DNA of 64,000 nt from contig NZ_MSJR01000001.1 of the NCBI RefSeq assembly GCF_002078605.1, forward strand, positions 186,001 to 250,000, given 5' to 3'. This DNA is from Salegentibacter sediminis. GTDB lineage: Bacteria; Bacteroidota; Bacteroidia; Flavobacteriales; Flavobacteriaceae. The translations under genes were made by a program, and so were the position numbers. The notes beneath the pieces are model-generated. The model worked only from the letters and a program-made list of their open reading frames with translations. It was not told where the DNA came from and did not search any database. Below, piece by piece: positions 1 to 64,000 of the stretch (the stretch's first letter is position 1; every line of letters begins with the position of its first letter).

Positions 1-287
1 ATGCCCTTTATCCTGAAGGGACATTCTACAAACGCCATCTGGACACTTTTCAAAATGATGGCAGGAGGAAACTTTCTTTGGTTTGTTATTTAAATGATGA
101 GGATTGGAAACCGGAAAACGGCGGGGAATTGGTTATTTATACAGAAGAAAATGGCAAAGAAGTGGCAAAATCGATTTTTCCGTTGCCGGGTAGAGTGGTC
201 ATTTTTGAAAGCCAGGTGTTAGAACATGAGGTGAAACCCGTAAATACTACAAGATTGAGTATTACCGGATGGCTGAAGACGCGCTAA
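1..287 (+). CDS. 2-oxoglutarate/Fe(II) oxygenase, C-terminal part
   Basis: This is the 3' end of a gene cut by the window edge; the reading frame is open from base 3. The visible 94 residues carry the core of a prolyl 4-hydroxylase/SM-20-like dioxygenase: an HxD iron-binding pair (KRHLD), the strand ending in WKPENGGELVIY, a distal histidine in LEHEV and the 2-oxoglutarate-binding arginine in TTRLSITGW. Family members hydroxylate protein or small substrates using Fe(II), oxygen and 2-oxoglutarate in the cytoplasm. The substrate cannot be told from this fragment. The stop is followed at once by a gene on the opposite strand. Confidence 0.8.
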   Translation, partial: ALYPEGTFYKRHLDTFQNDGRRKLSLVCYLNDEDWKPENGGELVIYTEENGKEVAKSIFPLPGRVVIFESQVLEHEVKPVNTTRLSITGWLKTR

Positions 288-288
288 C

Positions 289-399
289 TTATTTTTTATA
301 CCTGCTGTAAATTACTACAACAATCAAAATTACAGCAAGAATTAGCCAGAAGCCCATTCCGCTTAGAAAACTGAATATTTCCCAGGTGTCTTCGCTCAT
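289..399 (-). CDS. Tiny single-pass membrane protein (36 aa)
   Basis: This 36-residue reading frame starts MSEDTWEIFSFL and has one hydrophobic helix (about residues 16-30, FWLILAVILIVVVIY) followed by the basic end SRYKK. Its ATG overlaps the stop of the 62-residue gene upstream (TAATG), which argues for translational coupling. The two neighbours share a plan: an acidic N-terminus with tryptophan, one helix and a basic C-terminus. I do not recognise a family. It could be a small envelope or stress peptide, but nothing in the sequence assigns a function. Confidence 0.45.
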   Translation of the reverse strand: MSEDTWEIFSFLSGMGFWLILAVILIVVVIYSRYKK

Positions 400-587
400 T
401 AGTTTTGCTTTCTTCTATTCTGGCGTTTTCTCCAGCTTATACGAGCATACAAGAAAATACCAAGGATTAGCAGGATGGCAATCAGATAAAGCCAGTTGTC
501 GGCGATGAATTCCCAAAGGGTGAATCCCCATTCCTCTTCCCGAGTTGCCGGCCGGTCTTTTGGCAGATGTTCCTGAAATAGGCTCAT
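399..587 (-). CDS. Small single-pass membrane protein (62 aa)
   Basis: The ATG at 587 gives 62 residues starting MSLFQEHLPKD; an in-frame TTG nine bases upstream is less likely. The N-terminal half is polar and acidic (REEEWGFTLWEF), followed by one membrane helix at about residues 31-47 (LYLIAILLILGIFLYA) and a strongly basic tail (WRKRQNRRKQN). This predicts a single-pass inner membrane protein with the tail in the cytoplasm. Its stop overlaps the start of the next small gene by one base, so the two likely form a transcript. No family is recognised. Confidence 0.5.
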   Translation of the reverse strand: MSLFQEHLPKDRPATREEEWGFTLWEFIADNWLYLIAILLILGIFLYARISWRKRQNRRKQN

Positions 588-632
588 AATCTTCAATTTT
601 CATTAATATACTGAATATTCAGGGATATCGGC

Positions 633-1400
633 TTATTTTTTGAATTTCGCCAGGGCATTTTTTGTGAACTCAGATAACACCAACTCTCCCGAAATAGCCG
701 CCCTTTCTGATAATAATTCTTCCCAGTGAGACGTGTCTTTCCATAAGATTTGTTTCATCTCCAATAAAGCTTCAGGATTATAGGAGGCGAGTTTTTCTGT
801 GAAAAGCTCCATCTCCTTATCGAGGTCTTTTATCGATTCAAAAACCCTGGCGTAGAGGCCTTTTTCCTTTGCCCAGTAAGCGTTTTTCCATTCGTGGGCC
901 GCGAGACTAAGTTCGGCCAGGGCATCTACCCCCATTTTACGTTCTACCGCCGGAGCGATCACAAAGGGACCAATCCCTATGCTTAATTCAGAAAGTTTAA
1001 TTGCAGCAGCCTCAGTAGCCAGCGCGTAGTCACAAGCAGCCACGAGTCCTACGCCGCCGCCCACAGTCTTGCCCTGAACACGCCCAATAATTAATTTTTT
1101 GCATTTCCGCATCGCATTGATCACATTGGCGAAACCAGAGAAAAATAATTTCCCGGTCTGCATCGTCTCAATTGCCACAAGTTCATCGAAAGAGGCGCCA
1201 GCGCAAAAAGCTTTCTCACCTTCCGATTTTAAAAGAATTACATTTACATTTTCGTCATCAGAGAGCTTCTGAAATTCCTTTTCCAGACGTTCTAAAAGGG
1301 TTGATGGAAAAGAGTTACTTGCAGGGTGCCCGAATTCCAAATGGGCAATTCCGTTTTCGATTTTGGTATATAAACTTCCGTTTTCTGAAGTATTGGTCAT
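633..1400 (-). CDS. Enoyl-CoA hydratase/isomerase family protein
   Basis: A 255-residue crotonase-fold protein. The start at 1400 (MTNTSENG) is preferred over an upstream in-frame codon because a promoter-like TAAATTTG lies just upstream. The oxyanion-hole segment AFCAGASF (about 64-71) and the glycine-rich GGGVGLVAACDYALA (about 114-128) are clear. The first catalytic glutamate of classical hydratases, expected after GGG, is replaced by glycine; the second is kept as Glu138 in KLSELSIGIGP. That pattern fits methylglutaconyl-CoA-type or isomerase-like members better than a standard beta-oxidation hydratase. The substrate is not certain. It stands alone, downstream of the MATE gene. Confidence 0.85.
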   Translation of the reverse strand: MTNTSENGSLYTKIENGIAHLEFGHPASNSFPSTLLERLEKEFQKLSDDENVNVILLKSEGEKAFCAGASFDELVAIETMQTGKLFFSGFANVINAMRKCKKLIIGRVQGKTVGGGVGLVAACDYALATEAAAIKLSELSIGIGPFVIAPAVERKMGVDALAELSLAAHEWKNAYWAKEKGLYARVFESIKDLDKEMELFTEKLASYNPEALLEMKQILWKDTSHWEELLSERAAISGELVLSEFTKNALAKFKK

Positions 1401-1421
1401 AATTTTTCGATTGATTTCCCT

Positions 1422-1429
1422 CAAATTTA
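1422..1429 (-). promoter_or_regulatory. Candidate -7 box of the enoyl-CoA hydratase gene
   Basis: Reading leftward the bases are TAAATTTG, an exact match to the Bacteroidetes -7 consensus TAnnTTTG. A TTTG lies about 16-17 nt further upstream, slightly closer than the ideal 19. The start codon at 1400 would lie a short leader downstream. Confidence 0.4.
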
Positions 1430-1457
1430 AAATATTAAGCGGGAACAAACGAAATCT

Positions 1458-2786
1458 TCACACTTCTTTATGCAGGTATTTTCTTCGGAATTTGATCACC
1501 AGGGCACTACTTCGAATAAGCATCCATACAAAAAACGCGATCCAAATCCCGTAAAGTTGCAAACCGAAGTAGTCTGAAATTAATAGAGTAGGCGTGAATC
1601 CCAGGAAGGTAGCCACCAGTAATAAATTGCGAAGGTATTTGGCTTCGCCCAGCCCTTTAAAAATTCCGTCAAACATAAAAGCGATGGCATTTATAGGCTG
1701 CATGAGCAATACGATCCAGAATACTGAAGAGAACAGGGCCAATACTGCAGCCTCCTTATTAAAAACGAGACCTATTTCGTTATAAAACAGGGCACAGATG
1801 CCCATCAGGATTAGAGCGATTAGAATGGAGTATTTACTGATCTTTTTGCTGAGTTCCCAAAGATTTTTATAATCGCGGGCACCCAGTAATTTTCCGCCTA
1901 TTGCGTTCCCGGCATTGGCATAGCCATCGATGAAGAAACTAAAGAATAACCAGATATTCATCAGGATACTTTGTGCGGCGATATAATTTTTCCCATAATC
2001 GGTGGCATAGGCATTGGCAAGGTAGATCGCAAAATTAAGAGCTCCGGTGCGCACAAAAAGATTGGCCGCCATTAAAAGCAAGCCTTTAAGCCGGGGATTG
2101 ATATTAAAACTCAACTTTAGATGAAAAGGTGTTTTTTTGAAGAAAAACCATAAAGCCATAATCAACATTGTAGCCTGGGCAGCAAGGCTGGCGTATGCCG
2201 CACCTTTTAGATGCATCGCCGGGATAAGGTCGTCAATTCCATATACTAAAAGGAAATCTAATCCTACATTCACTGCAGCCCCCGCGAGGCTACATTTCAT
2301 AGCCCACAAAGTATTTTGAAGCCCTCGAAAAACTCCAAAAATAGCGAAGGTGACCAGGGTGAGTGGATAACCTAATGCTCGAATTTGATAGTATTCTTCA
2401 GAATAATTCAGGATGAGTCCTTCGGCATTATAGGCGCTGAAGATGGCTTCAGCAAAAAAGGCAGTGGTGAAATAGATAACCAGGCTAAAGGCAAAATTGA
2501 AATAAATTGCCTGTGGAATGAGGGTTTTCACCGCGTGCAGCCGGTTGGCACCCAGGTGTTGAGAAACGATGGCCGAAATTGCGGTTTTGGTTTGGGCAAC
2601 GATCCAAATAATAGCCGAAAGGAAGGAGCCCACGATCCCTGCTGCAGCCAATGCCTCTACAGGATTGTTCTCTACATTTCCAATTACCGCGATGTCGGTT
2701 AGGGAAATGAGGGGCTCGGCAATTCCTGCGATAATTGCGGGAATGGCAATACGGTTTATATTTTTAAAACTTACAGGTGCTTCCAA
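1458..2786 (-). CDS. MATE family efflux transporter
   Basis: A 442-residue integral membrane protein with about twelve hydrophobic segments in two related halves, the usual size for MATE/DinF-type pumps. The N-terminus (NRIAIPAIIAGIAEPLISLT, then DIAVIGNV) matches the first helix of the family, with the Asp-containing TDIAVIG segment. Family members export drugs, organic cations or metabolites in exchange for sodium or protons. No adjacent regulator is present. The substrate cannot be predicted. The flanking GNAT and hydratase genes give no functional clue. Confidence 0.9.
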   Translation of the reverse strand: MEAPVSFKNINRIAIPAIIAGIAEPLISLTDIAVIGNVENNPVEALAAAGIVGSFLSAIIWIVAQTKTAISAIVSQHLGANRLHAVKTLIPQAIYFNFAFSLVIYFTTAFFAEAIFSAYNAEGLILNYSEEYYQIRALGYPLTLVTFAIFGVFRGLQNTLWAMKCSLAGAAVNVGLDFLLVYGIDDLIPAMHLKGAAYASLAAQATMLIMALWFFFKKTPFHLKLSFNINPRLKGLLLMAANLFVRTGALNFAIYLANAYATDYGKNYIAAQSILMNIWLFFSFFIDGYANAGNAIGGKLLGARDYKNLWELSKKISKYSILIALILMGICALFYNEIGLVFNKEAAVLALFSSVFWIVLLMQPINAIAFMFDGIFKGLGEAKYLRNLLLVATFLGFTPTLLISDYFGLQLYGIWIAFFVWMLIRSSALVIKFRRKYLHKEV

Positions 2787-2852
2787 GTTCGCAAAATTAG
2801 AAAATTAGGACTGTTAATTCAGAAAGATATTCTCCGGAAAAAAATTCTGAAG

Positions 2853-3353
2853 CTATAGAACCAGTTCATAACAGTGAAACGGGTGTTTACTTTTCTGCGG
2901 AAAATAAATATCTTCCAGTTTCCGGTAACCTCTGGCTTCATAAAACCGCTGATTTCTTTGGTTTTGACTGAAGGTGTCCAGTCGCACCGAAACGCAATCT
3001 CTTTTGCGGGCAAAATCTTCGGCAAAATCCATTAGCTGTTGGGCAAAACCCTTTCCCCAATGTTCCGGCAGTATAGCCAACCGGTGCACATACAGATGTC
3101 TTGTGGTTTTGGTGATCCAATTTACAGGTTTATAGACTTCATCTTCTCTGGTACAAAGCATTACGATTCCGATGATCTGGTTGTTTCGTTGGTATATATA
3201 TAAGTCTTCATTTTCAATATCTGCGCGCAGTTGGTCCCGGGATGGGTAGTTCTCGTTCCATTGATGAATACCCTGTTGCTGGAGTGCTGCGGCACAAGCT
3301 TCGGTGAGTTTCTTAATTTCCTGCAGATCGGAGAGTTTGGCCGTGTTAATCAT
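2853..3353 (-). CDS. GNAT family N-acetyltransferase
   Basis: A 166-residue single-domain GNAT protein. The acetyl-CoA pyrophosphate-binding loop is visible as PEHWGKGFAQQLMDFAED (about residues 96-113), preceded by the beta strand YVHRLAIL and followed by the C-terminal RFYEARGYRKLE motif typical of the fold. Such enzymes move an acetyl group from acetyl-CoA to an amine on a small molecule or protein. The acceptor is unknown. The gene is read away from the tRNA-Ala gene, from which it is separated by about 70 bp. Confidence 0.88.
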   Translation of the reverse strand: MINTAKLSDLQEIKKLTEACAAALQQQGIHQWNENYPSRDQLRADIENEDLYIYQRNNQIIGIVMLCTREDEVYKPVNWITKTTRHLYVHRLAILPEHWGKGFAQQLMDFAEDFARKRDCVSVRLDTFSQNQRNQRFYEARGYRKLEDIYFPQKSKHPFHCYELVL

Positions 3354-3404
3354 TTTTTATTCAGAAAATTATAAAAGCATTTTAATTAAAAAGAAAATTA
3401 TTAT

Positions 3405-3412
3405 TACATTTG
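3405..3412 (+). promoter_or_regulatory. Candidate -7 box of tRNA-Ala
   Basis: TACATTTG fits TAnnTTTG exactly and ends 12 bp before the first base of the tRNA. No good -33 TTTG is seen at the expected distance, as is common for AT-rich Bacteroidetes promoters. Confidence 0.5.
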
Positions 3413-3424
3413 CCCTTCAGTTAT

Positions 3425-3501
3425 GGGGGATTAGCTCAGCTGGCTAGAGCGTTTGGCTGGCAGCCAAAAGGTCATCGGTTCGACTCCGATATTCTCCACC
3501 A
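3425..3501 (+). tRNA. tRNA-Ala (anticodon GGC)
   Basis: The cloverleaf folds by eye. The acceptor stem GGGGGAT pairs with ATTCTCC and includes the G3:U70 wobble pair that is the alanine identity element. The D arm begins TAGCTCAG. The anticodon stem TTTGG/CCAAA closes a seven-base loop with anticodon GGC. The T arm has GGTTCGACTCC. The terminal CCA is encoded. A strong terminator follows immediately, so this is a single-gene transcript. Confidence 0.96.
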
Positions 3502-3529
3502 AAAACCACCGTTTCCGCGGTGGTTTTTT
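3502..3529 (+). terminator. Rho-independent terminator of tRNA-Ala
   Basis: The arms AAAACCACCG and CGGTGGTTTT flank a six-base loop and run into a row of T. It begins at the CCA end of the tRNA. Confidence 0.9.
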
Positions 3530-3554
3530 ATTTCGGGGCCTTTTCTTTTTCAAT

Positions 3555-3582
3555 ATAAAAAAACCACCCGAATAGGGTGGTG
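3555..3582 (-). terminator. Terminator of the alpha/beta hydrolase gene
   Basis: Read leftward, ACCACCC and GGGTGGT form a stem around a five-base loop followed by seven T. It lies 30 bp after the stop of the leftward hydrolase gene and faces the tRNA terminator. Confidence 0.85.
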
Positions 3583-3609
3583 TAGAATTTATTTTCTTCC
3601 GAAGGAAAA

Positions 3610-4509
3610 TTAATCATTTTCGTCAAGGTCCAGATACTCATCAAAAAGTTCCTGGGCATCGGCATGAAGAAAATCAAGACTTTGATTCAAAACGTGCTGA
3701 AATTCCCGGGTTAATTCATCCTTCTTCCAGGGATGTGAGATTCCAAAGGTGTGGTCGGCGCCTTCTACCAGCAGTAATTTTGAGGCGGGACTCCATTCAA
3801 AAAGATTTCCTGCATCGGCAATGGAAACACTGGTATCATTACTACCGTGAGCAATGAAATGAGGGATTTCCAGCTTTTTAGCTGCTTTCTGAATATTAAG
3901 TCTTTCTTTGTTCTCCCTGAAATTCCGATAAAACTGGTAGTGATGAGGTAGCTGTTGTTTGGTGCGGGTATTGGTGATATATCGCACCCCTTTTTTCTCC
4001 CAGGCCTCCAGTTCTTTTCCTTTAGGAAATCTTGATGCAAAATCACTTACTGCGGCTAAGGTTATTAGCTTGGTGACTCTTTTTTCTTCAGCAGCCTTTA
4101 TAACGGTTATTCCTCCACCCCTGGAATGACCAATAAGACTTATGTTGGAAGGATCTACCTGGGCAAGATGAGGAAAATTAGGTAATAAAATCCAGTCTAT
4201 AACCGATTGTAGGTCATCCAGTTCTTTGGTATAATTATTATCGCCGAAAGCTTCAATGTTAGGGAATTCAGTTAGATTTTCGGGAGAGGTCCCGTTATGA
4301 CTAAAGTTGAATTTCACGAAGAAATAACCCTTTTCGGCATAGAATTCGGCCATTTTCTCCCAGGCACCCCAGTCCTTAAATCCTTTGTATCCGTGGGAAA
4401 ATATGATGACAGGCTTTGGTTTGTCATCAGTATTAAAATAAAGGTCTGCGAGTATTGGTTTATTGTGTTTTCCTTCTATTTGAAGGTTGGTTTCTTTAGT
4501 AATTTCCAT
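3610..4509 (-). CDS. Alpha/beta hydrolase (dienelactone hydrolase-like)
   Basis: A 299-residue alpha/beta hydrolase. The ATG at 4509 (MEITKETN) is chosen; an earlier in-frame start would lie deep inside the upstream nuclease gene. The oxyanion segment IIFSHGYKG (35-43), the nucleophile elbow GHSRGGG (Ser129), the acidic residue in HGSNDTSV and the histidine in GADHTFG give a complete Ser-Asp-His triad. It probably cleaves an ester or similar bond in the cytoplasm; the substrate is unknown. The start overlaps the 3' end of the AddB-like gene by 14 bases, suggesting coupled translation. Confidence 0.85.
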   Translation of the reverse strand: MEITKETNLQIEGKHNKPILADLYFNTDDKPKPVIIFSHGYKGFKDWGAWEKMAEFYAEKGYFFVKFNFSHNGTSPENLTEFPNIEAFGDNNYTKELDDLQSVIDWILLPNFPHLAQVDPSNISLIGHSRGGGITVIKAAEEKRVTKLITLAAVSDFASRFPKGKELEAWEKKGVRYITNTRTKQQLPHHYQFYRNFRENKERLNIQKAAKKLEIPHFIAHGSNDTSVSIADAGNLFEWSPASKLLLVEGADHTFGISHPWKKDELTREFQHVLNQSLDFLHADAQELFDEYLDLDEND

Positions 4510-7252
4510 TTTTAATTTCTTTTTCGATAAATGCCGTATTAGGATCACAAATTTCGGCAATTAATTTCTTTAATTCGGTCTGAAAAGCATTCATTATTTC
4601 AGGATCAAGGTCGGTTTTTCCTCCCCCTTTTTGATTCGGCTTTTCGTTTTTGGTAAACTTTAAAAATCCGTTCTGCAGATTTTTAAACGAGATCACTCCT
4701 GCCTCCACCGGCGGACTTAGATCCAGACTGTTTTTAATAAGGCTGGCATAGGTAAGTACCTGAAAACTTTTGCTGTACTTATCATAATCTGTGGCCAGTA
4801 GTTCCCAATCTACAATTTTAAGTTGAGCCTGTTGTACCTTGCCAGTTTTATAATCAATAATTCTGGTAATACCGTTAGTATTTTCAAGCCGGTCTACTTT
4901 GCCTCTTATAAAAACCGGGAAATCCAGAGATTCTATCTTAATTTGAGTTTTAAGGTTCTTCTCGACCATCACTATTCTAACCTCCTCACCGTTTTTTATT
5001 CGGTTTAATTCCTGCTGGAGGAAATTTTGTAAGTAGCGTTTGGCCACTTCAAAAATCAGGAGGTTTTTTCCACGGTTCATAGGAGCCGAGGTGTAGGTTT
5101 TTTTAAACTGAAGGCTGATCTCCTCTGGAATGCGTTTTTTAAACTGAAGGATATCATTTTCGCTTAGGGTTTTTCCTTCAAAGTCTTTATAAAATGTTTC
5201 CAGGCTATCGTGAATAACCGTACCAAGAGTATTATAAGCGACGGTTTCTTCTACATTCTCACTGTCTCTAACCCCAAGTACATAGCGGTGATAAAAATCT
5301 ATAGGGTTCCTGATGTAAGTGGTAAGCGCCGAAGGTGAAAACCCTGAGGCAGCAAGCTCTTTGAGCTTTGCCATAATTTCGGGTGTTTTTTTCACCTCTT
5401 TCAAGCCGGTAGTAAGCGGGGGTACCTTTGGGCTTATCAGTTTTTTGACCAGTCTATGCTTAGGATGTTTTTCTACCTCTAATTGCGTGATAAAGCGGCT
5501 TTTCTCGCCGGTATTCATCCCGTCTGGTTCAGTATTGTATAGCAAATAAACCTTTTTTGCTCTTTGGAGTAGTCGGTAGAAATGATAAGTGTAAACCGCA
5601 TTCTTTTCACTGTAAGTAGGTAGGTTATATGCCTTTTTTAGATCATAGGGTAAAAAGGAATTGTTTGATTTTCCCGAAGGTAAGATCCCCTCGTTGACAG
5701 AAGTGATAATCACGGTTTCAAAATCGAGCGCCCGGGATTCCAACATCCCCATAAGCTGGAGCCCCTTAAAGGGTTTCCCCTGAAAATCCAGGTTTTGAGT
5801 GGTCATAATTTCCTGGTAAAAACCTTGAAGAGTTTTTAAACTTTTTATGTGGGGATATGTAGTGTTGAGGTTTTCAAGCTTATTGAAAAGGACATGGAAT
5901 TGATACAAAAATTCCAGCCCAAGCCTGTTTTCTTGTTTTCTGTAGAAATCCCTGATCTCCCGAATGAGGATGTGCAAATTAGCGAGGAGTCTTTCTGGTT
6001 TATTGTTTACCTCCCCAAAACAAGCTTTGATTATCTGTTGGTTAACTTCAGGGAAATTGTTAATGATTTCTTCAGAGGGGATATATACCGAGTTCTCCTT
6101 TTTGATTCTGATCGAAAAATCATCGGCGGCAGGTTTCAGAAGGCTATGCAAGGCGGGATGATTTATTATAGAGAGCACATCTTTATAATAGAATCCTGAA
6201 GTAGCATTGAGATGAATATGGAAAATCTTTTCGAACAGGGAACTCAGTGGAGCATTTTTAAGTGGAAACCCCATAGTAATATTAAGGTCCTGGATGTTTG
6301 GTGGTAAACTGTTTAAGACAGGTAGGAGCAGGTCTTCTTCGCCCAGCACCACGGCAGTATTTTCCAGCTGTTGTTGCTCCAGGCCGGAAAGCAGTTCTCC
6401 CAGGTATTTTGCCTGTCCAATATTTTTAGGCACCCCAATTAATTCGATTTCCTTCTCCTTGCGGTACTCATCTACTCCCCGAGTAAAATTTCCATCCTTA
6501 TAAACCGGCCATTCTTTGAGATAATGATTGATGAAGACGGAAGCAGAATGCTCTTTGTCCTGCAGAAAAACATCATCCAAATCCCAGTGAATTTCTGCCT
6601 TTTGTGCCTCCAAAAGATACTGTATGATTTCCTGCTCGGCCTTGTTTAGCGCATTAAAACCAATAAAAACATGTTTTTGCGAAACCGTGGAAACATAATG
6701 CTTAATGTTGGCTGAGGCTTCCCTGTAAATTAAACCCTGGTACCCCAAATTTCTACTGAGGAGGCTTTCTTTAAGATGTTCATAAAATTCCGGAAGTTGT
6801 TGCCAGAACTTGAGGTAATTTTCAATTAGGTCAGTTTTTTCCTTCTGCAGGTACCAATGGTTTATATCCTGAATTCCTGAGAGGTAATTGAAAAAGCTTT
6901 TATGATCTATAAGGTATCGGTCTAGTTCATTAAAATCATGAACGAGGGTTTGGGCCCAGGTAGTAAAGGCTTCAAAGTCTTCCCGCTGCGCTTCAGGGGT
7001 GAGCGTTCGGTAAACTTCGTAGAACTCAAAAAGGCTTATGGTATTGTCTATAGGCTGGAGTCCTGAGATAATTTGTGCAAATTCTTCAATGCTATATATC
7101 CTGGGGGCAAAAAGGTAATTTTGATTTAATTTGGATAGTTCATTCAGTAAAAAACTCCCGGCTCTTTTCGAGGGGAGGATAAAAATAGTTTCTGAAATGT
7201 TCTCTTCTGATTCTAAGAGCTTTTGAAGGACCTGGGATATAAAAGAAATCAT
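4496..7252 (-). CDS. addB: AddB-like PD-(D/E)XK nuclease/inactive helicase subunit
   Basis: A 918-residue protein that matches the inactive-helicase and nuclease subunit of AddAB-type DNA repair enzymes. The N-terminus FILPSKRAGSFLLNEL sits where a Walker A loop would be but lacks GxGKS/T. The C-terminal nuclease is intact: GTVIHDSLE (about 677), RGKVDRLE (about 783) and IIDYKTGK (about 797), then the QVLTYA helix. The cysteines that hold the iron-sulphur cluster of classical AddB are missing: the domain entry reads IRNPIDFY and the end has a single Cys. Its partner is probably the AddA-like gene at 10160-13288. The start codon lies only 14 bp after the ompA terminator. Confidence 0.82.
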   Translation of the reverse strand: MISFISQVLQKLLESEENISETIFILPSKRAGSFLLNELSKLNQNYLFAPRIYSIEEFAQIISGLQPIDNTISLFEFYEVYRTLTPEAQREDFEAFTTWAQTLVHDFNELDRYLIDHKSFFNYLSGIQDINHWYLQKEKTDLIENYLKFWQQLPEFYEHLKESLLSRNLGYQGLIYREASANIKHYVSTVSQKHVFIGFNALNKAEQEIIQYLLEAQKAEIHWDLDDVFLQDKEHSASVFINHYLKEWPVYKDGNFTRGVDEYRKEKEIELIGVPKNIGQAKYLGELLSGLEQQQLENTAVVLGEEDLLLPVLNSLPPNIQDLNITMGFPLKNAPLSSLFEKIFHIHLNATSGFYYKDVLSIINHPALHSLLKPAADDFSIRIKKENSVYIPSEEIINNFPEVNQQIIKACFGEVNNKPERLLANLHILIREIRDFYRKQENRLGLEFLYQFHVLFNKLENLNTTYPHIKSLKTLQGFYQEIMTTQNLDFQGKPFKGLQLMGMLESRALDFETVIITSVNEGILPSGKSNNSFLPYDLKKAYNLPTYSEKNAVYTYHFYRLLQRAKKVYLLYNTEPDGMNTGEKSRFITQLEVEKHPKHRLVKKLISPKVPPLTTGLKEVKKTPEIMAKLKELAASGFSPSALTTYIRNPIDFYHRYVLGVRDSENVEETVAYNTLGTVIHDSLETFYKDFEGKTLSENDILQFKKRIPEEISLQFKKTYTSAPMNRGKNLLIFEVAKRYLQNFLQQELNRIKNGEEVRIVMVEKNLKTQIKIESLDFPVFIRGKVDRLENTNGITRIIDYKTGKVQQAQLKIVDWELLATDYDKYSKSFQVLTYASLIKNSLDLSPPVEAGVISFKNLQNGFLKFTKNEKPNQKGGGKTDLDPEIMNAFQTELKKLIAEICDPNTAFIEKEIKNGNY

Positions 7253-7265
7253 TTTATAAAAATAA

Positions 7266-7293
7266 AAAACGCCCCGATTAATCGGGGCGTTTT
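7266..7293 (-). terminator. Terminator downstream of the ompA-family gene
   Basis: A near-perfect palindrome, AAAACGCCCCGATT/AATCGGGGCGTTTT, followed leftward by more T. It ends the OmpA transcript; the AddB-like start codon lies only 14 bp beyond it. Confidence 0.92.
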
Positions 7294-7314
7294 CAAATAA
7301 AGTTTTAAACTTTT

Positions 7315-8751
7315 CTATTCATCTATATCAGTAGAATCAGTTTCAGTTTCTTTGTCCTTCATTTCCTTGTCTTTATCCAAAGAAATCTCAACACGTCTGT
7401 TATCCTGTCTTCCGGCAGCAGTATTGTTAGTAGCGATTGGTCTCGATTCACCGTAACCTTCAGAAGTTAATCTGTTGGCTGGAATTCCGGCGTTTTGTAA
7501 CCAGTCTTTAACTGATGCTGCACGCTCTTTAGAAAGTTGCAGGTTATACTGATCGCTTCCGGTACTATCTGTGTGACCTTCAACGTGGAAAACAGTATTT
7601 GGATACTCTTCCATGATGTCGGCAATAGATTGAAGAGCTTCTTCAGAATCTGAACGGATAGTTGCTTTGTTCAGGTCGAAAAGTACTGTTTTAGAATACT
7701 CATTCAATTCAGAAATAACTTCAACGTCCGGTTCTGGACATCCGTCGTTTTCTACTGTTCCGGCTGTGTCTGGACATTCATCGTCTTTGTCAAGAACTCC
7801 ATCGTTGTCACGATCTTCGAAAGGACATCCATTGTTTTCAGCTGGACCAGCTTCTTCTGGACAGTCATCATCTGGATCGGCAACACCGTCACCATCAGCA
7901 TCAGGACATCCGTTAAGATCGGCAAGACCAGCTACTTCTGGACAGTCATCTTCTGGATCTGGGATTCCGTCACCATCGGTATCAGGACATCCGTCAAACT
8001 CAGGAAGACCAGCTACATCAGGACAGGCATCTCTTCTGTCTTCAATCCCGTCACCATCGGTGTCAGGACATCCATTGAATTCTTGAAGACCTGGAGTTTC
8101 AGGACATTCGTCATCTTTGTCGTAGATACCGTCACCATCAGAGTCGGTACCGCCAAACATAAATTTCACACCTGCTGCATGTTGAAAGTGTGTAGCCATT
8201 TCCGGGTCGAATACGTGCTTGTAATTAGACTCAACAGTTAAGGCTACGTTATCGCTAAACCAGAAGTTAATTCCTAATTTACCGTTTAGGGTAGCAGCGC
8301 TCATATCTGTGATTGGAAGATCTCCTGAATCGCCAATACGGGTGTAACCACCTCCAATACCGAGAACAGGGTCAAACCAACCATCGTTTAACATTGCACG
8401 AAGGCTGTAGTTGAAGGTACCGTCAAGTGAGTAGTAAGAAAGATTGCTAACTCCCATATCCCCGTATTGATCAATTTGATTGATAGAGCCTGCAAGGTCA
8501 AAAACAAAGCCGCCACCGATGTAGCGTCCTACAGAAATTCTTGATACGGCGGGAATAATATTCCAGTGGTCTCCTACATTAAAATAATCTTCGAAGGTTC
8601 CTCCAAGTGGAGCATCTTCACCAGAAGGATAGAAATCTACCGCATTGGTTTGAATACCAATGGACCAGGGATTGTTGGCGTCCTGAGCATTTACTGAAGT
8701 AAACCCAAATACCAACAAAGCAGCCATTAAAAATTTGCTAAGATGTTTCAT
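7315..8751 (-). CDS. OmpA family outer membrane protein with TSP3 repeats
   Basis: A 478-residue envelope protein. The ATG at 8751 gives a signal peptide ([17 protein letters not shown], cleavage near VNA-QD). Residues about 25-200 form an eight-stranded-barrel type OmpA-like region, residues 203-340 carry five calcium-binding thrombospondin type 3 repeats (DxDGDGxxD...DxCP), and residues about 355-458 are the peptidoglycan-binding OmpA domain ([14 protein letters not shown], then NRRVEISL). The acidic tail ends in DSTDIDE. It likely ties the outer membrane to the cell wall and is probably abundant, given its near-consensus promoter and strong terminator. Homologues are major porin-like proteins of Flavobacteria. 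Confidence 0.93.
7732..8145 (-). repeat. Five thrombospondin type 3 coding repeats
   Basis: Tandem units of 25-30 codons within the OmpA-like gene, each with D(S/T/A)DGDG followed by a DxCP and a GCP(D/F) segment. The DNA of the units is also similar, with repeated TCACCATC and CAGGACATCC words, so recombination between units could change the number. Confidence 0.9.
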
Positions 8752-8785
8752 ATTCAATTGTTTAGTTTTAAGTGTTAATTGTTAA

Positions 8786-8816
8786 CAAAAGTAGATGCAA
8801 ATTGGCTATTAACAAA
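8786..8816 (-). promoter_or_regulatory. Promoter of the ompA-family gene
   Basis: Read leftward: TTTG (8816-8813), a 19-base spacer, then TACTTTTG (8793-8786). This is an exact match to the Bacteroidetes -33/-7 consensus and the best promoter in the window. The transcript would start near 8780, leaving a leader of about 30 bases before the ATG at 8751. Confidence 0.85.
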
Positions 8817-8931
8817 GCGTATAATAATAAAGTTTTCTTAATAAACCCTTGTCTAGCGCCGTTTTTCAGAGCTTTTTTTTCGAAATATCGGCAGTTTTTG
8901 GCAACATATTAACACATAAATATGGAGTTAA

Positions 8932-10125
8932 TTAGATCACTCCCAATTCTTTCCCTACTTTGGTGAAAGCCTCAATGGCCTTGTCTAAATGTTCTTTTTC
9001 ATGGGCGGCAGAAAGCTGTACACGAATTCGGGCTTTACCTTTTGGTACAACAGGAAAGAAAAAGCCAATTACATAAATTCCTTCTTCCAGAAGTTTATCG
9101 GCCATGGTTTGCGATAATTGAGCATCATAGAGCATCACTGGTACTATGGCAGCATCTCCATCTATAATATCGAACCCGGCTTCCTTAATTCCTTTTTTAA
9201 AGTACTTGGTGTTTTCCTTTAATTTATTCCTGAGAGAGGAATCGGTTTTTAGCATATCAAAGACCTTGATGGAGGCGCCTACAATTGCAGGAGCCAGGGA
9301 ATTTGAAAATAGATAAGGGCGGGAACGCTGCCTTAGCATTTCTATGATTTCCTTTTTAGCGGTGGTATAACCACCCATAGCTCCACCTAGAGCCTTACCC
9401 AGGGTTCCGGTGATGATATCTACCCGATCCATAACATTTTTTTCTTCCAGGGTACCAATTCCGTTTTCCCCTATGAAGCCTGTAGCGTGGCATTCGTCTA
9501 TCATAACCAAAGCATCATATTTATCGGCAAGGTCACAAATCTTATCCAGCGGTGCTACCAAACCGTCCATGGAGAAGACCCCATCGGTAACGATAATCTT
9601 AAAGCGGGCATCTTTTTCATTGGCGGCAATAAGTTGCTTCTCCAGGTCTTCCATATCACCATTTTGATAACGATAGCGCGCCGCTTTACATAACCTTACT
9701 CCATCTATAATAGAAGCGTGATTTAGAGAATCTGAAATTATGGCGTCTTCAGCAGTAAATAAAGGTTCAAAGATTCCGCCATTGGCATCAAAAGCAGCCG
9801 CATATAATATCGTGTCCTCGGTTCCGTAGAAATCAGCGATCTTTTTCTCCAATTCCTTATGGATATCCTGGGTGCCACAAATAAATCTTACGCTGGACAT
9901 GCCAAACCCACGCGAGTCAAGGGTGTCTTTTGCCGCCTGGATTACCTCTGGATGCGAAGATAGCCCCAGGTAATTATTCGCGCAGAAGTTTATTACCTCC
10001 TGCCCGGTAGAAATTTTAATCACAGCATCCTGAGGACTGGTGATAATTCTTTCTTTTTTAAATAACCCGTTATCTTTAATCTCCTGAAGTTCCTTTTCGA
10101 GATGATCTTTTATTTTTCCGTACAT
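8932..10125 (-). CDS. kbl: Glycine C-acetyltransferase (2-amino-3-ketobutyrate CoA ligase)
   Basis: A 397-residue PLP enzyme of the alpha-oxoamine synthase family, the standard Kbl length. The PLP-binding lysine is Lys244 in GTLGKALGG; the cofactor aspartate is in [10 protein letters not shown]; the N-terminal FCANNYLGL and [14 protein letters not shown] segments are characteristic of Kbl. It cleaves 2-amino-3-ketobutyrate with CoA to glycine and acetyl-CoA, the second step of threonine breakdown through threonine dehydrogenase. No tdh gene is in the window. It starts 34 bp after the AddA-like gene, possibly on the same transcript. Confidence 0.95.
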
Positions 10126-10159
10126 TTTATTCTATTTTTCACAAAATTACACATCTTTT

Positions 10160-13100
10160 TTAGACAAATTCAAGGCTTAACTCCTTGTTTATATATACCA
10201 GGATTTTCCTGCCTGGTTTAAAACCCATATTTTGCAGGGTTTCTGCATACCTGTTTATTTGTAAAGCGTGGGAATTTTTATAATTCCCGGTTTTATAATC
10301 CAGTATACTTACTTCATTTTCTTTAAAATTAAGCCTGTCTGGCCGAAGTCTTTTTCCACCATCTATGAGAATATCCCGTTCATTTAGATTAGAAGCATCT
10401 GGTGAGAAGAACTCTATTAATTGCGGATGCATTATTATAGATTCTATCACTTTGGAGATCTGCGGAAGGGCTTCCGAGGCTATAGTGCCATCCAATACGG
10501 CTTGCTCCAGCGCAAGGGTCGAATCTTCGCGGGTGTTGATGTTGGCCAGGATGTCATGAATTATCTCCCCTTTTTCTATGGCTTCTTCTTGTTTTGTATC
10601 CCATAACGCACCCGATCTGGTCACAATATGTACTGCCTGGTTTTGAGTTGGTGTAGAATAAAAATGTTCCTGAACCTGGCTGTTAGAACCTCTTTCTCCT
10701 GGCCTAGGCTGCGGAAGTTTTCCAAAACTATACTGAAGCTGGCCATCAACCCATTTCCCCATATTCTTTAGAAATCCGATCAATAATCCTGAAATTTTTG
10801 CCGGATTTTCATTCCCTTTTTTGTCAATCTCTAATTTTGACAAAATATAAAGTTGTGCTGAAGCTCTTGTGCAGGCTACATATAGAACATTTAAGGTGTC
10901 GAGTTCCTTTTGATCAAGAAGTTCCTGATAAACTTCGGAGGCTTTATCTCCCCAATTGAGCATTTTTTTTGAAGCACTCATATAACTTACAGGAATTTCC
11001 CCGAGAGCTTCGGGCAGATCCAACCACAAGGAGTCCATTCGGGTGTCCTGAAAACCTGAATTGGCAAAAGGATAGATCACAATTGGAAATTCCAGACCTT
11101 TAGAAGAATGAATGGTCATGATTTTAACGGCATTATCCTCTTCCGGGACGGCGATACTGAGTTTTTCTTTCTTCTGTTCCCAAAGATCGAGGAAATCGGC
11201 TATGCCGGTAACCGATTTCTGGGTGGTTTCAAAAATATAATCCAGAAAAAACTGGATATAAGCATCGGAGGTTTCGACAAGGGAAAAACTTCTTATGATG
11301 TATTCCCCAGATTCATATAAAGAGAGATTTTTTAGGGCTTCCAGACTAAAATCTATATCATATTCCCTCAGCCAATGAAAGAAAGCATCCTCATTATACC
11401 TCAGGTTCTCACTTATGATTTGATGTGAAGCTTCAAGCTGGAGTTTTTCCTGAAGAAAACTAAATATTTCGAGCTTTATATTATCGTCTTTTGGGTTAAT
11501 GGAAAAAGCAAGAAGATTTACTATGAAATTCACGGCAGGGGAATTGGCCACCAAAAGTGTTTCTGAAGATACAACAGGAATACCCTGTTCACTAAGGTAA
11601 CTTGCTATAGCTATACCTTCTTTTTTTCTTCGGGTTAAAATACAAATATCACCTCTTGAAAAGGCTTTCTCATCGAGGTCCTGTATTATTTCCAGAACTT
11701 TTTCAGGATAGATTTCAAATTCTTCTGCGCTGGTATTTGCTTCTATAAATGAAATATCTACGTAGCCGTTATTTTCTTTTTTGGGGGTTTGCGCGCTGTT
11801 TTCAAAAAGTTCACTGTAACTGGGATGTCGCAGGGAGGCCGAAGCGAATTGAAAAAGATTATTGTTGAAGTTTACTATCTCCCCTGCACTTCGGTAATTG
11901 TCGGGAAGATCTTCTACTTTTTGATCTATACTAAAAGGTTTTGCCTGGAGGTTATAAAGGTCTATAAATTGTTCGGCTTTTCCTCCGCGCCAGCGATAGA
12001 TACTTTGTTTGGCATCACCAACCAGCATAAGGCCCGCCGGTTCCCCCTCTTTTGGTTCTCCCGAGAGGCTGTGTTCCACCAGGGGTTGGAGGTTTTCCCA
12101 TTGCATTTTGGAGGTGTCCTGGAATTCATCAATAAAATAATTCTGGTAGCGTTCCCCGAGTTTCTCATAAATAAAAGGGGCCGGTTGGTCTTTTACCTGG
12201 GCGCTAATCATTGGGTTGAATTCTGAAATAAGGAGAAGGTTTCGTTCTTTTTTTATGATTTCAACCTGTTGATTTATGGCATTTAAAAGTGAAAGTTGCA
12301 CCAGTCTTTTTTCTATTTCAGTGAGAAATTCAACATGATAGATGGCTTTTTCTGAAGCTCTAAAAAGCTCACAAAACTGCGGCTGCAGGCTGTCTAATAA
12401 GGATTTTTTGTGCTCGTTTTGGTCTTTTTTATATAAAGGAGCGGTTTCCAGAGTCTGAATCCATTTAGTAGAGAAATTAGGGGTTTTACCCTCTTCTAAT
12501 TTCTTAAAATGTTTAGGTAAATATGAGCCAGTGAAATCTGAAAACTCCAGGTTGTGATCCTGCATTATTCCGAAGAAAATTTCTACAGAGCTTTTTATAA
12601 TATTTTTGGTGCTTTCTTTTTCGGCTTTTAATTTTTTTGAAAACTTCTCAAAATCTTCCAGGCTTTTGCCTTTTAATTTGCTAAGTGGCAGGTGATTATT
12701 TTCATTGGTAAGTAACTTTGAAATTTCAAAAAGATCGGCCGTTATATCCCAACTTTTTTCATCATCGGTTTTACTCAGAGCAAATTCTTTAAGAATTTTG
12801 GTAAGAGCTTTATCTGTACCGGCCTGGGCAATTAAAGCTTCCACGGCTTCAAGTAGAATTTGTTCTGTATTTAGTGAGACTTCAAAATTAACCGATAGAC
12901 CCAGATCTTTGGCAAAACTTCGGAGAATGCGCTGGGTGAAGCCGTCTATAGTAGAGATCTCAAAAGCCGAATAATTATGAATGATATTTTTAAGTATTCT
13001 GGCAGATTTAAGCTGAATTTCTTCTCCCGGGAAACCCGTTGCCTGCTTTACGGCATTAAAGAGATTAAAAGAATCTTCTGGCACCGGCGTTTTTGAAAAA

Positions 13101-13288
13101 TTATGAAGGCTTGAGATGATTCTGGTTTTCATCTCTTCTACCGCCTTATTGGTAAAAGTGATGGCCAGGATATTTTTATATGCATCGGGGCGGGAAGAGT
13201 TGATGAGGAGAATTAGGTATTCTTTCACCAGCGTAAAAGTTTTTCCCGAACCCGCAGAAGCATTATAAATATTGAAGGAATGTTTCAA
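10160..13288 (-). CDS. addA: AddA-like UvrD/RecB helicase-nuclease
   Basis: A 1042-residue superfamily 1 helicase fused to a RecB-type nuclease. Helicase motifs run in order: Walker A NASAGSGKTFTL (9-20), AITFTNKAVEEMKTRI, motif II IDEFQDTSKMQWE, motif III VGDAKQSIYRWRGG, motif IV DNYRSAGEI, motif V IMTIHSSKGLEFP and motif VI VLYVACTRA. The C-terminal nuclease has GEIIHDIL, RPDRLNF, ILDYKTGNY and INRYAETL. It should unwind and trim double-strand breaks for RecA loading together with the AddB-like protein. The two subunit genes are not adjacent; kbl and the OmpA gene lie between them. Confidence 0.88.
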   Translation of the reverse strand: MKHSFNIYNASAGSGKTFTLVKEYLILLINSSRPDAYKNILAITFTNKAVEEMKTRIISSLHNFSKTPVPEDSFNLFNAVKQATGFPGEEIQLKSARILKNIIHNYSAFEISTIDGFTQRILRSFAKDLGLSVNFEVSLNTEQILLEAVEALIAQAGTDKALTKILKEFALSKTDDEKSWDITADLFEISKLLTNENNHLPLSKLKGKSLEDFEKFSKKLKAEKESTKNIIKSSVEIFFGIMQDHNLEFSDFTGSYLPKHFKKLEEGKTPNFSTKWIQTLETAPLYKKDQNEHKKSLLDSLQPQFCELFRASEKAIYHVEFLTEIEKRLVQLSLLNAINQQVEIIKKERNLLLISEFNPMISAQVKDQPAPFIYEKLGERYQNYFIDEFQDTSKMQWENLQPLVEHSLSGEPKEGEPAGLMLVGDAKQSIYRWRGGKAEQFIDLYNLQAKPFSIDQKVEDLPDNYRSAGEIVNFNNNLFQFASASLRHPSYSELFENSAQTPKKENNGYVDISFIEANTSAEEFEIYPEKVLEIIQDLDEKAFSRGDICILTRRKKEGIAIASYLSEQGIPVVSSETLLVANSPAVNFIVNLLAFSINPKDDNIKLEIFSFLQEKLQLEASHQIISENLRYNEDAFFHWLREYDIDFSLEALKNLSLYESGEYIIRSFSLVETSDAYIQFFLDYIFETTQKSVTGIADFLDLWEQKKEKLSIAVPEEDNAVKIMTIHSSKGLEFPIVIYPFANSGFQDTRMDSLWLDLPEALGEIPVSYMSASKKMLNWGDKASEVYQELLDQKELDTLNVLYVACTRASAQLYILSKLEIDKKGNENPAKISGLLIGFLKNMGKWVDGQLQYSFGKLPQPRPGERGSNSQVQEHFYSTPTQNQAVHIVTRSGALWDTKQEEAIEKGEIIHDILANINTREDSTLALEQAVLDGTIASEALPQISKVIESIIMHPQLIEFFSPDASNLNERDILIDGGKRLRPDRLNFKENEVSILDYKTGNYKNSHALQINRYAETLQNMGFKPGRKILVYINKELSLEFV

Positions 13289-13420
13289 AAATCAGCTTAG
13301 TTTAGATGAAATTTCAGTTAAGGACAGAAACTTAAAGATAAAATAAAATTGTTTGCCAATACGCCTATGCTTTTAAGTATTTTATAACAGAAAATTATTT
13401 TTAGTACATCTCTTAATACT

Positions 13421-13428
13421 TAAATTTG
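13421..13428 (+). promoter_or_regulatory. Candidate -7 box of the superoxide dismutase gene
   Basis: TAAATTTG fits TAnnTTTG exactly, 38 bp before the ATG. The -33 region is AT-rich without a clear TTTG. The rest of the 178-bp gap between the two divergent genes holds no other clear signal. Confidence 0.5.
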
Positions 13429-13466
13429 AGAGAATTTAATACTAATCACAAAAAAACATATAAACT

Positions 13467-14075
13467 ATGGCTTTCGAATTACCGAAACTAAAGTATGCAT
13501 TTGATGCATTAGAACCTCATATAGATGCCAGGACTATGGAAATTCACCATGGGAAGCACCATGCAGGTTACACAAATAAACTTAACGACGCTATAAAAGG
13601 CACCGACCTTGAAGGAAAAACTATAGAGAATATCCTTAAAAACCTGGATATGTCTAAAACAGCCATTAGAAATAATGGTGGTGGTTTCTACAACCATAGT
13701 TTATTCTGGGAGATCATGTCTCCTGATGGAGGCGGGAAACCCGAAGGTGAACTTGCTTCTGCTATAGATTCTGCTTTTGGTTCTTTTGAAGCTTTTAAAG
13801 ATGAATTCTCTAAGGCAGCGGCTGGCCAGTTTGGCTCTGGTTGGGCTTGGTTGTGTGTTCATCCTGGAGGGAAAGTTGAGATTTGCTCTACTGCAAACCA
13901 GGATAATCCTCTAATGCCTGAAAAAGGTTGTGGGGGAACTCCAATCCTTGGTCTTGATGTTTGGGAACATGCTTATTACTTAAACTATCAAAACCGTCGT
14001 CCAGATTATATTAATGCTTTCTTTAATGTTATTAACTGGAAAGAAGTTGCTAGCAGATATGCAAAAGAAAAATAG
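13467..14075 (+). CDS. sodA: Superoxide dismutase, Mn/Fe type
   Basis: A 202-residue Mn/Fe superoxide dismutase without a signal peptide, so cytoplasmic. The four metal ligands are visible: His27 (MEIHHGKHH), His77 (YNHSLFW), Asp164 and His168 (LDVWEHAYY). The outer-sphere glutamine lies in TANQDNPLM (Gln145), the position used by manganese-type enzymes, and the following [16 protein letters not shown] resembles E. coli SodA; the metal could still be either. It converts superoxide to hydrogen peroxide and oxygen. The gene stands alone between a divergent helicase gene and a terminator. Confidence 0.93.
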
Positions 14076-14095
14076 ATAATAGTAGCTCATTATAT

Positions 14096-14123
14096 AAAGG
14101 CCGCCCATTGGGTGGCTTTTTTT
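14096..14123 (+). terminator. Terminator of the superoxide dismutase gene
   Basis: The arms AAAGGCCGCCC and GGGTGGCTTTT pair over 11 positions, two of them G-U, around a three-base loop and run into seven T, 20 bp after the stop. Confidence 0.88.
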
Positions 14124-14150
14124 ATGATCTTTAATTGAATTTTAGGCAAT

Positions 14151-14240
14151 AAAAAAAGGTGGGTCGTTTTAAGATCCACCTTTCTTTGCCCCAAATCTAC
14201 CATGAACTTAACCTACTTATGTTATGGTCTTACCAAGATA
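14151..14240 (-). ncRNA. Tandem repeat unit 1, candidate small RNA
   Basis: This is one of three near-identical units in a 680-bp gene-free stretch. Read leftward it has a TATCTTGG box (14240-14233, one mismatch to TAnnTTTG), a conserved block of about 45 bases that can fold as ACCATAAC/GTTcATGGT with one bulged base, the linker AGATTTGGGGC, and a hairpin GGTGG/CCACC ending in seven T. In this copy the hairpin differs from the other two in its loop and upper stem. Order and ends suit a minus-strand RNA of about 75-80 nt. The alternative is a repeated bidirectional terminator element. Confidence 0.5.
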
Positions 14241-14365
14241 AGGAGAAAGTAAAGCTCTGGAAAACTTTTTAGATGAAATACAAAAAAATTAGTCAATAGG
14301 TATTTTGGAAAAAGTAATGTAAGAGAGGGATTATTTTTTGTTCCAAAACCTGTAAAATTGAACAT

Positions 14366-14451
14366 AAAAAAAGGCGGATTTTTCATCCACCTTTTTTTGC
14401 CCCAAATCTACCATGAACTTAACCTACTTATGTTATGGTATAGCTAATATA
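14366..14451 (-). ncRNA. Tandem repeat unit 2, candidate small RNA
   Basis: Identical to unit 3 from the conserved ACCATAAC start through the terminator, but its upstream box reads TATATTAG (14451-14444), two mismatches to the -7 consensus, and the next bases differ from units 1 and 3. The terminator hairpin AAAAAAAGGTGGAT/ATCCGCCTTTTTTT keeps a G-U pair when read on the minus strand, whereas the plus strand would have a C-A mismatch there. This favours minus-strand transcription. The spacer to unit 1 is not repeated. Confidence 0.5.
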
Positions 14452-14602
14452 AAACAGTTTTTACTTCCAGCGAGTACTTTTAGCCCAACCACTTAAATAT
14501 TTGTTGAAATCCTTTTTCAGAAAAGGTTTTGTAGGAAATTACTTATATTTTAATGCAGCCAATACCCATTTATAAACAGGAAATTCCCTGGTTAAAAAGC
14601 AT

Positions 14603-14688
14603 AAAAAAAGGCGGATTTTTCATCCACCTTTTTTTGCCCCAAATCTACCATGAACTTAACCTACTTATGTTATGGTCTTACCAATGTA
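14603..14688 (-). ncRNA. Tandem repeat unit 3, candidate small RNA
   Basis: The unit nearest the PurF-like gene. Its upstream box reads TACATTGG (14688-14681), followed by TAAGACCATAAC as in unit 1. The body and terminator match unit 2. Because the PurF-like gene ends at 14757 and is also read leftward, this unit's hairpin may additionally end that transcript; no other terminator is seen there. The stretch from 14076 to 14756 holds only these three units and the sod terminator. Confidence 0.5.
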
Positions 14689-14756
14689 TGCAGGAAAATC
14701 CCGGGAAAAAAATATTTTAGACGAAAGGCATAATTAATTGATAAACAGCTAATTTG

Positions 14757-16655
14757 TTAGTATGCTCTGTCTTTATTTCCTTCAAAAAAGTTGATGAAAG
14801 CCCTGTTTACTACCCTGTTTCCGCCAAAGGTGGGGTAATCTCCAGTAAAATACCAATCCCCCAGATTCTTGGGGCAGGCTTTATGCAGGTTGTCTACAGA
14901 TTGATAGATCACTTTTAGCTTTGCCTTAATGGTAGGTTCACTAATCAATTCAGCGATTTTATCTGAAATTTGTTCATCGGTGAAAGGTTCATAGATTTCT
15001 TTTACAAAGTTTTTTACCTCATGATCTTCCAAATCTACCTGCTCCTTACATTTTTCATAAACCTCTTCAACAATTTGGTATTGGTTGTTATCTTTTAACA
15101 ATTCTAAGGCAGCCCGAAAAGCCACGAGATCTTCCAGCCTGGCCATATCAATTCCGTAACAATCGGGGTAACGAATCTGTGGGGCCGAAGAGACAACAAC
15201 AATTTGTTTGGGATTTAAACGATCCAGCATGGTAATAATGCTTTTCTTCAGGGTTGTGCCCCTCACAATACTATCGTCTATAATCACCAAGCTGTCTTCC
15301 GGTTTTACAACTCCGTAGGTTACGTCATAAACGTGAGCAACCAGATCATCACGGCTGCTGTCTTCGGTAATAAAAGTTCGAAGCTTGGCATCTTTAATCG
15401 CGATTTTTTCCGTTCTAAGGCGATGGGCAAGTATTTCCTGAAGCCTGGCATCGGTAAGATTTTCTTTTTCGGCCAGGATAGCCTCGTTTTTCTGTTTGTT
15501 CAATTCATCCTGGGCTGCTTCAACCATCCCGTAGAAGGAGGTTTCAGCCGTGTTTGGAATAAAAGAAAAAACAGTATTTATGGTGTCGTGCTTTATAGAT
15601 TTCAGAACCTCAGGCATTAATAAACGCCCAAGCATTTTACGTTCTTTATAGATTTCGGCATCGCTTCCGCGGGAAAAATAAATGCGTTCAAAAGAACAGG
15701 CTTTTCGCTCCAGTGGTTCCAGTATTTGCTTTATGGAAACTGTACCGTCCTTCTTGGTAATAATAGCGTGGCCGGGATCGAGTTCCCTCACTTCTTCGTA
15801 ATCTACGTTAAAAGCGGTTTGAATTACAGGTCGTTCAGAGGCCACTACCACTACTTCCTCATCTTTATAATAATAGGCCGGTCTTATCCCTGAAGGATCT
15901 CTTAATACAAAAGAATCGCCATGCCCCAGTAAGCCTGCCATAGCATAACCGCCATCCCAGTTTTTGGAAGATTTTCTCAATATTTTTGCAACATTAAGCT
16001 TTTCAGCAATTATAGGCGAAGCTTCTACTTTGGAAAAACCTTCCTTTTTTAATTTTTTATATAATTTCTGAACTTCAGAATCAAGAAAATGCCCGATTTT
16101 TTCCATTACCGTAACGGTATCAGCTCTTTCCTTAGGATGCTGCCCCAGGTCCACCAGGTTGTTGAAAAGCTGGTTTACATTGGTCATATTAAAATTCCCG
16201 GCTACAATAAGATTACGATGCATCCAGTTATTCTGCCTAAGGAAAGGATGAACATTTTCAATACTGTTCTTCCCGAAGGTTCCATAACGTACGTGTCCTA
16301 GGTAAACCTCTCCTATATATGGTATATTTTTTTTCTGAAGAGCGACATCATCGGCATATTCGGGGTTCTCTTTGATCTCAAAGTTGATCCGGTCGTTTAT
16401 TTGCTCAAAAATATCCTGAATGGGCTGTGCCGCATTAGAGCGTACCCGGCTTATATACCTATCTCCCGGCTTTGTATTTAATTTAATGCTGGCAAAACCG
16501 GCGCCGTCCTGGCCTCGGTTGTGTTGCTTTTCCATTAATAAATACATCTTATTTATTCCGTAAAAAGCCGTACCGTACTTTTCCTTGTAATATTCAAGCG
16601 GCTTTAAAAGGCGTACCTGGGCAATTCCGCATTCGTGTTTTATGGCATCACTCAT
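14757..16655 (-). CDS. Long PurF-like amidophosphoribosyltransferase
   Basis: A 632-residue protein with an N-terminal class II glutamine amidotransferase domain and a C-terminal phosphoribosyltransferase domain. Cys9 (HECGIAQ) would be the nucleophile after removal of an eight-residue propeptide; HNRGQDGAG and GHVRYGT follow as in PurF. The PRPP loop VIIDDSIVRGTT is at about 457-468. It would make 5-phosphoribosylamine from PRPP and glutamine, the first step of purine synthesis. It is about 130 residues longer than standard PurF, with extra helical segments around 380-420 and at the C-terminus. PurN is encoded three genes upstream in the same direction, which supports a purine role. Confidence 0.85.
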   Translation of the reverse strand: MSDAIKHECGIAQVRLLKPLEYYKEKYGTAFYGINKMYLLMEKQHNRGQDGAGFASIKLNTKPGDRYISRVRSNAAQPIQDIFEQINDRINFEIKENPEYADDVALQKKNIPYIGEVYLGHVRYGTFGKNSIENVHPFLRQNNWMHRNLIVAGNFNMTNVNQLFNNLVDLGQHPKERADTVTVMEKIGHFLDSEVQKLYKKLKKEGFSKVEASPIIAEKLNVAKILRKSSKNWDGGYAMAGLLGHGDSFVLRDPSGIRPAYYYKDEEVVVVASERPVIQTAFNVDYEEVRELDPGHAIITKKDGTVSIKQILEPLERKACSFERIYFSRGSDAEIYKERKMLGRLLMPEVLKSIKHDTINTVFSFIPNTAETSFYGMVEAAQDELNKQKNEAILAEKENLTDARLQEILAHRLRTEKIAIKDAKLRTFITEDSSRDDLVAHVYDVTYGVVKPEDSLVIIDDSIVRGTTLKKSIITMLDRLNPKQIVVVSSAPQIRYPDCYGIDMARLEDLVAFRAALELLKDNNQYQIVEEVYEKCKEQVDLEDHEVKNFVKEIYEPFTDEQISDKIAELISEPTIKAKLKVIYQSVDNLHKACPKNLGDWYFTGDYPTFGGNRVVNRAFINFFEGNKDRAY

Positions 16656-16692
16656 AATAGTTGTTCCTGGATTAGGGTATTTATTTTGTCAC

Positions 16693-16718
16693 AAAAAAAG
16701 CCCTGAAATTACAGGGCT
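16693..16718 (-). terminator. Terminator of the PfkB kinase gene
   Basis: Read leftward: AGCCCTG, a six-base loop, CAGGGCT, then seven T. It lies between the kinase stop and the PurF-like start, so the PurF-like gene probably needs its own promoter or readthrough. Confidence 0.85.
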
Positions 16719-16725
16719 GTATGAT

Positions 16726-17649
16726 TTAACTTATTTCAATTTCGAATTGAGTGAGTTTTTTAAACTCTTCCAGTCTTTCCTGAACATCGGCCGGAGATAA
16801 TTCCTGCATCCTTTCGGTACCGAATTTTTCTACGCAGAAGGAAGCAAGGTTAGAGCCGTAAATAATGGCGTTTTTCATATTTTCAAAAGAGATGTCTTCA
16901 GTTTTAGCCAAATATCCGGCAAAGCCACCTGCGAAGGTATCTCCGGCTCCCGTGGGATCAAAAACCTCTTCGAGCGGAAGCGCTGGGGCGAAAAATATCT
17001 CCTCTTCGTGGAACAACAATGCTCCGTGCTCCCCTTTTTTGATCACTACATAATCTGGCCCAAGCTGGTTGATCTTTCTGGCGGCTTTAACCAAAGAATG
17101 TTCTCCTGAAAGCTGACGAGCCTCTTCATCATTAATGGTGATTACATCCACCTTAGCGATTACTTTAAGCAGGTCGTCCCAGGTGTTATCCATCCAAAAA
17201 TTCATAGTGTCCAGGACTACCAGTTTAGGGCTTTCAATTTGCTCTAAAACACTTAGCTGAACAAGAGGGTGTAAATTACCAAGCATTACGATATCGGCAT
17301 CTTTGTATGCTGAAGGCACTACCGGATTAAAATCGGCAAGTACATTTAATTGGGTATCAAGAGTGTCCCTTGTATTCAAATCATTATGATAACGACCGCT
17401 CCAGAAGAAGGTTTTACCACCTTCAACGATCTCAATTCCGTCTATATTAATGTTATTGCCGGTAAGCAGGTCCAGATATTTCTGAGGGAAATCATCGCCT
17501 ACCACCGATACCACTGCACTATCCACATTAAACTGCGAGGCCGAAAGGCCTATATAAGTTCCTGCGCCTCCAAGAATTTTATCGGTTTTTCCAAATGGGG
17601 TTTCAATCGCATCAAAGGCTACGGTGCCTACAATCAGTAATTTACTCAT
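16726..17649 (-). CDS. PfkB family carbohydrate/nucleoside kinase
   Basis: A 307-residue kinase of the ribokinase/PfkB family, started at the ATG at 17649 (MSKLLIVGTVAFDAIE). The early GGAGTYIGLSASQF segment and the C-terminal signature DPTGAGDTFAGGFAGYL, with the catalytic Asp of GAGD, are both present. Members phosphorylate sugars or nucleosides with ATP. Its place between RNase HI/PurN and the PurF-like gene makes a nucleoside or ribose-type substrate plausible, but this is inference. It is followed by a clear terminator. Confidence 0.88.
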   Translation of the reverse strand: MSKLLIVGTVAFDAIETPFGKTDKILGGAGTYIGLSASQFNVDSAVVSVVGDDFPQKYLDLLTGNNINIDGIEIVEGGKTFFWSGRYHNDLNTRDTLDTQLNVLADFNPVVPSAYKDADIVMLGNLHPLVQLSVLEQIESPKLVVLDTMNFWMDNTWDDLLKVIAKVDVITINDEEARQLSGEHSLVKAARKINQLGPDYVVIKKGEHGALLFHEEEIFFAPALPLEEVFDPTGAGDTFAGGFAGYLAKTEDISFENMKNAIIYGSNLASFCVEKFGTERMQELSPADVQERLEEFKKLTQFEIEIS

Positions 17650-17729
17650 AACGGGTTTTAAAATGTGCTGCAAATATACAGTTTGTTTTTCAAGGGATAA
17701 ACCTAAATTAAAAATGGCTTGAGAAAGCT

Positions 17730-18197
17730 TTAATTTTCTTCAAATCCCTGATCTATAAGTAGTTTTTTCTCTTTGGAAGCGGCTACCGCAAGGCTGTCAC
17801 AACGTTCGTTTTGCGGATGAGAATTGTGGCCTTTTATCCATTTAAATCTCACCTTGTGTTTTCTATATTCCTTTAGGAAAGCTATCCATAGATCAGAATT
17901 TTTACGGTCTTTAAAAGCCTTCTTCTCCCAGTTGAAGACCCAGCCTTTTTCTACAGCATCGGCTACATATTTCGAATCTGTAAAAACAACTACTTCCAAC
18001 CCCGGTTGTTTAAGTTTCCTAAGCGCTTCAATAACGGCCCGAAGCTCCATTCGGTTATTGGTAGTGTGTTTATAACCTTTTGAAAATTCTTTGCGGTAAG
18101 CTTTACCTACCCATTCCATGACAATTCCGTAACCTCCGGGGCCGGGGTTTCCTCTAGCAGCACCATCGGTGTAAATGTAAACCTGGGGTTTATGCAC
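17730..18197 (-). CDS. rnhA: Ribonuclease HI
   Basis: A 155-residue RNase HI of standard length. The catalytic carboxylates are Asp11 (YTDGAARGNPGPGG), Glu51 (NNRMELRAV), Asp74 (FTDSKYV) and Asp134 (NERCDSLA), with the helper His124 in KGHNSHPQNE. It cuts the RNA strand of RNA-DNA hybrids in the cytoplasm during replication and R-loop removal. Its ATG overlaps the purN stop by one base (TAATG), so the two are probably translated from one message. Confidence 0.96.
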   Translation of the reverse strand: MHKPQVYIYTDGAARGNPGPGGYGIVMEWVGKAYRKEFSKGYKHTTNNRMELRAVIEALRKLKQPGLEVVVFTDSKYVADAVEKGWVFNWEKKAFKDRKNSDLWIAFLKEYRKHKVRFKWIKGHNSHPQNERCDSLAVAASKEKKLLIDQGFEEN

Positions 18198-18796
18198 TAT
18201 TGTTTGTTTTTTTGGAGGAGTTGTTCAATCACTTCGGGAAAGTGTTTATATTCAAGTTGATGTATTTTTCCGGCAAGACTATCGGGCGTGTCGTTTTTAT
18301 CAACCATTGTTTTTGTTTGAAAAATAATTTCGCCTTCATCATATTTCTCATTTACAAAATGGATGCTAATGCCGCTTTCTTTATCTTTATTATTGATTAC
18401 TGTCTCGTGGACTTTTGCTCCATACATGCCTTTTCCGCCGTAATTGGGTAAAAGTGCAGGATGAATATTGATCACCTTATCTGGAAATTTCTTTAAAATA
18501 TTATTCGGAAAAACCCAAAGGAAGCCGGCCAGGACGATAAGATCTGGTTTGATGTCTTCCAAAACGTGTAAAACCTCATTGCTTTTATACAGAGCATCAC
18601 GATCAAAATACAAGGCTTTAACTTCAAGATCGTGAGCTTTCCTGAGGACTTTGGCTGATTTTCGATTAGAAAATACTGCAACTACCCTTGCCAAGGAGGA
18701 ATCCTGAAAATATTTAATGATATTCTCGGCATTAGTACCGGTCCCGGAAGCAAAAATCACAATTTTCTTTAGGGAGCTGTTTGTGTGTAGGGCCAA
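18197..18796 (-). CDS. purN: Phosphoribosylglycinamide formyltransferase
   Basis: A 199-residue GAR transformylase. The N-terminal fold KKIVIFASGTGTNAENI and the catalytic set Asn110, His112 (INIHPALLPNYGGKGMYG) and Asp153 (EKYDEGEIIFQ) are present. It transfers a formyl group from 10-formyl-tetrahydrofolate to GAR in purine synthesis. No ATG is available at the right place; the best start is a TTG at 18796. It runs divergently from acpP across a 147-bp gap and overlaps rnhA by one base. Confidence 0.94.
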   Translation of the reverse strand: MALHTNSSLKKIVIFASGTGTNAENIIKYFQDSSLARVVAVFSNRKSAKVLRKAHDLEVKALYFDRDALYKSNEVLHVLEDIKPDLIVLAGFLWVFPNNILKKFPDKVINIHPALLPNYGGKGMYGAKVHETVINNKDKESGISIHFVNEKYDEGEIIFQTKTMVDKNDTPDSLAGKIHQLEYKHFPEVIEQLLQKNKQ

Positions 18797-18906
18797 AATG
18801 ATGCTGTTAACAATTAATAAAGTGTAAAATTAAGGGCTTTCAGGGAAAAATATGTAAATTAGATTCACATTTTTAAAGTAAAAATCGGTTTTAAAATAAA
18901 GTTTTT

Positions 18907-18914
18907 TATTTTTG
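18907..18914 (+). promoter_or_regulatory. Candidate -7 box of acpP
   Basis: TATTTTTG fits TAnnTTTG exactly, 29 bp before the acpP ATG. The -33 region is AT-rich without an exact TTTG. It probably drives the acpP-fabF unit. Confidence 0.55.
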
Positions 18915-18943
18915 CCACCTAATCAAAATTAAAATAAAATATT

Positions 18944-19180
18944 ATGTCAGACATTGCATCAAGAGTAAAAGCGATTATCGTTGACAAGTTAGGTGTTGAC
19001 GAGAACGAAGTTGTAAACGAAGCCAGCTTCACCAACGACTTGGGTGCTGATTCATTGGACACTGTGGAATTGATCATGGAATTTGAGAAGGAATTCGATA
19101 TCCAGATCCCTGATGACCAGGCTGAGAACATTGCCACAGTAGGTCAGGCAATTTCTTATATTGAAGACGCAAAAAAATAA
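18944..19180 (+). CDS. acpP: Acyl carrier protein
   Basis: A 78-residue acidic protein with the phosphopantetheine site [14 protein letters not shown] (Ser37). It carries growing acyl chains in fatty acid synthesis in the cytoplasm. It is followed after 13 bp by fabF, the usual order in Bacteroidetes and many other bacteria. Length and sequence are fully typical. Confidence 0.98.
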
Positions 19181-19193
19181 ACCAATAGACCAT

Positions 19194-20447
19194 ATGGAGT
19201 TAAAGCGAGTTGTAGTCACGGGCCTTGGAGCCCTAACCCCCATTGGTAACAATATTGAAGAATATTGGGATGGCTTGGTGAACGGAAAAAGTGGGAGTGC
19301 TCCCATAACCTATTTCGATACCGAAAAATTCAAAACCAAATTCGCTTGCGAACTCAAAAACTTTAATCCGCTGGATTACTTCGATAGAAAAGAAGTGAGA
19401 AGGCTGGATAGGTTTGCCCAGTATGCCATTGTAGCTTCAGATGAAGCTATTAAAGATTCCGGCATCGATCTGGATACCGTAGATAAGTATCGGGTTGGTG
19501 TAATATGGGGGGCCGGAATTGGCGGATTGGAAACTTTTCAGAACGAAATGATAAATTTCGCCCAGGGAGATGGTTCTCCAAGATTTAATCCTTTCTTTAT
19601 TCCTAAGATGATCGCAGATATTGCCCCGGGTAATATCTCAATTCGTCATGGGTTTATGGGTGCGAATTATACCACCGTCTCTGCCTGTGCTTCTGCAGCC
19701 AATGCCATGATCGATGCCTTAAACAATATCCGTCTGGGATATAGTGATGTGATTGTTTCAGGGGGTTCAGAAGCTGCGGTTACTATTGCAGGAATGGGAG
19801 GATTTAACGCTATGCACGCTCTTTCTACCCGGAATGAAAGTCCGGAAACAGCTTCGAGACCATTTGATGCTACCAGGGACGGTTTCGTGCTTGGCGAAGG
19901 ATCTGGAGCCTTGATCCTGGAGGAATATGAACATGCAAAAGCACGTGGGGCGAAAATTTATGCCGAAGTTATAGGCGGCGGTCTTTCTTCAGATGCTTAT
20001 CATATGACGGCTCCTCACCCTGAAGGAAACGGGGTAGTGGCGGTTATGGAAAACTGTTTGAGAAACGCCGGACTAAAACCTGAAGATATAGATGCGATAA
20101 ATACCCACGGAACTTCAACTCCCCTGGGGGATGTGGCCGAGCTTAAAGCCATCGGAAAGGTTTTTGGCGAACACGCGAAAACCATCAATATCAATTCAAC
20201 AAAATCAATGACGGGGCATTTGTTAGGAGCCGCAGGAGCCGTAGAAGCTATCTCAGCAATCTTATCTATGAAATACGGAATTGTGCCTCCAACAATTAAC
20301 CATGAGCATGCTGATGAAAATATTGATTCTGAATTAAACCTAACCCTTAATAAAGCTCAAAAACGCGATGTTAAGATGGTTATGAGCAACACCTTTGGGT
20401 TTGGTGGCCATAATGCCTGTGTGATTTTTAAAAAACTGGATGAGTAA
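19194..20447 (+). CDS. fabF: 3-oxoacyl-[acyl-carrier-protein] synthase II
   Basis: A 417-residue condensing enzyme; the ATG at 19194 (MELKRVVVTGLG) is chosen because an earlier in-frame start would overlap acpP. The catalytic triad is complete: Cys165 (TVSACASAANAM), His305 (NTHGTSTPLGD) and His341 (KSMTGHLLGAAGA). It extends acyl-ACP with malonyl-ACP in fatty acid elongation and helps adjust membrane fluidity. The rnc gene begins 11 bp after the stop. Confidence 0.97.
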   Translation: MELKRVVVTGLGALTPIGNNIEEYWDGLVNGKSGSAPITYFDTEKFKTKFACELKNFNPLDYFDRKEVRRLDRFAQYAIVASDEAIKDSGIDLDTVDKYRVGVIWGAGIGGLETFQNEMINFAQGDGSPRFNPFFIPKMIADIAPGNISIRHGFMGANYTTVSACASAANAMIDALNNIRLGYSDVIVSGGSEAAVTIAGMGGFNAMHALSTRNESPETASRPFDATRDGFVLGEGSGALILEEYEHAKARGAKIYAEVIGGGLSSDAYHMTAPHPEGNGVVAVMENCLRNAGLKPEDIDAINTHGTSTPLGDVAELKAIGKVFGEHAKTININSTKSMTGHLLGAAGAVEAISAILSMKYGIVPPTINHEHADENIDSELNLTLNKAQKRDVKMVMSNTFGFGGHNACVIFKKLDE

Positions 20448-20458
20448 CATTTTCTAAA

Positions 20459-21190
20459 ATGAGCGTTATCCGAAACATATTAAATTCCCGATCTTCTAAA
20501 GACGGGAATTTTTTTATGGCCCTAACCCAGATTCTGGGCTTTAAACCTAAGAACCTGGCGCATTACCGTAAAGCTTTTACACACCGCTCACTAAATATAA
20601 AGGACGAGAAGGGAAATGCGATTAGCTTTGAAAGACTGGAATTTCTCGGGGACGCTATACTTAGCGCGGTTATAGCTTCCCATCTTTTTAAAGCCGTTCC
20701 CGGTGGAAACGAAGGTTACCTCACCAAGATGCGCTCTAAAGTAGTTAGTCGAAAGCACCTTAATGAATTGGGAAGAGACCTGGATCTTATTGAGCACGTA
20801 AAAACCAATATTCCGGTAGATCAATTCGGGGTAAATATTCACGGGAATCTATTTGAAGCATTAATAGGTGCAATCTACCTTGATCGGGGATATAAATACT
20901 GTAAACGCTTTATCTACCAACGGGTTATAGATCCTTATGTGGATATAGAACAGTTGGAAGGAAGAGTGATTAGTTATAAAAGTCTTTTGATAGAATGGTG
21001 CCAAAAGGAGAAAAAGGAGTTCGATTACGAAATTTATGAGGATACGGGAAACGATGAGACCAAACATTTTGCTGTTAAACTCCGTATTGATGACAGGGTG
21101 GTAGCCAAGGCCAGAGCAACATCAAAAAAGAAGGCGGAAGAGAAAGCTTCCAAAAGGGCATATTATGCACTTCAAAATATTATCTCGTAA
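20459..21190 (+). CDS. rnc: Ribonuclease III
   Basis: A 243-residue RNase III. The catalytic signature FERLEFLGDAILSA (about 57-70) and the second acidic cluster FEALIGAIYLDRGY are intact, and the C-terminal third is a double-stranded RNA-binding domain ending in KKAEEKASKRAYYAL. It processes rRNA precursors and other duplex RNAs. The N-terminal extension before the RNase III fold (NSRSSKDGNFF) resembles what I recall of flavobacterial homologues, so the start at 20459 is preferred over the ATG at 20516. A terminator-like hairpin lies inside this extension. Confidence 0.95.
   Translation: MSVIRNILNSRSSKDGNFFMALTQILGFKPKNLAHYRKAFTHRSLNIKDEKGNAISFERLEFLGDAILSAVIASHLFKAVPGGNEGYLTKMRSKVVSRKHLNELGRDLDLIEHVKTNIPVDQFGVNIHGNLFEALIGAIYLDRGYKYCKRFIYQRVIDPYVDIEQLEGRVISYKSLLIEWCQKEKKEFDYEIYEDTGNDETKHFAVKLRIDDRVVAKARATSKKKAEEKASKRAYYALQNIIS
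20482..20515 (+). terminator. Terminator-like hairpin inside the start of rnc
   Basis: AAATTCCCG pairs perfectly with CGGGAATTT, with two further inner pairs, and the 3' arm merges into seven T. It lies within codons 8-19 of rnc, 35 bp after the fabF stop. It may end part of the fabF transcripts and so lower rnc expression, or be a target for RNase III itself. Confidence 0.45.
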
Positions 21191-21305
21191 TTTCAGAGAA
21201 TTGCTTTGAGCTATAACGTTTTCGTAGAAAATTGTGAAATTTTTCTGCCGTTAAGCTTCATTATTCTTATTCTTATTTTATCTTTATCCAGAAAGTAGAA
21301 GACTT

Positions 21306-21794
21306 ATGCAGGCGCATAAAATGATGTTGGACGAGGTAGAAGAAGACCTCTTTAAGCTCCTTGCTATTTATTGTTCCGTAGAGGATTTTAGAATGGCCTT
21401 TTTGCTTAATAAGCATTTAAAACTGGGCTTAAAGAGAGAAAGGGAAGATGTAGATTTCCTACATCAAAATGTTCAGGCCTGCTATGCTAGATTTACTTTT
21501 AAAGATCCTAAAAACTTTCACAGCTATAACCTGGTGGCCAATAAATTTAAAGGCCAGGCCTCAAAAGTCCTGAATACGGGTTCTTTATTTGCAGAAGACG
21601 AGGTAAGACCGCTGGAACTAAACCTTATTCCCGAATACAAAAAGGTAGATTTTTTTCTGAAAATAGAAGAAGATATGCCCGATCAACATTTTAATAAGCT
21701 GGTTAATATAATTAGCCAGATTCCACAGGTGATTGCAGTGCACAAAATTGATGTCGAGCAATTAAAATCTAAACAAAATTTAATTTTTGAGTAA
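21306..21794 (+). CDS. IPExxxVDY family protein
   Basis: A 162-residue protein with the family signature near its middle, LIPEYKKVDFFLKIEED, here with VDF in place of VDY. The N-terminal part is helical (DEVEEDLFKLLAIYCSVEDF). No catalytic motif or membrane segment is visible. In Bacteroidetes this family is known only by its motif and by its position next to pyk; the function is unknown. The stop overlaps the pyk ATG by one base (TAATG), indicating coupled expression. Confidence 0.85.
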   Translation: MQAHKMMLDEVEEDLFKLLAIYCSVEDFRMAFLLNKHLKLGLKREREDVDFLHQNVQACYARFTFKDPKNFHSYNLVANKFKGQASKVLNTGSLFAEDEVRPLELNLIPEYKKVDFFLKIEEDMPDQHFNKLVNIISQIPQVIAVHKIDVEQLKSKQNLIFE

Positions 21795-23224
21795 TGCCAA
21801 CAAATAAGAAAACAAAAATCGTTGCTACCTTAGGGCCAGCAACAAGTTCTAAAGAAATCCTAAATAAAATGCTCCAGGCTGGAGTAAACGTGTTCAGAAT
21901 AAATTTTTCCCACGCCGATTACAATGATGTTAAGGAGCGTATCGCCATGATTAGGGAACTCAATAAAGAAAAAGGTTATAACGCCGCTATTCTTGCCGAT
22001 TTACAGGGCCCAAAACTTAGGGTAGGTGTTATGAAAGATGAAGTGGTTGTTTCTGAAGGAGACGAGATCATTTTTGCTACCGGGAAAGAATTTAAAGGCA
22101 CGGCGCAACGTGTTTACATGAATTATGATACTTTTCCTCGCGATGTACAGGCAGGAGAGCGTATACTTCTTGATGATGGTAAACTAATCTTTGAGGTAAT
22201 TTCAACCAACAAGAAAGATGAAGTGGTAACAAAAGTTATCCAGGGGGGACCTTTAAGATCTAAGAAAGGGGTAAATCTTCCTAATACCAATATCTCTCTT
22301 CCTGCTTTAACCGAAAAAGATGTTAAGGATGCCAAATTCGCTTGTGAAATGCAGGTAGATTGGATGGCTCTTTCCTTTGTGCGTCACGCCGAAGATTTGA
22401 TAGAACTTCAGAATTTAATAAAGGAACATAGCCAATATAAGATCCCAATCGTTGCGAAGATCGAAAAACCTGAAGGTGTGGCTAACATCGAAAAGATTGT
22501 TGCTTATTGCGATGGCTTGATGGTAGCACGGGGTGACCTGGGCGTAGAAATTCCCGCACAGGAGGTTCCTCTTATTCAGAAGAAATTGGTGCTAACCGCC
22601 AAAAAAGCAAGGATACCGGTAATTATCGCCACCCAAATGATGGAAACCATGATCACAAGCCTTACCCCAACCCGGGCGGAGGTGAACGATGTGGCCAACT
22701 CCGTAATGGATGGAGCCGATGCGGTGATGCTTAGTGGAGAAACCTCGGTGGGGCAATATCCCGTACAGGTTATTGAGAAAATGACCCAGATCCTGGAGAG
22801 CGTGGAGAATTCACCGCTTATTAAAGTGCCTCATGATCCGCCGCATATTCGCACCAAACGATATATCACAAAATCTGTATGTTATCACGCCGCGCATATG
22901 GCCAACGAGATCAAGGCTAAGGCTATTTGTACCCTCACCAATAGTGGGTATACCGCATTCCAGATTTCTTCATGGAGGCCCGAATCACATATCCTTGTTT
23001 TTACCTCAAATACCCGGATTCTAGCTCAATTGAGCTTACTTTGGGGGGTGAAAGCATTTAATTACGAAAAATTTGTCAGCACCGATGAAACCATTGATGA
23101 TGTGAACCGCATCGCCAAGGAAAATGGCTTTGTACAGCACGGGGATTTCACTATCAACCTGGCAGCAATGCCGATCTCAGATAAAGGGATGGTAAATACA
23201 CTTAGAGTCTCTGAAATTGAATAA
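21794..23224 (+). CDS. pyk: Pyruvate kinase
   Basis: A 476-residue pyruvate kinase. It begins NKKTKIVATLGPATSS, has the substrate-binding VFRINFSH segment, the active-site signature IVAKIEKPEGVANIEKI with the catalytic lysine, and the metal-binding MVARGDLGVEIP. It converts phosphoenolpyruvate and ADP to pyruvate and ATP, the last step of glycolysis. It is the last gene of the rightward acpP-fabF-rnc cluster and is followed by a strong terminator. Confidence 0.97.
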   Translation: MPTNKKTKIVATLGPATSSKEILNKMLQAGVNVFRINFSHADYNDVKERIAMIRELNKEKGYNAAILADLQGPKLRVGVMKDEVVVSEGDEIIFATGKEFKGTAQRVYMNYDTFPRDVQAGERILLDDGKLIFEVISTNKKDEVVTKVIQGGPLRSKKGVNLPNTNISLPALTEKDVKDAKFACEMQVDWMALSFVRHAEDLIELQNLIKEHSQYKIPIVAKIEKPEGVANIEKIVAYCDGLMVARGDLGVEIPAQEVPLIQKKLVLTAKKARIPVIIATQMMETMITSLTPTRAEVNDVANSVMDGADAVMLSGETSVGQYPVQVIEKMTQILESVENSPLIKVPHDPPHIRTKRYITKSVCYHAAHMANEIKAKAICTLTNSGYTAFQISSWRPESHILVFTSNTRILAQLSLLWGVKAFNYEKFVSTDETIDDVNRIAKENGFVQHGDFTINLAAMPISDKGMVNTLRVSEIE

Positions 23225-23244
23225 TTGAAATAAATTATATATTA

Positions 23245-23277
23245 AAAAGCCACCAATTTTTTGAATTGGTGGCTTTG
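23245..23277. terminator. Bidirectional terminator between pyk and dinB
   Basis: AAAGCCACCAATT and AATTGGTGGCTTT form a 13-bp stem around a five-base loop, with A/T runs on both sides. It serves the two convergent genes. Confidence 0.9.
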
Positions 23278-23285
23278 CTTTTTAT

Positions 23286-24377
23286 TTAAAATTCAAACTT
23301 CAGCTGAACCTCTACCTCTTTCTTTTCTTCGGAAGTAATTTTATCCTTATCGGTGTTTAAATTAGATAAGGAAATTCCCAGTAGACGTACCGAGTTTTTC
23401 ATCTTTTCCTGATACAATAAGTCTTTGGCGATTTCTAAAATTAACTCCTTACCCGAGATATAGTAAGAAATAGTTTTGCTTCGGGTTTGCATGCTGAAAT
23501 CGCTGTACTTGATTTTAAGTGTCACGGTTTTTCCGGCGACTTTGCTCTTTGTGAGCCGGCGTTCTATTTCTTCAGCGATATTTTCCAACCTTTCCAGCAT
23601 AAAAATTTCTGAAGAGATATTTTCATTGAAAGTCCGTTCCGCTCCAAGGGATTTTCTTATCCGGTTGGGTTTAACTTCACTAAGGTGAATGCCGCGAACC
23701 ACATTATAATAATGGGCTCCACTTTTCCCGAATTTTTCAGTTAAGTAATCGAGGCTTTTGGTTTTTAAATCCTTCCCGGTAAAAATTCCAAGCAGGTACA
23801 TTTTTTCAGCGGTAACTTTTCCCACGCCGTGAAATTTACGAATATCCAGGACTTCTAAAAATTCTTCAACCTCTTCCGGGTTTACCGTTTTTTGGCCGTT
23901 GGGCTTATTAAAATCGCTGGCAACTTTCGCGATAAATTTGTTAATGGATATCCCCGCCGAGGCATTTAAGCCGGTTCTCTCCTTGATTTTCTCCCTTATT
24001 TCCCTTGCAATAAGCGTCGCGCTGGGATTTCCCTTTTTGTTTTCGGTTACATCCAGGTAGGCCTCGTCCAGCGAAAGTGGTTCTACCAAATCTGTATACT
24101 CTAAAAAAATTTCTCTAATGCGCTGGGAGATTTCCCTGTAACGCTCAAACCGGGGTTTCACAAAAATTAAATGCGGACAATTGCGTTTGGCCATTACGCT
24201 GCTCATAGCGCTTTGCACACCATATTTTCGAGCTTCATAACTTGCAGCCGCTACTACGCCTCGTTGGGAACTTCCGCCAACAGCTATGGCTTTTCCCTTT
24301 AATTCGGGATTGTCTAACTGCTCCACAGAGGCATAAAACGCATCCATATCTATATGGATTATTTTTCTTTGCGACAT
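23286..24377 (-). CDS. dinB: DNA polymerase IV (Y family)
   Basis: A 363-residue Y-family polymerase, started at the ATG at 24377 (MSQRKIIHID); a GTG 12 bases upstream is the alternative. The catalytic motifs are IIHIDMDAFYASVEQ and PLSLDEAYLDVTE (Asp104, Glu105). A helix-hairpin-helix region (IRKFHGVGKVTAEKMY) and a little-finger domain follow. It copies past damaged bases without proofreading. The extreme C-terminus lacks the usual clear QLxLF clamp-binding motif and ends VEVQLKFEF, which could act as a weak version. Confidence 0.94.
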   Translation of the reverse strand: MSQRKIIHIDMDAFYASVEQLDNPELKGKAIAVGGSSQRGVVAAASYEARKYGVQSAMSSVMAKRNCPHLIFVKPRFERYREISQRIREIFLEYTDLVEPLSLDEAYLDVTENKKGNPSATLIAREIREKIKERTGLNASAGISINKFIAKVASDFNKPNGQKTVNPEEVEEFLEVLDIRKFHGVGKVTAEKMYLLGIFTGKDLKTKSLDYLTEKFGKSGAHYYNVVRGIHLSEVKPNRIRKSLGAERTFNENISSEIFMLERLENIAEEIERRLTKSKVAGKTVTLKIKYSDFSMQTRSKTISYYISGKELILEIAKDLLYQEKMKNSVRLLGISLSNLNTDKDKITSEEKKEVEVQLKFEF

Positions 24378-24527
24378 TTGCTTTTCCACGAGGTAAATTT
24401 AATGAAACTTCACCTGACCCTGCTAAAACTAAGGCTAAAGTGAACAGGAGAATTAATCTTACATTCCAGGTTTTTTGAAACAGGAAAGAATTAAACTGTA
24501 TCTTTAAAAGACTTTAAAACCCGAAAA

Positions 24528-25193
24528 ATGTCAAAAACCGCAATCATATTGGGCGCTACGGGGCTTACCGGGAGTTTTTTATTGAAAAGACTGATTCCGG
24601 ACAAGAGCTATGATAAGATTATTCTTTTTTCCAGAAGCGCTACCCCCATAAAGAGTTCAAAGATTGAAGAACATCTTATAGACATGTTTGAACTGGGGAG
24701 GCATCGCGATAAATTTAATGCCGATGTTGTTTTTTGTTGCGTGGGAACCACACAAAATAAGACCCCGAACAAGGAGATTTACCGTAAGGTAGACTATGGG
24801 ATTCCGGTTACTGCGGCAAAACTATGTGTGGAGAATAAAATCAAAAATTTTCTCGTGATCTCAGCTTTGAGTGCCGATGATAAAAGTAGGTTTTTCTATA
24901 ATCGCACTAAAGGGGAGATGGAAAAAGCAGTACTTGAGCAGGAGATTAAGAATACCTATATTTTTCAGCCGTCTTTAATTGGGGGAGAACGGGCAGAAAG
25001 CCGGCCATTAGAATTTATATCGAAACAATTGATGAAAGCGGCCAATTTTGTTATGTTCGGTCCGCTTAAGAAATATCAGAGCATACATCCCGATACTATT
25101 GCCAGGGCCATGCAAAAAGTTGCTGAAGACGGCTTCGGAAAAATAAGGATAGAATCTGACGAAATTAAGAAAATAGCGAAAGCCGATGATTGA
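24528..25193 (+). CDS. NAD(P)H-binding oxidoreductase-like protein (HTATIP2-like)
   Basis: A 221-residue short Rossmann protein. The dinucleotide loop GATGLTGSFLLKRL (9-22) and the YNRTKGEME segment in place of the YxxxK motif resemble NAD(P)-binding epimerase-like proteins of the HTATIP2/YtfG type. It lacks the long C-terminal substrate domain of true epimerases. The activity is unknown. Its stop overlaps the start of the CYTH gene by eight bases, so the two are likely co-expressed. Confidence 0.8.
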   Translation: MSKTAIILGATGLTGSFLLKRLIPDKSYDKIILFSRSATPIKSSKIEEHLIDMFELGRHRDKFNADVVFCCVGTTQNKTPNKEIYRKVDYGIPVTAAKLCVENKIKNFLVISALSADDKSRFFYNRTKGEMEKAVLEQEIKNTYIFQPSLIGGERAESRPLEFISKQLMKAANFVMFGPLKKYQSIHPDTIARAMQKVAEDGFGKIRIESDEIKKIAKADD

Positions 25194-25653
25194 AATCGAA
25201 AGAAAGTTCCTGGTGAATTCAGAAGAGTATAAAAAAGAAGCGTTTAAAAAAATTAAGATCAAACAAGGTTTCCTAAGCACCGATCCCGAGCGCACCGTAA
25301 GGCTTAGGATCACGAATGAAACCGCTTTTTTAACAATTAAAGGGAAATCTAAGGAAAATGGACTTAGCAGGTTTGAATGGGAAAAGGAGATCGATAAAAA
25401 AGAAGCAGAAGCCCTCTTTAAGCTTTGCAAACCAGGCATCATAGATAAAACCAGGTATCTGATTAAAGCCGGTGATTTCACCTTTGAAGTGGATGAATTC
25501 TATGGAGAAAACGAGGGATTGGTGGTAGCCGAAATTGAACTTAATAATGAAAAAGATACTTTTCAAAAACCAAAGTGGTTAGGAGAGGAAATAACTGGAG
25601 AGCTTAAGTATTACAATTCACAATTAAGTAAAAACCCCTATAAAAACTGGTAA
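25186..25653 (+). CDS. CYTH domain protein (triphosphate tunnel family)
   Basis: A 155-residue CYTH protein. The defining ExExK motif is at the N-terminus (MIEIERKFLV), with further charged strand residues such as RTVRLRI, LTIKGKS and FEVDEFYGENEGLVVAEIEL that line the triphosphate tunnel. Bacterial members of this size often hydrolyse inorganic triphosphate; some are class IV adenylate cyclases. The short length and sequence favour a triphosphatase, but this is inference. It overlaps the preceding gene and is followed by a lipoprotein gene after 5 bp. Confidence 0.87.
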   Translation: MIEIERKFLVNSEEYKKEAFKKIKIKQGFLSTDPERTVRLRITNETAFLTIKGKSKENGLSRFEWEKEIDKKEAEALFKLCKPGIIDKTRYLIKAGDFTFEVDEFYGENEGLVVAEIELNNEKDTFQKPKWLGEEITGELKYYNSQLSKNPYKNW

Positions 25654-25658
25654 AGAAA

Positions 25659-26159
25659 ATGAAAAAAATATTTTATATACTCCTGCTTCCATTTTTATTT
25701 TTTTCCTGTAAAGAAATCCCTGAGCAGGAGCGCGGTATCCCGGGACTTGAAGAAGTTGCCGTAAAAAAACCTAAATTCAATATAGATTCTGTAGAAAAAG
25801 ATCTTACAGAGAGAGGCTATCAAACCTTTAGGTATGAAGAAGGCGATACCACTTATTTAATGCAGCAGTATTATATGGTTTTTCTGAAAAGAGGTGAAAA
25901 CAGAAGCCAGGATTCTACCGAGGCAGCTGAATTGCAAAAACAGCATTTGGCCCATCTTTCCCGTATGGCTGAAGAAGGTTATGCGAGTCTCATTGGACCT
26001 TTTGGGAGCGATGGCGAAATTCGTGGTATTGCCGTTTACAACACGGCCACTGAGAAGGAAGCTGATAGCCTTGCTAGGCTTGACCCCATGGTGAAATCGG
26101 AGAGATTAAAAATTGAAGTGCATCCCTGGTGGACTGCCAAAGGCGGGAAGCTCAACTAA
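25659..26159 (+). CDS. Lipoprotein with a YciI-like domain
   Basis: A 166-residue protein. A lipoprotein signal peptide ends at Cys17 (LLLPFLFFSC). Residues about 65-160 resemble the YciI-related fold: YYMVFLKRGENRS, QKQHLAHLSRMAEEGYASLIGPF and a terminal IEVHPWWTAKG. YciI proteins are usually small cytoplasmic proteins of unclear activity; a membrane-anchored version is less common. Third gene of a tight rightward set with the Rossmann and CYTH genes. It ends base-to-base against the convergent PAP2 gene. Confidence 0.75.
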   Translation: MKKIFYILLLPFLFFSCKEIPEQERGIPGLEEVAVKKPKFNIDSVEKDLTERGYQTFRYEEGDTTYLMQQYYMVFLKRGENRSQDSTEAAELQKQHLAHLSRMAEEGYASLIGPFGSDGEIRGIAVYNTATEKEADSLARLDPMVKSERLKIEVHPWWTAKGGKLN

Positions 26160-27023
26160 TTAAAAAGTTCCGGTAAGTCCAACTCTGCCCAATCCGACGT
26201 TAAATTTCCAGCTAATCCTGTTTTTTTCCTTTGGGCCATAGAGACGTTCTTCATTTAAGTAATTATCAATGCTGTCCACCACCAAAACGCTTATAGCAAG
26301 ACTCAATCCTACATCGGTAAGCCAGTGTGCGCCGGCCCAAAGTCTGGATACCGGGGCGATTAGTCCCAAACCATAAATTCCAGCTTTAACAAAAGGATTG
26401 TCAAATTGTTTTCCGATGGCATAAGCTGTAGTAAAAGAGAGGATAGTGTGACCCGAGGGAAACGAATGGTAAGCTCCAATACCTCTAAATGGATCAAAAC
26501 TAGCTTTCCCTTCTCCGGTTGCCGGTCTTGCACGGCCAACGGCAGTCTTTGTAATCGTTTGTATTAATCCAGCGGTAGAAGCAGCCGAGATAAGCAAAAC
26601 TCCGGTTTTTCTCACCTTTTCATTTTTAGTGAAAAGCCCATATAGATAGACCGCGCCGTTTATAGCATAGTTGTTTTGGGGACTTCCATAATACCAACCT
26701 ATATCCTTAATTAATTGTGGAATTTCCTCGTTCTGGTCAATAAAATAATCGCTGGTTTCTTCGTCAAAAATATAAAGTGCAGCTGTTCCTGCGAAAATTG
26801 CTCCAGCGGTAATGAAATCGTCTTTCTCCCATTGTAAGGGCCTGGAATAAGTGTATTTCATCCCTCCAAATGCACTGGCTCCGTCGTATTTAAGGAGTTC
26901 CCAGGTGCTGGGAAGGCTATCTTTCGAGACTTTGCTGTTATCTAGCTGTGCGGAAGAAATTCCGAAGCTTAAAAGGAGAATTACAAGAAGGTAATTCTCC
27001 CATTTTAATTTTCTTAAATCCAT
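26160..27023 (-). CDS. PAP2 superfamily phosphatase
   Basis: A 287-residue protein with an N-terminal hydrophobic segment (NYLLVILLLSFGISSAQ) that looks like a signal peptide. The three phosphatase motifs appear in order: KTAVGRARP, FPSGHT and SRLWAGAHWLTDV, containing the Arg, His and Asp of the active site. Members remove phosphate from lipids such as phosphatidate, undecaprenyl pyrophosphate or lipid A. It starts 13 bp after the membrane cyclase gene, so the two are probably one transcript. Confidence 0.88.
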   Translation of the reverse strand: MDLRKLKWENYLLVILLLSFGISSAQLDNSKVSKDSLPSTWELLKYDGASAFGGMKYTYSRPLQWEKDDFITAGAIFAGTAALYIFDEETSDYFIDQNEEIPQLIKDIGWYYGSPQNNYAINGAVYLYGLFTKNEKVRKTGVLLISAASTAGLIQTITKTAVGRARPATGEGKASFDPFRGIGAYHSFPSGHTILSFTTAYAIGKQFDNPFVKAGIYGLGLIAPVSRLWAGAHWLTDVGLSLAISVLVVDSIDNYLNEERLYGPKEKNRISWKFNVGLGRVGLTGTF

Positions 27024-27035
27024 CTTCTGATTTTA

Positions 27036-28163
27036 CTATGCTGCGGCAACCTTTCTTAATGATCTTGTTATGCTGAAGACTTCTACAGGATTACTCCTTC
27101 CCTTTAAATATTGAGCTCCCAGGGAAGTTGAATAATACCTTTTTTCAACATCGTTCAGATTATAAACGGCTTCAGAGATTAAGAGAGGTTGAGAATGAAC
27201 TTTGCATAAACCCTCTAATCTGGCTGCAACATTAAGGGTGTCTCCATGGTAGGCGATATCTTTTTTAAGGTCACCAACCTCCACGGCGGTAACCTTACCG
27301 AGGTGAACTCCGGCCTTAAATACCGGCGCTATGTTATAATTATTTATATAGTAATCCTGTTTTTCCCTAAAAAGCTCCTCCACTCCACAGAAGAAATCAA
27401 TATACTCCAGGTTTTTTGCTTTTTCTACTGGCCAGCTAAGAACCACTTCATCTCCTACATATTGGTAGACTTCAGCGTTATATTTTTTCACCATTTTATC
27501 AATATCCAGAAAACTATCTTTTATTAGTGCAGAGTATTTAATATGGCCAAGTTGCTCAGCAAGTTTGGTAGAACAACTAAGGTCCAAAAACATAAATATT
27601 CGCTCTTCTTCTCTTGGATATTTATATTTTCCTGAAAAAAACGGGAGAAGCATCCCAGGTCCAAACCTCTTGCTTAGTTGGTTTACAAATCCAATAATGA
27701 GGCTCATAAAACCGGTATGAACACCTAAGATCATAAAGTAGTAATTCCAATGCTGTGTTAGTAGATTTAAGCTAATTTCATTTAAAAAATTATTTCTCCC
27801 GAAGCTCAATAAATATAACCTTACCAGACTAATAGCTCCCATTAGCAAGCCAGTATAAAGGGCGCCAGCGGTTAAGGCATTAAGGCCAAGGGAATAATTT
27901 TTGAACTTATCTTTTTCCAAAAGAATATCAACTAAACCTAAAAAAGGACTAAAAAGCAATACCGAAAACATAACAATAAGAGGCAGGGTCGCGGCAGAGC
28001 TTTCCAGATCGGCTAAAAAGATCTCGAAAATTGATATGGTATGTAAATGTATAGTGAAAAATAAAAGGGAGTATGCTATTCCCCAGAATGCAAGTTGCCT
28101 TAGCGTCTTTTTTAAAAGCTGTTGCTCGTTAATGTTAAATGATATAGGGTAATTTATCGTCAT
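27036..28163 (-). CDS. Membrane adenylate/guanylate cyclase
   Basis: A 375-residue protein with four hydrophobic segments in its first 170 residues and a class III cyclase domain at about 190-360. The two metal aspartates (FMFLDLSCSTKLAE and YQYVGDEVVLSW) and the Asn/Arg pair in the motif DTLNVAARLEGL are conserved, so it should be active. The purine-selecting positions cannot be read safely, so ATP versus GTP is open. A PAP2 phosphatase follows. A possible -7 box TAATTTTG lies at 28257-28250 and a small inverted repeat AGTAAC/GTTACT at 28279-28294. The gap 28164-28362 holds nothing else clear. Confidence 0.87.
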   Translation of the reverse strand: MTINYPISFNINEQQLLKKTLRQLAFWGIAYSLLFFTIHLHTISIFEIFLADLESSAATLPLIVMFSVLLFSPFLGLVDILLEKDKFKNYSLGLNALTAGALYTGLLMGAISLVRLYLLSFGRNNFLNEISLNLLTQHWNYYFMILGVHTGFMSLIIGFVNQLSKRFGPGMLLPFFSGKYKYPREEERIFMFLDLSCSTKLAEQLGHIKYSALIKDSFLDIDKMVKKYNAEVYQYVGDEVVLSWPVEKAKNLEYIDFFCGVEELFREKQDYYINNYNIAPVFKAGVHLGKVTAVEVGDLKKDIAYHGDTLNVAARLEGLCKVHSQPLLISEAVYNLNDVEKRYYSTSLGAQYLKGRSNPVEVFSITRSLRKVAAA

Positions 28164-28328
28164 ATTTTTAAAATTTTAGTGTAATTATCTGGTATACAGA
28201 GTAAAAAACCAATTTTATTGTCTCGTATCTTTAAAAGATATTCATGCTGCAAAATTACTGCAGAAGGGGGCTTCTTTCAGTAACCTTTGTTACTTGTAAA
28301 AGAGGAGATTAAATAAATTAGGAGTTAT

Positions 28329-28356
28329 AAAAAACCCGGAATATTTAATCCCGGGT
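28329..28356 (-). terminator. Terminator of the thioredoxin gene
   Basis: Read leftward: ACCCGGG and CCGGGT arms around an AT-rich loop, followed by a T run, a few bases after the stop at 28363. Confidence 0.8.
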
Positions 28357-28362
28357 GGGTTT

Positions 28363-28662
28363 TTAAGAATGTGATTTAATCACTTCAGTAATTTGATGTT
28401 TTTGTAATACACCCGATTGGCGCCAGAGTTGTTTCCCGTTTTTATAGAGAATCATGGTAGGAACGCCTCTTACCTGGTATTTCGCCGCTAGTTCCTGGTT
28501 ACGATCAACATCTATTTTCACAATTTTCACCTGGTCTCCCAATTCGGCTTTCACGTCTTTTAGAATCGGGGCCAACATTTTGCAAGGGCCACACCAGTCA
28601 GCAAAAAAGTCTACCAGTACCGGTTGGTCGCCATTTATGATATCATTGAAACTGCTTTTCAT
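28363..28662 (-). CDS. trxA: Thioredoxin
   Basis: A 99-residue thioredoxin with the canonical active site ADWCGPCKMLAP (Cys24, Cys27) and the cis-proline in RGVPTMILY. There is no signal peptide, so it acts in the cytoplasm, reducing protein disulphides. It is a single gene with its own terminator and lies between the cyclase and the RND efflux genes. Confidence 0.95.
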   Translation of the reverse strand: MKSSFNDIINGDQPVLVDFFADWCGPCKMLAPILKDVKAELGDQVKIVKIDVDRNQELAAKYQVRGVPTMILYKNGKQLWRQSGVLQKHQITEVIKSHS

Positions 28663-28730
28663 AGTCTTGTTTTCCTATAAATTTAAAAAATTTTTAGCTT
28701 AGTCGGTTTAGGTGCCAAAACATAACTTCC

Positions 28731-28765
28731 AAAAAAAAACCAACCCGGGTTTCCCCGGGCTGGTT
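28731..28765 (-). terminator. Terminator of the RND efflux operon
   Basis: Read leftward: AACCAGCCCGGG, a four-base loop, CCCGGGTTGGTT, then nine T in total. One G-T pair lies in the stem. It lies 22 bp after the outer membrane factor stop. Confidence 0.92.
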
Positions 28766-28787
28766 CACCAACAACTAATAAAACAGA

Positions 28788-30191
28788 TTATTGCCAACCG
28801 CCACCAAGGGCTCTGTAAAGATCTACCATGGCCTGTAGCTGGCTGTATCTTGCATTGATGAGGTTTAATTGCGAATTCAAGGCATTTTCTCTTGCTGTTA
28901 AAACTTCCAGGTAATTTGCGAAACCATTATTTAAAAGTTCTTCTGAATATTCTGTAGCTCTGGCATAGGCCCCATATTCCTGGTTAAGAACTTTTATTTT
29001 CTCGCTGCTTGCTTCATAATTGTATAAAGCATCTGAAACTTCTTTACCTGCATTAAGGATTGCCTGTTTAAAATTTAACAGGGCATCTTCCTGTTGGGCT
29101 TCGGCTACTTCAAACTGCGTTCTAATCTTTCTTCCATTTAAAACCGGTTGCATTAATGAGCTGGCCAGGTTTGCAAAAAGAGAATTTGCATTGAATAATT
29201 GATCGAGTTCCAGGCTTTGGAAACCACCCGTCGCAGAAAAACTTAAGGAAGGATAAAAATTGCTTCTGGCGACATTAGTAAGCTCAAAGGCATTCACCAA
29301 ATTATATTCTGCCGCAATAACATCGGGCCGATTTCTAAGAAGTTGTGCCGGCACTCCGGTGTTTAATGGAGTATTGATATCCTGATCCTCAAGTTGGCTA
29401 CGCTCAATGCTTTGTGGCCCTTCTCCCAGTAAAATTGAAAAACTGTTTTCAAGTAATCTTATCTGGTTATTGATATCAATAAGGAGAGCTTGTGCTGTGT
29501 ACAACTGGGCCTGGGTTTGTTGTACACCAACTTCGGTAAGATTTCCTGCCTCTTTCAGGGCTTTGGTTGTTTCCAGGCTACGCTGCCTGTTTGCTATGGT
29601 TTCTTCTGTGATCTCTTTTTGTGCGTCAAGGCTTAAAAGCTGATAATACGTAGAAGCAATATTGGCTATTAGTCTAGTTTGTACGGCTTTATGCGCAGCT
29701 GCACTTTGAAGATAAGAAGCCTGAAACGCTCTTTCATTACTCCTTATTTTACCCCAAATATCGGCTTCCCACGAAAGATTCCCTGTAACATCATACTGGG
29801 TAATGCTGCCATCGAAAAAGCTACCAAACTGACTGTTTTTTGAAAGAATCTGGTGGTTTAGGTTTGCGCCTACATTCAAGCTGGGAAAATATCCTGCTTT
29901 TCCTTGTTTTACATAAGCTTCGGCCATAAGCATTTGTTGGATGGCCCGCCTAATGTCAATATTGTTTTCGAGGCCATTGGCAATATATTTCCTTAGCATT
30001 GAATCAGCGAAAACCTCATCCCATGCGATATCGGCCATATTGAGACTGTCCTGAGAAATTGCATCTGTCCTGTAAAGATTTTCATTTACTTCTTCAATTT
30101 CAGGACGTTCATAATCTTTTGCAACAAAGCAGGACATTAAAAGTAATGGGGTGATCCCCGCCAAAAGGCTATATAGTTTAAGTCTTTTCAT
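28788..30191 (-). CDS. RND efflux outer membrane factor (TolC/NodT type)
   Basis: A 467-residue outer membrane channel protein. The lipoprotein signal ends at Cys21 (ITPLLLMSC). The body holds the two long helical hairpins of the OMF family, with ANIASTYYQLLSLDAQKEIT in the first repeat and the landmark LRNRPDVIAAEYNL between them. It forms the exit duct for the AcrAB-like pump encoded upstream. Its start overlaps the stop of the RND gene by one base. Last gene of the operon. Confidence 0.93.
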   Translation of the reverse strand: MKRLKLYSLLAGITPLLLMSCFVAKDYERPEIEEVNENLYRTDAISQDSLNMADIAWDEVFADSMLRKYIANGLENNIDIRRAIQQMLMAEAYVKQGKAGYFPSLNVGANLNHQILSKNSQFGSFFDGSITQYDVTGNLSWEADIWGKIRSNERAFQASYLQSAAAHKAVQTRLIANIASTYYQLLSLDAQKEITEETIANRQRSLETTKALKEAGNLTEVGVQQTQAQLYTAQALLIDINNQIRLLENSFSILLGEGPQSIERSQLEDQDINTPLNTGVPAQLLRNRPDVIAAEYNLVNAFELTNVARSNFYPSLSFSATGGFQSLELDQLFNANSLFANLASSLMQPVLNGRKIRTQFEVAEAQQEDALLNFKQAILNAGKEVSDALYNYEASSEKIKVLNQEYGAYARATEYSEELLNNGFANYLEVLTARENALNSQLNLINARYSQLQAMVDLYRALGGGWQ

Positions 30192-33100
30192 TATTGATCT
30201 TTTTGCAAAGAGTTATTGTTATTTTCTTCAGCTTTCTGAGGCTCTCCTGTGGCCTTTTCCTGAAGCCACTGGAACAGGATAAAAAGAATTGGGATTACAA
30301 AAACTCCTAAAACAGTACCTATCAGCAATCCACCTACGGCTCCCGTACCAATAGATCGGTTTCCTGCAGCCCCTGTTCCACCCGCGAATACCAGCGGTAA
30401 TAGGCCTATAATGAAGGCAAAGGAGGTCATAAGAATTGGCCTAAGCCTTACCTTAGCCGCATCAAATGCAGCCTCGGCAAGCGGTACTCCCGCTCTGCGC
30501 CGTTGTATAGCGAACTCTACGATCAGGATGGCATTCTTAGCTAATAATCCCAGAAGCATAATAAGGGCGATCTGGAAGTAAATATTATTCTCCAGGCCGG
30601 TAAAGTATGTTGAAACATACGCGCCCATTACTCCAACAGGCAGTGAGAAAAGCACCGAAAGAGGTAATAGATAACTTTCGTATTGCGCTGCAAGAATGAA
30701 GTACACAAATAATATGCTTAACAGGAAAATGAAAGTTGTTTGATTCCCAGCCGAAATTTCTTCACGGGTTAAACCGGAGAAACCGATATCAAAATTGGCC
30801 GGAAGAGCACCGTTACCTACCTCCTGAACAGCAGCAATGGCATCCCCCGAAGAATATCCAGGTGCGGCAGCACCATTAACACTGGCTGAATTGAAGAGAT
30901 TGAACCTGGTAACCGATTGGGGCCCGTATACTCTTTTAAGATTCACGAATTCGGTTATCGGGGCCATTTGTCCCTGATCATTTCTGACAAATAAAGAATT
31001 AAGATCTGAAGCTTTAGCCCGGTCTTCCGGCAGGGCCTGTACATAAACCCGGTATTGTTTTCCGTAGCGGGAGAAATCGGCTGCATATATACTTCCAATA
31101 TAGCCCTGTAGTGTTGAAAATATACTGCTGATGTTCACCCCGGCTTCCTTAGCCTTCGGGACATTCAGCTCAATTTCATACTGCGGATAATTGGTGTTGA
31201 AAGAAGAATTCGCATATAGAATTTCAGGTCGCTGTGTGAGTTCTGTCAAATAATTTTTAGTGGCTTCATCCAATTCGGTGAAGGAACCACCGGAGCGATC
31301 CAGTACCTGTAATTCAAATCCAGAAGAAGCTCCGAATCCTGGTATACTTGGTGGTGCAAAGAAAAGTATGTTGGCATCACTTATTGCCGCTGCCCGCTGA
31401 AACAGTTGCGCGGTAATTGCATCTATAGTTTGATCATCACCTTCACGTTCCTCCCATGGATCAAGCTTTATAAATCCGAGCCCAAAATTACTTCCGGCAC
31501 CACCAATTAGACTATATCCGTTTACCATGGTGATTTCACTAACTCCCGGAATATCTTTAGCAAGTTCTCTAAGCTCCTGAGTAACCTCTACGGTTCTATC
31601 AAGAGAAGCGCCGGGTGGGAGTTCGATATTAGTAAATACAATACCTCTGTCTTCATCAGGTACAAAACCGGTAGGAGTAGCAGAGGAGGCAAGGAAAATT
31701 CCAATTATTGAAACTACCAGGATGGCTGCCGTAATCCATTTATGTTTAAAAAGAAACCTTAGTGAGCTTACATATCGCTTTGTGGTTACTTGAAATCCAG
31801 TATTAAAAGCGGTAAAGAAACGATTTAAAAAGCCTCTTTTCTTTCCTTTTTCGTGTTCAGGTTTTAAGAAAATAGCGCAAAGAGCAGGGCTGAGAGTCAA
31901 TGCGTTAATCGCAGAAATTGCGATAGCCACCATAAGAGTAACACCAAACTGCTCATAGAAAACCCCTGTGGGTCCGGTAATAAATGTCACTGGAATAAAA
32001 ACGGCACCCATTACAAGGGTAATGGAGATAATCGCCCCGGCAATCTCATCCATTGCTTTATAGGTCGCTTGTTTTGCATTTTTCGCTCCCTCCTCCATTT
32101 TTGCATGCACTGCTTCAACTACCACAATGGCATCGTCTACCACAATACCAATTGCAAGTACCAAAGCAAAGAGGGTAAGAAGGTTAATAGAATAACCAAA
32201 TAAGCTTAGAAAAAAGAATGTTCCGATTATGGATACCGGTACTGCAATAGCAGGAATTAGGGTAGATCTGAAATCCTGCAGGAAGATAAATACAACCAGA
32301 AATACAAGGAGGAAGGCCTCGAGCAAGGTAATTGCCACCTTGTTAATAGAGGCATTGAGAAATTCATTGGTATCGAAATTCACAAAATAGGCCATGCCAG
32401 TCGGAAAATCTTTTTCCAATTGGTCCATTTTCTCATGGATTTCTTCAATGATTTCCTGGGCGTTGGAACCTGCGGTTTGGTAAATACCCATACTAACTCC
32501 CGGCTTCCCATTGGCGTTAGCAATTGCATTATATCCCTGAGCATCCAATTCTACCTGGGCTACATCTTTTACACGCAGGAACCTTCCGTTATCCATTGCT
32601 TTTATGATGATATCTTCATACTGCTGGGCTGTTTTAAACCGTCCTCCGTATTTTATCACATATTCAAAGGCCTGGGCATTGTTCTGGCCTATAGCCCCGG
32701 CGGCAGCCTCAAGGCTTTGTTCATTGATCGCTGCTGTAACATCAGCAGGAATGAGGTTATAAGCCTGAAGTTTTTCGGGTTGCAGCCAAATCCGCATTGC
32801 ATAGGTTTTGGCTCCAAAAATATTGACATTACCTACCCCGTTAATACGTTGTAATTCAGGGAGTACGTTAATGTTTAGATAGTTTTGTATAAAAGTAGCA
32901 TCATATTTCTCATTTTCAGAATTAACCGTGAGAAACATAAGGGCACTGGTTTGCTGTTTCTGAGTAATAACCCCGGCCTGAGCAACCTCACGTGGCAATA
33001 AAGGCGTTGCACGAGCTACCCTGTTTTGCACGTTTACTGCTGCGATATCGGGATTTACTCCTTCTTTAAAAAATACGTTGATGGTACCACTACCATTGTT

Positions 33101-33349
33101 ACTGGCTGTAGAGGTGATATAATCCATATCCTCTACTCCATTAATTTGCTCCTCTATTGGAATAATGACACTTTCAAGCACTGTTTCGGCATTGGCGCCA
33201 GGATAATTGGCCCTCACCTGAACAGTAGCAGGAGCAATATCTGGATATTGGGTAACTGGCAGAGAGTTTATTGCCAAAAACCCCAGAATCAAAATTATTA
33301 TGGAAATAACCGTAGATAAAACCGGCCTGTCTATAAATGTTCTTAACAT
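30191..33349 (-). CDS. RND multidrug efflux transporter (AcrB/HAE1 family)
   Basis: A 1052-residue inner membrane pump of standard AcrB length with twelve membrane helices and two large periplasmic loops. The N-terminus FIDRPVLSTVISIIILILG and the proton-relay aspartate pair in TM4 (AIGIVVDDAIVVVEAVH) are conserved. The motif GATGLTG-like fragments seen in other frames are irrelevant. It exports amphipathic drugs and other compounds at the cost of the proton gradient, together with the adaptor and OMF encoded beside it. The gap to the adaptor gene is 6 bp. Confidence 0.95.
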   Translation of the reverse strand: MLRTFIDRPVLSTVISIIILILGFLAINSLPVTQYPDIAPATVQVRANYPGANAETVLESVIIPIEEQINGVEDMDYITSTASNNGSGTINVFFKEGVNPDIAAVNVQNRVARATPLLPREVAQAGVITQKQQTSALMFLTVNSENEKYDATFIQNYLNINVLPELQRINGVGNVNIFGAKTYAMRIWLQPEKLQAYNLIPADVTAAINEQSLEAAAGAIGQNNAQAFEYVIKYGGRFKTAQQYEDIIIKAMDNGRFLRVKDVAQVELDAQGYNAIANANGKPGVSMGIYQTAGSNAQEIIEEIHEKMDQLEKDFPTGMAYFVNFDTNEFLNASINKVAITLLEAFLLVFLVVFIFLQDFRSTLIPAIAVPVSIIGTFFFLSLFGYSINLLTLFALVLAIGIVVDDAIVVVEAVHAKMEEGAKNAKQATYKAMDEIAGAIISITLVMGAVFIPVTFITGPTGVFYEQFGVTLMVAIAISAINALTLSPALCAIFLKPEHEKGKKRGFLNRFFTAFNTGFQVTTKRYVSSLRFLFKHKWITAAILVVSIIGIFLASSATPTGFVPDEDRGIVFTNIELPPGASLDRTVEVTQELRELAKDIPGVSEITMVNGYSLIGGAGSNFGLGFIKLDPWEEREGDDQTIDAITAQLFQRAAAISDANILFFAPPSIPGFGASSGFELQVLDRSGGSFTELDEATKNYLTELTQRPEILYANSSFNTNYPQYEIELNVPKAKEAGVNISSIFSTLQGYIGSIYAADFSRYGKQYRVYVQALPEDRAKASDLNSLFVRNDQGQMAPITEFVNLKRVYGPQSVTRFNLFNSASVNGAAAPGYSSGDAIAAVQEVGNGALPANFDIGFSGLTREEISAGNQTTFIFLLSILFVYFILAAQYESYLLPLSVLFSLPVGVMGAYVSTYFTGLENNIYFQIALIMLLGLLAKNAILIVEFAIQRRRAGVPLAEAAFDAAKVRLRPILMTSFAFIIGLLPLVFAGGTGAAGNRSIGTGAVGGLLIGTVLGVFVIPILFILFQWLQEKATGEPQKAEENNNNSLQKDQ

Positions 33350-33355
33350 ATTTTT

Positions 33356-34474
33356 TTATTTAAATACGGGTTCTAAGGTATTGGCTATACTATCAAAAGG
33401 AACCGGTTGGGGTTTTATCGGGGTGTTATTGCGCAGTTTGCCAACTCCTTTGGCCACTATAACATCACCTTCGTTTAGGCCAGATGAAACAACGATTAAA
33501 TTATTAAGCCTGTCCTTAACTTCAATTACCGTTGAAATCGCTAAACTGTCATTTTCCACTTTATAGGCATATACCATTCCCTGTTGTTCGAAAGTGGAGA
33601 CTTCCGGAATTACAGGAACATTTTTATAGGTCTTAGGGATCCTGATTTTTCCGCTGCTTCCATTGGAAAGTATTCCGTTGGGATTAGGGAATTTTGCCCG
33701 GAAACTTACGGTACCTGTGGCTGGATCTATCTGTCCTGAAACTGTTTCAATGGTTCCGGTTTCTTCATAGATGTCTCCATTAATAAGTTCCAGCTCTACC
33801 GGTGGAAAATTCTTTAATTTTTCTGAAGTATTTGCACCTTCAGTATTTTTGAGAAAGTCCAGGTACTCTCTTTCATTCATGGAAAAGAAGGCAAATACTT
33901 CCTCTGTATTTGAAACCCGGGTGAGCGGGTTGGGATCACCGGGGCTTATTAAAGCTCCTTCCCTAAAGGCTATGGAGCCTATATAACCATCTACCGGACT
34001 TTTAATAGTTGCATAATCAATATTAGCCGCGATGCTTTTGTAATTGGCTTTAGCCTGGGCAAGCCGTGCCTTGGCTGTTTCAAGCTGTACCGGACTAATA
34101 ATGTTCTTTTCAACCAGGGGTTTTAATTTATCCACTTCCACCTGGGCGGCATTTATATTGGCTTGAGCGGCTCCGGCGTCCTGACTTAGAGATTGTGTTT
34201 CTAATTTGAAAAGACTTTGGCCTTTTCTAACTTTTTCGCCCGCATCTACCAAAACAGCAGTAATATAACCCGTTACTTTAGCCCTTACCGCGCTATTTAC
34301 AGTTCCTTCAATGCTAACCGGATAGGTGGTATGACCTGTAAGCGTTTTTGTTGGTACTTCAATCACAGGGTAAGGCATGGCCCCCTGAGTTTGTTTTTGA
34401 TTAGCCTCCCCATTTTTGCAGGAAATAAAAATCAGAGTACTGATAATAAAACTGAAATAGATTAATTTTTTCAT
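33356..34474 (-). CDS. RND efflux periplasmic adaptor (AcrA type)
   Basis: A 372-residue membrane fusion protein. The lipoprotein signal ends at Cys19 (TLIFISC). A lipoyl-like half-motif GEKVRKGQSLFKLE, a helical hairpin (AGAAQANINAAQVEVDKLK) and the second lipoyl half ATIKSPVDGYIGS are in the family order, followed by beta-barrel and membrane-proximal domains. It links the RND pump to the outer membrane channel. It follows the regulator gene after 14 bp. Confidence 0.93.
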   Translation of the reverse strand: MKKLIYFSFIISTLIFISCKNGEANQKQTQGAMPYPVIEVPTKTLTGHTTYPVSIEGTVNSAVRAKVTGYITAVLVDAGEKVRKGQSLFKLETQSLSQDAGAAQANINAAQVEVDKLKPLVEKNIISPVQLETAKARLAQAKANYKSIAANIDYATIKSPVDGYIGSIAFREGALISPGDPNPLTRVSNTEEVFAFFSMNEREYLDFLKNTEGANTSEKLKNFPPVELELINGDIYEETGTIETVSGQIDPATGTVSFRAKFPNPNGILSNGSSGKIRIPKTYKNVPVIPEVSTFEQQGMVYAYKVENDSLAISTVIEVKDRLNNLIVVSSGLNEGDVIVAKGVGKLRNNTPIKPQPVPFDSIANTLEPVFK

Positions 34475-34488
34475 GCGTGCTGTGATTG

Positions 34489-34995
34489 TTATTTTAATTT
34501 ATCTTGAGATTTAAGTCTTGATTTTAATTTTTCAAGGGCTTCAGAGGCCTCCTCGAAGAAAGTTAACAGGCTCTGTTGAAATTCAAGGTCAAATTGTGTC
34601 TCGATTGTATCTTTATTTATTTCGTTGGACAAACGTTTAAAATCCAAAACCTCCTGGTGCACCAATCTTTGAGCCTCCCATTTGGTAGTGAGTTCGTTAA
34701 TATAGCTTTTCATGAGCTGCGGGTTCACTATAAAATAGCGTTTACGATCGCCCGGTTTTGTATAATATTCAATACGATTACTCACCTGCAGGTTTTCCAG
34801 ATGGGAAGAAACGGTACTCTTTCCTGCCTGGAGATCTTTTACCAACTGGTCAAAGGTAATTCCTAGCTTTCCACTCATGATAACGGTGGCGAAAATCCTG
34901 GCGGCAACCGGAGCCAGCTGATGTTCTTTCTCGAGCTGTACACCAAGTTTTTCAACCAGCCGATGTTTCTTTTTTTCTAACTGTGCTTTGTTCAT
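34489..34995 (-). CDS. GbsR/MarR family transcriptional regulator
   Basis: A 168-residue winged-helix regulator. The ATG at 34995 (MNKAQLEKK) is chosen because an upstream TTG lies inside the promoter -7 box. The DNA-binding helix is in KDLQAGKSTVSSHLENLQVS and the wing in IEYYTKPGDRKRYFI; the C-terminal half is a long coiled region for dimerisation. It leads the four-gene RND operon and very likely represses it by binding the palindrome at 35023-35050, which fills the promoter spacer. The inducer is unknown but is probably a pump substrate. Confidence 0.9.
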   Translation of the reverse strand: MNKAQLEKKKHRLVEKLGVQLEKEHQLAPVAARIFATVIMSGKLGITFDQLVKDLQAGKSTVSSHLENLQVSNRIEYYTKPGDRKRYFIVNPQLMKSYINELTTKWEAQRLVHQEVLDFKRLSNEINKDTIETQFDLEFQQSLLTFFEEASEALEKLKSRLKSQDKLK

Positions 34996-35013
34996 CCAAT
35001 GATTTTGAGCCTG

Positions 35014-35044
35014 CAAAAATAAGATTAGTTCGGAAAAAACCGAA
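35014..35044 (-). promoter_or_regulatory. Promoter of the RND efflux operon
   Basis: Read leftward: TTCG (35044-35041) at the -33 position, a 19-base spacer, then TATTTTTG (35021-35014), an exact -7 box. The spacer is almost entirely taken up by the palindromic operator. The start codon at 34995 would have a leader of only about ten bases. Confidence 0.75.
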
Positions 35045-35050
35045 CTAATC
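35023..35050. promoter_or_regulatory. Palindromic operator for the GbsR/MarR regulator
   Basis: GATTAGTTCGG and CCGAACTAATC form a perfect inverted repeat with 11-bp arms and a six-base A-rich centre. It covers the -33 element and the spacer of the RND operon promoter, so a bound dimer would block RNA polymerase. Confidence 0.85.
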
Positions 35051-35094
35051 GAAACCTAAAAAGATGTTAAATTTTTTTATATCATATTTTTCAT

Positions 35095-35127
35095 AAAAAA
35101 ACCCCATTTACAATTCTGTAAATGGGG
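35095..35127 (-). terminator. Terminator of the isoaspartyl peptidase gene
   Basis: CCCCATTTACA and TGTAAATGGGG make an 11-bp stem with a four-base loop; leftward it is followed by seven T. Confidence 0.9.
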
Positions 35128-35164
35128 CTAATAATATTTCTGATGTTCTTATTTCACAGGAAAG

Positions 35165-36241
35165 CTATTCCTCGCCGTAAATACCAATTTCCAGGTCTCC
35201 GTTTTTATTCATATGTGCTCTATACATTCCTGCGGTATTGAATTCCATTGCAATATTTCCCTGAAAATCAATCGCGATTATTCCGCCATTCCCTCCAAGA
35301 TCTGGAATTTTATTCTGAATCACTTCGGCTGCAGCATCTTTCAGGCTAAGTCTTTTGTATTGCATCAAGGCCGAAATATCGTGAGCTACCACTCCACGAA
35401 TAAAAAATTCACCCCAACCTGTGGCCGAAACCGCACAGGTTTTATTATTGGCATAAGTCCCTGCACCAATTATGGGAGCATCGCCAATACGTCCCCATTT
35501 TTTATTGGTCATACCTCCAGTGGAGGTACCCGCTGCAAGATTCCCATCTTTATCCAGGGCTACGCAACCCACGGTACCATATTTGGAATCCTTGATAAAT
35601 GGATCTACAAAAGCTGCACTCTGGTCGTGATCCAGCTCGGTTTTTTCAGCATCTCTTTCCTTTAAACGTTGAAGACTTTGAAATCGGTTTTCTGTATAAA
35701 AATACTCAGGGTCAACAATTTCCATCCCGCGTTCTTCGGCAAAAAGCTCGGCGCCTTTCCCGGCCATCATTACGTGTTCTGAATTCTCCATCACTTCCCA
35801 GGCAAGGTTTATCGGGTTTTTAACGGTGGTGACTCCGGCCACGGCCCCGGCGTTCAGCGTTTTTCCGTCCATTATAGATGCGTCAAGTTCGTTGGTTTCA
35901 GCATTGGTGAAAACAGCCCCTTTTCCCGCATTGAAAAGCGGAGAATCTTCCATGATATTTATGGTGCGCTGTACGGCTTCCATGGCTGTACCTCCATTGG
36001 CAAGGATCTCGTGGCCACGCCTAATCGCTTCCTCCAGTTTGTCTTTGTAGGCCTTTTCCAGAGAATCGGTCATATTTTCCTTTACTATGGTTCCGGCACC
36101 TCCGTGAATTACGATTCCAAAGTTATCGGTGGGCTCGGTGCTTAGTTCTTCTTCGGAAACTTCTTCTGGTAATTCTTTTTCTTCTGAAGAATTACAGGCA
36201 AAAAACAGAGATAAACTGAGTAATAGAAATATTTTTTTCAT
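35165..36241 (-). CDS. Isoaspartyl peptidase/L-asparaginase, lipoprotein
   Basis: A 358-residue plant-type asparaginase (N-terminal nucleophile hydrolase). A lipoprotein signal ends at Cys16 (SLSLFFAC), followed by an acidic linker. The fold starts IVIHGGAGTI; the self-cleavage site and nucleophile is Thr223 in DSKYGTVGCVALD, followed by GNLAAGTSTGGMTNK and IIGAGTYANN. It would remove isoaspartyl residues from peptides or hydrolyse asparagine in the periplasm. It diverges from the dioxygenase gene; no clear partner gene. Confidence 0.92.
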   Translation of the reverse strand: MKKIFLLLSLSLFFACNSSEEKELPEEVSEEELSTEPTDNFGIVIHGGAGTIVKENMTDSLEKAYKDKLEEAIRRGHEILANGGTAMEAVQRTINIMEDSPLFNAGKGAVFTNAETNELDASIMDGKTLNAGAVAGVTTVKNPINLAWEVMENSEHVMMAGKGAELFAEERGMEIVDPEYFYTENRFQSLQRLKERDAEKTELDHDQSAAFVDPFIKDSKYGTVGCVALDKDGNLAAGTSTGGMTNKKWGRIGDAPIIGAGTYANNKTCAVSATGWGEFFIRGVVAHDISALMQYKRLSLKDAAAEVIQNKIPDLGGNGGIIAIDFQGNIAMEFNTAGMYRAHMNKNGDLEIGIYGEE

Positions 36242-36371
36242 CGTTGTTGGTTATTTTATTCCGAAGATAATAAATTTTGCGCCAGTCCGCCAGCAAGGGA
36301 CTCATGAAGCAAGTAGAATTCAAACAGGAAGGAGCAAGCTTATACCTTAAAAAAGAAAATAATCGATCGGC

Positions 36372-36403
36372 TTTGTGAGGGAGATTGCGTAATTTTAAGC
36401 TTG
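36372..36403 (+). promoter_or_regulatory. Candidate promoter of nbaC
   Basis: TTTG (36372-36375), a 20-base spacer, then TAAGCTTG (36396-36403), one mismatch from TAnnTTTG. The ATG follows after 13 bases, so the leader would be very short. Confidence 0.55.
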
Positions 36404-36416
36404 CAAAAACTAAATT

Positions 36417-36959
36417 ATGGCGGTAAATAAACCTTTTAACCTGAATAAATGGATTGAACAGAACCGGGAAAGTCTGAAGCCACCTGTTGGCAACCGAAAC
36501 CTTTACCGCGAATCTGAAGATTATATTGTGATGATCGTGGCCGGCCCGAATGCACGTAAGGATTATCACTATAACGAAACCGAAGAGTTATTCTATCAGC
36601 TGGAGGGGGAGATAGAAGTGCATATTCAGGAAGACGGAAAAAAGAAGACCATGAAGCTTGGTCCCGGAGATATGTACCTGCATCCTGGAAAAGTACCCCA
36701 CTCTCCCGAAAGACATGAAAATAGCATTGGCTTGGTGGTAGAACGAAAAAGAACCGATCCTGACGCAAAGGACGGATTACTTTGGTATTGCGATAACTGT
36801 AATAATAAGCTTTACGAGGTTTATTTTCAGCTTAACGATATAGAAACCGATTTTTTAAAGCATTTTAAGCATTTCTATGGAAACAAAGATTTAAGAACCT
36901 GTAATAATTGCGGGGAAGTGATGCCGGTAGACAAGCGTTTTACTTCTAATGAGGATTAG
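36417..36959 (+). CDS. nbaC: 3-hydroxyanthranilate 3,4-dioxygenase
   Basis: A 180-residue cupin dioxygenase. The catalytic iron ligands are His51, Glu57 (YHYNETEELFYQ) and His95 (VPHSPER). A second, rubredoxin-like metal site is formed by Cys125/Cys128 (CDNC) and Cys162/Cys165 (CNNC), as in the well-studied bacterial enzymes. It opens the ring of 3-hydroxyanthranilate in tryptophan breakdown through kynurenine, or on the route to quinolinate and NAD. The other kynurenine genes are not in the window. An aldehyde dehydrogenase follows after 62 bp. Confidence 0.96.
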   Translation: MAVNKPFNLNKWIEQNRESLKPPVGNRNLYRESEDYIVMIVAGPNARKDYHYNETEELFYQLEGEIEVHIQEDGKKKTMKLGPGDMYLHPGKVPHSPERHENSIGLVVERKRTDPDAKDGLLWYCDNCNNKLYEVYFQLNDIETDFLKHFKHFYGNKDLRTCNNCGEVMPVDKRFTSNED

Positions 36960-37021
36960 CACTTTATTTTTATTATTTTCGCAAAGAACACACAAAAGAA
37001 CAGACTAAAATTTAAGGATTA

Positions 37022-38575
37022 ATGAGTGAAATAGCAGAAAAATTTGGGATTAAACAAGCCCTGAAAGACTTAGGATTAAGTGATGTCAATAACGGTACAT
37101 CTACCGGCACAGACTTTTTTAGTAACGGGGAAATTATAGAATCCTATTCTCCAGTTGATGGAGCGCTTATTGGGAAAGTGAAAGCTACCACTAAGGAAGA
37201 TTACGAAAAGGTAATAGAAACTGCCACAAAAGGTTTTAAGGAATGGAGAACCTGGCCTGCACCGCAACGAGGGGAAGTGGTAAGACAATTTAATGATGAA
37301 CTACGTCGCCTTAAAGCACCTCTGGGTAAACTGGTTTCCTATGAAATGGGAAAATCTTACCAGGAAGGTCTGGGAGAAGTTCAGGAAATGATTGATATCT
37401 GTGACTTTGCCGTAGGACTATCCCGGCAGTTGCACGGCCTTACCATGCATTCAGAGCGGCCGGGGCATAGAATGTACGAACAATACCACCCGCTTGGTGT
37501 GGTAGGAATAATATCGGCCTTTAACTTCCCGGTAGCGGTATGGTCCTGGAACACAGCTTTAGCCTGGGTTTGTGGAGATGCCTGTATCTGGAAAGGATCG
37601 GAGAAGACTCCGCTTACTTCTGTTGCCTGCCAAAATATCGCAGCCAGAGTTTTTGAGGAGAACAATGTGCCTGCAGGAATTTCATCTTTAATAACCGGAG
37701 ATTATCGTGTAGGAGAGATGATGACCAATGATAAACGTGTGCCTTTAATTTCGGCAACGGGATCTATACGAATGGGAAAAATAGTAGCCCAGGCCGTTGC
37801 TGCGAGACTTGGGAAATCCCTTCTCGAATTAGGTGGAAATAACGCCATAATCGTAACCCCAGATGCAGATATCAAGAATACAGTAATTGGAGCTGTATTT
37901 GGCGCAGTAGGAACCTGCGGCCAACGCTGTACTTCTACCCGAAGACTTATTATTCACGAATCTATTTATGATAAGGTGAAAGATGCGATCGCAACGGCAT
38001 ACCAACAACTTCGAATTGGAAATCCACTGGATGAAAACAACCACGTGGGGCCTCTTATCGATAAGGATGCGGTAAAAAATTACCAGCACGCTCTCGATAA
38101 AGTGGTAGAAGAAGGAGGAAAAATTCTCGTGGAAGGCGGAGTGCTGGAAGGTGAAGGCTATGAAAGTGGTTGCTATGTTAAACCGGCAATTGCCGAAGCT
38201 GAGAATCATTTTGAGATCGTACAGCACGAAACTTTTGCACCGGTGCTTTATATTATGAAATATTCAGGGGATGTGATGAATGCACTTGAGCTTCAGAATG
38301 GGGTGGTGCAAGGACTTTCTTCAGCAATTATGACCAATAACCTGAGAGAAGCCGAAAGATTCCTTTCCGTAGAAGGTTCAGATTGTGGAATTGCCAATGT
38401 GAATATAGGAACTTCAGGAGCTGAAATTGGTGGTGCCTTTGGTGGTGAAAAAGAAACCGGTGGTGGCCGTGAAAGCGGATCGGATGCCTGGAAGATCTAT
38501 ATGAGACGCCAAACCAATACGATCAATTATACTACCGAGCTGCCATTGGCACAAGGTATTAAATTTGATCTTTAA
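37022..38575 (+). CDS. amaB: Aldehyde dehydrogenase, ALDH7 (antiquitin) type
   Basis: A 517-residue NAD-dependent aldehyde dehydrogenase. The catalytic Cys303 (GQRCTSTRR) and general base Glu269 (LELGGNNA) are present. The C-terminal stretch with SGAEIGGAFGGEKETGGG and RESGSDAWKIYMRR is the ALDH7A1 hallmark. ALDH7 enzymes oxidise 2-aminoadipate semialdehyde in lysine breakdown. The gene upstream is in tryptophan breakdown, where an ALDH8-type enzyme would be expected, so the pairing may be only positional. Confidence 0.9.
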   Translation: MSEIAEKFGIKQALKDLGLSDVNNGTSTGTDFFSNGEIIESYSPVDGALIGKVKATTKEDYEKVIETATKGFKEWRTWPAPQRGEVVRQFNDELRRLKAPLGKLVSYEMGKSYQEGLGEVQEMIDICDFAVGLSRQLHGLTMHSERPGHRMYEQYHPLGVVGIISAFNFPVAVWSWNTALAWVCGDACIWKGSEKTPLTSVACQNIAARVFEENNVPAGISSLITGDYRVGEMMTNDKRVPLISATGSIRMGKIVAQAVAARLGKSLLELGGNNAIIVTPDADIKNTVIGAVFGAVGTCGQRCTSTRRLIIHESIYDKVKDAIATAYQQLRIGNPLDENNHVGPLIDKDAVKNYQHALDKVVEEGGKILVEGGVLEGEGYESGCYVKPAIAEAENHFEIVQHETFAPVLYIMKYSGDVMNALELQNGVVQGLSSAIMTNNLREAERFLSVEGSDCGIANVNIGTSGAEIGGAFGGEKETGGGRESGSDAWKIYMRRQTNTINYTTELPLAQGIKFDL

Positions 38576-38600
38576 GTTTCTGACTCAGAATCTTTAAATA

Positions 38601-38629
38601 AAAAAATCCCGCAGCTCGCGGGATTTTTT
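38601..38629. terminator. Bidirectional terminator between the ALDH and OYE genes
   Basis: TCCCGC and GCGGGA with A/T flanks (AAAAAA to TTTTTT) and a five-base loop. It serves the convergent genes on both sides. Confidence 0.88.
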
Positions 38630-38650
38630 CATTTAAAGAAGAGTCTTAGT

Positions 38651-39769
38651 TTATTTTAAAACTTCAGCTCTTTCTGTTTTTGCTTCATAGTCCAGATAAC
38701 CTTCTTTTCCGGGGGTATAAAAAGTATCCTCATCATATTCACTTAAAGACACATTTTGTTCGAAACGCTCCACAAGATCGGGATTTGAAATAAATGGTTT
38801 TCCGAAAGCGACCAGATCGGCGTTACCTTCTTCAATTACTTTATTTCCACTTTCCTGGTTAAAGCCTGCATTGATAATGATCGTACCATTATACATGGGG
38901 CGGTAGCGTTTAGCGATCTCGGTTTCAGCATAAGGGATATCGGAAACATCATTAAATGGCTCAGATAAATGCAAATAAGCCAGATCATAATCATTTAGTT
39001 TTTTGATGATATAATCGAAGGTAGGAATGGTTTCCTCATCCATGGTCATTCCGAAAATTCCATTTAGAGAAGGATTCAGGCGCAGACCTATTTTGTTTTC
39101 CGGCATCACTTCTTTTATAGCCTCAATCACTTCAAACAGAATTTTTGCTCTGTTTTCAATACTTCCGCCATATTCGTCGGTACGATGGTTGGAGGTTCCA
39201 TTAAAGAACTGATGAAGCAAATAGCCATTAGAAGAATGGATTTCAATTCCATCAAAACCGGCATCCATAGCATTTTTAGCCGCATTTTTATAATCCTGAA
39301 CAGTCTCTTTGATCTCCTCGATACTCATTTCCTTTGGGGTTACAGTATCCTTAAACCCTTCGGGTGTAAAAGATTGAGCATTTGGGTTTATTGCTGAAGG
39401 AGCTAGAGGCAATTCCCCGTTATGGAAATCGGGGTGAGACATTCTCCCTACATGCCACAGCTGAAGAAAAATACGGCCATTGGCTTCGTGTACTTTCCCG
39501 GTAACTTCTTTCCAGCCTTCAACCTGTTCCTGAGAATAGATTCCCGGGGTATTTACATAACCAACGGCTTGCTTTGAGATTTGAGAGCCTTCGGCAATGA
39601 TGAGTCCGGCACTGGCGCGTTGTTTATAATATTCTCCCTGAAGTTCTCCCGTAGGTTTATGCTCGGGATTTGTGGCCCGACTTCTGGTCATGGGAGCCAT
39701 TACTACTCGGTTTGGTAATTCAAGGCCATTCAGATTATAAGGTTCTAATAAAGCTTGTTTCTTGCTCAT
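38651..39769 (-). CDS. Old yellow enzyme family alkene reductase
   Basis: A 372-residue FMN-dependent TIM-barrel oxidoreductase. The N-terminus LPNRVVMAPMTRSRA, the substrate-binding pair in IHSSNGYLLHQFF (His and Asn) and NHRTDEYGGSIENRA are the OYE/NemA hallmarks. It reduces activated double bonds such as N-ethylmaleimide, enones or nitro-compounds with NADPH. The usual HGANG is IHSSNG here, a modest change outside the catalytic residues. Convergent with the ALDH gene; upstream 39770-39935 holds no clear signal. Confidence 0.93.
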   Translation of the reverse strand: MSKKQALLEPYNLNGLELPNRVVMAPMTRSRATNPEHKPTGELQGEYYKQRASAGLIIAEGSQISKQAVGYVNTPGIYSQEQVEGWKEVTGKVHEANGRIFLQLWHVGRMSHPDFHNGELPLAPSAINPNAQSFTPEGFKDTVTPKEMSIEEIKETVQDYKNAAKNAMDAGFDGIEIHSSNGYLLHQFFNGTSNHRTDEYGGSIENRAKILFEVIEAIKEVMPENKIGLRLNPSLNGIFGMTMDEETIPTFDYIIKKLNDYDLAYLHLSEPFNDVSDIPYAETEIAKRYRPMYNGTIIINAGFNQESGNKVIEEGNADLVAFGKPFISNPDLVERFEQNVSLSEYDEDTFYTPGKEGYLDYEAKTERAEVLK

Positions 39770-39935
39770 TATGTTGATTATTTAAATTAAAATTTCAGTT
39801 TCTAGACCTTTTGAAATAAAGGTTCAGCAGAAATGAAGAAAATTATTTCCGTCATTCTAATGAGTGCAAATTTAAGCCCTGTAATACATTAGATTACTTG
39901 ATGTATGTTAACCAAATGGGTTAAAAACTGTTAAG

Positions 39936-40508
39936 CTATTGTAATTCTCTGCGAATACGGCTCAGGCTTTCGGGTTTTAGTCCGAGATAATTTGCAATGT
40001 GATAGTTGGGTACTCTTTTCTCGATCTTCGGATAGGTTTGGCAGAATTCCAGATAGCGCTCTTTTCCCGTTTTCTGAAGAGAAGAAAGAATGCGGGTTCT
40101 CAAGGCTACAAAGGCATTGGTGATCTTTAACCTGAAGAAGCGTTCAAATTTTGGAATGCGCTGGTAGAGCATTTCAAGGGCAGTTTTGTCTAATTTGAGC
40201 AAAATCGAATCTTCAATTGCTTCTACATATAGTGCGGCGGGGGTGTCTTTAAAAAATGCTTCAAAATCACTCATCCACCAGTCTTCTATAGCAAATTGGA
40301 TAATGTGATCTTCGCCGGTTTGGTCGCGGTAAAACGCCTTAAGGCAGCCTTTCACCACATAATATTCTGAATCTACCTTGTCTCCAGGCTGGATGAGGAA
40401 TTCCTTTTTTAATATGTTTTTTTCTGAAAGTATCCCTGTAAATTCCTCTTTCTCTGAAGCGGTTAGCGAAATATCTCTTGAAATATGATTCAGGATTTGG
40501 GAGTACAT
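39936..40508 (-). CDS. Crp/Fnr family transcriptional regulator
   Basis: A 190-residue regulator with an N-terminal cyclic nucleotide-binding-like beta roll (PGDKVDSEYYVVKGCLKAFY) and a short C-terminal DNA-binding helix pair (YHIANYLGLKPESLSRIRREL). The phosphate-binding Arg/Ser signature of true cAMP receptors is not visible, so the ligand may be another molecule or none. It lacks the cysteines of Fnr. It follows the EamA transporter gene after 31 bp, suggesting that they are transcribed together. Confidence 0.88.
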   Translation of the reverse strand: MYSQILNHISRDISLTASEKEEFTGILSEKNILKKEFLIQPGDKVDSEYYVVKGCLKAFYRDQTGEDHIIQFAIEDWWMSDFEAFFKDTPAALYVEAIEDSILLKLDKTALEMLYQRIPKFERFFRLKITNAFVALRTRILSSLQKTGKERYLEFCQTYPKIEKRVPNYHIANYLGLKPESLSRIRRELQ

Positions 40509-40539
40509 TTTTGAGTGAATTTTGCGGACAAATTAAGAC

Positions 40540-41481
40540 TTATTGGTTTAGTTTTTTACCAAATCGTGGTGAAAATCTTGAAAACATAACCAGTTTTTTT
40601 CTGGTATTTATAAAGTAAACTCCGGTGAGCAGTACGATAGCGGCCAAAACAGCCTGTATTGTAATCTGTTCATTTAGAAAATACCACCCAAGAAAAATAG
40701 CTATTACGGGATTGACGTAGGTTGAGGTCGCTACTTTTTCCGGAGAAACCACTTTTAATAAATAATTGAAGGCGGTAAAGGCCACAATACTTCCAAAGAT
40801 AATAAGCAGTAACATCGAATATCGTGTGGGGTCAGTCCACATAGTAGGCCAGCTCCAACTCTCTCCGAAGGCCAGACTTCCCAGGAGTAAGATAAGCCCG
40901 CCACTGACCATCTGGTAAGCGGTATTAACAAAATGATTGGTTGGTAAATTTGCCGTCCCTACAAAAAGGCTCCCATAAGACCAGCTAAGCAGGCAGAGAA
41001 AAATCATCCCCACTCCCAACCAGGAATTTTCCTGATTAGTGATCTGGTTTTGACTAACCAGGAGATAAATTCCGATAACACCTAATACTACACCCACCAT
41101 AGACATAGGAAGGATCTTTTTTCCCTGAAAAACCCTCATCATTATAAGGACCACCAGGGGTTGTGCTGAAATTTCCAAAGCGGCAAAACCACTGTCTACA
41201 TATTTAAGGGCCCAGACCACCACGCCGTTTCCAAAGGCGAGAAATAGGAACCCGGCAATAATAGTATTGGTCAATTGTCTTCTGGTAATAGCTAAACTTA
41301 TTTTCAGGATTTTGCAAATGAGAAAGATCAGTAATCCGGCGGTGATAAACCTAACAGAAGCTAACATAAATGGAGGCAATTCGGTAACCGCGATCTTATT
41401 CAAAAGGTAGGTAGAGCCCCAGATGAAATAGATAGAAAAGAAAGCCAGAATAACCAGCAGCGTATTTGAAGAATTGTTCAT
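40540..41481 (-). CDS. EamA family (DMT) transporter
   Basis: A 313-residue membrane protein with ten hydrophobic helices in two EamA halves. The ATG at 41481 (MNNSSN) is used; a TTG further upstream is less likely. The first half begins IYFIWGSTYLLNKIAV and the second LLSWSYGSLFVG, both typical of the family. Members export or import amino acids, nucleotides or drugs; the substrate is unknown. The Crp/Fnr gene follows on the same strand. Confidence 0.9.
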   Translation of the reverse strand: MNNSSNTLLVILAFFSIYFIWGSTYLLNKIAVTELPPFMLASVRFITAGLLIFLICKILKISLAITRRQLTNTIIAGFLFLAFGNGVVVWALKYVDSGFAALEISAQPLVVLIMMRVFQGKKILPMSMVGVVLGVIGIYLLVSQNQITNQENSWLGVGMIFLCLLSWSYGSLFVGTANLPTNHFVNTAYQMVSGGLILLLGSLAFGESWSWPTMWTDPTRYSMLLLIIFGSIVAFTAFNYLLKVVSPEKVATSTYVNPVIAIFLGWYFLNEQITIQAVLAAIVLLTGVYFINTRKKLVMFSRFSPRFGKKLNQ

Positions 41482-41540
41482 ACTAAGATGCAAGTGTATT
41501 GCAATATTAGGAATAAACTTCTTTAAGTATGGTACTAAAA

Positions 41541-41567
41541 AAACCGCTTAAGTAATTTAAGCGGTTT
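41541..41567 (-). terminator. Terminator of the acyl-ACP desaturase gene
   Basis: AAACCGCTTAA and TTAAGCGGTTT pair over 11 bp; read leftward the hairpin runs into seven T. It lies between the desaturase and the EamA transporter gene. Confidence 0.88.
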
Positions 41568-41590
41568 ATAGTATTATGTTTTCAGGTTTT

Positions 41591-42595
41591 TTAAAGCGTT
41601 CCGTTTGGCTCCACCCATTTGAATTTGTGCTGATCTTCGGGTATTGCCATTCTATCGGCAATACGGGTCATCCTGTCTGGTAATTTCATTAAATAATCCC
41701 GGGCTTTTTGAGCCTCATCGGTAAGGCCCCGCATTTTATCGATTTCCCAGTAATTGTTAAGGGTCTTTAAAATATTGATATAATCTTCAGTGGTGTAAAC
41801 GCCAAGCCTTTGAGCTGCATTGGAGAAATTCTCAAATGCTGAGGCGATACCTTCGCCACTTTCCCGTATGAATTGGGCGGGCATCACGATCTTTTTCTTC
41901 ATCATATCGTGGAAAGCCAGCATCATTTCACTTGGGTCGTGTTCAAATATGGTTTTTACAAATTCGCGGTAGGCCATATAATGTCTCATCTCATCTCCGG
42001 CAATTATGTTACACATCTTTGCCAGCATCTTATTGCCTTTTTTCTTGGCGAGTTGTCCCACGCGTTTGTGAGAAATATTGGTAGCCAGTTCTTGGAAACT
42101 TGTATAAACAAAGTTTCGATAAGGATCGCGCCCGGTACCAATATCAAAACCATCGTTGATGAGGTATTGGGTGGTTTTTTCAATTTCCTTCATGTTCACT
42201 CTACCCGAAAGGTAAAGGTATTTGTTTAAGGTATCTCCGTGGCGGTTCTCCTCACCCGTCCAATGACGTACCCATTTGGCCCAACTATTCGATTCCCCCC
42301 GGGATTTTCCGTGCTGCTCTACACCTTCCATATCCATTAACCAGGATTCATAGGTGGGAAGGGCTTCTTCGGTTACCATATCGGCTACCAGGACCACCCA
42401 AAAATCGTATCCAAGCTCTTTGGCCTCTTCCCGAATCTGGTCTATATCTTCAGCATAATTTTCTTTTTGCAAATCAGGCAACAGGTCGGTGGGTTGCCAT
42501 ATATCTTCTACGGGGATAAGATATTGATCAATAAAACCATCTACTTTCTTTTCAATGGTTTGCATTACTTCTAATCTAACATTACTAAGGGCCAT
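41591..42595 (-). CDS. Acyl-[acyl-carrier-protein] desaturase
   Basis: A 334-residue soluble diiron desaturase of the stearoyl-ACP type. The iron-binding motifs EENRHG and DEMRHY are conserved, as is the surrounding four-helix bundle. It introduces a double bond into acyl-ACP with oxygen and reduced ferredoxin, supplying unsaturated fatty acids aerobically. In the gap 42596-42758 upstream there is a weak hairpin TTGAATTA/TAATTCAA at 42709-42732, of unclear role. Confidence 0.93.
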   Translation of the reverse strand: MALSNVRLEVMQTIEKKVDGFIDQYLIPVEDIWQPTDLLPDLQKENYAEDIDQIREEAKELGYDFWVVLVADMVTEEALPTYESWLMDMEGVEQHGKSRGESNSWAKWVRHWTGEENRHGDTLNKYLYLSGRVNMKEIEKTTQYLINDGFDIGTGRDPYRNFVYTSFQELATNISHKRVGQLAKKKGNKMLAKMCNIIAGDEMRHYMAYREFVKTIFEHDPSEMMLAFHDMMKKKIVMPAQFIRESGEGIASAFENFSNAAQRLGVYTTEDYINILKTLNNYWEIDKMRGLTDEAQKARDYLMKLPDRMTRIADRMAIPEDQHKFKWVEPNGTL

Positions 42596-42758
42596 TTCTA
42601 AATAATTTACACAAACATCATTACAATGTTGTTGGTTATAACTCTATCAACAAGAATTGTGCTGAACTCTATGTTTTATCAATAGCCAACAAATAAAAGC
42701 TAAAATCCTTGAATTACAAATATATAATTCAAAGATGTGGATTTGTTATAAGAAAGTC

Positions 42759-43487
42759 TTAATTTCTACCGTTTTCCTCAGGATATAGTTTAAAAACAGG
42801 GTCGCTTTGCCATATTTCCTTGGTGTTTACTTCTATGGCAGAAATAGGGCCAGTGAAGGCGGCACCGGTATCTATATTCCAGACGTTTGCCTTGTGAACC
42901 GGTGTGCTTTTTCCTATGCGGGTTACCGGGGTGTGGCCTATAAAGATTTCTTCAAAAAGCTGAAGTCTTTTGGGATAATACTTATCGTCGGGTTGGATTT
43001 TTGTATCAAGAGAAAGTACTGTTTCCCATAGAGTTCGATCCCAATAGAAGCCTGATTCATAGTATTCGGTTTCCGGACCATGCTGATTGGTAAATCCGGC
43101 ATGTACAAAAAGTCTGTTTTGCTTATCGATATAATAATTTAGCATCTGCTCATAAAACTCTATATGCTGTTTTTTCTCTTCTTCCGAAAAATTCCTGTAG
43201 GCGTCAATGCTTGACTGGCCTCCGTGTTGTAGCCACTGTTCTTTTAATTCCCCTGTCTTAAGCCAGCGGTAAGTAAGGTCGTCATGATTTCCACGAATAA
43301 AAATACACGTGTTTTGTTGGGATAGTTTAATGAGATAAGAAACCACATTAGCCGAATCGCTCCATCCGTCTACATAATCTCCCAAAAAAATAAGCTCATC
43401 ATCAGGGGTTAGGTCTACGCGATCAAGTAGCTGGACAAGGCCTTTTAAACCTCCATGTATATCTCCAATGGCAATACTTCTGCCCAT
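42759..43487 (-). CDS. Metallophosphoesterase (PP1/PP2A or ApaH-like)
   Basis: A 242-residue calcineurin-type phosphoesterase. The metal motifs are GDIHG (near the N-terminus), LGDYVDGW and RGNHDD, then FVHAGFT and FIGHTP, in the order of Ser/Thr protein phosphatases and diadenosine tetraphosphatases. The substrate could be phosphoprotein or a dinucleotide. It starts one base after the stop of the AlbA_2 gene, so the two form a transcript and possibly a functional pair. Confidence 0.9.
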   Translation of the reverse strand: MGRSIAIGDIHGGLKGLVQLLDRVDLTPDDELIFLGDYVDGWSDSANVVSYLIKLSQQNTCIFIRGNHDDLTYRWLKTGELKEQWLQHGGQSSIDAYRNFSEEEKKQHIEFYEQMLNYYIDKQNRLFVHAGFTNQHGPETEYYESGFYWDRTLWETVLSLDTKIQPDDKYYPKRLQLFEEIFIGHTPVTRIGKSTPVHKANVWNIDTGAAFTGPISAIEVNTKEIWQSDPVFKLYPEENGRN

Positions 43488-43488
43488 A

Positions 43489-44625
43489 TTAGTTGTATTT
43501 TACTTTTCTAAGAATCCTGCTGGTTTCCTTGTAGTTATTGTAAGCCTCCTGGCTGTACTTCTTTAAATGCAACCTGGATTCTTCGAGTTTATTAATTGCA
43601 TTTTCAAAATTATTAAAATAGCAGAGAAGATATGTTGAAGGAAGGTTAATTAGATCTTTTTCTTCTTGTTTGCTCAGGGGTCTGTCTTTTTTTAGTTTTT
43701 CCAGAAGACTGTTGTTGCTGTTGTAAATATGGTATAAGACCTTTTTGTCGAATTTAGGAGGCTCAAAAAGGAGATTGCTTTCTATCTCGTAACTCATATT
43801 ATCCTTAAAATTAATGCTTACCTCTTCCAGCGGATAATATTTAAAACTATCATGCAATCCCAGGTGAACAAACTCCAGAATTTTAAACTGGTCTTTAGTG
43901 GTTGTAATACTCACTTCATCTAATTCTGAATAAAATAGCTTCACCTGTTCATTGATTAACTCAATATCTACCCTTGAATAATAAGTGCCTTGTTTTCCTT
44001 TTTTCTCTTTTCCTGCCCAACATACTACAAAATACTCTTTAAAGACTTTGTAGGTAGCTTTGAAATCCTGTCGCTTATTTATAAAATCGAAAACTCCATC
44101 AAGAGTAAGTTCAATATTATTATGAGAATGATTCTCTATAGAAGTTACTATTTCGTAATTGACATTCTCAATTTCAATTTTGTTAGTGTAAGGCATACTT
44201 ATGCTGCCCTCCCTTTTAAAAACCAGACCCTGGTAGTATTTCCAGATATTCTTTTGCAGGGAGCATAACTTACCATGGTTTGGCCTTATGGTCACCAATC
44301 CTACCACCAGGTGTGAAGGCAGGTGAGGAAACGGTATATTTTCATAGGAGATCAAGGGGGGATTATGGAGATAGGCATTTACAAGATTCTGGATTTTGCT
44401 GTCGTCAAAAAAGTCTACGCCTACAATGGAGTTGTCAGTATCTTTCACCCCAATTACTATATAGGAATTGTTCTCAGGGTTTGAGTTTGCCAGAGCACAA
44501 ACATGCTTTAAAAATTTAGCCTTTCCTTCTCTTTCCCCAATGGTAAGTCGCAGCTTCTTGTCGTAGAAGCTGTTTTCATTGCTATGCGCCAGGAGATTTT
44601 TGATAAGGAGGCGTTTATTAATCAT
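43489..44625 (-). CDS. AlbA_2 (Schlafen-like) domain protein
   Basis: A 378-residue protein. Its first 140 residues match the AlbA_2 putative nucleic-acid-binding domain: EREGKAKFLKHVCALANSNP, the strand SYIVIGVKDTDNSIVGVDF and the LVFKREGSISMPY end. The rest (about 150-378) has no recognisable motif and a lysine-rich end. AlbA_2 proteins are variously annotated as ATP-binding or transcriptional regulators and occur in defence and housekeeping settings. The downstream phosphoesterase is one base away. Its function is unknown. Confidence 0.78.
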   Translation of the reverse strand: MINKRLLIKNLLAHSNENSFYDKKLRLTIGEREGKAKFLKHVCALANSNPENNSYIVIGVKDTDNSIVGVDFFDDSKIQNLVNAYLHNPPLISYENIPFPHLPSHLVVGLVTIRPNHGKLCSLQKNIWKYYQGLVFKREGSISMPYTNKIEIENVNYEIVTSIENHSHNNIELTLDGVFDFINKRQDFKATYKVFKEYFVVCWAGKEKKGKQGTYYSRVDIELINEQVKLFYSELDEVSITTTKDQFKILEFVHLGLHDSFKYYPLEEVSINFKDNMSYEIESNLLFEPPKFDKKVLYHIYNSNNSLLEKLKKDRPLSKQEEKDLINLPSTYLLCYFNNFENAINKLEESRLHLKKYSQEAYNNYKETSRILRKVKYN

Positions 44626-44695
44626 ACTTACCCGGTTATCTCCGCAAAGACGGAAATCTTTCTTTTATATTCTTATTATTGAAAAAAAGTAAACA

Positions 44696-45445
44696 TTAAT
44701 CTTTATTTACCGTAGTGCTGTTGGCCTGTGCAGTGGGCATTACCGTAAGATCGGCAATGTTTACATGCAAAGGACGGCTTATCATAAAGTATATTATTTC
44801 AGCAATATCCTGAGCTTCCAGAGCTTTATAGCCTTCGTAGACTTTTTTGGCCTTTTCTGTATTTCCCTTAAAACGCACCTCGCTGAATTCGGTTTGGGTA
44901 AGGCCGGGATTAACAGCGCCAACTTTTATCTTGTATTTATTCAGGTCTATCCGCATTCCCTGGTTAAGTGCGTCTACTGCATGTTTGCTGGCACAATATA
45001 CATTCCCATTGGGGTAAACTTCTTTCCCGGCAGTAGAACCAATATTGATAATATGACCGTTTTTCCTTTCTATCATTCCCGGAATCACTGCCTTACTTAC
45101 ATATAAAAGGCCCTTTACATTAATGTCCAACATCGCATCCCAATCATCGGTATTACCGCTTTCAATGGGGTCCAGGCCATGGGCGTTCCCGGCATTATTG
45201 ACCAGGATGTCTATTTTTTGAAATTTTTCGGGAAGTTGCCTGATATTTTTAAAGACTTCATCTTTATCCCGAACATCAAATCGTAGAACATGAACGGGAA
45301 CCAGTGCCTGGAGTTCGTCCCTGAGTTTGGCCAGGCGATCCTTTCTTCTTCCGCAGATGATTAATTGTATATTTTCCCGGGCCAAAAGCCTTGCTGTGGC
45401 GCGGCCTATACCACTGGAAGCGCCGGTTATAAGAGCAGTTTTCAT
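44696..45445 (-). CDS. SDR family NAD(P)-dependent oxidoreductase
   Basis: A 249-residue short-chain dehydrogenase. The cofactor loop TGASSGIGRATARLL, the NNAG motif, the catalytic serine in INIGSTAG and the YCASKHAV pair are all present. The closest style is YdfG-type NADP-dependent 3-hydroxy acid or serine dehydrogenases, given the arginines after the second strand (GRRKDRL). The substrate is not certain. It is a single gene, divergent from the DUF4382 gene. Confidence 0.92.
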   Translation of the reverse strand: MKTALITGASSGIGRATARLLARENIQLIICGRRKDRLAKLRDELQALVPVHVLRFDVRDKDEVFKNIRQLPEKFQKIDILVNNAGNAHGLDPIESGNTDDWDAMLDINVKGLLYVSKAVIPGMIERKNGHIINIGSTAGKEVYPNGNVYCASKHAVDALNQGMRIDLNKYKIKVGAVNPGLTQTEFSEVRFKGNTEKAKKVYEGYKALEAQDIAEIIYFMISRPLHVNIADLTVMPTAQANSTTVNKD

Positions 45446-45609
45446 CGTAATTTTTTTGTTTTAAGGGTCTAACTTGTTAAATGATTGTTTGAGGCGTATT
45501 TATAAGATAGGGTTAAAGCCTGTTAAATTTCGTTAATTAAACATTATCAACAAAATGAAATACCTTCTTATCCGTTATCGAAGCAACGAACAATAAAAAA
45601 ATTCTACTT

Positions 45610-46443
45610 ATGAAAAGATCTTTTAAAAAATGGAGCCTGAAGCCCGCAATTTTTTTAGCGGTATTAGGCTTAGGTTTAACAAGTTGTAGTGACGATGATA
45701 CCGATGAACCTATTGCGGAGGAAAACGCAAGAATAACTGTGAGAATGACAGATGCTCCCGGGGATTATGATGCTGTTACCGTTGATGTACAGGATGTAAT
45801 GGTTCAGGTGGAAGCAGAACAGGGGGTAACCGATGAAGAAGGTTGGCTAAGCCTTGATGATGTTCAGGAAGGACAGTATAATCTGCTTGAGTTAACAGGT
45901 GGAATGACCCAGTTACTTGCAGATTCTGAAATCCCCGCCGGATTCGTTAGCCAGATAAGACTTGTGCTTGGACCGGATAATTTCGTTACCGTTGACGGGG
46001 TAGAACTGCCTTTGGCAACCCCAAGTGCAGAACAGTCGGGATTAAAATTAAATTTAAATCAGGAGCTGGAAGCAGGAGAGGAATATGAATTCCTTCTCGA
46101 TTTTAATGTGGATGAATCTATCGTGACCACCGGAAATGGAGGTTTCATTCTAAAACCTGTAATCAGACTTTCGGCTTATGCCGATACTGGAGAGATTGTA
46201 GGGGAAGTACATCCTACCGAATTCAGCACATTGGTAAAAGCCACTAACGGAAGTCATACTGTTTCAGCATATACTGCCGAGACCGGGGAGTTCGTGTTAC
46301 ACGCCTTGCCTGCAGGAACTTATAAGGTGACCGTTACTCCCGAGGAAGCCAGTGGTTACTCTATGATCACCATTAATGATGTAGTTGTAGAAGCTGATGG
46401 AACCACCGATCTTGAAACTATTTTTCTTGATGGCACAGAATAA
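45610..46443 (+). CDS. DUF4382 domain lipoprotein
   Basis: A 277-residue surface lipoprotein. The lipoprotein signal ends at about Cys26 (GLGLTSCSDDD). Residues about 40-190 match DUF4382 (ARITVRMTDAPGDYDAVTVD), a beta-sandwich domain of unknown role common in Bacteroidetes; the last 80 residues look like a carboxypeptidase-regulatory-like sandwich (HALPAGTYKVTVTPE). The acidic SDDD after the lipidated Cys may act as an export signal to the cell surface, as known for Bacteroidetes lipoproteins. It has its own terminator. Confidence 0.86.
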   Translation: MKRSFKKWSLKPAIFLAVLGLGLTSCSDDDTDEPIAEENARITVRMTDAPGDYDAVTVDVQDVMVQVEAEQGVTDEEGWLSLDDVQEGQYNLLELTGGMTQLLADSEIPAGFVSQIRLVLGPDNFVTVDGVELPLATPSAEQSGLKLNLNQELEAGEEYEFLLDFNVDESIVTTGNGGFILKPVIRLSAYADTGEIVGEVHPTEFSTLVKATNGSHTVSAYTAETGEFVLHALPAGTYKVTVTPEEASGYSMITINDVVVEADGTTDLETIFLDGTE

Positions 46444-46480
46444 AAAAAATAAATCTTTACCTGTATTGATTTAACTGAAG

Positions 46481-46508
46481 GAGCGGCCTAAATGGCCGCT
46501 CTTTTTTT
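46481..46508 (+). terminator. Terminator of the DUF4382 gene
   Basis: GAGCGGCC and GGCCGCTC with a five-base loop and seven T, 38 bp after the stop. Confidence 0.92.
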
Positions 46509-46600
46509 AACCATCTCTTAACAGCCAAAATGACAAAGATTTTTCAATTTGTGCGCATATTTAGAAGTATGTATATTCACTCCCGTTAAAAAAATTAAGA

Positions 46601-47605
46601 ATGATAGAAAATGAAGCTTCGATAGATATTGCTAGCTTGAACGAGAAAATAGAGAGGGAGAGTGCTTTTGTGGATATCCTTACCACCGAAATGAACAAGG
46701 TGATTGTGGGCCAAAAGCATATGGTAGAACGCTTGCTTATCGGACTTTTAGGGCAGGGGCATATCTTGTTGGAAGGGGTTCCCGGCCTGGCTAAAACACT
46801 CGCCATAAATACCCTTTCCCAGGCTGTTCACGGTAACTTTAGCAGAATTCAATTTACCCCCGATCTTTTGCCGGCAGATGTTATAGGTACTATGATCTAT
46901 AATATGAAACTGAATGATTTCAGCATAAAAAAAGGGCCTATTTTCGCTAATTTCGTGCTTGCCGATGAGATTAACAGGGCTCCAGCCAAGGTGCAGTCGG
47001 CTTTGTTGGAAGCTATGCAGGAAAAGCAGGTGACCATTGGAGAAGAAACCTTTACTTTGGATAAGCCATTTTTGGTAATGGCTACCCAAAACCCCGTAGA
47101 ACAGGAAGGAACTTACCCGCTGCCTGAAGCACAGGTAGACCGGTTTATGCTAAAAACGGTTATTAGATATCCTCAGGTGGCCGAAGAACAGCTTATTATA
47201 AGATCGAATCTTAAAGGAGCTTTCCCGAAGGTAAATCCGGTGGTTAATCTGGAGCAAATCCTTCGGGCGCAGGAAGCTGTTCGGGAGGTTTATATGGACG
47301 AAAAAATAGAAAAATATATTCTGGATATCGTATTTGCCACCCGTACGCCTGAAAAGTATAAACTGGAAGAGATCAAACCCCTAATAAATTTTGGGGCGTC
47401 TCCCAGGGGAAGTATCAATTTGGCTATGGCGGCAAAATGTTATGCTTTTATTAAAAGGCGTGGCTATGTAATTCCTGAAGATGTTCGTGCGGTCGTACAC
47501 GATGTGTTGCGCCACAGGATTGGAATTACCTACGAGGCCGAGGCTGAAAATATCACCTCAGAAGATATTATTAATAAAATCATTAATGAAATAGAAGTGC
47601 CTTAG
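46601..47605 (+). CDS. MoxR family AAA ATPase (Bat operon)
   Basis: A 334-residue MoxR ATPase. Walker A is GVPGLAKT (59-66) and Walker B lies in FVLADEINRAP, followed by the sensor MATQNPVEQEGTYPLPEAQ. MoxR ATPases act like chaperones for metal-dependent VWA proteins. It is the first gene of the eight-gene Bat cluster. A possible promoter with TTTG near 46549 and a poor -7 box precedes it. Confidence 0.94.
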   Translation: MIENEASIDIASLNEKIERESAFVDILTTEMNKVIVGQKHMVERLLIGLLGQGHILLEGVPGLAKTLAINTLSQAVHGNFSRIQFTPDLLPADVIGTMIYNMKLNDFSIKKGPIFANFVLADEINRAPAKVQSALLEAMQEKQVTIGEETFTLDKPFLVMATQNPVEQEGTYPLPEAQVDRFMLKTVIRYPQVAEEQLIIRSNLKGAFPKVNPVVNLEQILRAQEAVREVYMDEKIEKYILDIVFATRTPEKYKLEEIKPLINFGASPRGSINLAMAAKCYAFIKRRGYVIPEDVRAVVHDVLRHRIGITYEAEAENITSEDIINKIINEIEVP

Positions 47606-47698
47606 ACCTCCCTTCCCTTTTGGGACTTTTTCTGATTCACTTAATTACAAACCTTCAAATCTCTGCTTTCCTTGAAGCAGACTCGGGAAAGGGCTAAA

Positions 47699-48565
47699 AT
47701 GGATACCAAAGAACTACTAAAAAAAGTACGCAAAATAGAGATAAAAACCCGCCGGTTGAGTGACCACGTGTTTGGTGGGGAATATCACTCGGCTTTTAAG
47801 GGTAGGGGAATGACCTTTAGCGAAGTAAGACAATACCAGTTTGGCGATGATGTAAGAAGTATAGACTGGAATGTTACCGCCCGTTATAGCGAGCCGTTTG
47901 TAAAGGTTTTTGAAGAAGAGCGCGAACTCACCTTAATGCTTATGGTAGATGTTTCGGGCTCCGAAATGTTCGGGACACAATCCCAGTTCAAAAAGGAAGT
48001 GATTACCGAAATTGCAGCAACCCTGGCTTTTTCTGCCACTCAGAATAACGATAAGATTGGCCTGATGCTCTTCACCGATAAGATTGAGCTTTATATTCCG
48101 CCGAAAAAAGGACGCTCTCACGTCCTGAGAATTATCAGAGAGCTTATAGAATTTAAACCGGAAGGCAAGAAAACCGATATTGCCGGAGCTTTAAAATACC
48201 TTTCTAATGTGCTAAAGAAAAAAGCTATTGTTTTTCTTCTGTCAGATTTTATTGCCGACGAATATCAGCATACCTTGAAGATTGCGGCGAATAAACACGA
48301 CCTTACCGGGATAAGGGTGTACGATCGCAGAGAAGAAGAAATTCCAAATTTGGGCATTGTACAGATGCAGGATGAAGAAACAGGAGAATATCTCACAGTG
48401 AATACGGGCTCAAAAGCGGTTAGAAATAATTATGCTGAATTCTACCGGAAACGAAAGAATTATTTCACAGAGAGTTTTAGATTAAGTGGAGCAGGAACTA
48501 TAGATACCAGGGTAGATGAAAGTTACGTAACCAAATTACTGGGCTACTTTAAACGCAGGGGTTAG
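47699..48565 (+). CDS. DUF58 domain protein (Bat operon)
   Basis: A 288-residue DUF58 protein started at the ATG at 47699 (MDTKELLKKV). The signature FSEVRQYQFGDDVRSIDWNV is at about 46-65, and a VWA-like fold follows (LMLMVDVSGSEMFG), containing a DxSxS metal site. It is expected to be a client of the MoxR ATPase. The 90-bp gap to moxR contains no promoter. Third-gene spacing of 4 bp to the next gene indicates an operon. Confidence 0.92.
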   Translation: MDTKELLKKVRKIEIKTRRLSDHVFGGEYHSAFKGRGMTFSEVRQYQFGDDVRSIDWNVTARYSEPFVKVFEEERELTLMLMVDVSGSEMFGTQSQFKKEVITEIAATLAFSATQNNDKIGLMLFTDKIELYIPPKKGRSHVLRIIRELIEFKPEGKKTDIAGALKYLSNVLKKKAIVFLLSDFIADEYQHTLKIAANKHDLTGIRVYDRREEEIPNLGIVQMQDEETGEYLTVNTGSKAVRNNYAEFYRKRKNYFTESFRLSGAGTIDTRVDESYVTKLLGYFKRRG

Positions 48566-48569
48566 AGAA

Positions 48570-50219
48570 ATGATAAAATTAACTGAAAGGAAATATATAG
48601 AGGATAAAAGTAGCATGCCCTTATCAGGGGTTATTCTTTTTTTATTGATGCTCATTCCTGTATTTTCCTTTGCTCAGCAAACCCGGGTAGATGCTGAAAT
48701 TGATACTTCAACAATAAAAATTGGAGAGCAGATCCTTTACAGCATTCAAGTGGAAACCGATTCTTCAAACCTGGTTGTTTTTCCCGAAGGAGATAGTTTT
48801 TCTCCTATGGAAGTGGTTGAGAGTTTTAAAGCCGATACCACAAAGCTGGAAGCTCGTTTCAGACTTCTTAAAGAATACAGTCTCACTCAATTCGATTCCG
48901 GAAGCTATGTAATCCCCCGGCAAAAAGTTATTATTAACCAGCGTGAATTTTTTACTGATTCAATGCTGATTGAGGTGGCCGATGTAGTAGTAGATACCAC
49001 CCGGCAGAAAATGTATCCCATAAAGCCTTCGGTAGAAGTGCCGGGGAGTTTCAAAATACCCTCCTGGGTCTGGTGGGTTTTGGTTATTCTTCTTTTGGCC
49101 GGGCTTGTTTTTTATCTCTACAGAAAAAAACAGAAAAAAGAGGCAGAAAAAGAGCTTCCACCTTATGAACAGGTAATCCTTGAGTTGCAGCAGCTTGATA
49201 ATTCAAGCTTGCTGGAGCAGAGAGAAGTTAAGGAGTATTATTCGCAACTTACATTTTCTGCCAGAAAATATTTAGATCGGGAAGTCTATGATCGTGCTCT
49301 GGAAAGTACCACTTCAGAGTTGATAGCCTATCTCGAGCTAAATAAAAATGCGGGGAAACTTCAGCTGGACGAAAAAACCATCCAGGACCTTAAGGTGATC
49401 CTTAGCCGTGCCGACCTGGCCAAATTCGCGAATTCCAGACCTGATGTAATTACCGCCAAATCAGATAGGTCCAGGGTAGGTGATATAATAGAAGAAGTAA
49501 AAGCTTCCATCCCGGAGCCTTCCGAAGAAGAAATTAGGAAAGATGAGGCTTCCCAGGAAACCCGGGAAAGAAAGAGAAAACAAAAAAGAGTGATAATAGC
49601 TGCGGTTTTGGCCTCACTTTTAATAATTGGATCTTTTACAACGTTTATCATATCTAAAGGGTTTTATGAGGTTAGAGACAGCCTCCTGGGACATCCAACC
49701 AAAGAGTTGTTGGAAGGGGAATGGATTCGAAGTGAATATGGAAACCCTTCAGTTTTAATTACTACTCCCGAGGTTTTAATAAGGACAGAATTAGATCTTC
49801 CGGAGGAAACAAAACAAATGATGCTGGGTAGTGAAACCTTTGTATATGGCAGCCCGGTTAGTAATTTTTATACTTCCCTCACCACGGTGAAATTCAGTGG
49901 GGAAACAGATTTTGATCTGGAAAAATCTGTGGATGGTATTTATACAATGCTTGAACAACAGGGAGCTCGTAATATTATAATGAAGGAAGAAGAATTTAGT
50001 ACCTTAAGTGGAGTTGAGGGAATAAAGATCTTCGGAACTTTGGAAATTGAGGATCCTGTAACCGGCAGAGCGGTAACCAACACCTATGAAATTCTGAATT
50101 TCGTTGAAAACAGTGGTTTCGAACAAATTATGGTGATATATAATGAAGGTGATACCTATGCTGAGGAGATTTCGAAACGCCTCATCGATTCGGTGGAATT
50201 TAATAAAGAAAGCAACTAA
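48570..50219 (+). CDS. BatD-like membrane protein (Bat operon)
   Basis: A 549-residue protein. After a hydrophobic signal (LSGVILFLLMLIPVFSFA) comes a BatD-like beta domain (about 35-145), a membrane helix (WVWWVLVILLLAGLVFYLY), a cytoplasmic helical region with a charged linker, and a second helix (VIIAAVLASLLIIGSFTTF) before a C-terminal domain of about 180 residues. An ATG 45 bases downstream (MPLSGVI) would put the signal nearer the N-terminus. It overlaps batA by one base. The C-terminal domain is not recognised. Confidence 0.8.
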   Translation: MIKLTERKYIEDKSSMPLSGVILFLLMLIPVFSFAQQTRVDAEIDTSTIKIGEQILYSIQVETDSSNLVVFPEGDSFSPMEVVESFKADTTKLEARFRLLKEYSLTQFDSGSYVIPRQKVIINQREFFTDSMLIEVADVVVDTTRQKMYPIKPSVEVPGSFKIPSWVWWVLVILLLAGLVFYLYRKKQKKEAEKELPPYEQVILELQQLDNSSLLEQREVKEYYSQLTFSARKYLDREVYDRALESTTSELIAYLELNKNAGKLQLDEKTIQDLKVILSRADLAKFANSRPDVITAKSDRSRVGDIIEEVKASIPEPSEEEIRKDEASQETRERKRKQKRVIIAAVLASLLIIGSFTTFIISKGFYEVRDSLLGHPTKELLEGEWIRSEYGNPSVLITTPEVLIRTELDLPEETKQMMLGSETFVYGSPVSNFYTSLTTVKFSGETDFDLEKSVDGIYTMLEQQGARNIIMKEEEFSTLSGVEGIKIFGTLEIEDPVTGRAVTNTYEILNFVENSGFEQIMVIYNEGDTYAEEISKRLIDSVEFNKESN

Positions 50220-51223
50220 TGTTCAATAATGTCACTTTCGAGAATCCTGAGTTTTTCTGGCTGCTGCTTTTACTGCTGCCGGCTATAGGCTGGTATTTTT
50301 GGAAACGGCACCGTCAAACTGCCGAATTAAAGATCTCCAGTCTGGGGGGATTCAAAGCCAAAAGCTCGATACTGGCAAAATTAAGACCAATACTCCTGGT
50401 ATTACGGCTTCTTGCGCTGGCACTCATAATTGTTGCGATGGCTCGCCCCCGAACGGTAGATGTATCAACCAGAAGCAGCAGTACTCAGGGAATAGATATT
50501 ATTATTGCCGTAGACGTATCGGCAAGTATGCTTGCACGTGATCTTCAGCCAAACCGGCTGGATGCAACTAAGGAGGTGGCCATAGAATTTGTAAAAGGTA
50601 GACCTGCCGACAGATTAGGCCTGGTTTTGTACGCGGGAGAGAGCTACACCAAAACCCCGGTTACCAGCGATAAAGGTATCGTGATGCGGGCTTTGGAAGA
50701 GATAGAATACAACGATATTTTAGAGAATGGCACTGCCATTGGTTCGGGCTTAGCAACCTCGGTTAACCGTTTAAAAGACAGTGAAGCAAAAAGTAAGGTG
50801 ATAATTTTGTTGACCGATGGGGTTAATAATTCGGGCTTTATAGATCCTAAAGTGGCCAGTGAGCTCGCAGTGGAATATGGGATAAAAACCTATACCATTG
50901 GTGTTGGTAGCAATGGTACAGCCTTGTCACCAATTGGGATTTTACCCAATGGCAGATTTCAATATGGGAATGTGCAGGTAGAGATAGATGAAGAATTATT
51001 GAAACAAATAGCAGCCGATACCGGCGGTAAATATTTTCGGGCTACCAACAATGAAAAGCTGGAAGAGATCTACGAAGAAATAGATAGCCTGGAAAAAACT
51101 GAAATAGAAGAATTCAGATATTATAATTATGATGAAAAATTCCGGCCTTTGGTTTTGCTGGCAGGAGCTTTGCTATTATTTGAAATATTGCTAAGGTATA
51201 CGCTATTCAGGAGTTTTATTTAA
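50219..51223 (+). CDS. batA: BatA, VWA domain protein
   Basis: A 334-residue protein with two N-terminal membrane helices, a von Willebrand A domain with an intact metal site (IAVDVSASMLA, DxSxS) and a C-terminal membrane helix. It is part of the Bacteroides aerotolerance cluster, linked to oxidative stress and envelope integrity in Bacteroidetes; the mechanism is not established. The ATG overlaps the previous stop, and batB starts 5 bp after. Confidence 0.94.
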   Translation: MFNNVTFENPEFFWLLLLLLPAIGWYFWKRHRQTAELKISSLGGFKAKSSILAKLRPILLVLRLLALALIIVAMARPRTVDVSTRSSSTQGIDIIIAVDVSASMLARDLQPNRLDATKEVAIEFVKGRPADRLGLVLYAGESYTKTPVTSDKGIVMRALEEIEYNDILENGTAIGSGLATSVNRLKDSEAKSKVIILLTDGVNNSGFIDPKVASELAVEYGIKTYTIGVGSNGTALSPIGILPNGRFQYGNVQVEIDEELLKQIAADTGGKYFRATNNEKLEEIYEEIDSLEKTEIEEFRYYNYDEKFRPLVLLAGALLLFEILLRYTLFRSFI

Positions 51224-51228
51224 AGAGT

Positions 51229-52278
51229 ATGTTGTTAGAAGAGAAAATATATTTTTGGTTATTGCTGGCGCTTCCGGTGGTCCTGCTCGTTTTCCTGGCC
51301 TACAGGATCTGGCAGAAACGCATTCGCAGGAAATTCGCCAATCCTTCCATGTTTTCTCAGCTTAGCCCAAACCGCTCGGTTTTTAAACCCTGGCTTAAAA
51401 TCTTGCTTATTCTTTTAGCTTTGGGAAGTTTGGTAATTGCGATGGTTAATCCGAAGATTGGTTCTCAAATGGAAACCGTGAAGCGGGAGGGAGTAGACAT
51501 TGTTTTTGCTATAGATGTTTCCAAAAGTATGGAAGCCGAGGATATTGCCCCTAACCGACTTGATAAATCCAAGCAATTGGTGCGACAGATACTGGACAAC
51601 CTGGGGAGTGACCGTGTAGGGCTTATCGCCTATGCGGGAAGTGCTTTTCCGCAATTACCGATCACCACCGATTATGCTTCGGCAAAAATGTTTTTACAGG
51701 CATTAAATACCGATATGATCTCCTCCCAGGGAACGGCAATTAGCGAGGCGATTAAACTGGCTACTACTTTTTATGATGAGGATAGCCAGACAAACAGGAT
51801 GCTCTTTATTATTAGTGACGGGGAAGACCACGAAGGAAATACCGAAGATATTGCTGAAGAGGCTGCCAACGCAGGAATTAGGGTTTTTACCATTGGTGTA
51901 GGGACAGAGAAAGGCGGGCCTATTCCTATTAAACGCAATAATGTAATTCAGAATTACAAAAAGGATGCCCAGGGCGAAACGGTTATTACCAAATTAAATT
52001 CAGAGACCTTAAGGAGTATAGCCTCTGAAACCAATGGAAAATATATAGATGGTAGGGTGACTTCAGAGGTGATAACCCAGGTGATGGACGCCCTTCAGGA
52101 TATTGAAAAAACCGAATTCGAAGCGAGGCAATTTGCTGAGTATAAATCGCAATTTCAATGGTTTTTAGGTTTGGCCGTAATTTTGCTGTTATTGGATATC
52201 TTCCTGTTGGAGCGAAAAACCGCCTGGGTGAGGAAGCTTAACTTGTTTAATGAGCGAAATAAAAAGGAGGAGAAATAG
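51229..52278 (+). CDS. batB: BatB, VWA domain protein
   Basis: A 349-residue paralogue of the preceding gene with the same plan: two N-terminal helices, a VWA domain with IVFAIDVSKSMEAED and a C-terminal helix (FLGLAVILLLLDIFLLE). The two VWA proteins probably form a membrane complex. Its last bases contain the ribosome-binding site of batC. Confidence 0.94.
   Translation: MLLEEKIYFWLLLALPVVLLVFLAYRIWQKRIRRKFANPSMFSQLSPNRSVFKPWLKILLILLALGSLVIAMVNPKIGSQMETVKREGVDIVFAIDVSKSMEAEDIAPNRLDKSKQLVRQILDNLGSDRVGLIAYAGSAFPQLPITTDYASAKMFLQALNTDMISSQGTAISEAIKLATTFYDEDSQTNRMLFIISDGEDHEGNTEDIAEEAANAGIRVFTIGVGTEKGGPIPIKRNNVIQNYKKDAQGETVITKLNSETLRSIASETNGKYIDGRVTSEVITQVMDALQDIEKTEFEARQFAEYKSQFQWFLGLAVILLLLDIFLLERKTAWVRKLNLFNERNKKEEK
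52264..52270 (+). promoter_or_regulatory. Strong Shine-Dalgarno site of batC
   Basis: AAGGAGG lies nine bases before the ATG at 52280 and inside the last codons of batB. Such a full site is rare in this AT-rich genome and supports the later of two in-frame batC starts. Confidence 0.65.
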
Positions 52279-52279
52279 G

Positions 52280-53152
52280 ATGAGCTACCGTTTGAACATA
52301 ATAAAAGCTGTTTTGATGTTGTTGATAATATTTTTCGGGTTGCAGGTAAAAGCCCAGGAAAACAACAGCAAAGACCAGGCTGAAGCCGAAATTTATTTAC
52401 AGGAGGCCGAGGATGCTCTTTCAGAAAATGATTTTGCAGCTGCGGAAGCCGCATATCGTAAAGCCATAGCCAAAGACCCGGGCAACCCTACAGCAAAATA
52501 TAATTTGGGAAACCTCTATTATAACAAAGAAAAACCAGCTGAAGCCGGGGAACGGCTAAATCAGGCTGGAGAAATCGCCGATTCGAAAGAAACAAAACAT
52601 AAAGCCTTCCATAATTTAGGGAATTCCTTTATGAGACAGAAAAAATATAAGGAGGCTGTAAAGGCTTATAAGGAGGCCCTTAGAAATAATCCCAGCGATG
52701 AGGAAACCCGTTATAATCTTGCCTTAGCCAAGAAGATGCTGGAAGAAGAACAGCAACAACAGGATGAACAGGATGATGGCGAGGGAGGTGATAACCAGGA
52801 TCAGGATCAGGAAGAAAATCAGGAGCAGCAGGAAGACCAGGAAAACCAGGGAGGTGATGGTGAAAATGAGCAGGAATCAAAAGATCAGGGAGAAGAGGAA
52901 GAAAAGAAAGATGAGGGAGAACAGCAGGAAGATGAAAATGAAGACGAAGGGGACCAGGAACAGGAGCAGCAGGAAGAGGGTGACCAGCAAGAGCAACCAC
53001 AAGCACAACCTCAACCACAGCAAGGACAACTGTCTCCAGAGCAGATAAAAAGCTTGCTGGAAGCCATGAATAATGAAGAACGAAAAGTTCAGGATAAAAT
53101 AAATGCCGAAAAGGCAAAAGGTGCCAAAGTGAAGACTGATAAAGATTGGTAA
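52280..53152 (+). CDS. batC: BatC, TPR protein with acidic tail
   Basis: A 290-residue protein with a signal peptide (AVLMLLIIFFGLQVKAQ), about three tetratricopeptide repeats (about 33-150), and a low-complexity tail of about 100 residues made almost only of Glu, Gln, Asp and Gly (154-250). The C-terminal 40 residues become helical and basic. The start at 52280 is supported by an upstream AAGGAGG; an ATG 30 bases earlier inside batB is less likely. The tail probably acts as a flexible, charged periplasmic linker. Confidence 0.9.
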   Translation: MSYRLNIIKAVLMLLIIFFGLQVKAQENNSKDQAEAEIYLQEAEDALSENDFAAAEAAYRKAIAKDPGNPTAKYNLGNLYYNKEKPAEAGERLNQAGEIADSKETKHKAFHNLGNSFMRQKKYKEAVKAYKEALRNNPSDEETRYNLALAKKMLEEEQQQQDEQDDGEGGDNQDQDQEENQEQQEDQENQGGDGENEQESKDQGEEEEKKDEGEQQEDENEDEGDQEQEQQEEGDQQEQPQAQPQPQQGQLSPEQIKSLLEAMNNEERKVQDKINAEKAKGAKVKTDKDW

Positions 53153-53199
53153 AATTTTTGCAGAAAAGAAAGCCGGGAAAACAGGGTTTTTAAAGCAAT

Positions 53200-54954
53200 A
53201 TGAAATTAAAATATCTATTTATAAGCATTTTATTTCTAATGGCCGCCGGCGTGCAGGCCCAGGTAAAATTTGAAGCGAAGGTTAGCAAAAACAAGCTTGG
53301 GGTTAATGAACGTTTGAGGGTTGATTTTGAAATGAATAAAGATGGCGATAACTTCAGACCGCCATCATTTGCAGGATTCACCGTGGTAGGGGGACCAAAC
53401 CAATCGGTGAGCCAGAGTTTTGTGAATGGAAAACGTTCCTATTCTAAAACCTATTCTTTTTTTCTTCAACCAAAATCAAGGGGGAATAAAACCATTGGCC
53501 AGGCAGAGATCATCATAGATGAAACCACCTATAAAACCTCCCCCGTAGATATTGAGGTGACAGCTGCTGTAGAAAAACCTACCGATGGTAATGATGCCGA
53601 AATTGTGGCAGCCGAAAACCTCCATTTAATCGCTGAAGTCTCAAAAGCTGATCCCTACCTTAATGAGGCAGTTACCGTAGTGTATAAGTTATATGTGAGC
53701 CCCAATATAAGTGTTAGCGACTGGCGCGAGGTAGACAGTCCTAATTTTACCGATTTCTGGAGTCAGAACATAGATATCAGGGAATTAAGAGTAGAAAATG
53801 GCGAATATAAGGGGGAACCCTATCGCTATGTGGAACTGCGCAAAAGTATACTTTATCCGCAGAAGACGGGAGAGCTGGAAATAGAACCGCTTACCCTTTC
53901 TATTTCGGTAGATGTTCCCGGAGAGCGCAGAGATCTTTTTGGTCGGCGATTGTATAAAACGATTAATAAAACCGTGAGTTCCAGCACCAGGACACTGGAT
54001 GTGAAACCTCTCCCTGAGGAGGGGAAACCCCTAAGTTTCACCGGGGCTGTGGGGAATTTCAGTTTTGATGTTAAAGCCAGCAAAACCGAATTAGATGCCT
54101 CTGAATCACTACAGGCCACTGTGGAGGTAAAAGGGAATGGAAACTTAAATCTCTTTGAACTTCCTGTTCTGGAATTACCCTCTTCTCTCGAGGTCTATGA
54201 CCCTGAACGAAGCGAGAATGTGAATGTTAGTTTAAGAGGACAGGAAGGAACCATTTCAGAAAATTACACCATAGTTCCCACTCAAAAAGGGAAATATCCT
54301 ATTAAACCGGTAAATTTTTCATATTTCAATCCTAAAACCGAATCTTATCACAGCCTTTCTTCTGAAGAGATTCTTATTGATGTAAAACGCGGTCCTGCAG
54401 CTTCTTCCATTGCAGGAAGACAGGGAGGTAGTAAGGCCGTGGCTTTGCCTTCAGATCAGTTCAGGTATATAAAACTAAAACCAAATTTAAAGCCCATTGA
54501 ACAGTCTTCATTTTTTAATTCCCCTGTATTCTGGGGTAGCCTGGCCCTTCCAATAATTGCAATTCCCTTGCTTATTTTCTTCGGAAGAAAAAGGCTGGAA
54601 ATAGCTGGCGATGAAAAAGGAAAACGCATAAAAAAAGCTGACAGATTGGCCAGGAAGTATCTTTCGGAAGCAAAGAAAAAATTAGGTGATCAGAAAGAGT
54701 TCTATGAAGCGCTGGAGCGTTCTTTACATAATTACCTTAAGGCTAAACTCCATATCCAGACGGCAGAGATGAGTAAGGAGAAAATAAGTGCGATCTTAAA
54801 GGAAAAGGGCATTAATGATGAAGATATTATGGCTTTCACCAATTTGTTGAAAAGTTGTGAATTCGCGAGATATACGCCAGCTTCGCAAGTAAGTATGGAA
54901 CAGGATTACGATAAGGCCGTTACAGTAATTTCAACCCTCGATAAACAGCTTTGA
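53200..54954 (+). CDS. batD: BatD, oxygen tolerance protein
   Basis: A 584-residue protein with a signal peptide (LFISILFLMAAGVQAQ), several repeated beta-sandwich domains in the periplasm, a membrane helix near residue 445-465 (WGSLALPIIAIPLLIFF) and a cytoplasmic helical end. This is the full-length BatD; the earlier gene in the operon has only a short BatD-like region. It ends one base before batE. Confidence 0.93.
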   Translation: MKLKYLFISILFLMAAGVQAQVKFEAKVSKNKLGVNERLRVDFEMNKDGDNFRPPSFAGFTVVGGPNQSVSQSFVNGKRSYSKTYSFFLQPKSRGNKTIGQAEIIIDETTYKTSPVDIEVTAAVEKPTDGNDAEIVAAENLHLIAEVSKADPYLNEAVTVVYKLYVSPNISVSDWREVDSPNFTDFWSQNIDIRELRVENGEYKGEPYRYVELRKSILYPQKTGELEIEPLTLSISVDVPGERRDLFGRRLYKTINKTVSSSTRTLDVKPLPEEGKPLSFTGAVGNFSFDVKASKTELDASESLQATVEVKGNGNLNLFELPVLELPSSLEVYDPERSENVNVSLRGQEGTISENYTIVPTQKGKYPIKPVNFSYFNPKTESYHSLSSEEILIDVKRGPAASSIAGRQGGSKAVALPSDQFRYIKLKPNLKPIEQSSFFNSPVFWGSLALPIIAIPLLIFFGRKRLEIAGDEKGKRIKKADRLARKYLSEAKKKLGDQKEFYEALERSLHNYLKAKLHIQTAEMSKEKISAILKEKGINDEDIMAFTNLLKSCEFARYTPASQVSMEQDYDKAVTVISTLDKQL

Positions 54955-54955
54955 T

Positions 54956-55702
54956 ATGAAAAATTTAATCTACATCATATTTTTTATTTCCTGGGTTATG
55001 CCGGCCCAGAACGAAGCACTTTTCGAAAAGGCCAATTCCCAATACGCTGAAGGGAATTATGAGGAAGCAATCTCTCTGTACGAACAGATTATTGAAAATG
55101 ACGAGACATCGGTCCCGGTTTATTATAATTTGGGTAATTCTCATTATAAACTTAATAATGTGGGACCCAGTATCTATTACTATGAAAAAGCTCTCCAACT
55201 TGATCCCAATGATGAGGATGTACAAAACAATCTGGATTTTGCCCGTAATATGACCTTGGATGCTATTCCCGACGCGGAAGCCACCGGTTTTTCCGCGTCC
55301 ATTAATGAGCTTATCTCCATGTTTTCCTATAATACCTGGGGCGTTATGGCTATAATTGGTTCGGTGTTGCTTGCAGTTTTCTTTGTGATATATTATTTCC
55401 ATCCCCAAACCTTAGCTAAGCGAATCTTTTTTAGTGGAGCTGTTTTTATGTTCATTATGATGGCGGTATCAGTGTTTTTTGCCTTTAAACAGCAGGACCA
55501 CCAACTAAATAATGAATTTGCGATTATTTATGTAGAAGAGGCTGAAGTGAGAAATGAGCCAAGTCAACGAGCCGGGAATACTTTCACACTTCACGAAGGC
55601 ACCAAGGCCAGGGTGCTTGAAGACTTTCAAGGCTGGGTTAAACTGGAACTAGCCAATGGGACCCAGGGTTGGACCCTCCATGAAAACCTGAGGAAACTAT
55701 AA
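54956..55702 (+). CDS. batE: BatE, TPR and SH3-like protein
   Basis: A 248-residue protein with a short signal peptide, two tetratricopeptide repeats (ANSQYAEGNYEEAISLYEQI and the next), two membrane helices in the middle (VMAIIGSVLLAVFFVIYYF and AVFMFIMMAVSVFFAF) and a C-terminal bacterial SH3 domain (VRNEPSQRAGNTFTLHEGTKA). Last gene of the Bat operon. No clear terminator follows; the palindrome at 55719-55741 lies 17 bp downstream. Confidence 0.92.
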   Translation: MKNLIYIIFFISWVMPAQNEALFEKANSQYAEGNYEEAISLYEQIIENDETSVPVYYNLGNSHYKLNNVGPSIYYYEKALQLDPNDEDVQNNLDFARNMTLDAIPDAEATGFSASINELISMFSYNTWGVMAIIGSVLLAVFFVIYYFHPQTLAKRIFFSGAVFMFIMMAVSVFFAFKQQDHQLNNEFAIIYVEEAEVRNEPSQRAGNTFTLHEGTKARVLEDFQGWVKLELANGTQGWTLHENLRKL

Positions 55703-55718
55703 GGAGACTTGATATCTG

Positions 55719-55741
55719 CTTAACGATAAATTATCGTTAAG
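55719..55741. promoter_or_regulatory. 23-bp palindrome upstream of the SulP/carbonic anhydrase genes
   Basis: CTTAACGATAA and TTATCGTTAAG are perfect inverted arms of 11 bp around a single A. It lies just upstream of a promoter-like TTG (55747-55749), an 18-base spacer and TATTTTTG (55768-55775). It could be a regulator-binding site; as a terminator it would lack a T run. Confidence 0.6.
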
Positions 55742-55746
55742 GTCTA

Positions 55747-55775
55747 TTGTTATTCTTAGAAGAAGCCTATTTTTG
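55747..55775 (+). promoter_or_regulatory. Candidate promoter upstream of the small secreted protein
   Basis: TTG (55747-55749), 18 bases, then the exact -7 box TATTTTTG. It begins six bases after the palindrome. A transcript from here would start close to the GTG of the small gene. Confidence 0.6.
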
Positions 55776-55781
55776 CCCAAA

Positions 55782-56069
55782 GTGAAAAAAACAGCTTACA
55801 TACTTGCCTTTTTATTCGTGACCTTTCTGGCTACTCCAAGTTTTGTGGTCTTGATAGATAAATCGGCAGATGTTTCTATGGCCTTTAGTGTAAACGAAGA
55901 AGAGAGTTCTAAAACCCAGATAAATCTTGAATTTAACCTGGAAGAAACTCATTCAAATTACCTTAGTATTCACTTTCTTCAGGAACAGAAGAACCCGGGA
56001 CATTACTATACCGAGGCTTATCCGGTGGTTTTTCTCGATGTTATCTCACCTCCACCTAAACAGGTTTAA
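55782..56069 (+). CDS. Small secreted protein of unknown function
   Basis: A 95-residue protein with a hydrophobic signal (KKTAYILAFLFVTFLATPS) and a mature part that starts VVLIDKSADVSMAFSVNEEE and ends ISPPPKQV. The GTG at 55782 is preferred because an upstream TTG lies inside the -7 box. I do not recognise a family, but small proteins of this shape occur near transporter genes in Flavobacteria. The SulP gene follows after 162 bp, in which a short hairpin (AAGGAG/CTCCTT) near 56192-56217 is the only visible feature. Confidence 0.65.
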   Translation: MKKTAYILAFLFVTFLATPSFVVLIDKSADVSMAFSVNEEESSKTQINLEFNLEETHSNYLSIHFLQEQKNPGHYYTEAYPVVFLDVISPPPKQV

Positions 56070-56231
56070 TCTTACTATTTATTGAGGATTATATGGTATT
56101 CCCGTTTTTTAATGGGGATAAATGATAGTGATGCAATCTTTTCAGATTGTAAACATCCTCTAATTTTTCATTTTTCAATTTTAAAGTAAGCTTTAAGGAG
56201 GTTTTTAAATCTCCTTTCAAAACCTGTATAT

Positions 56232-57794
56232 ATGTTTAAACATTTTAATAAAGATTTTCCTGCCAGTATAGTTGTATTTTTCGTTGCCCTTCCTTTGTGT
56301 TTGGGTATTGCCCTGGCCAGTGGTGCGCCACTTTTTTCCGGTTTAATCGCCGGTATGGTCGGTGGGATAGTTGTGGGTGCTCTTTCTGGGGCACAGCTTG
56401 GAGTAAGTGGCCCGGCAGCCGGGCTGGCGGTTATTGTACTTAGTGCCATCGAAAGCCTTGGAGCATTCGAAAGTTTTTTACTAGCGGTAGTAATCGCGGG
56501 AGCTTTCCAGATTATTCTTGGCGTCTTAAAAGCCGGAATCATCGGTTATTATTTTCCTTCCTCAGTGATCAAAGGAATGCTGGCCGGGATTGGAATCACC
56601 ATTGCGATTTCACAAATCCCTAATGTGTTTGGCCTTAATGGCGCAAACCTTGAATTTTTCAATTATAGCGACGGAATTATTGCTGCTTTTGGGCAGTTTG
56701 CACAAATGATTTCTCCAGGGGCTGTTATTCTTACTCTTGTGGCTTTAACCATCCTTCTTTCATGGGAGAATATTCTGGTGCATAAACATAAGATCTTCAA
56801 ACTGGTGCCGGGATCTCTGGTGGCTGTGGCGTTTGGGGTCCTGTATTATCTGCTTGTTCCCGCAGGAACATTTGGAATAGGTGACAGCCAATTGGTAGCC
56901 GTGCCCGTGCCAGATGACGTTTCTTCCTTCTTTGCTCAATTCACGTTACCCGATTTTACTCAAATTGGAAATTCTGAAGTCTGGATCGTAGCCATTACCA
57001 TCGCTATTGTCGCCAGTTTGGAAACACTTTTAAGTGTGGAGGCCATTGACAAGATTGATCCTGAAAAAAGGACCACTCCTACAAATAGGGAGCTTTTTGC
57101 CCAGGGGACAGGAAATATGGTTTCAGGTTTTATTGGGGGCTTGCCTATCACCCAGGTAATAGTTAGGAGCTCGGCGAATACGCAATCTGGCGGAAAAACA
57201 AAACTGTCAACTATAATGCACGGATTTCTAATCCTGGGGTCTATCATTGCCATACCCAGCCTGCTTAATATGATTCCTCTTGCCGTACTGGCAGCCGTAC
57301 TATTAATAGTAGGATATAAACTGGCAAAACCTGCTTTGTTTAAACAAATGTATACTTTAGGGAAATCCCAGTTTTTACCCTTCGTGATAACAGTAGCCGG
57401 AGTAGTGTTTACCGATCTTCTCATGGGAATTGGACTTGGACTATTAGTAGGGATATCTGTTATTCTAATTAATAGTTATAAAAACTCCCATTTTCTTCAT
57501 AAAGAAGGTTTTGATATTCCTGACGGACAATATCAAATCACCCTGGCCGAAGAAGTTACATTCCTGAATAAAGGAGCAATAATCCGGGAGCTTAATGCGC
57601 TGCCTGAAGGTGCAACCGTACGTCTGGATGTTTCAAAGACCCGGGTACTGGATTATGATATCCTGGAAATTCTTGATGAATTCGCTATCAAAGCAAGAAG
57701 AAAAAATATCACTATTAAACTAATTTCAGACCGGGGTACTGTGGAGAATCCTGATAGTTATCGAAAATTCTTTGGACTGGATATGCCTGTTTAA
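56232..57794 (+). CDS. SulP family anion transporter
   Basis: A 520-residue transporter. It begins FPASIVVFFVALPLCLGIALASG, has the ten to fourteen helices of SulP/SLC26, and a short C-terminal STAS domain (about 440-520, with ATVRLDVSKTRVLDYDILEILD). SulP members move sulfate, bicarbonate or other anions. The carbonic anhydrase gene 39 bp downstream makes bicarbonate the most likely substrate. Confidence 0.92.
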   Translation: MFKHFNKDFPASIVVFFVALPLCLGIALASGAPLFSGLIAGMVGGIVVGALSGAQLGVSGPAAGLAVIVLSAIESLGAFESFLLAVVIAGAFQIILGVLKAGIIGYYFPSSVIKGMLAGIGITIAISQIPNVFGLNGANLEFFNYSDGIIAAFGQFAQMISPGAVILTLVALTILLSWENILVHKHKIFKLVPGSLVAVAFGVLYYLLVPAGTFGIGDSQLVAVPVPDDVSSFFAQFTLPDFTQIGNSEVWIVAITIAIVASLETLLSVEAIDKIDPEKRTTPTNRELFAQGTGNMVSGFIGGLPITQVIVRSSANTQSGGKTKLSTIMHGFLILGSIIAIPSLLNMIPLAVLAAVLLIVGYKLAKPALFKQMYTLGKSQFLPFVITVAGVVFTDLLMGIGLGLLVGISVILINSYKNSHFLHKEGFDIPDGQYQITLAEEVTFLNKGAIIRELNALPEGATVRLDVSKTRVLDYDILEILDEFAIKARRKNITIKLISDRGTVENPDSYRKFFGLDMPV

Positions 57795-57833
57795 ACTAAT
57801 TATACTAATTTAATTACTTAAAAAATTTTAGCT

Positions 57834-58469
57834 ATGGACGCATTTTATAAAAAACTTAAAGAAAACAATAAAAAGTGGGTAGAAAGCCAATTAAGCGAAG
57901 ATCCCAATTATTTCAAAAAACTGGCTGAAGGTCAGCAACCGCCGGTTCTGTGGATAGGTTGTGCCGATAGCCGTGTGCCGGCCAACCAGATCATTGGTGC
58001 AGAGCCGGGAGAGGTTTTTGTACACCGTAATATTGCCAATATGGTTGTGCACAGCGATATGAATATGCTTAGCGTACTCGATTATGCAGTGAATGCCCTT
58101 AAGGTTAAACACGTGATTGTTTGTGGTCACTATGGCTGTGGTGGCGTTGCGGCTGCCATGGGTCACGAAACAATTGGTCTTATCGATAACTGGCTAAGAC
58201 ATATTAAAGATGTCTACAGGCTTCATAAGGATGAGCTTGATGCCATTGAAGATGAAAAGGAGCGTCAGGATAGATATGTTGAGCTTAATGTTAAGGAACA
58301 GGTTTACGATCTTTCCAAGACTTCAATTGTACAGGGTGCATGGCAAAAGGGACAAGGTTTACAGTTGCACGGCTGGGTGTACGGAGTAGGCTCGGGGATA
58401 ATCAAAGACCTTAATGTAACTGTTGAGAACAACAGTCAGTTGGAAGGCATTTATCAGTTGAATATATAA
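57834..58469 (+). CDS. can: Beta-carbonic anhydrase
   Basis: A 211-residue beta-class carbonic anhydrase. The zinc ligands and catalytic pair are Cys43, Asp45, Arg47 (IGCADSRVPANQIIG), His99 and Cys102 (CGHYGCGGV). It interconverts carbon dioxide and bicarbonate in the cytoplasm. Its pairing with the SulP gene suggests uptake of bicarbonate for carboxylation reactions. A terminator follows and overlaps the end of cvpA. Confidence 0.96.
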   Translation: MDAFYKKLKENNKKWVESQLSEDPNYFKKLAEGQQPPVLWIGCADSRVPANQIIGAEPGEVFVHRNIANMVVHSDMNMLSVLDYAVNALKVKHVIVCGHYGCGGVAAAMGHETIGLIDNWLRHIKDVYRLHKDELDAIEDEKERQDRYVELNVKEQVYDLSKTSIVQGAWQKGQGLQLHGWVYGVGSGIIKDLNVTVENNSQLEGIYQLNI

Positions 58470-58492
58470 TCGATCTTAAATTTTCTCTATTG

Positions 58493-58521
58493 GAGGTCCG
58501 GTTAATCCCGGGCCTCTTTTT
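58493..58521 (+). terminator. Terminator of the carbonic anhydrase gene, overlapping cvpA
   Basis: GAGGTCCGG and CCGGGCCTC pair over nine positions with one G-T, followed by five T. Part of the hairpin is also the last codons and stop of the convergent cvpA gene. Confidence 0.85.
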
Positions 58522-59047
58522 CTTCAGTGAGTTCGTCAAAACCCTCTAAGAGATCGTGTTTTTGGGCTTCCCTTAAAATAGAAGGTAAGAAGATGGGGGC
58601 AATACTCTCGATGGGCCCATACAGCACCGATTGCTCCAGGATTTCTTCAGAAACGATATCAATTTCTTCATTGGTAGCCTTAAAGAACATTATGACCACA
58701 CTGGCCAGAAAAGCAACTTTAATTAAACCAAAAGCACCTCCCAGGAATTTATTAACCAAACCTAATGCTGCAAAACCGGCAATTTTAGTGAGTACTTTCC
58801 CCGCGAGGGAGATAAGAAATACGATTAAAACAAAGGTGATAGCGAAAGCGATTAGGTTTACATATTGAGTATCCCAACCCATTTTTTCTGAAAAGAAGTC
58901 GGCCAGAAGATGAGAGAAATGTATTGCTCCATATATTCCAACAAAAATGCCAACCAGAGAGGCTACCTCTGCCAGCAAACCTCGGAAAAAACCTCTAACC
59001 AACCCGTACACCAAGATTAGGGCAAGCACAATATCAATTGTATTCAT
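58502..59047 (-). CDS. CvpA family membrane protein
   Basis: A 181-residue inner membrane protein with four helices, starting IDIVLALILVYGLVRGFFRG, the CvpA hallmark. CvpA-type proteins are linked to colicin V production in E. coli and to envelope robustness elsewhere; the molecular role is unknown. The C-terminus is charged (ELTEEKEARD). It is convergent with the carbonic anhydrase gene and diverges from the 118-residue gene. Confidence 0.92.
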   Translation of the reverse strand: MNTIDIVLALILVYGLVRGFFRGLLAEVASLVGIFVGIYGAIHFSHLLADFFSEKMGWDTQYVNLIAFAITFVLIVFLISLAGKVLTKIAGFAALGLVNKFLGGAFGLIKVAFLASVVIMFFKATNEEIDIVSEEILEQSVLYGPIESIAPIFLPSILREAQKHDLLEGFDELTEEKEARD

Positions 59048-59093
59048 ACACCAAATATAGTAATTTCAATAAGTAAGATATTATCTTTGCGCT

Positions 59094-59450
59094 ATGGCAA
59101 GAGATGAACAATTAAAAGGACGCTGGGAAGGCTTACAAAAAAAGCTTTCAGCGCAGTTTGCAGACGGAGAATTGATGGACCTTGACGCTATAATATATGT
59201 GATTGGGGTCCAGGAACTGGGGCAGGTACATCGCAAATTCAAAAAAGACCATAAAATTGATCTTATGCATATTGCTATATGTAGACTTTTGGAGCCTTAT
59301 GGCTATTATGAATTCGATTATTTTGATGACGACGGCTGGCCACACTATAAAATCCTGGAGCAATTACCGGTACTTAAAGCCGGGGAACAAAGCGTGCTGA
59401 TGAAAGAAGCTATCGTGCAATATTTTATTCAGAATGGTTATATAGATTAA
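59094..59450 (+). CDS. Conserved protein of unknown function (118 aa)
   Basis: A 118-residue soluble protein rich in aromatic and acidic residues (LEPYGYYEFDYFDDDGWPHY). No motif, membrane segment or signal peptide is visible. The second half may be a small alpha/beta fold. The pheS gene follows after 58 bp, in the same direction. A flavobacterial protein of unknown role is the safest description. Confidence 0.8.
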   Translation: MARDEQLKGRWEGLQKKLSAQFADGELMDLDAIIYVIGVQELGQVHRKFKKDHKIDLMHIAICRLLEPYGYYEFDYFDDDGWPHYKILEQLPVLKAGEQSVLMKEAIVQYFIQNGYID

Positions 59451-59508
59451 ATCCCTGCTGAAAAATTCATTTTTACTAAATTTGCCCTTCTGAAAAAGAA
59501 AAGCATCC

Positions 59509-60528
59509 ATGATAGATAAAATAAAGGAACATATTGCTGAAGTTGAAGCTTTTAATGCTGAAACGGCCGACCAAATTGAAGCTTTCCGAATAAAATACCT
59601 GGGAAAAAAAGGAATTTTAAATGGATTTTTCGCCGAATTCAAATCGGTGCCCAAAGAGCAGAAAAAAGATTTCGGTCAGGCCGTGAATAGTCTGAAGCAG
59701 GCAGCTGAAGCTAAAGTGACTTCCCTTAAAGAGGTTCTTGAAAGCAAGCAGGAAGAAAAAGGAGTTTATGGCGATCTTTCCCGCCCTGCCGAACCCATAG
59801 AGATTGGTGCCCGCCACCCCATATCTATCGTAAAGAACCAGATTATCGAGATTTTCTCTAATATTGGTTTCAACGTTTCTGAAGGACCCGAAATTGAAGA
59901 CGATTGGCATAACTTTACTGCCTTGAATTTGCCGGAATATCACCCGGCTCGCGATATGCAAGATACTTTCTTTATCCAGACAGATCCCGACATCTTGTTA
60001 CGTACCCACACCTCTTCGGTGCAGGTTAGATATATGGAAGATAACCAACCGCCGATTAGAACTATTTCTCCCGGCCGGGTTTTTAGAAATGAGGCTATTT
60101 CGGCCCGTTCTCACTGTATTTTCCATCAAGTGGAAGGCCTGTATATAGATAAAGATGTAAGCTTTGCCGATCTTAAGCAAACTTTATTGTATTTCACTAA
60201 GCAGCTATTCGGAAAATCAAAAATAAGGCTCAGACCTTCTTATTTTCCTTTTACCGAGCCCAGTGCCGAAGTTGATATCTATTGGGGCCTTGAAACCGAA
60301 ACCGACTACCGCATTACCAAAGGTACCGGATGGCTGGAGATTATGGGCTGCGGAATGGTAGATCCAAATGTGCTTAGAAATTGTAATATCGATCCTACCG
60401 AATATTCCGGTTTTGCTTTCGGAATGGGGATAGAAAGAATTGCAATGCTGCTGTATCAAATAGGGGATATCAGGATGTTCTACGAGAACGATGTGCGATT
60501 TCTGGAGCAGTTTAAATCTTCTATTTAA
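59509..60528 (+). CDS. pheS: Phenylalanine-tRNA ligase alpha subunit
   Basis: A 339-residue class II tRNA synthetase subunit. The N-terminal coiled coil is followed by motif 1 ([18 protein letters not shown]), motif 2 ([11 protein letters not shown]) and motif 3 ([13 protein letters not shown]). The [11 protein letters not shown] segment is characteristic of PheS. It joins phenylalanine to its tRNA together with PheT, which is encoded elsewhere, as is common in Bacteroidetes. Confidence 0.97.
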
Positions 60529-60583
60529 ACGAATTCTTCGGAAATTTCCCGGGGATGATTAACTTGTAAAGAAATAAATACTT

Positions 60584-60751
60584 ATGAAAACAGTTGGTTT
60601 AGTCATCCTTGGTATTATCGTTCTGGCCGTTATAATCATATTGGTAGTTGTAGAGATTATTGAACTGGCCTTAGGAGCTATTCTATTAGGAATTGCGGCG
60701 CTAGCGCTTTGGGGCTTATATAAATGGGCTAAAAATAAGATTCAAGATTAG
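60584..60751 (+). CDS. Small membrane protein (55 aa)
   Basis: A 55-residue reading frame starting MKTVGLVILGIIVL with two hydrophobic helices (about 4-24 and 30-45) joined by a glutamate-containing turn (VEIIEL) and ended by a basic tail (YKWAKNKIQD). Its stop overlaps the GTG of the next gene by one base (TAGTG), and both follow pheS. The composition is strongly membrane-like and unlikely by chance. No family is recognised. Confidence 0.6.
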   Translation: MKTVGLVILGIIVLAVIIILVVVEIIELALGAILLGIAALALWGLYKWAKNKIQD

Positions 60752-61146
60752 TGAAAAAAGACATTGAAATACCTAAAGTTGAAGGAGTTTATTTGGCGGC
60801 CGTCAAACAATTCAATAAAGATTTTCAGGCAGAAGAATGGAATGCCTACCTCATAAACGACCGTGATGATGCCCTGGAAATGGTGCTTATCGTGAGCCGG
60901 GGTTTTTCAGATAAAGACCAGACTTCGGTAATGCGCCATAAGATTGAAAAGCTTCCACCTAAATCTTTCGCCAAGGTTGAATTCCTTCAGGAAGAAGTAC
61001 TGGCCTTGAACAATGAATTTCAGGTTACTTTTTTTGCTGAAAATAAGATGTTTGAAAAGAAATTTCTTTTCAGAAAAAATAGCATAAACGAAAAAGCGTT
61101 GCATGAACTTCCTTTAATTCCTGAAAAAGGAATTTTACTGAAATAA
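60751..61146 (+). CDS. Conserved protein of unknown function (131 aa)
   Basis: A 131-residue soluble protein begun at a GTG that overlaps the previous stop (TAGTG). It is rich in charged residues, begins KKDIEIPKVEGVYLAAV, and shows an alternating strand pattern, but no recognised motif. The GTG is the only reasonable start. Likely co-translated with the 55-residue membrane protein. Function unknown. Confidence 0.75.
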   Translation: MKKDIEIPKVEGVYLAAVKQFNKDFQAEEWNAYLINDRDDALEMVLIVSRGFSDKDQTSVMRHKIEKLPPKSFAKVEFLQEEVLALNNEFQVTFFAENKMFEKKFLFRKNSINEKALHELPLIPEKGILLK

Positions 61147-61157
61147 CTCTTCAGTAG

Positions 61158-62153
61158 CTAATCCAGTTTTTCTGCAAGCTTTTTAAATACCTTCTTCGGA
61201 TTTTTTCCTTCGTACAGAATACCATACACGGCATTGATAATTGGGGTTTTCGCTCCTTTTTCCTTGTTGATCTTGTAAGCGCTTTCGGTGGCATAATAAC
61301 CTTCAGCGATCATACTCATTTCCATTTGGGCGCTTTTTACGGTATAGCCCTTCCCGATCATATTTCCGAACATACGGTTGCGGCTAAATACTGAATATCC
61401 GGTTACCAGGAGATCACCAAGATAGGCAGAGTCATTGATGTTACGTTTCATCTTATGTACTTTCTTGATGAATTTCTTCATCTCACGAATGCCATTACTC
61501 ATCAACACACTCTGGAAGTTATCTCCGTATCCCAGTCCATGCGCAATCCCTGCGGCAATTGCATAAATGTTTTTAAGCATCGCGGCATATTCGGTGCCGG
61601 TAACATCATCGCTTATCTTACATTTTATGTATTCACTGCTTAGATGTTTGGCAACAATTTTTGCTTTTTCTTCATCGCTGCAGGCAATGGTGAGATAAGA
61701 AAGGCGCTCCAGGGCCACTTCTTCGGCGTGGCAAGGCCCGGTAATCACTCCTATATTTTCGGCGGGCACATTATGGAATTGCTCAAAGTGTTCTCCAACA
61801 ATGAGGCTGCTTTCGGGAACGATCCCTTTTATTGCCGAAAAGATCACTTTTCCTTCCAGGGGAACTTCCAAACTGTCTAGCTCTCTTTTGAGAAAAACCG
61901 AAGGAATGGCAAAGATTAGATAATCGGCTGCTTTAACGGTTTCGTTGATGTCAGAACTAAGGTCGAGTTGGTTGATATCAAATTCTACCGAGCTAAGATA
62001 ATTAGGATTGTGTTCCTGTTTCTTCAGGTGCTCAATGGCATAAGTACTTCGCATATACCAATGAATGGTGTCTACGTTTTCACTAAGCATTTTTACAATT
62101 GCAGTCGCCCAGCTGCCTCCGCCAATAACGGCAAAAGAAGGAGATTTTTCCAT
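61158..62153 (-). CDS. gpsA: Glycerol-3-phosphate dehydrogenase [NAD(P)+]
   Basis: A 331-residue enzyme started at the ATG at 62153 (MEKSPSFAVIGGG). The dinucleotide loop GGGSWATAIVKML, the catalytic lysine region MLKNIYAIAAGIAHGLGYGDN and the glycine-rich end are as in GpsA. It reduces dihydroxyacetone phosphate to glycerol 3-phosphate for phospholipid synthesis. It is convergent with the 131-residue gene. Confidence 0.95.
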   Translation of the reverse strand: MEKSPSFAVIGGGSWATAIVKMLSENVDTIHWYMRSTYAIEHLKKQEHNPNYLSSVEFDINQLDLSSDINETVKAADYLIFAIPSVFLKRELDSLEVPLEGKVIFSAIKGIVPESSLIVGEHFEQFHNVPAENIGVITGPCHAEEVALERLSYLTIACSDEEKAKIVAKHLSSEYIKCKISDDVTGTEYAAMLKNIYAIAAGIAHGLGYGDNFQSVLMSNGIREMKKFIKKVHKMKRNINDSAYLGDLLVTGYSVFSRNRMFGNMIGKGYTVKSAQMEMSMIAEGYYATESAYKINKEKGAKTPIINAVYGILYEGKNPKKVFKKLAEKLD

Positions 62154-62246
62154 AATTAGATTTTCTATTGCCAAAAATAAACAAAATAAAAGGATATAGA
62201 AACCGTGGAAATTAGATGTGGTATGGGATAAGGGCTAATGGCTTAA

Positions 62247-62264
62247 ATTTTAACATGTTAAAAT
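62247..62264. promoter_or_regulatory. 18-bp perfect palindrome upstream of gpsA
   Basis: ATTTTAACATGTTAAAAT reads the same on both strands. It lies in the 350-bp gap between gpsA and the LysM gene, about 94 bp upstream of gpsA. It could be a regulator site; AT-rich palindromes can also arise by chance. Confidence 0.4.
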
Positions 62265-62334
62265 AAACCAAGAAAGCAATCTTTCTGAAAGGCAGCCCGT
62301 TATTTGTTTGTTCTTTATTCCAAAAAGGAGAAGA

Positions 62335-62418
62335 ATGGATTTTCTTAGTTTTTTTGGTTGGTTATTTAGTTTGAAAAACGCCGTTGGATCTTGTGGTCTT
62401 CCGGCGTTTTTTGCTTAG
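62335..62418 (+). other. Short reading frame with Shine-Dalgarno and a hairpin
   Basis: AAAAAGGAGAAG precedes an ATG whose 27-codon frame starts MDFLSFFGWLF. From base 62374 it overlaps a terminator-like hairpin, whose T run ends before the stop codon, so the frame and the terminator exclude each other. It may be a small RNA of about 80-100 nt or a spurious frame. The rest of the gap 62154-62503 shows only this and the palindrome. Confidence 0.3.
62374..62412 (+). terminator. Terminator-like hairpin in the gpsA-LysM gap
   Basis: AAAAACGCCG and CGGCGTTTTTT enclose an 18-base loop and end in six T. No protein gene lies immediately upstream on the plus strand, which suggests a short transcript. 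Confidence 0.5.
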
Positions 62419-62503
62419 AAATCTAACAAAATTTTAGGACGACTTTTGGAAATAGAATGATTATGCTTTCGTAATTTACTGTAAATTAATAAAATCTAAA
62501 AAG

Positions 62504-63007
62504 ATGGGAGTATTTTCATTTATTAAAGATGCCGGAGAAAAAATCTTTGGCCGGGATAAAAAAGAGGCTGAAAAGCCAACCGAAAGAACAGAAAATACCC
62601 GCGAAAAAGCAGATCGTGAAAACGTTAAGGCGGCCTCAAAATTGGAGACTACCCTGCGAGATCTTAAATTACAGGTGGAAAATCTAAATATTAAGATTGA
62701 AGATGATATCGCCACCATTACCGGAAAGGCAGAGAACCAAAGCACTAAGGAAAAAGTAGTCTTGGTGGTAGGAAATTCAGAAGGAATTGCCAAGGTGGAC
62801 GATAGAATGACGGTAGATAAGACGGAGCCCGAAGCTAAGTTTCATACCGTAGAACGCGGAGATACTTTAAGCAAGATCGCAAAGGAACATTATGGAGATG
62901 CCATGAAATACCCGGTGATCTTTGAAGCAAATAAACCTATGCTAAAAGATCCCGATAAGATATATCCCGGGCAGGTGCTTAGAGTGCCACACCTGGAGAA
63001 AAAATAG
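62504..63007 (+). CDS. BON and LysM domain protein (Kbp/YgaU-like)
   Basis: A 167-residue soluble protein without a signal peptide. After a charged linker (about 15-45) comes a BON-type domain (about 48-105, LKLQVENLNIKIEDDIATITGKAEN) and a C-terminal LysM domain (about 118-165, FHTVERGDTLSKIAKEHYGD). The order matches E. coli Kbp, a cytoplasmic potassium-binding protein. The N-terminal GVFSFIKDAGEKIFG also matches that family. It stands alone. Confidence 0.88.
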   Translation: MGVFSFIKDAGEKIFGRDKKEAEKPTERTENTREKADRENVKAASKLETTLRDLKLQVENLNIKIEDDIATITGKAENQSTKEKVVLVVGNSEGIAKVDDRMTVDKTEPEAKFHTVERGDTLSKIAKEHYGDAMKYPVIFEANKPMLKDPDKIYPGQVLRVPHLEKK

Positions 63008-63012
63008 AAGTT

Positions 63013-63141
63013 AAGACTGTTTAAAAGTTTTGAGGAAGTTACTTTGAGGGCAGACGACGTCCTACAGCTTGTAGTTCCACGATGAAAAAAGTAGGTTCAA
63101 TCAGCTAAACTGAACGACCAAAAGGGTTTTTAAACAGTCTT
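63013..63141. repeat. 129-bp element with perfect 14-bp terminal inverted repeats
   Basis: AAGACTGTTTAAAA at 63013-63026 and TTTTAAACAGTCTT at 63128-63141 are exact inverted copies. Just inside them TTTTG and CAAAA can extend the pairing after a small internal loop. The interior has no reading frame but contains two small hairpins (CTACA/TGTAG and GGTTCA/TGAACGACC). It may be a miniature inverted-repeat transposable element or a structured RNA. No clear target duplication is seen at the ends. Confidence 0.6.
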
Positions 63142-63157
63142 TCTTTAAATAAAAGTG

Positions 63158-63185
63158 AAATCCCGATAACACCGCGGGATTTTTA
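63158..63185 (+). terminator. Terminator after the LysM gene, facing nadD
   Basis: AAATCCCG and CGGGATTT enclose a nine-base loop and run into T on the plus strand. It may also serve nadD from the other side. Confidence 0.7.
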
Positions 63186-63208
63186 TTTTCTGATTATCGT
63201 ATAAACGA

Positions 63209-63793
63209 TTACTTATAAAAATTCATCAGCTTGATATAATCCCAAACCGCAGATGGAAGCATTGGTTTTATATTTTTTCCCTCTTTTACCGCTCGTCTAA
63301 TGAAAGTCGAAGAAATTTCCATCACCGGGGCTGCAACCCGGGTGATCTTTGAGTGCTCCTTGAATTGTTCTGCGGGCTTCCCGACAGCAATTCTCGGGTA
63401 AACATAGATCTGATGATTTTCAAGGATCACCTCGTAATTCTTCCACTTGTGAAAGCTTTTCAGGTTGTCTTCCCCCATAATGGGGCAAAATTCATTTGTA
63501 GGATGTTTTTCCTGAAGATGGGCCAGGGTGGTAACAGTGTAATTGGGCTGAGGTAGGCCAAATTCGATATCGCTGGGTTTTAAATTTTCGTAGCCTTCGC
63601 AAGCCTTATACGCCATTTCCAGGCGATGATGATTTTCCAGCAAGCTGCTCTTCTTTTTAAAGGGATTGTGAGGGGTAACTACCAGCCAAACTTCATCCAG
63701 GTCTGAGAATTCGGCCATATGATTGGCGATAATTAGATGCCCGATATGCACCGGATTAAAAGTGCCGAAGAACAAGCCTATCTTTTTATTCAT
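63209..63793 (-). CDS. nadD: Nicotinate-nucleotide adenylyltransferase
   Basis: A 194-residue nucleotidyltransferase. The GTFNPVHIGHL segment (T/HxGH motif) and the C-terminal ISSTFIRRAVKEG signature are present. It makes deamido-NAD from nicotinate mononucleotide and ATP in NAD synthesis. Its start overlaps the gmk stop by eight bases, giving the gmk-nadD pair common in Bacteroidetes. Confidence 0.96.
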   Translation of the reverse strand: MNKKIGLFFGTFNPVHIGHLIIANHMAEFSDLDEVWLVVTPHNPFKKKSSLLENHHRLEMAYKACEGYENLKPSDIEFGLPQPNYTVTTLAHLQEKHPTNEFCPIMGEDNLKSFHKWKNYEVILENHQIYVYPRIAVGKPAEQFKEHSKITRVAAPVMEISSTFIRRAVKEGKNIKPMLPSAVWDYIKLMNFYK

Positions 63794-64000
63794 TTTCTGC
63801 TGGCTTTTCTGCTTTTACATAACTCGCCACCAGCTCATAAGCTTCCTTAAGCGCCGTGCCCAGGTGATGATTTTCGATTATAAAATCGAATTGAGGAGCC
63901 GTGGCCAGTTCTATCGATGCTTTTGCCACCCGCATATTTATCTTGTCGTCGCTCTCGGTCTTCCGCTTTTTCAATCGAATTTTTAATTCTTCGATGCTGG
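63786..64000 (-). CDS. gmk: Guanylate kinase, C-terminal part
   Basis: The 3' end of a gene entering from the right edge; 71 residues are visible. The segments SIEELKIRLKKRKTESDDK, MRVAKASIEL and FDFIIENHHL are the lid and C-terminal part of guanylate kinase, which phosphorylates GMP to GDP. The acidic end KAEKPAENE is followed by an overlapping nadD start. The N-terminal ATP-binding loop lies outside the window. Confidence 0.88.
   Translation of the reverse strand, partial: SIEELKIRLKKRKTESDDKINMRVAKASIELATAPQFDFIIENHHLGTALKEAYELVASYVKAEKPAENE

Follow-up and report, generated by a model that had tools for sequence, protein, structure and literature searches.

Three tandem units in an array downstream of a PurF-like gene of Salegentibacter sediminis probably belong to a multicopy, Hfq-independent family of small RNAs (sRNAs), each the product of an independent gene, that repress the translation of a lipoprotein with a CAP domain (PF00188). 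The predicted gene anatomy, strand, conservation, complementarity and co-change at one target position all emerged from the comparison of relatives. The RNA is covered by no Rfam family despite matches in 213 of 249 sampled Flavobacteriaceae genomes. The CAP lipoprotein is a candidate target that is new here and, if the proposal is true, the sRNA would be the first regulator of this widespread protein. The sRNA and the mRNA would make up a compact pair that is open to testing and for which nature offers co-variants, in bacteria that have no recognisable Hfq and generally lack Shine-Dalgarno initiation.

Anatomy and strand of the units

A repeat search of the window (the whole 64-kb stretch of DNA that was analysed) showed three 89-nt copies at positions 14152-14240, 14363-14451 and 14600-14688, with identities of 80%, 100% and 94%, respectively, to the middle copy, which was the reference. 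Exactly three copies were found by a genome search of the whole 3.26-Mb, 22-contig assembly. The initial annotation had described near-identical tandem units with unrelated spacers in a gene-free gap between sod and a PurF-like gene, and this observation was confirmed: the three copies are 80-100% identical to the middle one, the two genes flank the array (Table 1), and the repeat search joined no spacer sequence to the units. The wobble pairs that it named for units 1, 2 and 3 were as described on inspection by eye.

On the minus strand, each unit consists of a TTnnnCTAAAA element, 26 nt, a -7 box of the type TAnnTTnG, a ACCAUAACAUAAGUAGGUUAAGUUCAUGGU hairpin, a AGAUUUGGGGC linker, and a terminator hairpin with a T run. 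The TTnnnCTAAAA element starts 37 nt before the -7 box in all three units of the window. In the predicted fold, the loop of the 5' hairpin is UAAGUAGGUUAAG and the unpaired linker after the hairpin is UAGAUUUGGGGC, and the predicted RNA length is about 75 nt per unit.

Table 1. Coordinates of the sRNA units, their putative promoter elements and the flanking genes in the window.
Feature	Position	Strand	Evidence
Unit 1 of the sRNA: 5' hairpin, loop, linker, terminator	14151..14228	-	Repeat family, genome search, fold, sequence
Unit 1 -7 box, TATCTTGG	14233..14240	-	Sequence; box in place in 126/151 units
Unit 1 upstream element, TTCATCTAAAA, 37 nt before the -7 box	14267..14277	-	Sequence; column frequencies
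Unit 2 of the sRNA	14363..14439	-	Repeat family, genome search, fold, sequence
Unit 2 -7 box, TATATTAG	14444..14451	-	Sequence; 151-unit comparison
Unit 2 upstream element, TTGGGCTAAAA, 37 nt before the -7 box	14478..14488	-	Sequence; column frequencies
Unit 3 of the sRNA	14600..14676	-	Repeat family, genome search, fold, sequence
Unit 3 -7 box, TACATTGG	14681..14688	-	Sequence; 151-unit comparison
Unit 3 upstream element, TTCGTCTAAAA, 37 nt before the -7 box	14715..14725	-	Sequence; column frequencies
PurF-like amidotransferase gene, conserved upstream neighbour of the array	14757..16655	-	Pfam GATase_6 and GATase_7
Fe/Mn superoxide dismutase gene, convergent neighbour; membership in the system not claimed	13467..14075	+	Gene call, family search

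The minus-strand folds of units 1, 2 and 3 contain the 5' hairpin and the terminator hairpin, with energies of -23.0, -23.0 and -19.9 kcal/mol and z values of -4.1, -4.1 and -2.3, respectively; the z values of the plus-strand folds are -4.1, -4.1 and -3.5. Since both strands fold, the strand is not settled by folding. The TAnnTT(G/A)G box that had been proposed for the minus strand is present in the three units as TATCTTGG, TATATTAG and TACATTGG, and 126 of 151 units have a TAnnTTNG box where it is expected, whereas a window of equal width further upstream has one in 4 of 151, an asymmetry that points to the minus strand. These 151 units are 148 from purF loci (the best 80 of at least 594) and the three of the window; five more, in which no T run was detected, were left out. 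The remaining 25 units mostly have a TAnnTTTA or similar box. In the box-bearing units, the upstream element is marked by a T at -37 (84%) and -36 (80%), a C at -32 (73%) and an A at -30 (75%). The PM2 promoter of PMC7366714 was also considered, and dropped.

Every one of the 251 distinct units has a terminator hairpin below -5 kcal/mol, and 117 different strings occur among the stems; each unit was folded alone, hence the pairs of these stems are canonical by construction. The 5' stem is nearly invariant, its first pair being A-U in 36, G-U in 3 and G-C in 1 of 40 distinct hairpins (one fully compensatory), and its fifth pair is broken in 5 of the 40. Neither helix was recovered by RNAalifold on a 105-row MAFFT alignment, in which the terminators are visibly out of register; the result was a 3-pair structure. 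The model built on this alignment (R1) is mainly a sequence profile. As to the covariation in both stems that had been suggested as a check, the terminator stems vary yet fold and the 5' stem barely varies. The units appear to have their own promoter and intrinsic terminator, as expected of trans-acting base-pairing sRNAs, and the comparative data support the interpretation of the initial annotation that they are self-contained minus-strand sRNA genes with a predicted exposed TAAGTAGG and GGGGC.

Distribution of the units among relatives

The PurF-like protein was searched in the contigs of relatives and the best 80 loci of at least 594 were studied. Of these best 80 loci, 66 have units that follow purF and share its strand, with one to five units per locus, while no unit passed the blastn filter in the other 14. 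The spacing between successive units at these loci was 170-270 nt in 69 of 82 cases. The purF loci with no recognisable unit (L009, L018, L020, L024, L052, L061, L065 and L076-L082) come from Psychroflexus, Aequorivita viscosa, Myroides, Lutibacter, Polaribacter, Tenacibaculum and one MAG.

Model R1 matched 213 of 249 Flavobacteriaceae genomes, from 174 of 202 genera, with up to seven matches per genome, and in some genomes (e.g. G005, G132 and G205) an extra copy lies on another contig or far away. In a sample of the phylum, R1 matched 28 of 296 genomes, 26 of them in Flavobacteriaceae and two, weakly, outside; in a sample of the order, it matched 26 of 146 genomes, 24 in Flavobacteriaceae and two weakly.

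The last copy of the array differs in 16 purF loci (L044, L048-L051, L056-L060, L063, L064, L068-L070 and L073), where it has its own conserved promoter block, CAATACCAGTAnTTT, and a GGGA linker instead of GGGG. In L073, the CAATACCAGTAnTTT block is also found before the penultimate copy. These sequence features suggest that the last copy with a GGGA linker is a separately regulated paralogue.

Comparison with known RNAs

No Rfam family matched the units at threshold, either in a gathering scan of the window, where the only match was a tRNA gene at positions 3425-3498, or in an E<=10 scan of positions 14100-14760. The flavobacterial RNA motif Flavo-1 (RF01705), to which the initial annotation had thought the units might be compared, was matched in neither scan. 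The RNA of the window is likewise described neither by sequence nor by place in the available parts of the open-access literature searched (including PMC9723704, PMC11697453, PMC7366714, PMC9331221 and PMC5395568).

The RNA resembles FopS of Bacteroides (BTncRNA_FopS, RF04319), which is, according to PMC11697453, a multicopy RNA with paralogous copies of about 65-70 nt and an intrinsic terminator that pairs near the start codons of outer-membrane protein mRNAs and is reported to act on SusC mRNAs by start-codon pairing. It is not a member of this family by score or by structure. The best FopS covariance score was 24.7 bits (E 0.2), against a gathering threshold of 56, and the 5' end is predicted to fold here into a hairpin instead of the unstructured seed of FopS. 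FopS is described in that source with a single-stranded 5' seed, with intergenic, antisense and 3' UTR copies, and with mainly SusC targets, whereas the RNA studied here has a 5' hairpin loop followed by a linker, its array is linked to purF and its candidate target is a CAP lipoprotein.

Rfp18 of Flavobacterium psychrophilum (PMC9723704) is similar in being widely conserved, in its case in Flavobacterium, and in affecting exported proteins. However, it is said to pair through a third stem-loop with metalloprotease mRNAs, while the RNA of the window is predicted to fold into two stem-loops; compared by description only, the third stem-loop and the targets given in that text do not fit the RNA of the window. 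The RNA of the window may nevertheless correspond to Rfp18 itself, to one of the Rfp1-89 transcripts of that study, or to a transcript listed for F. psychrophilum or F. columnare.

Qrr and OmrA/OmrB are present in several near-identical copies with different promoters, base-pair at the translation start and work with Hfq. The RNA studied here would share with them the multiple copies and the pairing at the translation start, unlike them in that a Pfam search found no Hfq in 31 of 31 relatives, in a search whose control matched in 5 of 14 known genomes.

Complementarity to the leaders of CAP-lipoprotein genes

Seven regions holding weak R1 matches (L123-L129) were fetched. Four weak matches (E 1e-7 to 8e-4), from three Flavobacterium-group genomes, lie antisense across the start codons of CAP genes (twice in L123, and in L124 and L127, with Pfam confirmation for L124), and the weak matches of L125 and L128 are not at CAP genes. 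In a search of 30 Flavobacterium genomes, the four weakest R1 matches (G681, G685, G696 and G111) lie just before CAP genes. The CAP gene of L123, L124 and L127, present in two copies in L123, is near a gene that resembles pdxH.

The CAP genes of 40 relatives showed that a complement of the sRNA also precedes the start codon in other genera, e.g. ACCAAATCTAAATTTACCTACTT-ATG. The two-block pattern CAAATCTN{0,10}CTACTWATG had 31 matches in 249 genomes, against 22 for the reversed control (counted by eye). For 14 of these 31 matches, the last three bases are the start codon of a CAP lipoprotein; 12 of these agree with the coordinates of CAP matches, and two (L200 and L225) were assigned by sequence likeness only. 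The other 17 are at the chance level given by the 22 control matches in the same genomes, and we therefore claim no other target from them.

A CAP protein query matched in 149 of 199 genomes (G000-G198). Leaders were read at 30 loci and at 80 further places from the list of CAP matches, with places already covered and some paralogues left out; among the matches listed, 109 of 110 leaders had a usable start, and L238, with a plainly wrong internal ATG, was kept in the counts. The leaders fall into types by clade, with the linker block and CCTACTT, the linker block and TTAACC, GCCCCAAATTTGATGCCCCC, or ACCTACTTAC alone, and these clade-specific leaders all use the same segments of the sRNA, namely the loop and the linker. 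By simple string classes, 24 of the 109 leaders lack all of the exact blocks. The typical Flavobacterium complement starts with TTTGCCCC and continues through ATCTAC or TTTAC in the direction of CTACTA (30 loci, three without a block), and complementarity in this genus can be long, with -46.9 kcal/mol in L340. In the four duplexes that were drawn, pairing reaches or nearly reaches the start codon.

The duplex energies showed that the mean over the 109 CAP leaders was -22.3 kcal/mol with the real sRNA, while 100 dinucleotide-shuffled sRNAs gave a mean of -14.5 kcal/mol (sd 1.1, minimum -18.1) over the same leaders. As a control, the leaders of 578 ORFs with 180 codons or more from the purF loci had a mean of -14.1 kcal/mol. 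The CAP means were -23.1 kcal/mol for the first 67 leaders of the list, -21.0 for the other 42, this 67/42 split being an arbitrary cut of the list, and -38.6 for the 30 of Flavobacterium. The 5% level of the control was passed by 48 of 67, 24 of 42 and 27 of 30 leaders, respectively, and the 1% level by 19 of 67, 5 of 42 and 27 of 30; the leaders that fell short of the 5% level were 19 of 67, 18 of 42 and 3 of 30 among the 139 scored. Seven CAP leaders from three genomes with no R1 match (four from G044, one from G103 and two from G154; one of the seven is also among the 109) gave -11.9 to -17.3 kcal/mol, with control fractions of 0.18-0.71 and no pairing signal. Among the 14 strongest control leaders, seven are purF leaders, mostly with a GCCCC/GGGGC terminator.

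These results give the targeting of mRNAs, which had been only an idea in the initial annotation, a conserved candidate at the start codons of CAP lipoproteins. Predicted complementarity to the translation start of a distant mRNA, a mark of this class of sRNAs, is conserved across the family and weak in the genus of the window.

Co-change and co-occurrence of the sRNA and the CAP gene

For the 28 leaders with CTACT within 16 nt of the ATG, the loop was taken from the same genome as the leader. Genomes with the loop AAGUAGG (TAAGTAGG) had CUACUU in 14 leaders and CUACUA in 1, the base after CTACT in the DNA being T and A, respectively, whereas genomes with the loop UAGUAGG (TTAGTAGG) had CUACU(A/G) in 11 leaders and CUACUU in 2 (A or G, and T, in the DNA). 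One TTAGTAGG genome has an extra ATAGTAGG copy. Two further leaders (G118 and G039, both with T), for which no sRNA was read, are outside these within-genome counts; without genome matching, the counts were 16:1 and 2:11 (Fisher p 1.5e-5). The CTACT string is absent from 92 of the 109 and 17 of the 30 leaders, which are outside the co-change counts. A swap of one base in the loop showed that other genera prefer the TAAG loop by 54:20 (35 equal) and Flavobacterium the TTAG loop by 22:7 (1 equal). This preference is mixed, as 20 of the 109 leaders of other genera favour the Flavobacterium loop and 7 of the 30 Flavobacterium leaders favour the other. Because related genomes are not independent, the co-change is most plausibly a single event at the level of the clade, affecting both the loop and the leader.

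The CAP gene was present in 146 of 172 genomes with the RNA, against 3 of 27 without it (G000-G198: both 146, RNA only 26, CAP only 3, neither 24; Fisher p 4e-14), a co-occurrence that is inflated by ancestry and genome reduction. The 26 RNA-only genomes are those in which one query protein gave no CAP match.

Candidate targets in the genome and genus of the window

The candidate in the genome of the window is a CAP gene in L169 (G000:C2), with its start at locus position 1345. Its leader gave -26.5 kcal/mol, a value reached by 1.0% of the 578 control leaders. Among the 12 CAP leaders from this genus, of which this is one, the 5% level is passed by 4 and the 1% level by none, with a mean of -19.5 kcal/mol, and most have no perfect run of 8 complementary bases. 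With 4 of 12 leaders at the 5% level, the case for this target is weak here but strong in other genera, and the CAP gene as a target is less secure in the genus of the window than in the others.

The loop complement showed no excess in this genome (5 matches off the array against 16 for the control) and the linker complement little (44 against 36). A perfect 13-nt complement of the loop lies in the early codons of a gene named by eye as a GH3-like glucosidase (L133, G000:C21:37060-37072); this candidate was set aside because the real pattern had fewer matches than its control, a frequency that fits chance. In the window itself, the best leader among 60 mechanical ORFs of at least 120 codons had -22.9 kcal/mol and 4 passed the 5% level, which is about the chance level, so that no target is claimed inside the window.

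Proposed mechanism and alternative explanations

We infer that the units are transcribed, that the RNA pairs in the cell and represses its target, and that an activator and a signal are involved. Each unit would be an independent gene for a trans-acting sRNA of about 75 nt, transcribed from the minus strand from a -7 promoter of the Bacteroidota type, probably with the help of a factor bound at TTYRTCTAAAA, and transcription would end at the intrinsic terminator. The 5' hairpin would present the loop UAAGUAGGUUAAG, followed by the unpaired linker UAGAUUUGGGGC, and in the family at large both would base-pair across the short 5' leader and the start codon in the mRNA of a CAP lipoprotein encoded elsewhere. 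The duplex over the leader and the AUG would block initiation and lower the synthesis of the CAP lipoprotein. The block of initiation is proposed because the drawn duplexes reach or nearly reach the AUG and because Bacteroidota generally have no Shine-Dalgarno sequences, as stated for Bacteroidetes in PMC3155529.

The tandem, near-identical units in a gene-free gap, the folding of both strands and the copies found elsewhere in some genomes could also be those of a mobile repeat or another DNA element and not of an RNA gene. We consider this very improbable, since the three copies are at one place here and units occupy the same place in 66 of 80 loci (the best of at least 594), the promoter box is on one strand, the terminator stems vary but fold, and the loop changes together with the CAP leader. 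The initial annotation had named scattered mobile repeats with no conserved box or terminator as the finding that would speak against sRNA genes; apart from the distant extra copy of some genomes, this was not seen, given the units downstream of purF in 66 of 80 loci (the best of at least 594), the fixed -7 box and the terminator in 251 of 251 units. Still less probable is a micropeptide encoded from the AUG in the 3' arm of the hairpin. This AUG is followed by a G in 251 of 251 distinct units, often reading MVDLGQK, but the next conserved block is in another frame in 63 of the 251 and the lengths of the reading frames scatter, and micropeptide coding was rejected on these grounds.

For the sRNA genes themselves, we give even weight to the possibility that the RNA regulates many mRNAs, among which CAP is just the best-conserved target and may not be the main one for the genus of the window. 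The almost invariant loop and linker and a copy number of up to 7 would agree with this, as would the 26 genomes with the RNA and no detected CAP gene, the weak CAP pairing in this genus, and a few other start-codon matches at exported proteins (L205, L209, L218, L226 and L227). However, the 17 two-block matches outside CAP genes are at chance (reversed control 22), and the matches in this genome are 5 against 16 for the loop complement and 44 against 36 for the linker complement. Pairing could also activate or protect the CAP mRNA, or the CAP leader could titrate the sRNA, as complementarity leaves the direction of control unfixed and can be long in Flavobacterium (-46.9 kcal/mol in L340); this is unlikely, the four drawn duplexes being at or near the start codon, which suggests a block of initiation. 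Repression of the CAP lipoprotein is the reading that we retain. A broader form of it, held tentatively and at a little under even weight, is that the sRNA was kept across most Flavobacteriaceae with one principal mRNA partner, whose leader was rebuilt several times (to match the loop and the linker, the linker twice or the loop alone, or as an almost full-length antisense in Flavobacterium) and yet remained complementary to the same pair of exposed segments, in cells with no recognisable Hfq, and that the sRNA and the CAP gene may share a transcription factor acting at TTYRTC-type elements.

A large lipoprotein resembling a pectate lyase by eye is preceded by CAAATCTTAACACCTACTT-ATG in L226 and L227, from two species of one genus, and this sequence makes it a possible second target limited to that genus.

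Boxes of the type T[CT][AG]TCGAT were found upstream of the CAP gene in 64 of 139 cases (L228-L367, in the 130 nt that precede the start), against 7 of 577 controls. They resemble the TTYRTCTAAAA element of the sRNA, and a CAP promoter often has two or three ATCGAT-like boxes, TTCATCGATTAAAA ... TTTAATCGATTTTAACA. From this likeness, the CAP-promoter boxes and the sRNA element may bind the same regulator, possibly, as a guess, of the LytTR type. A shared transcription factor, if true, would place the surface CAP lipoprotein under the control of a feed-forward circuit.
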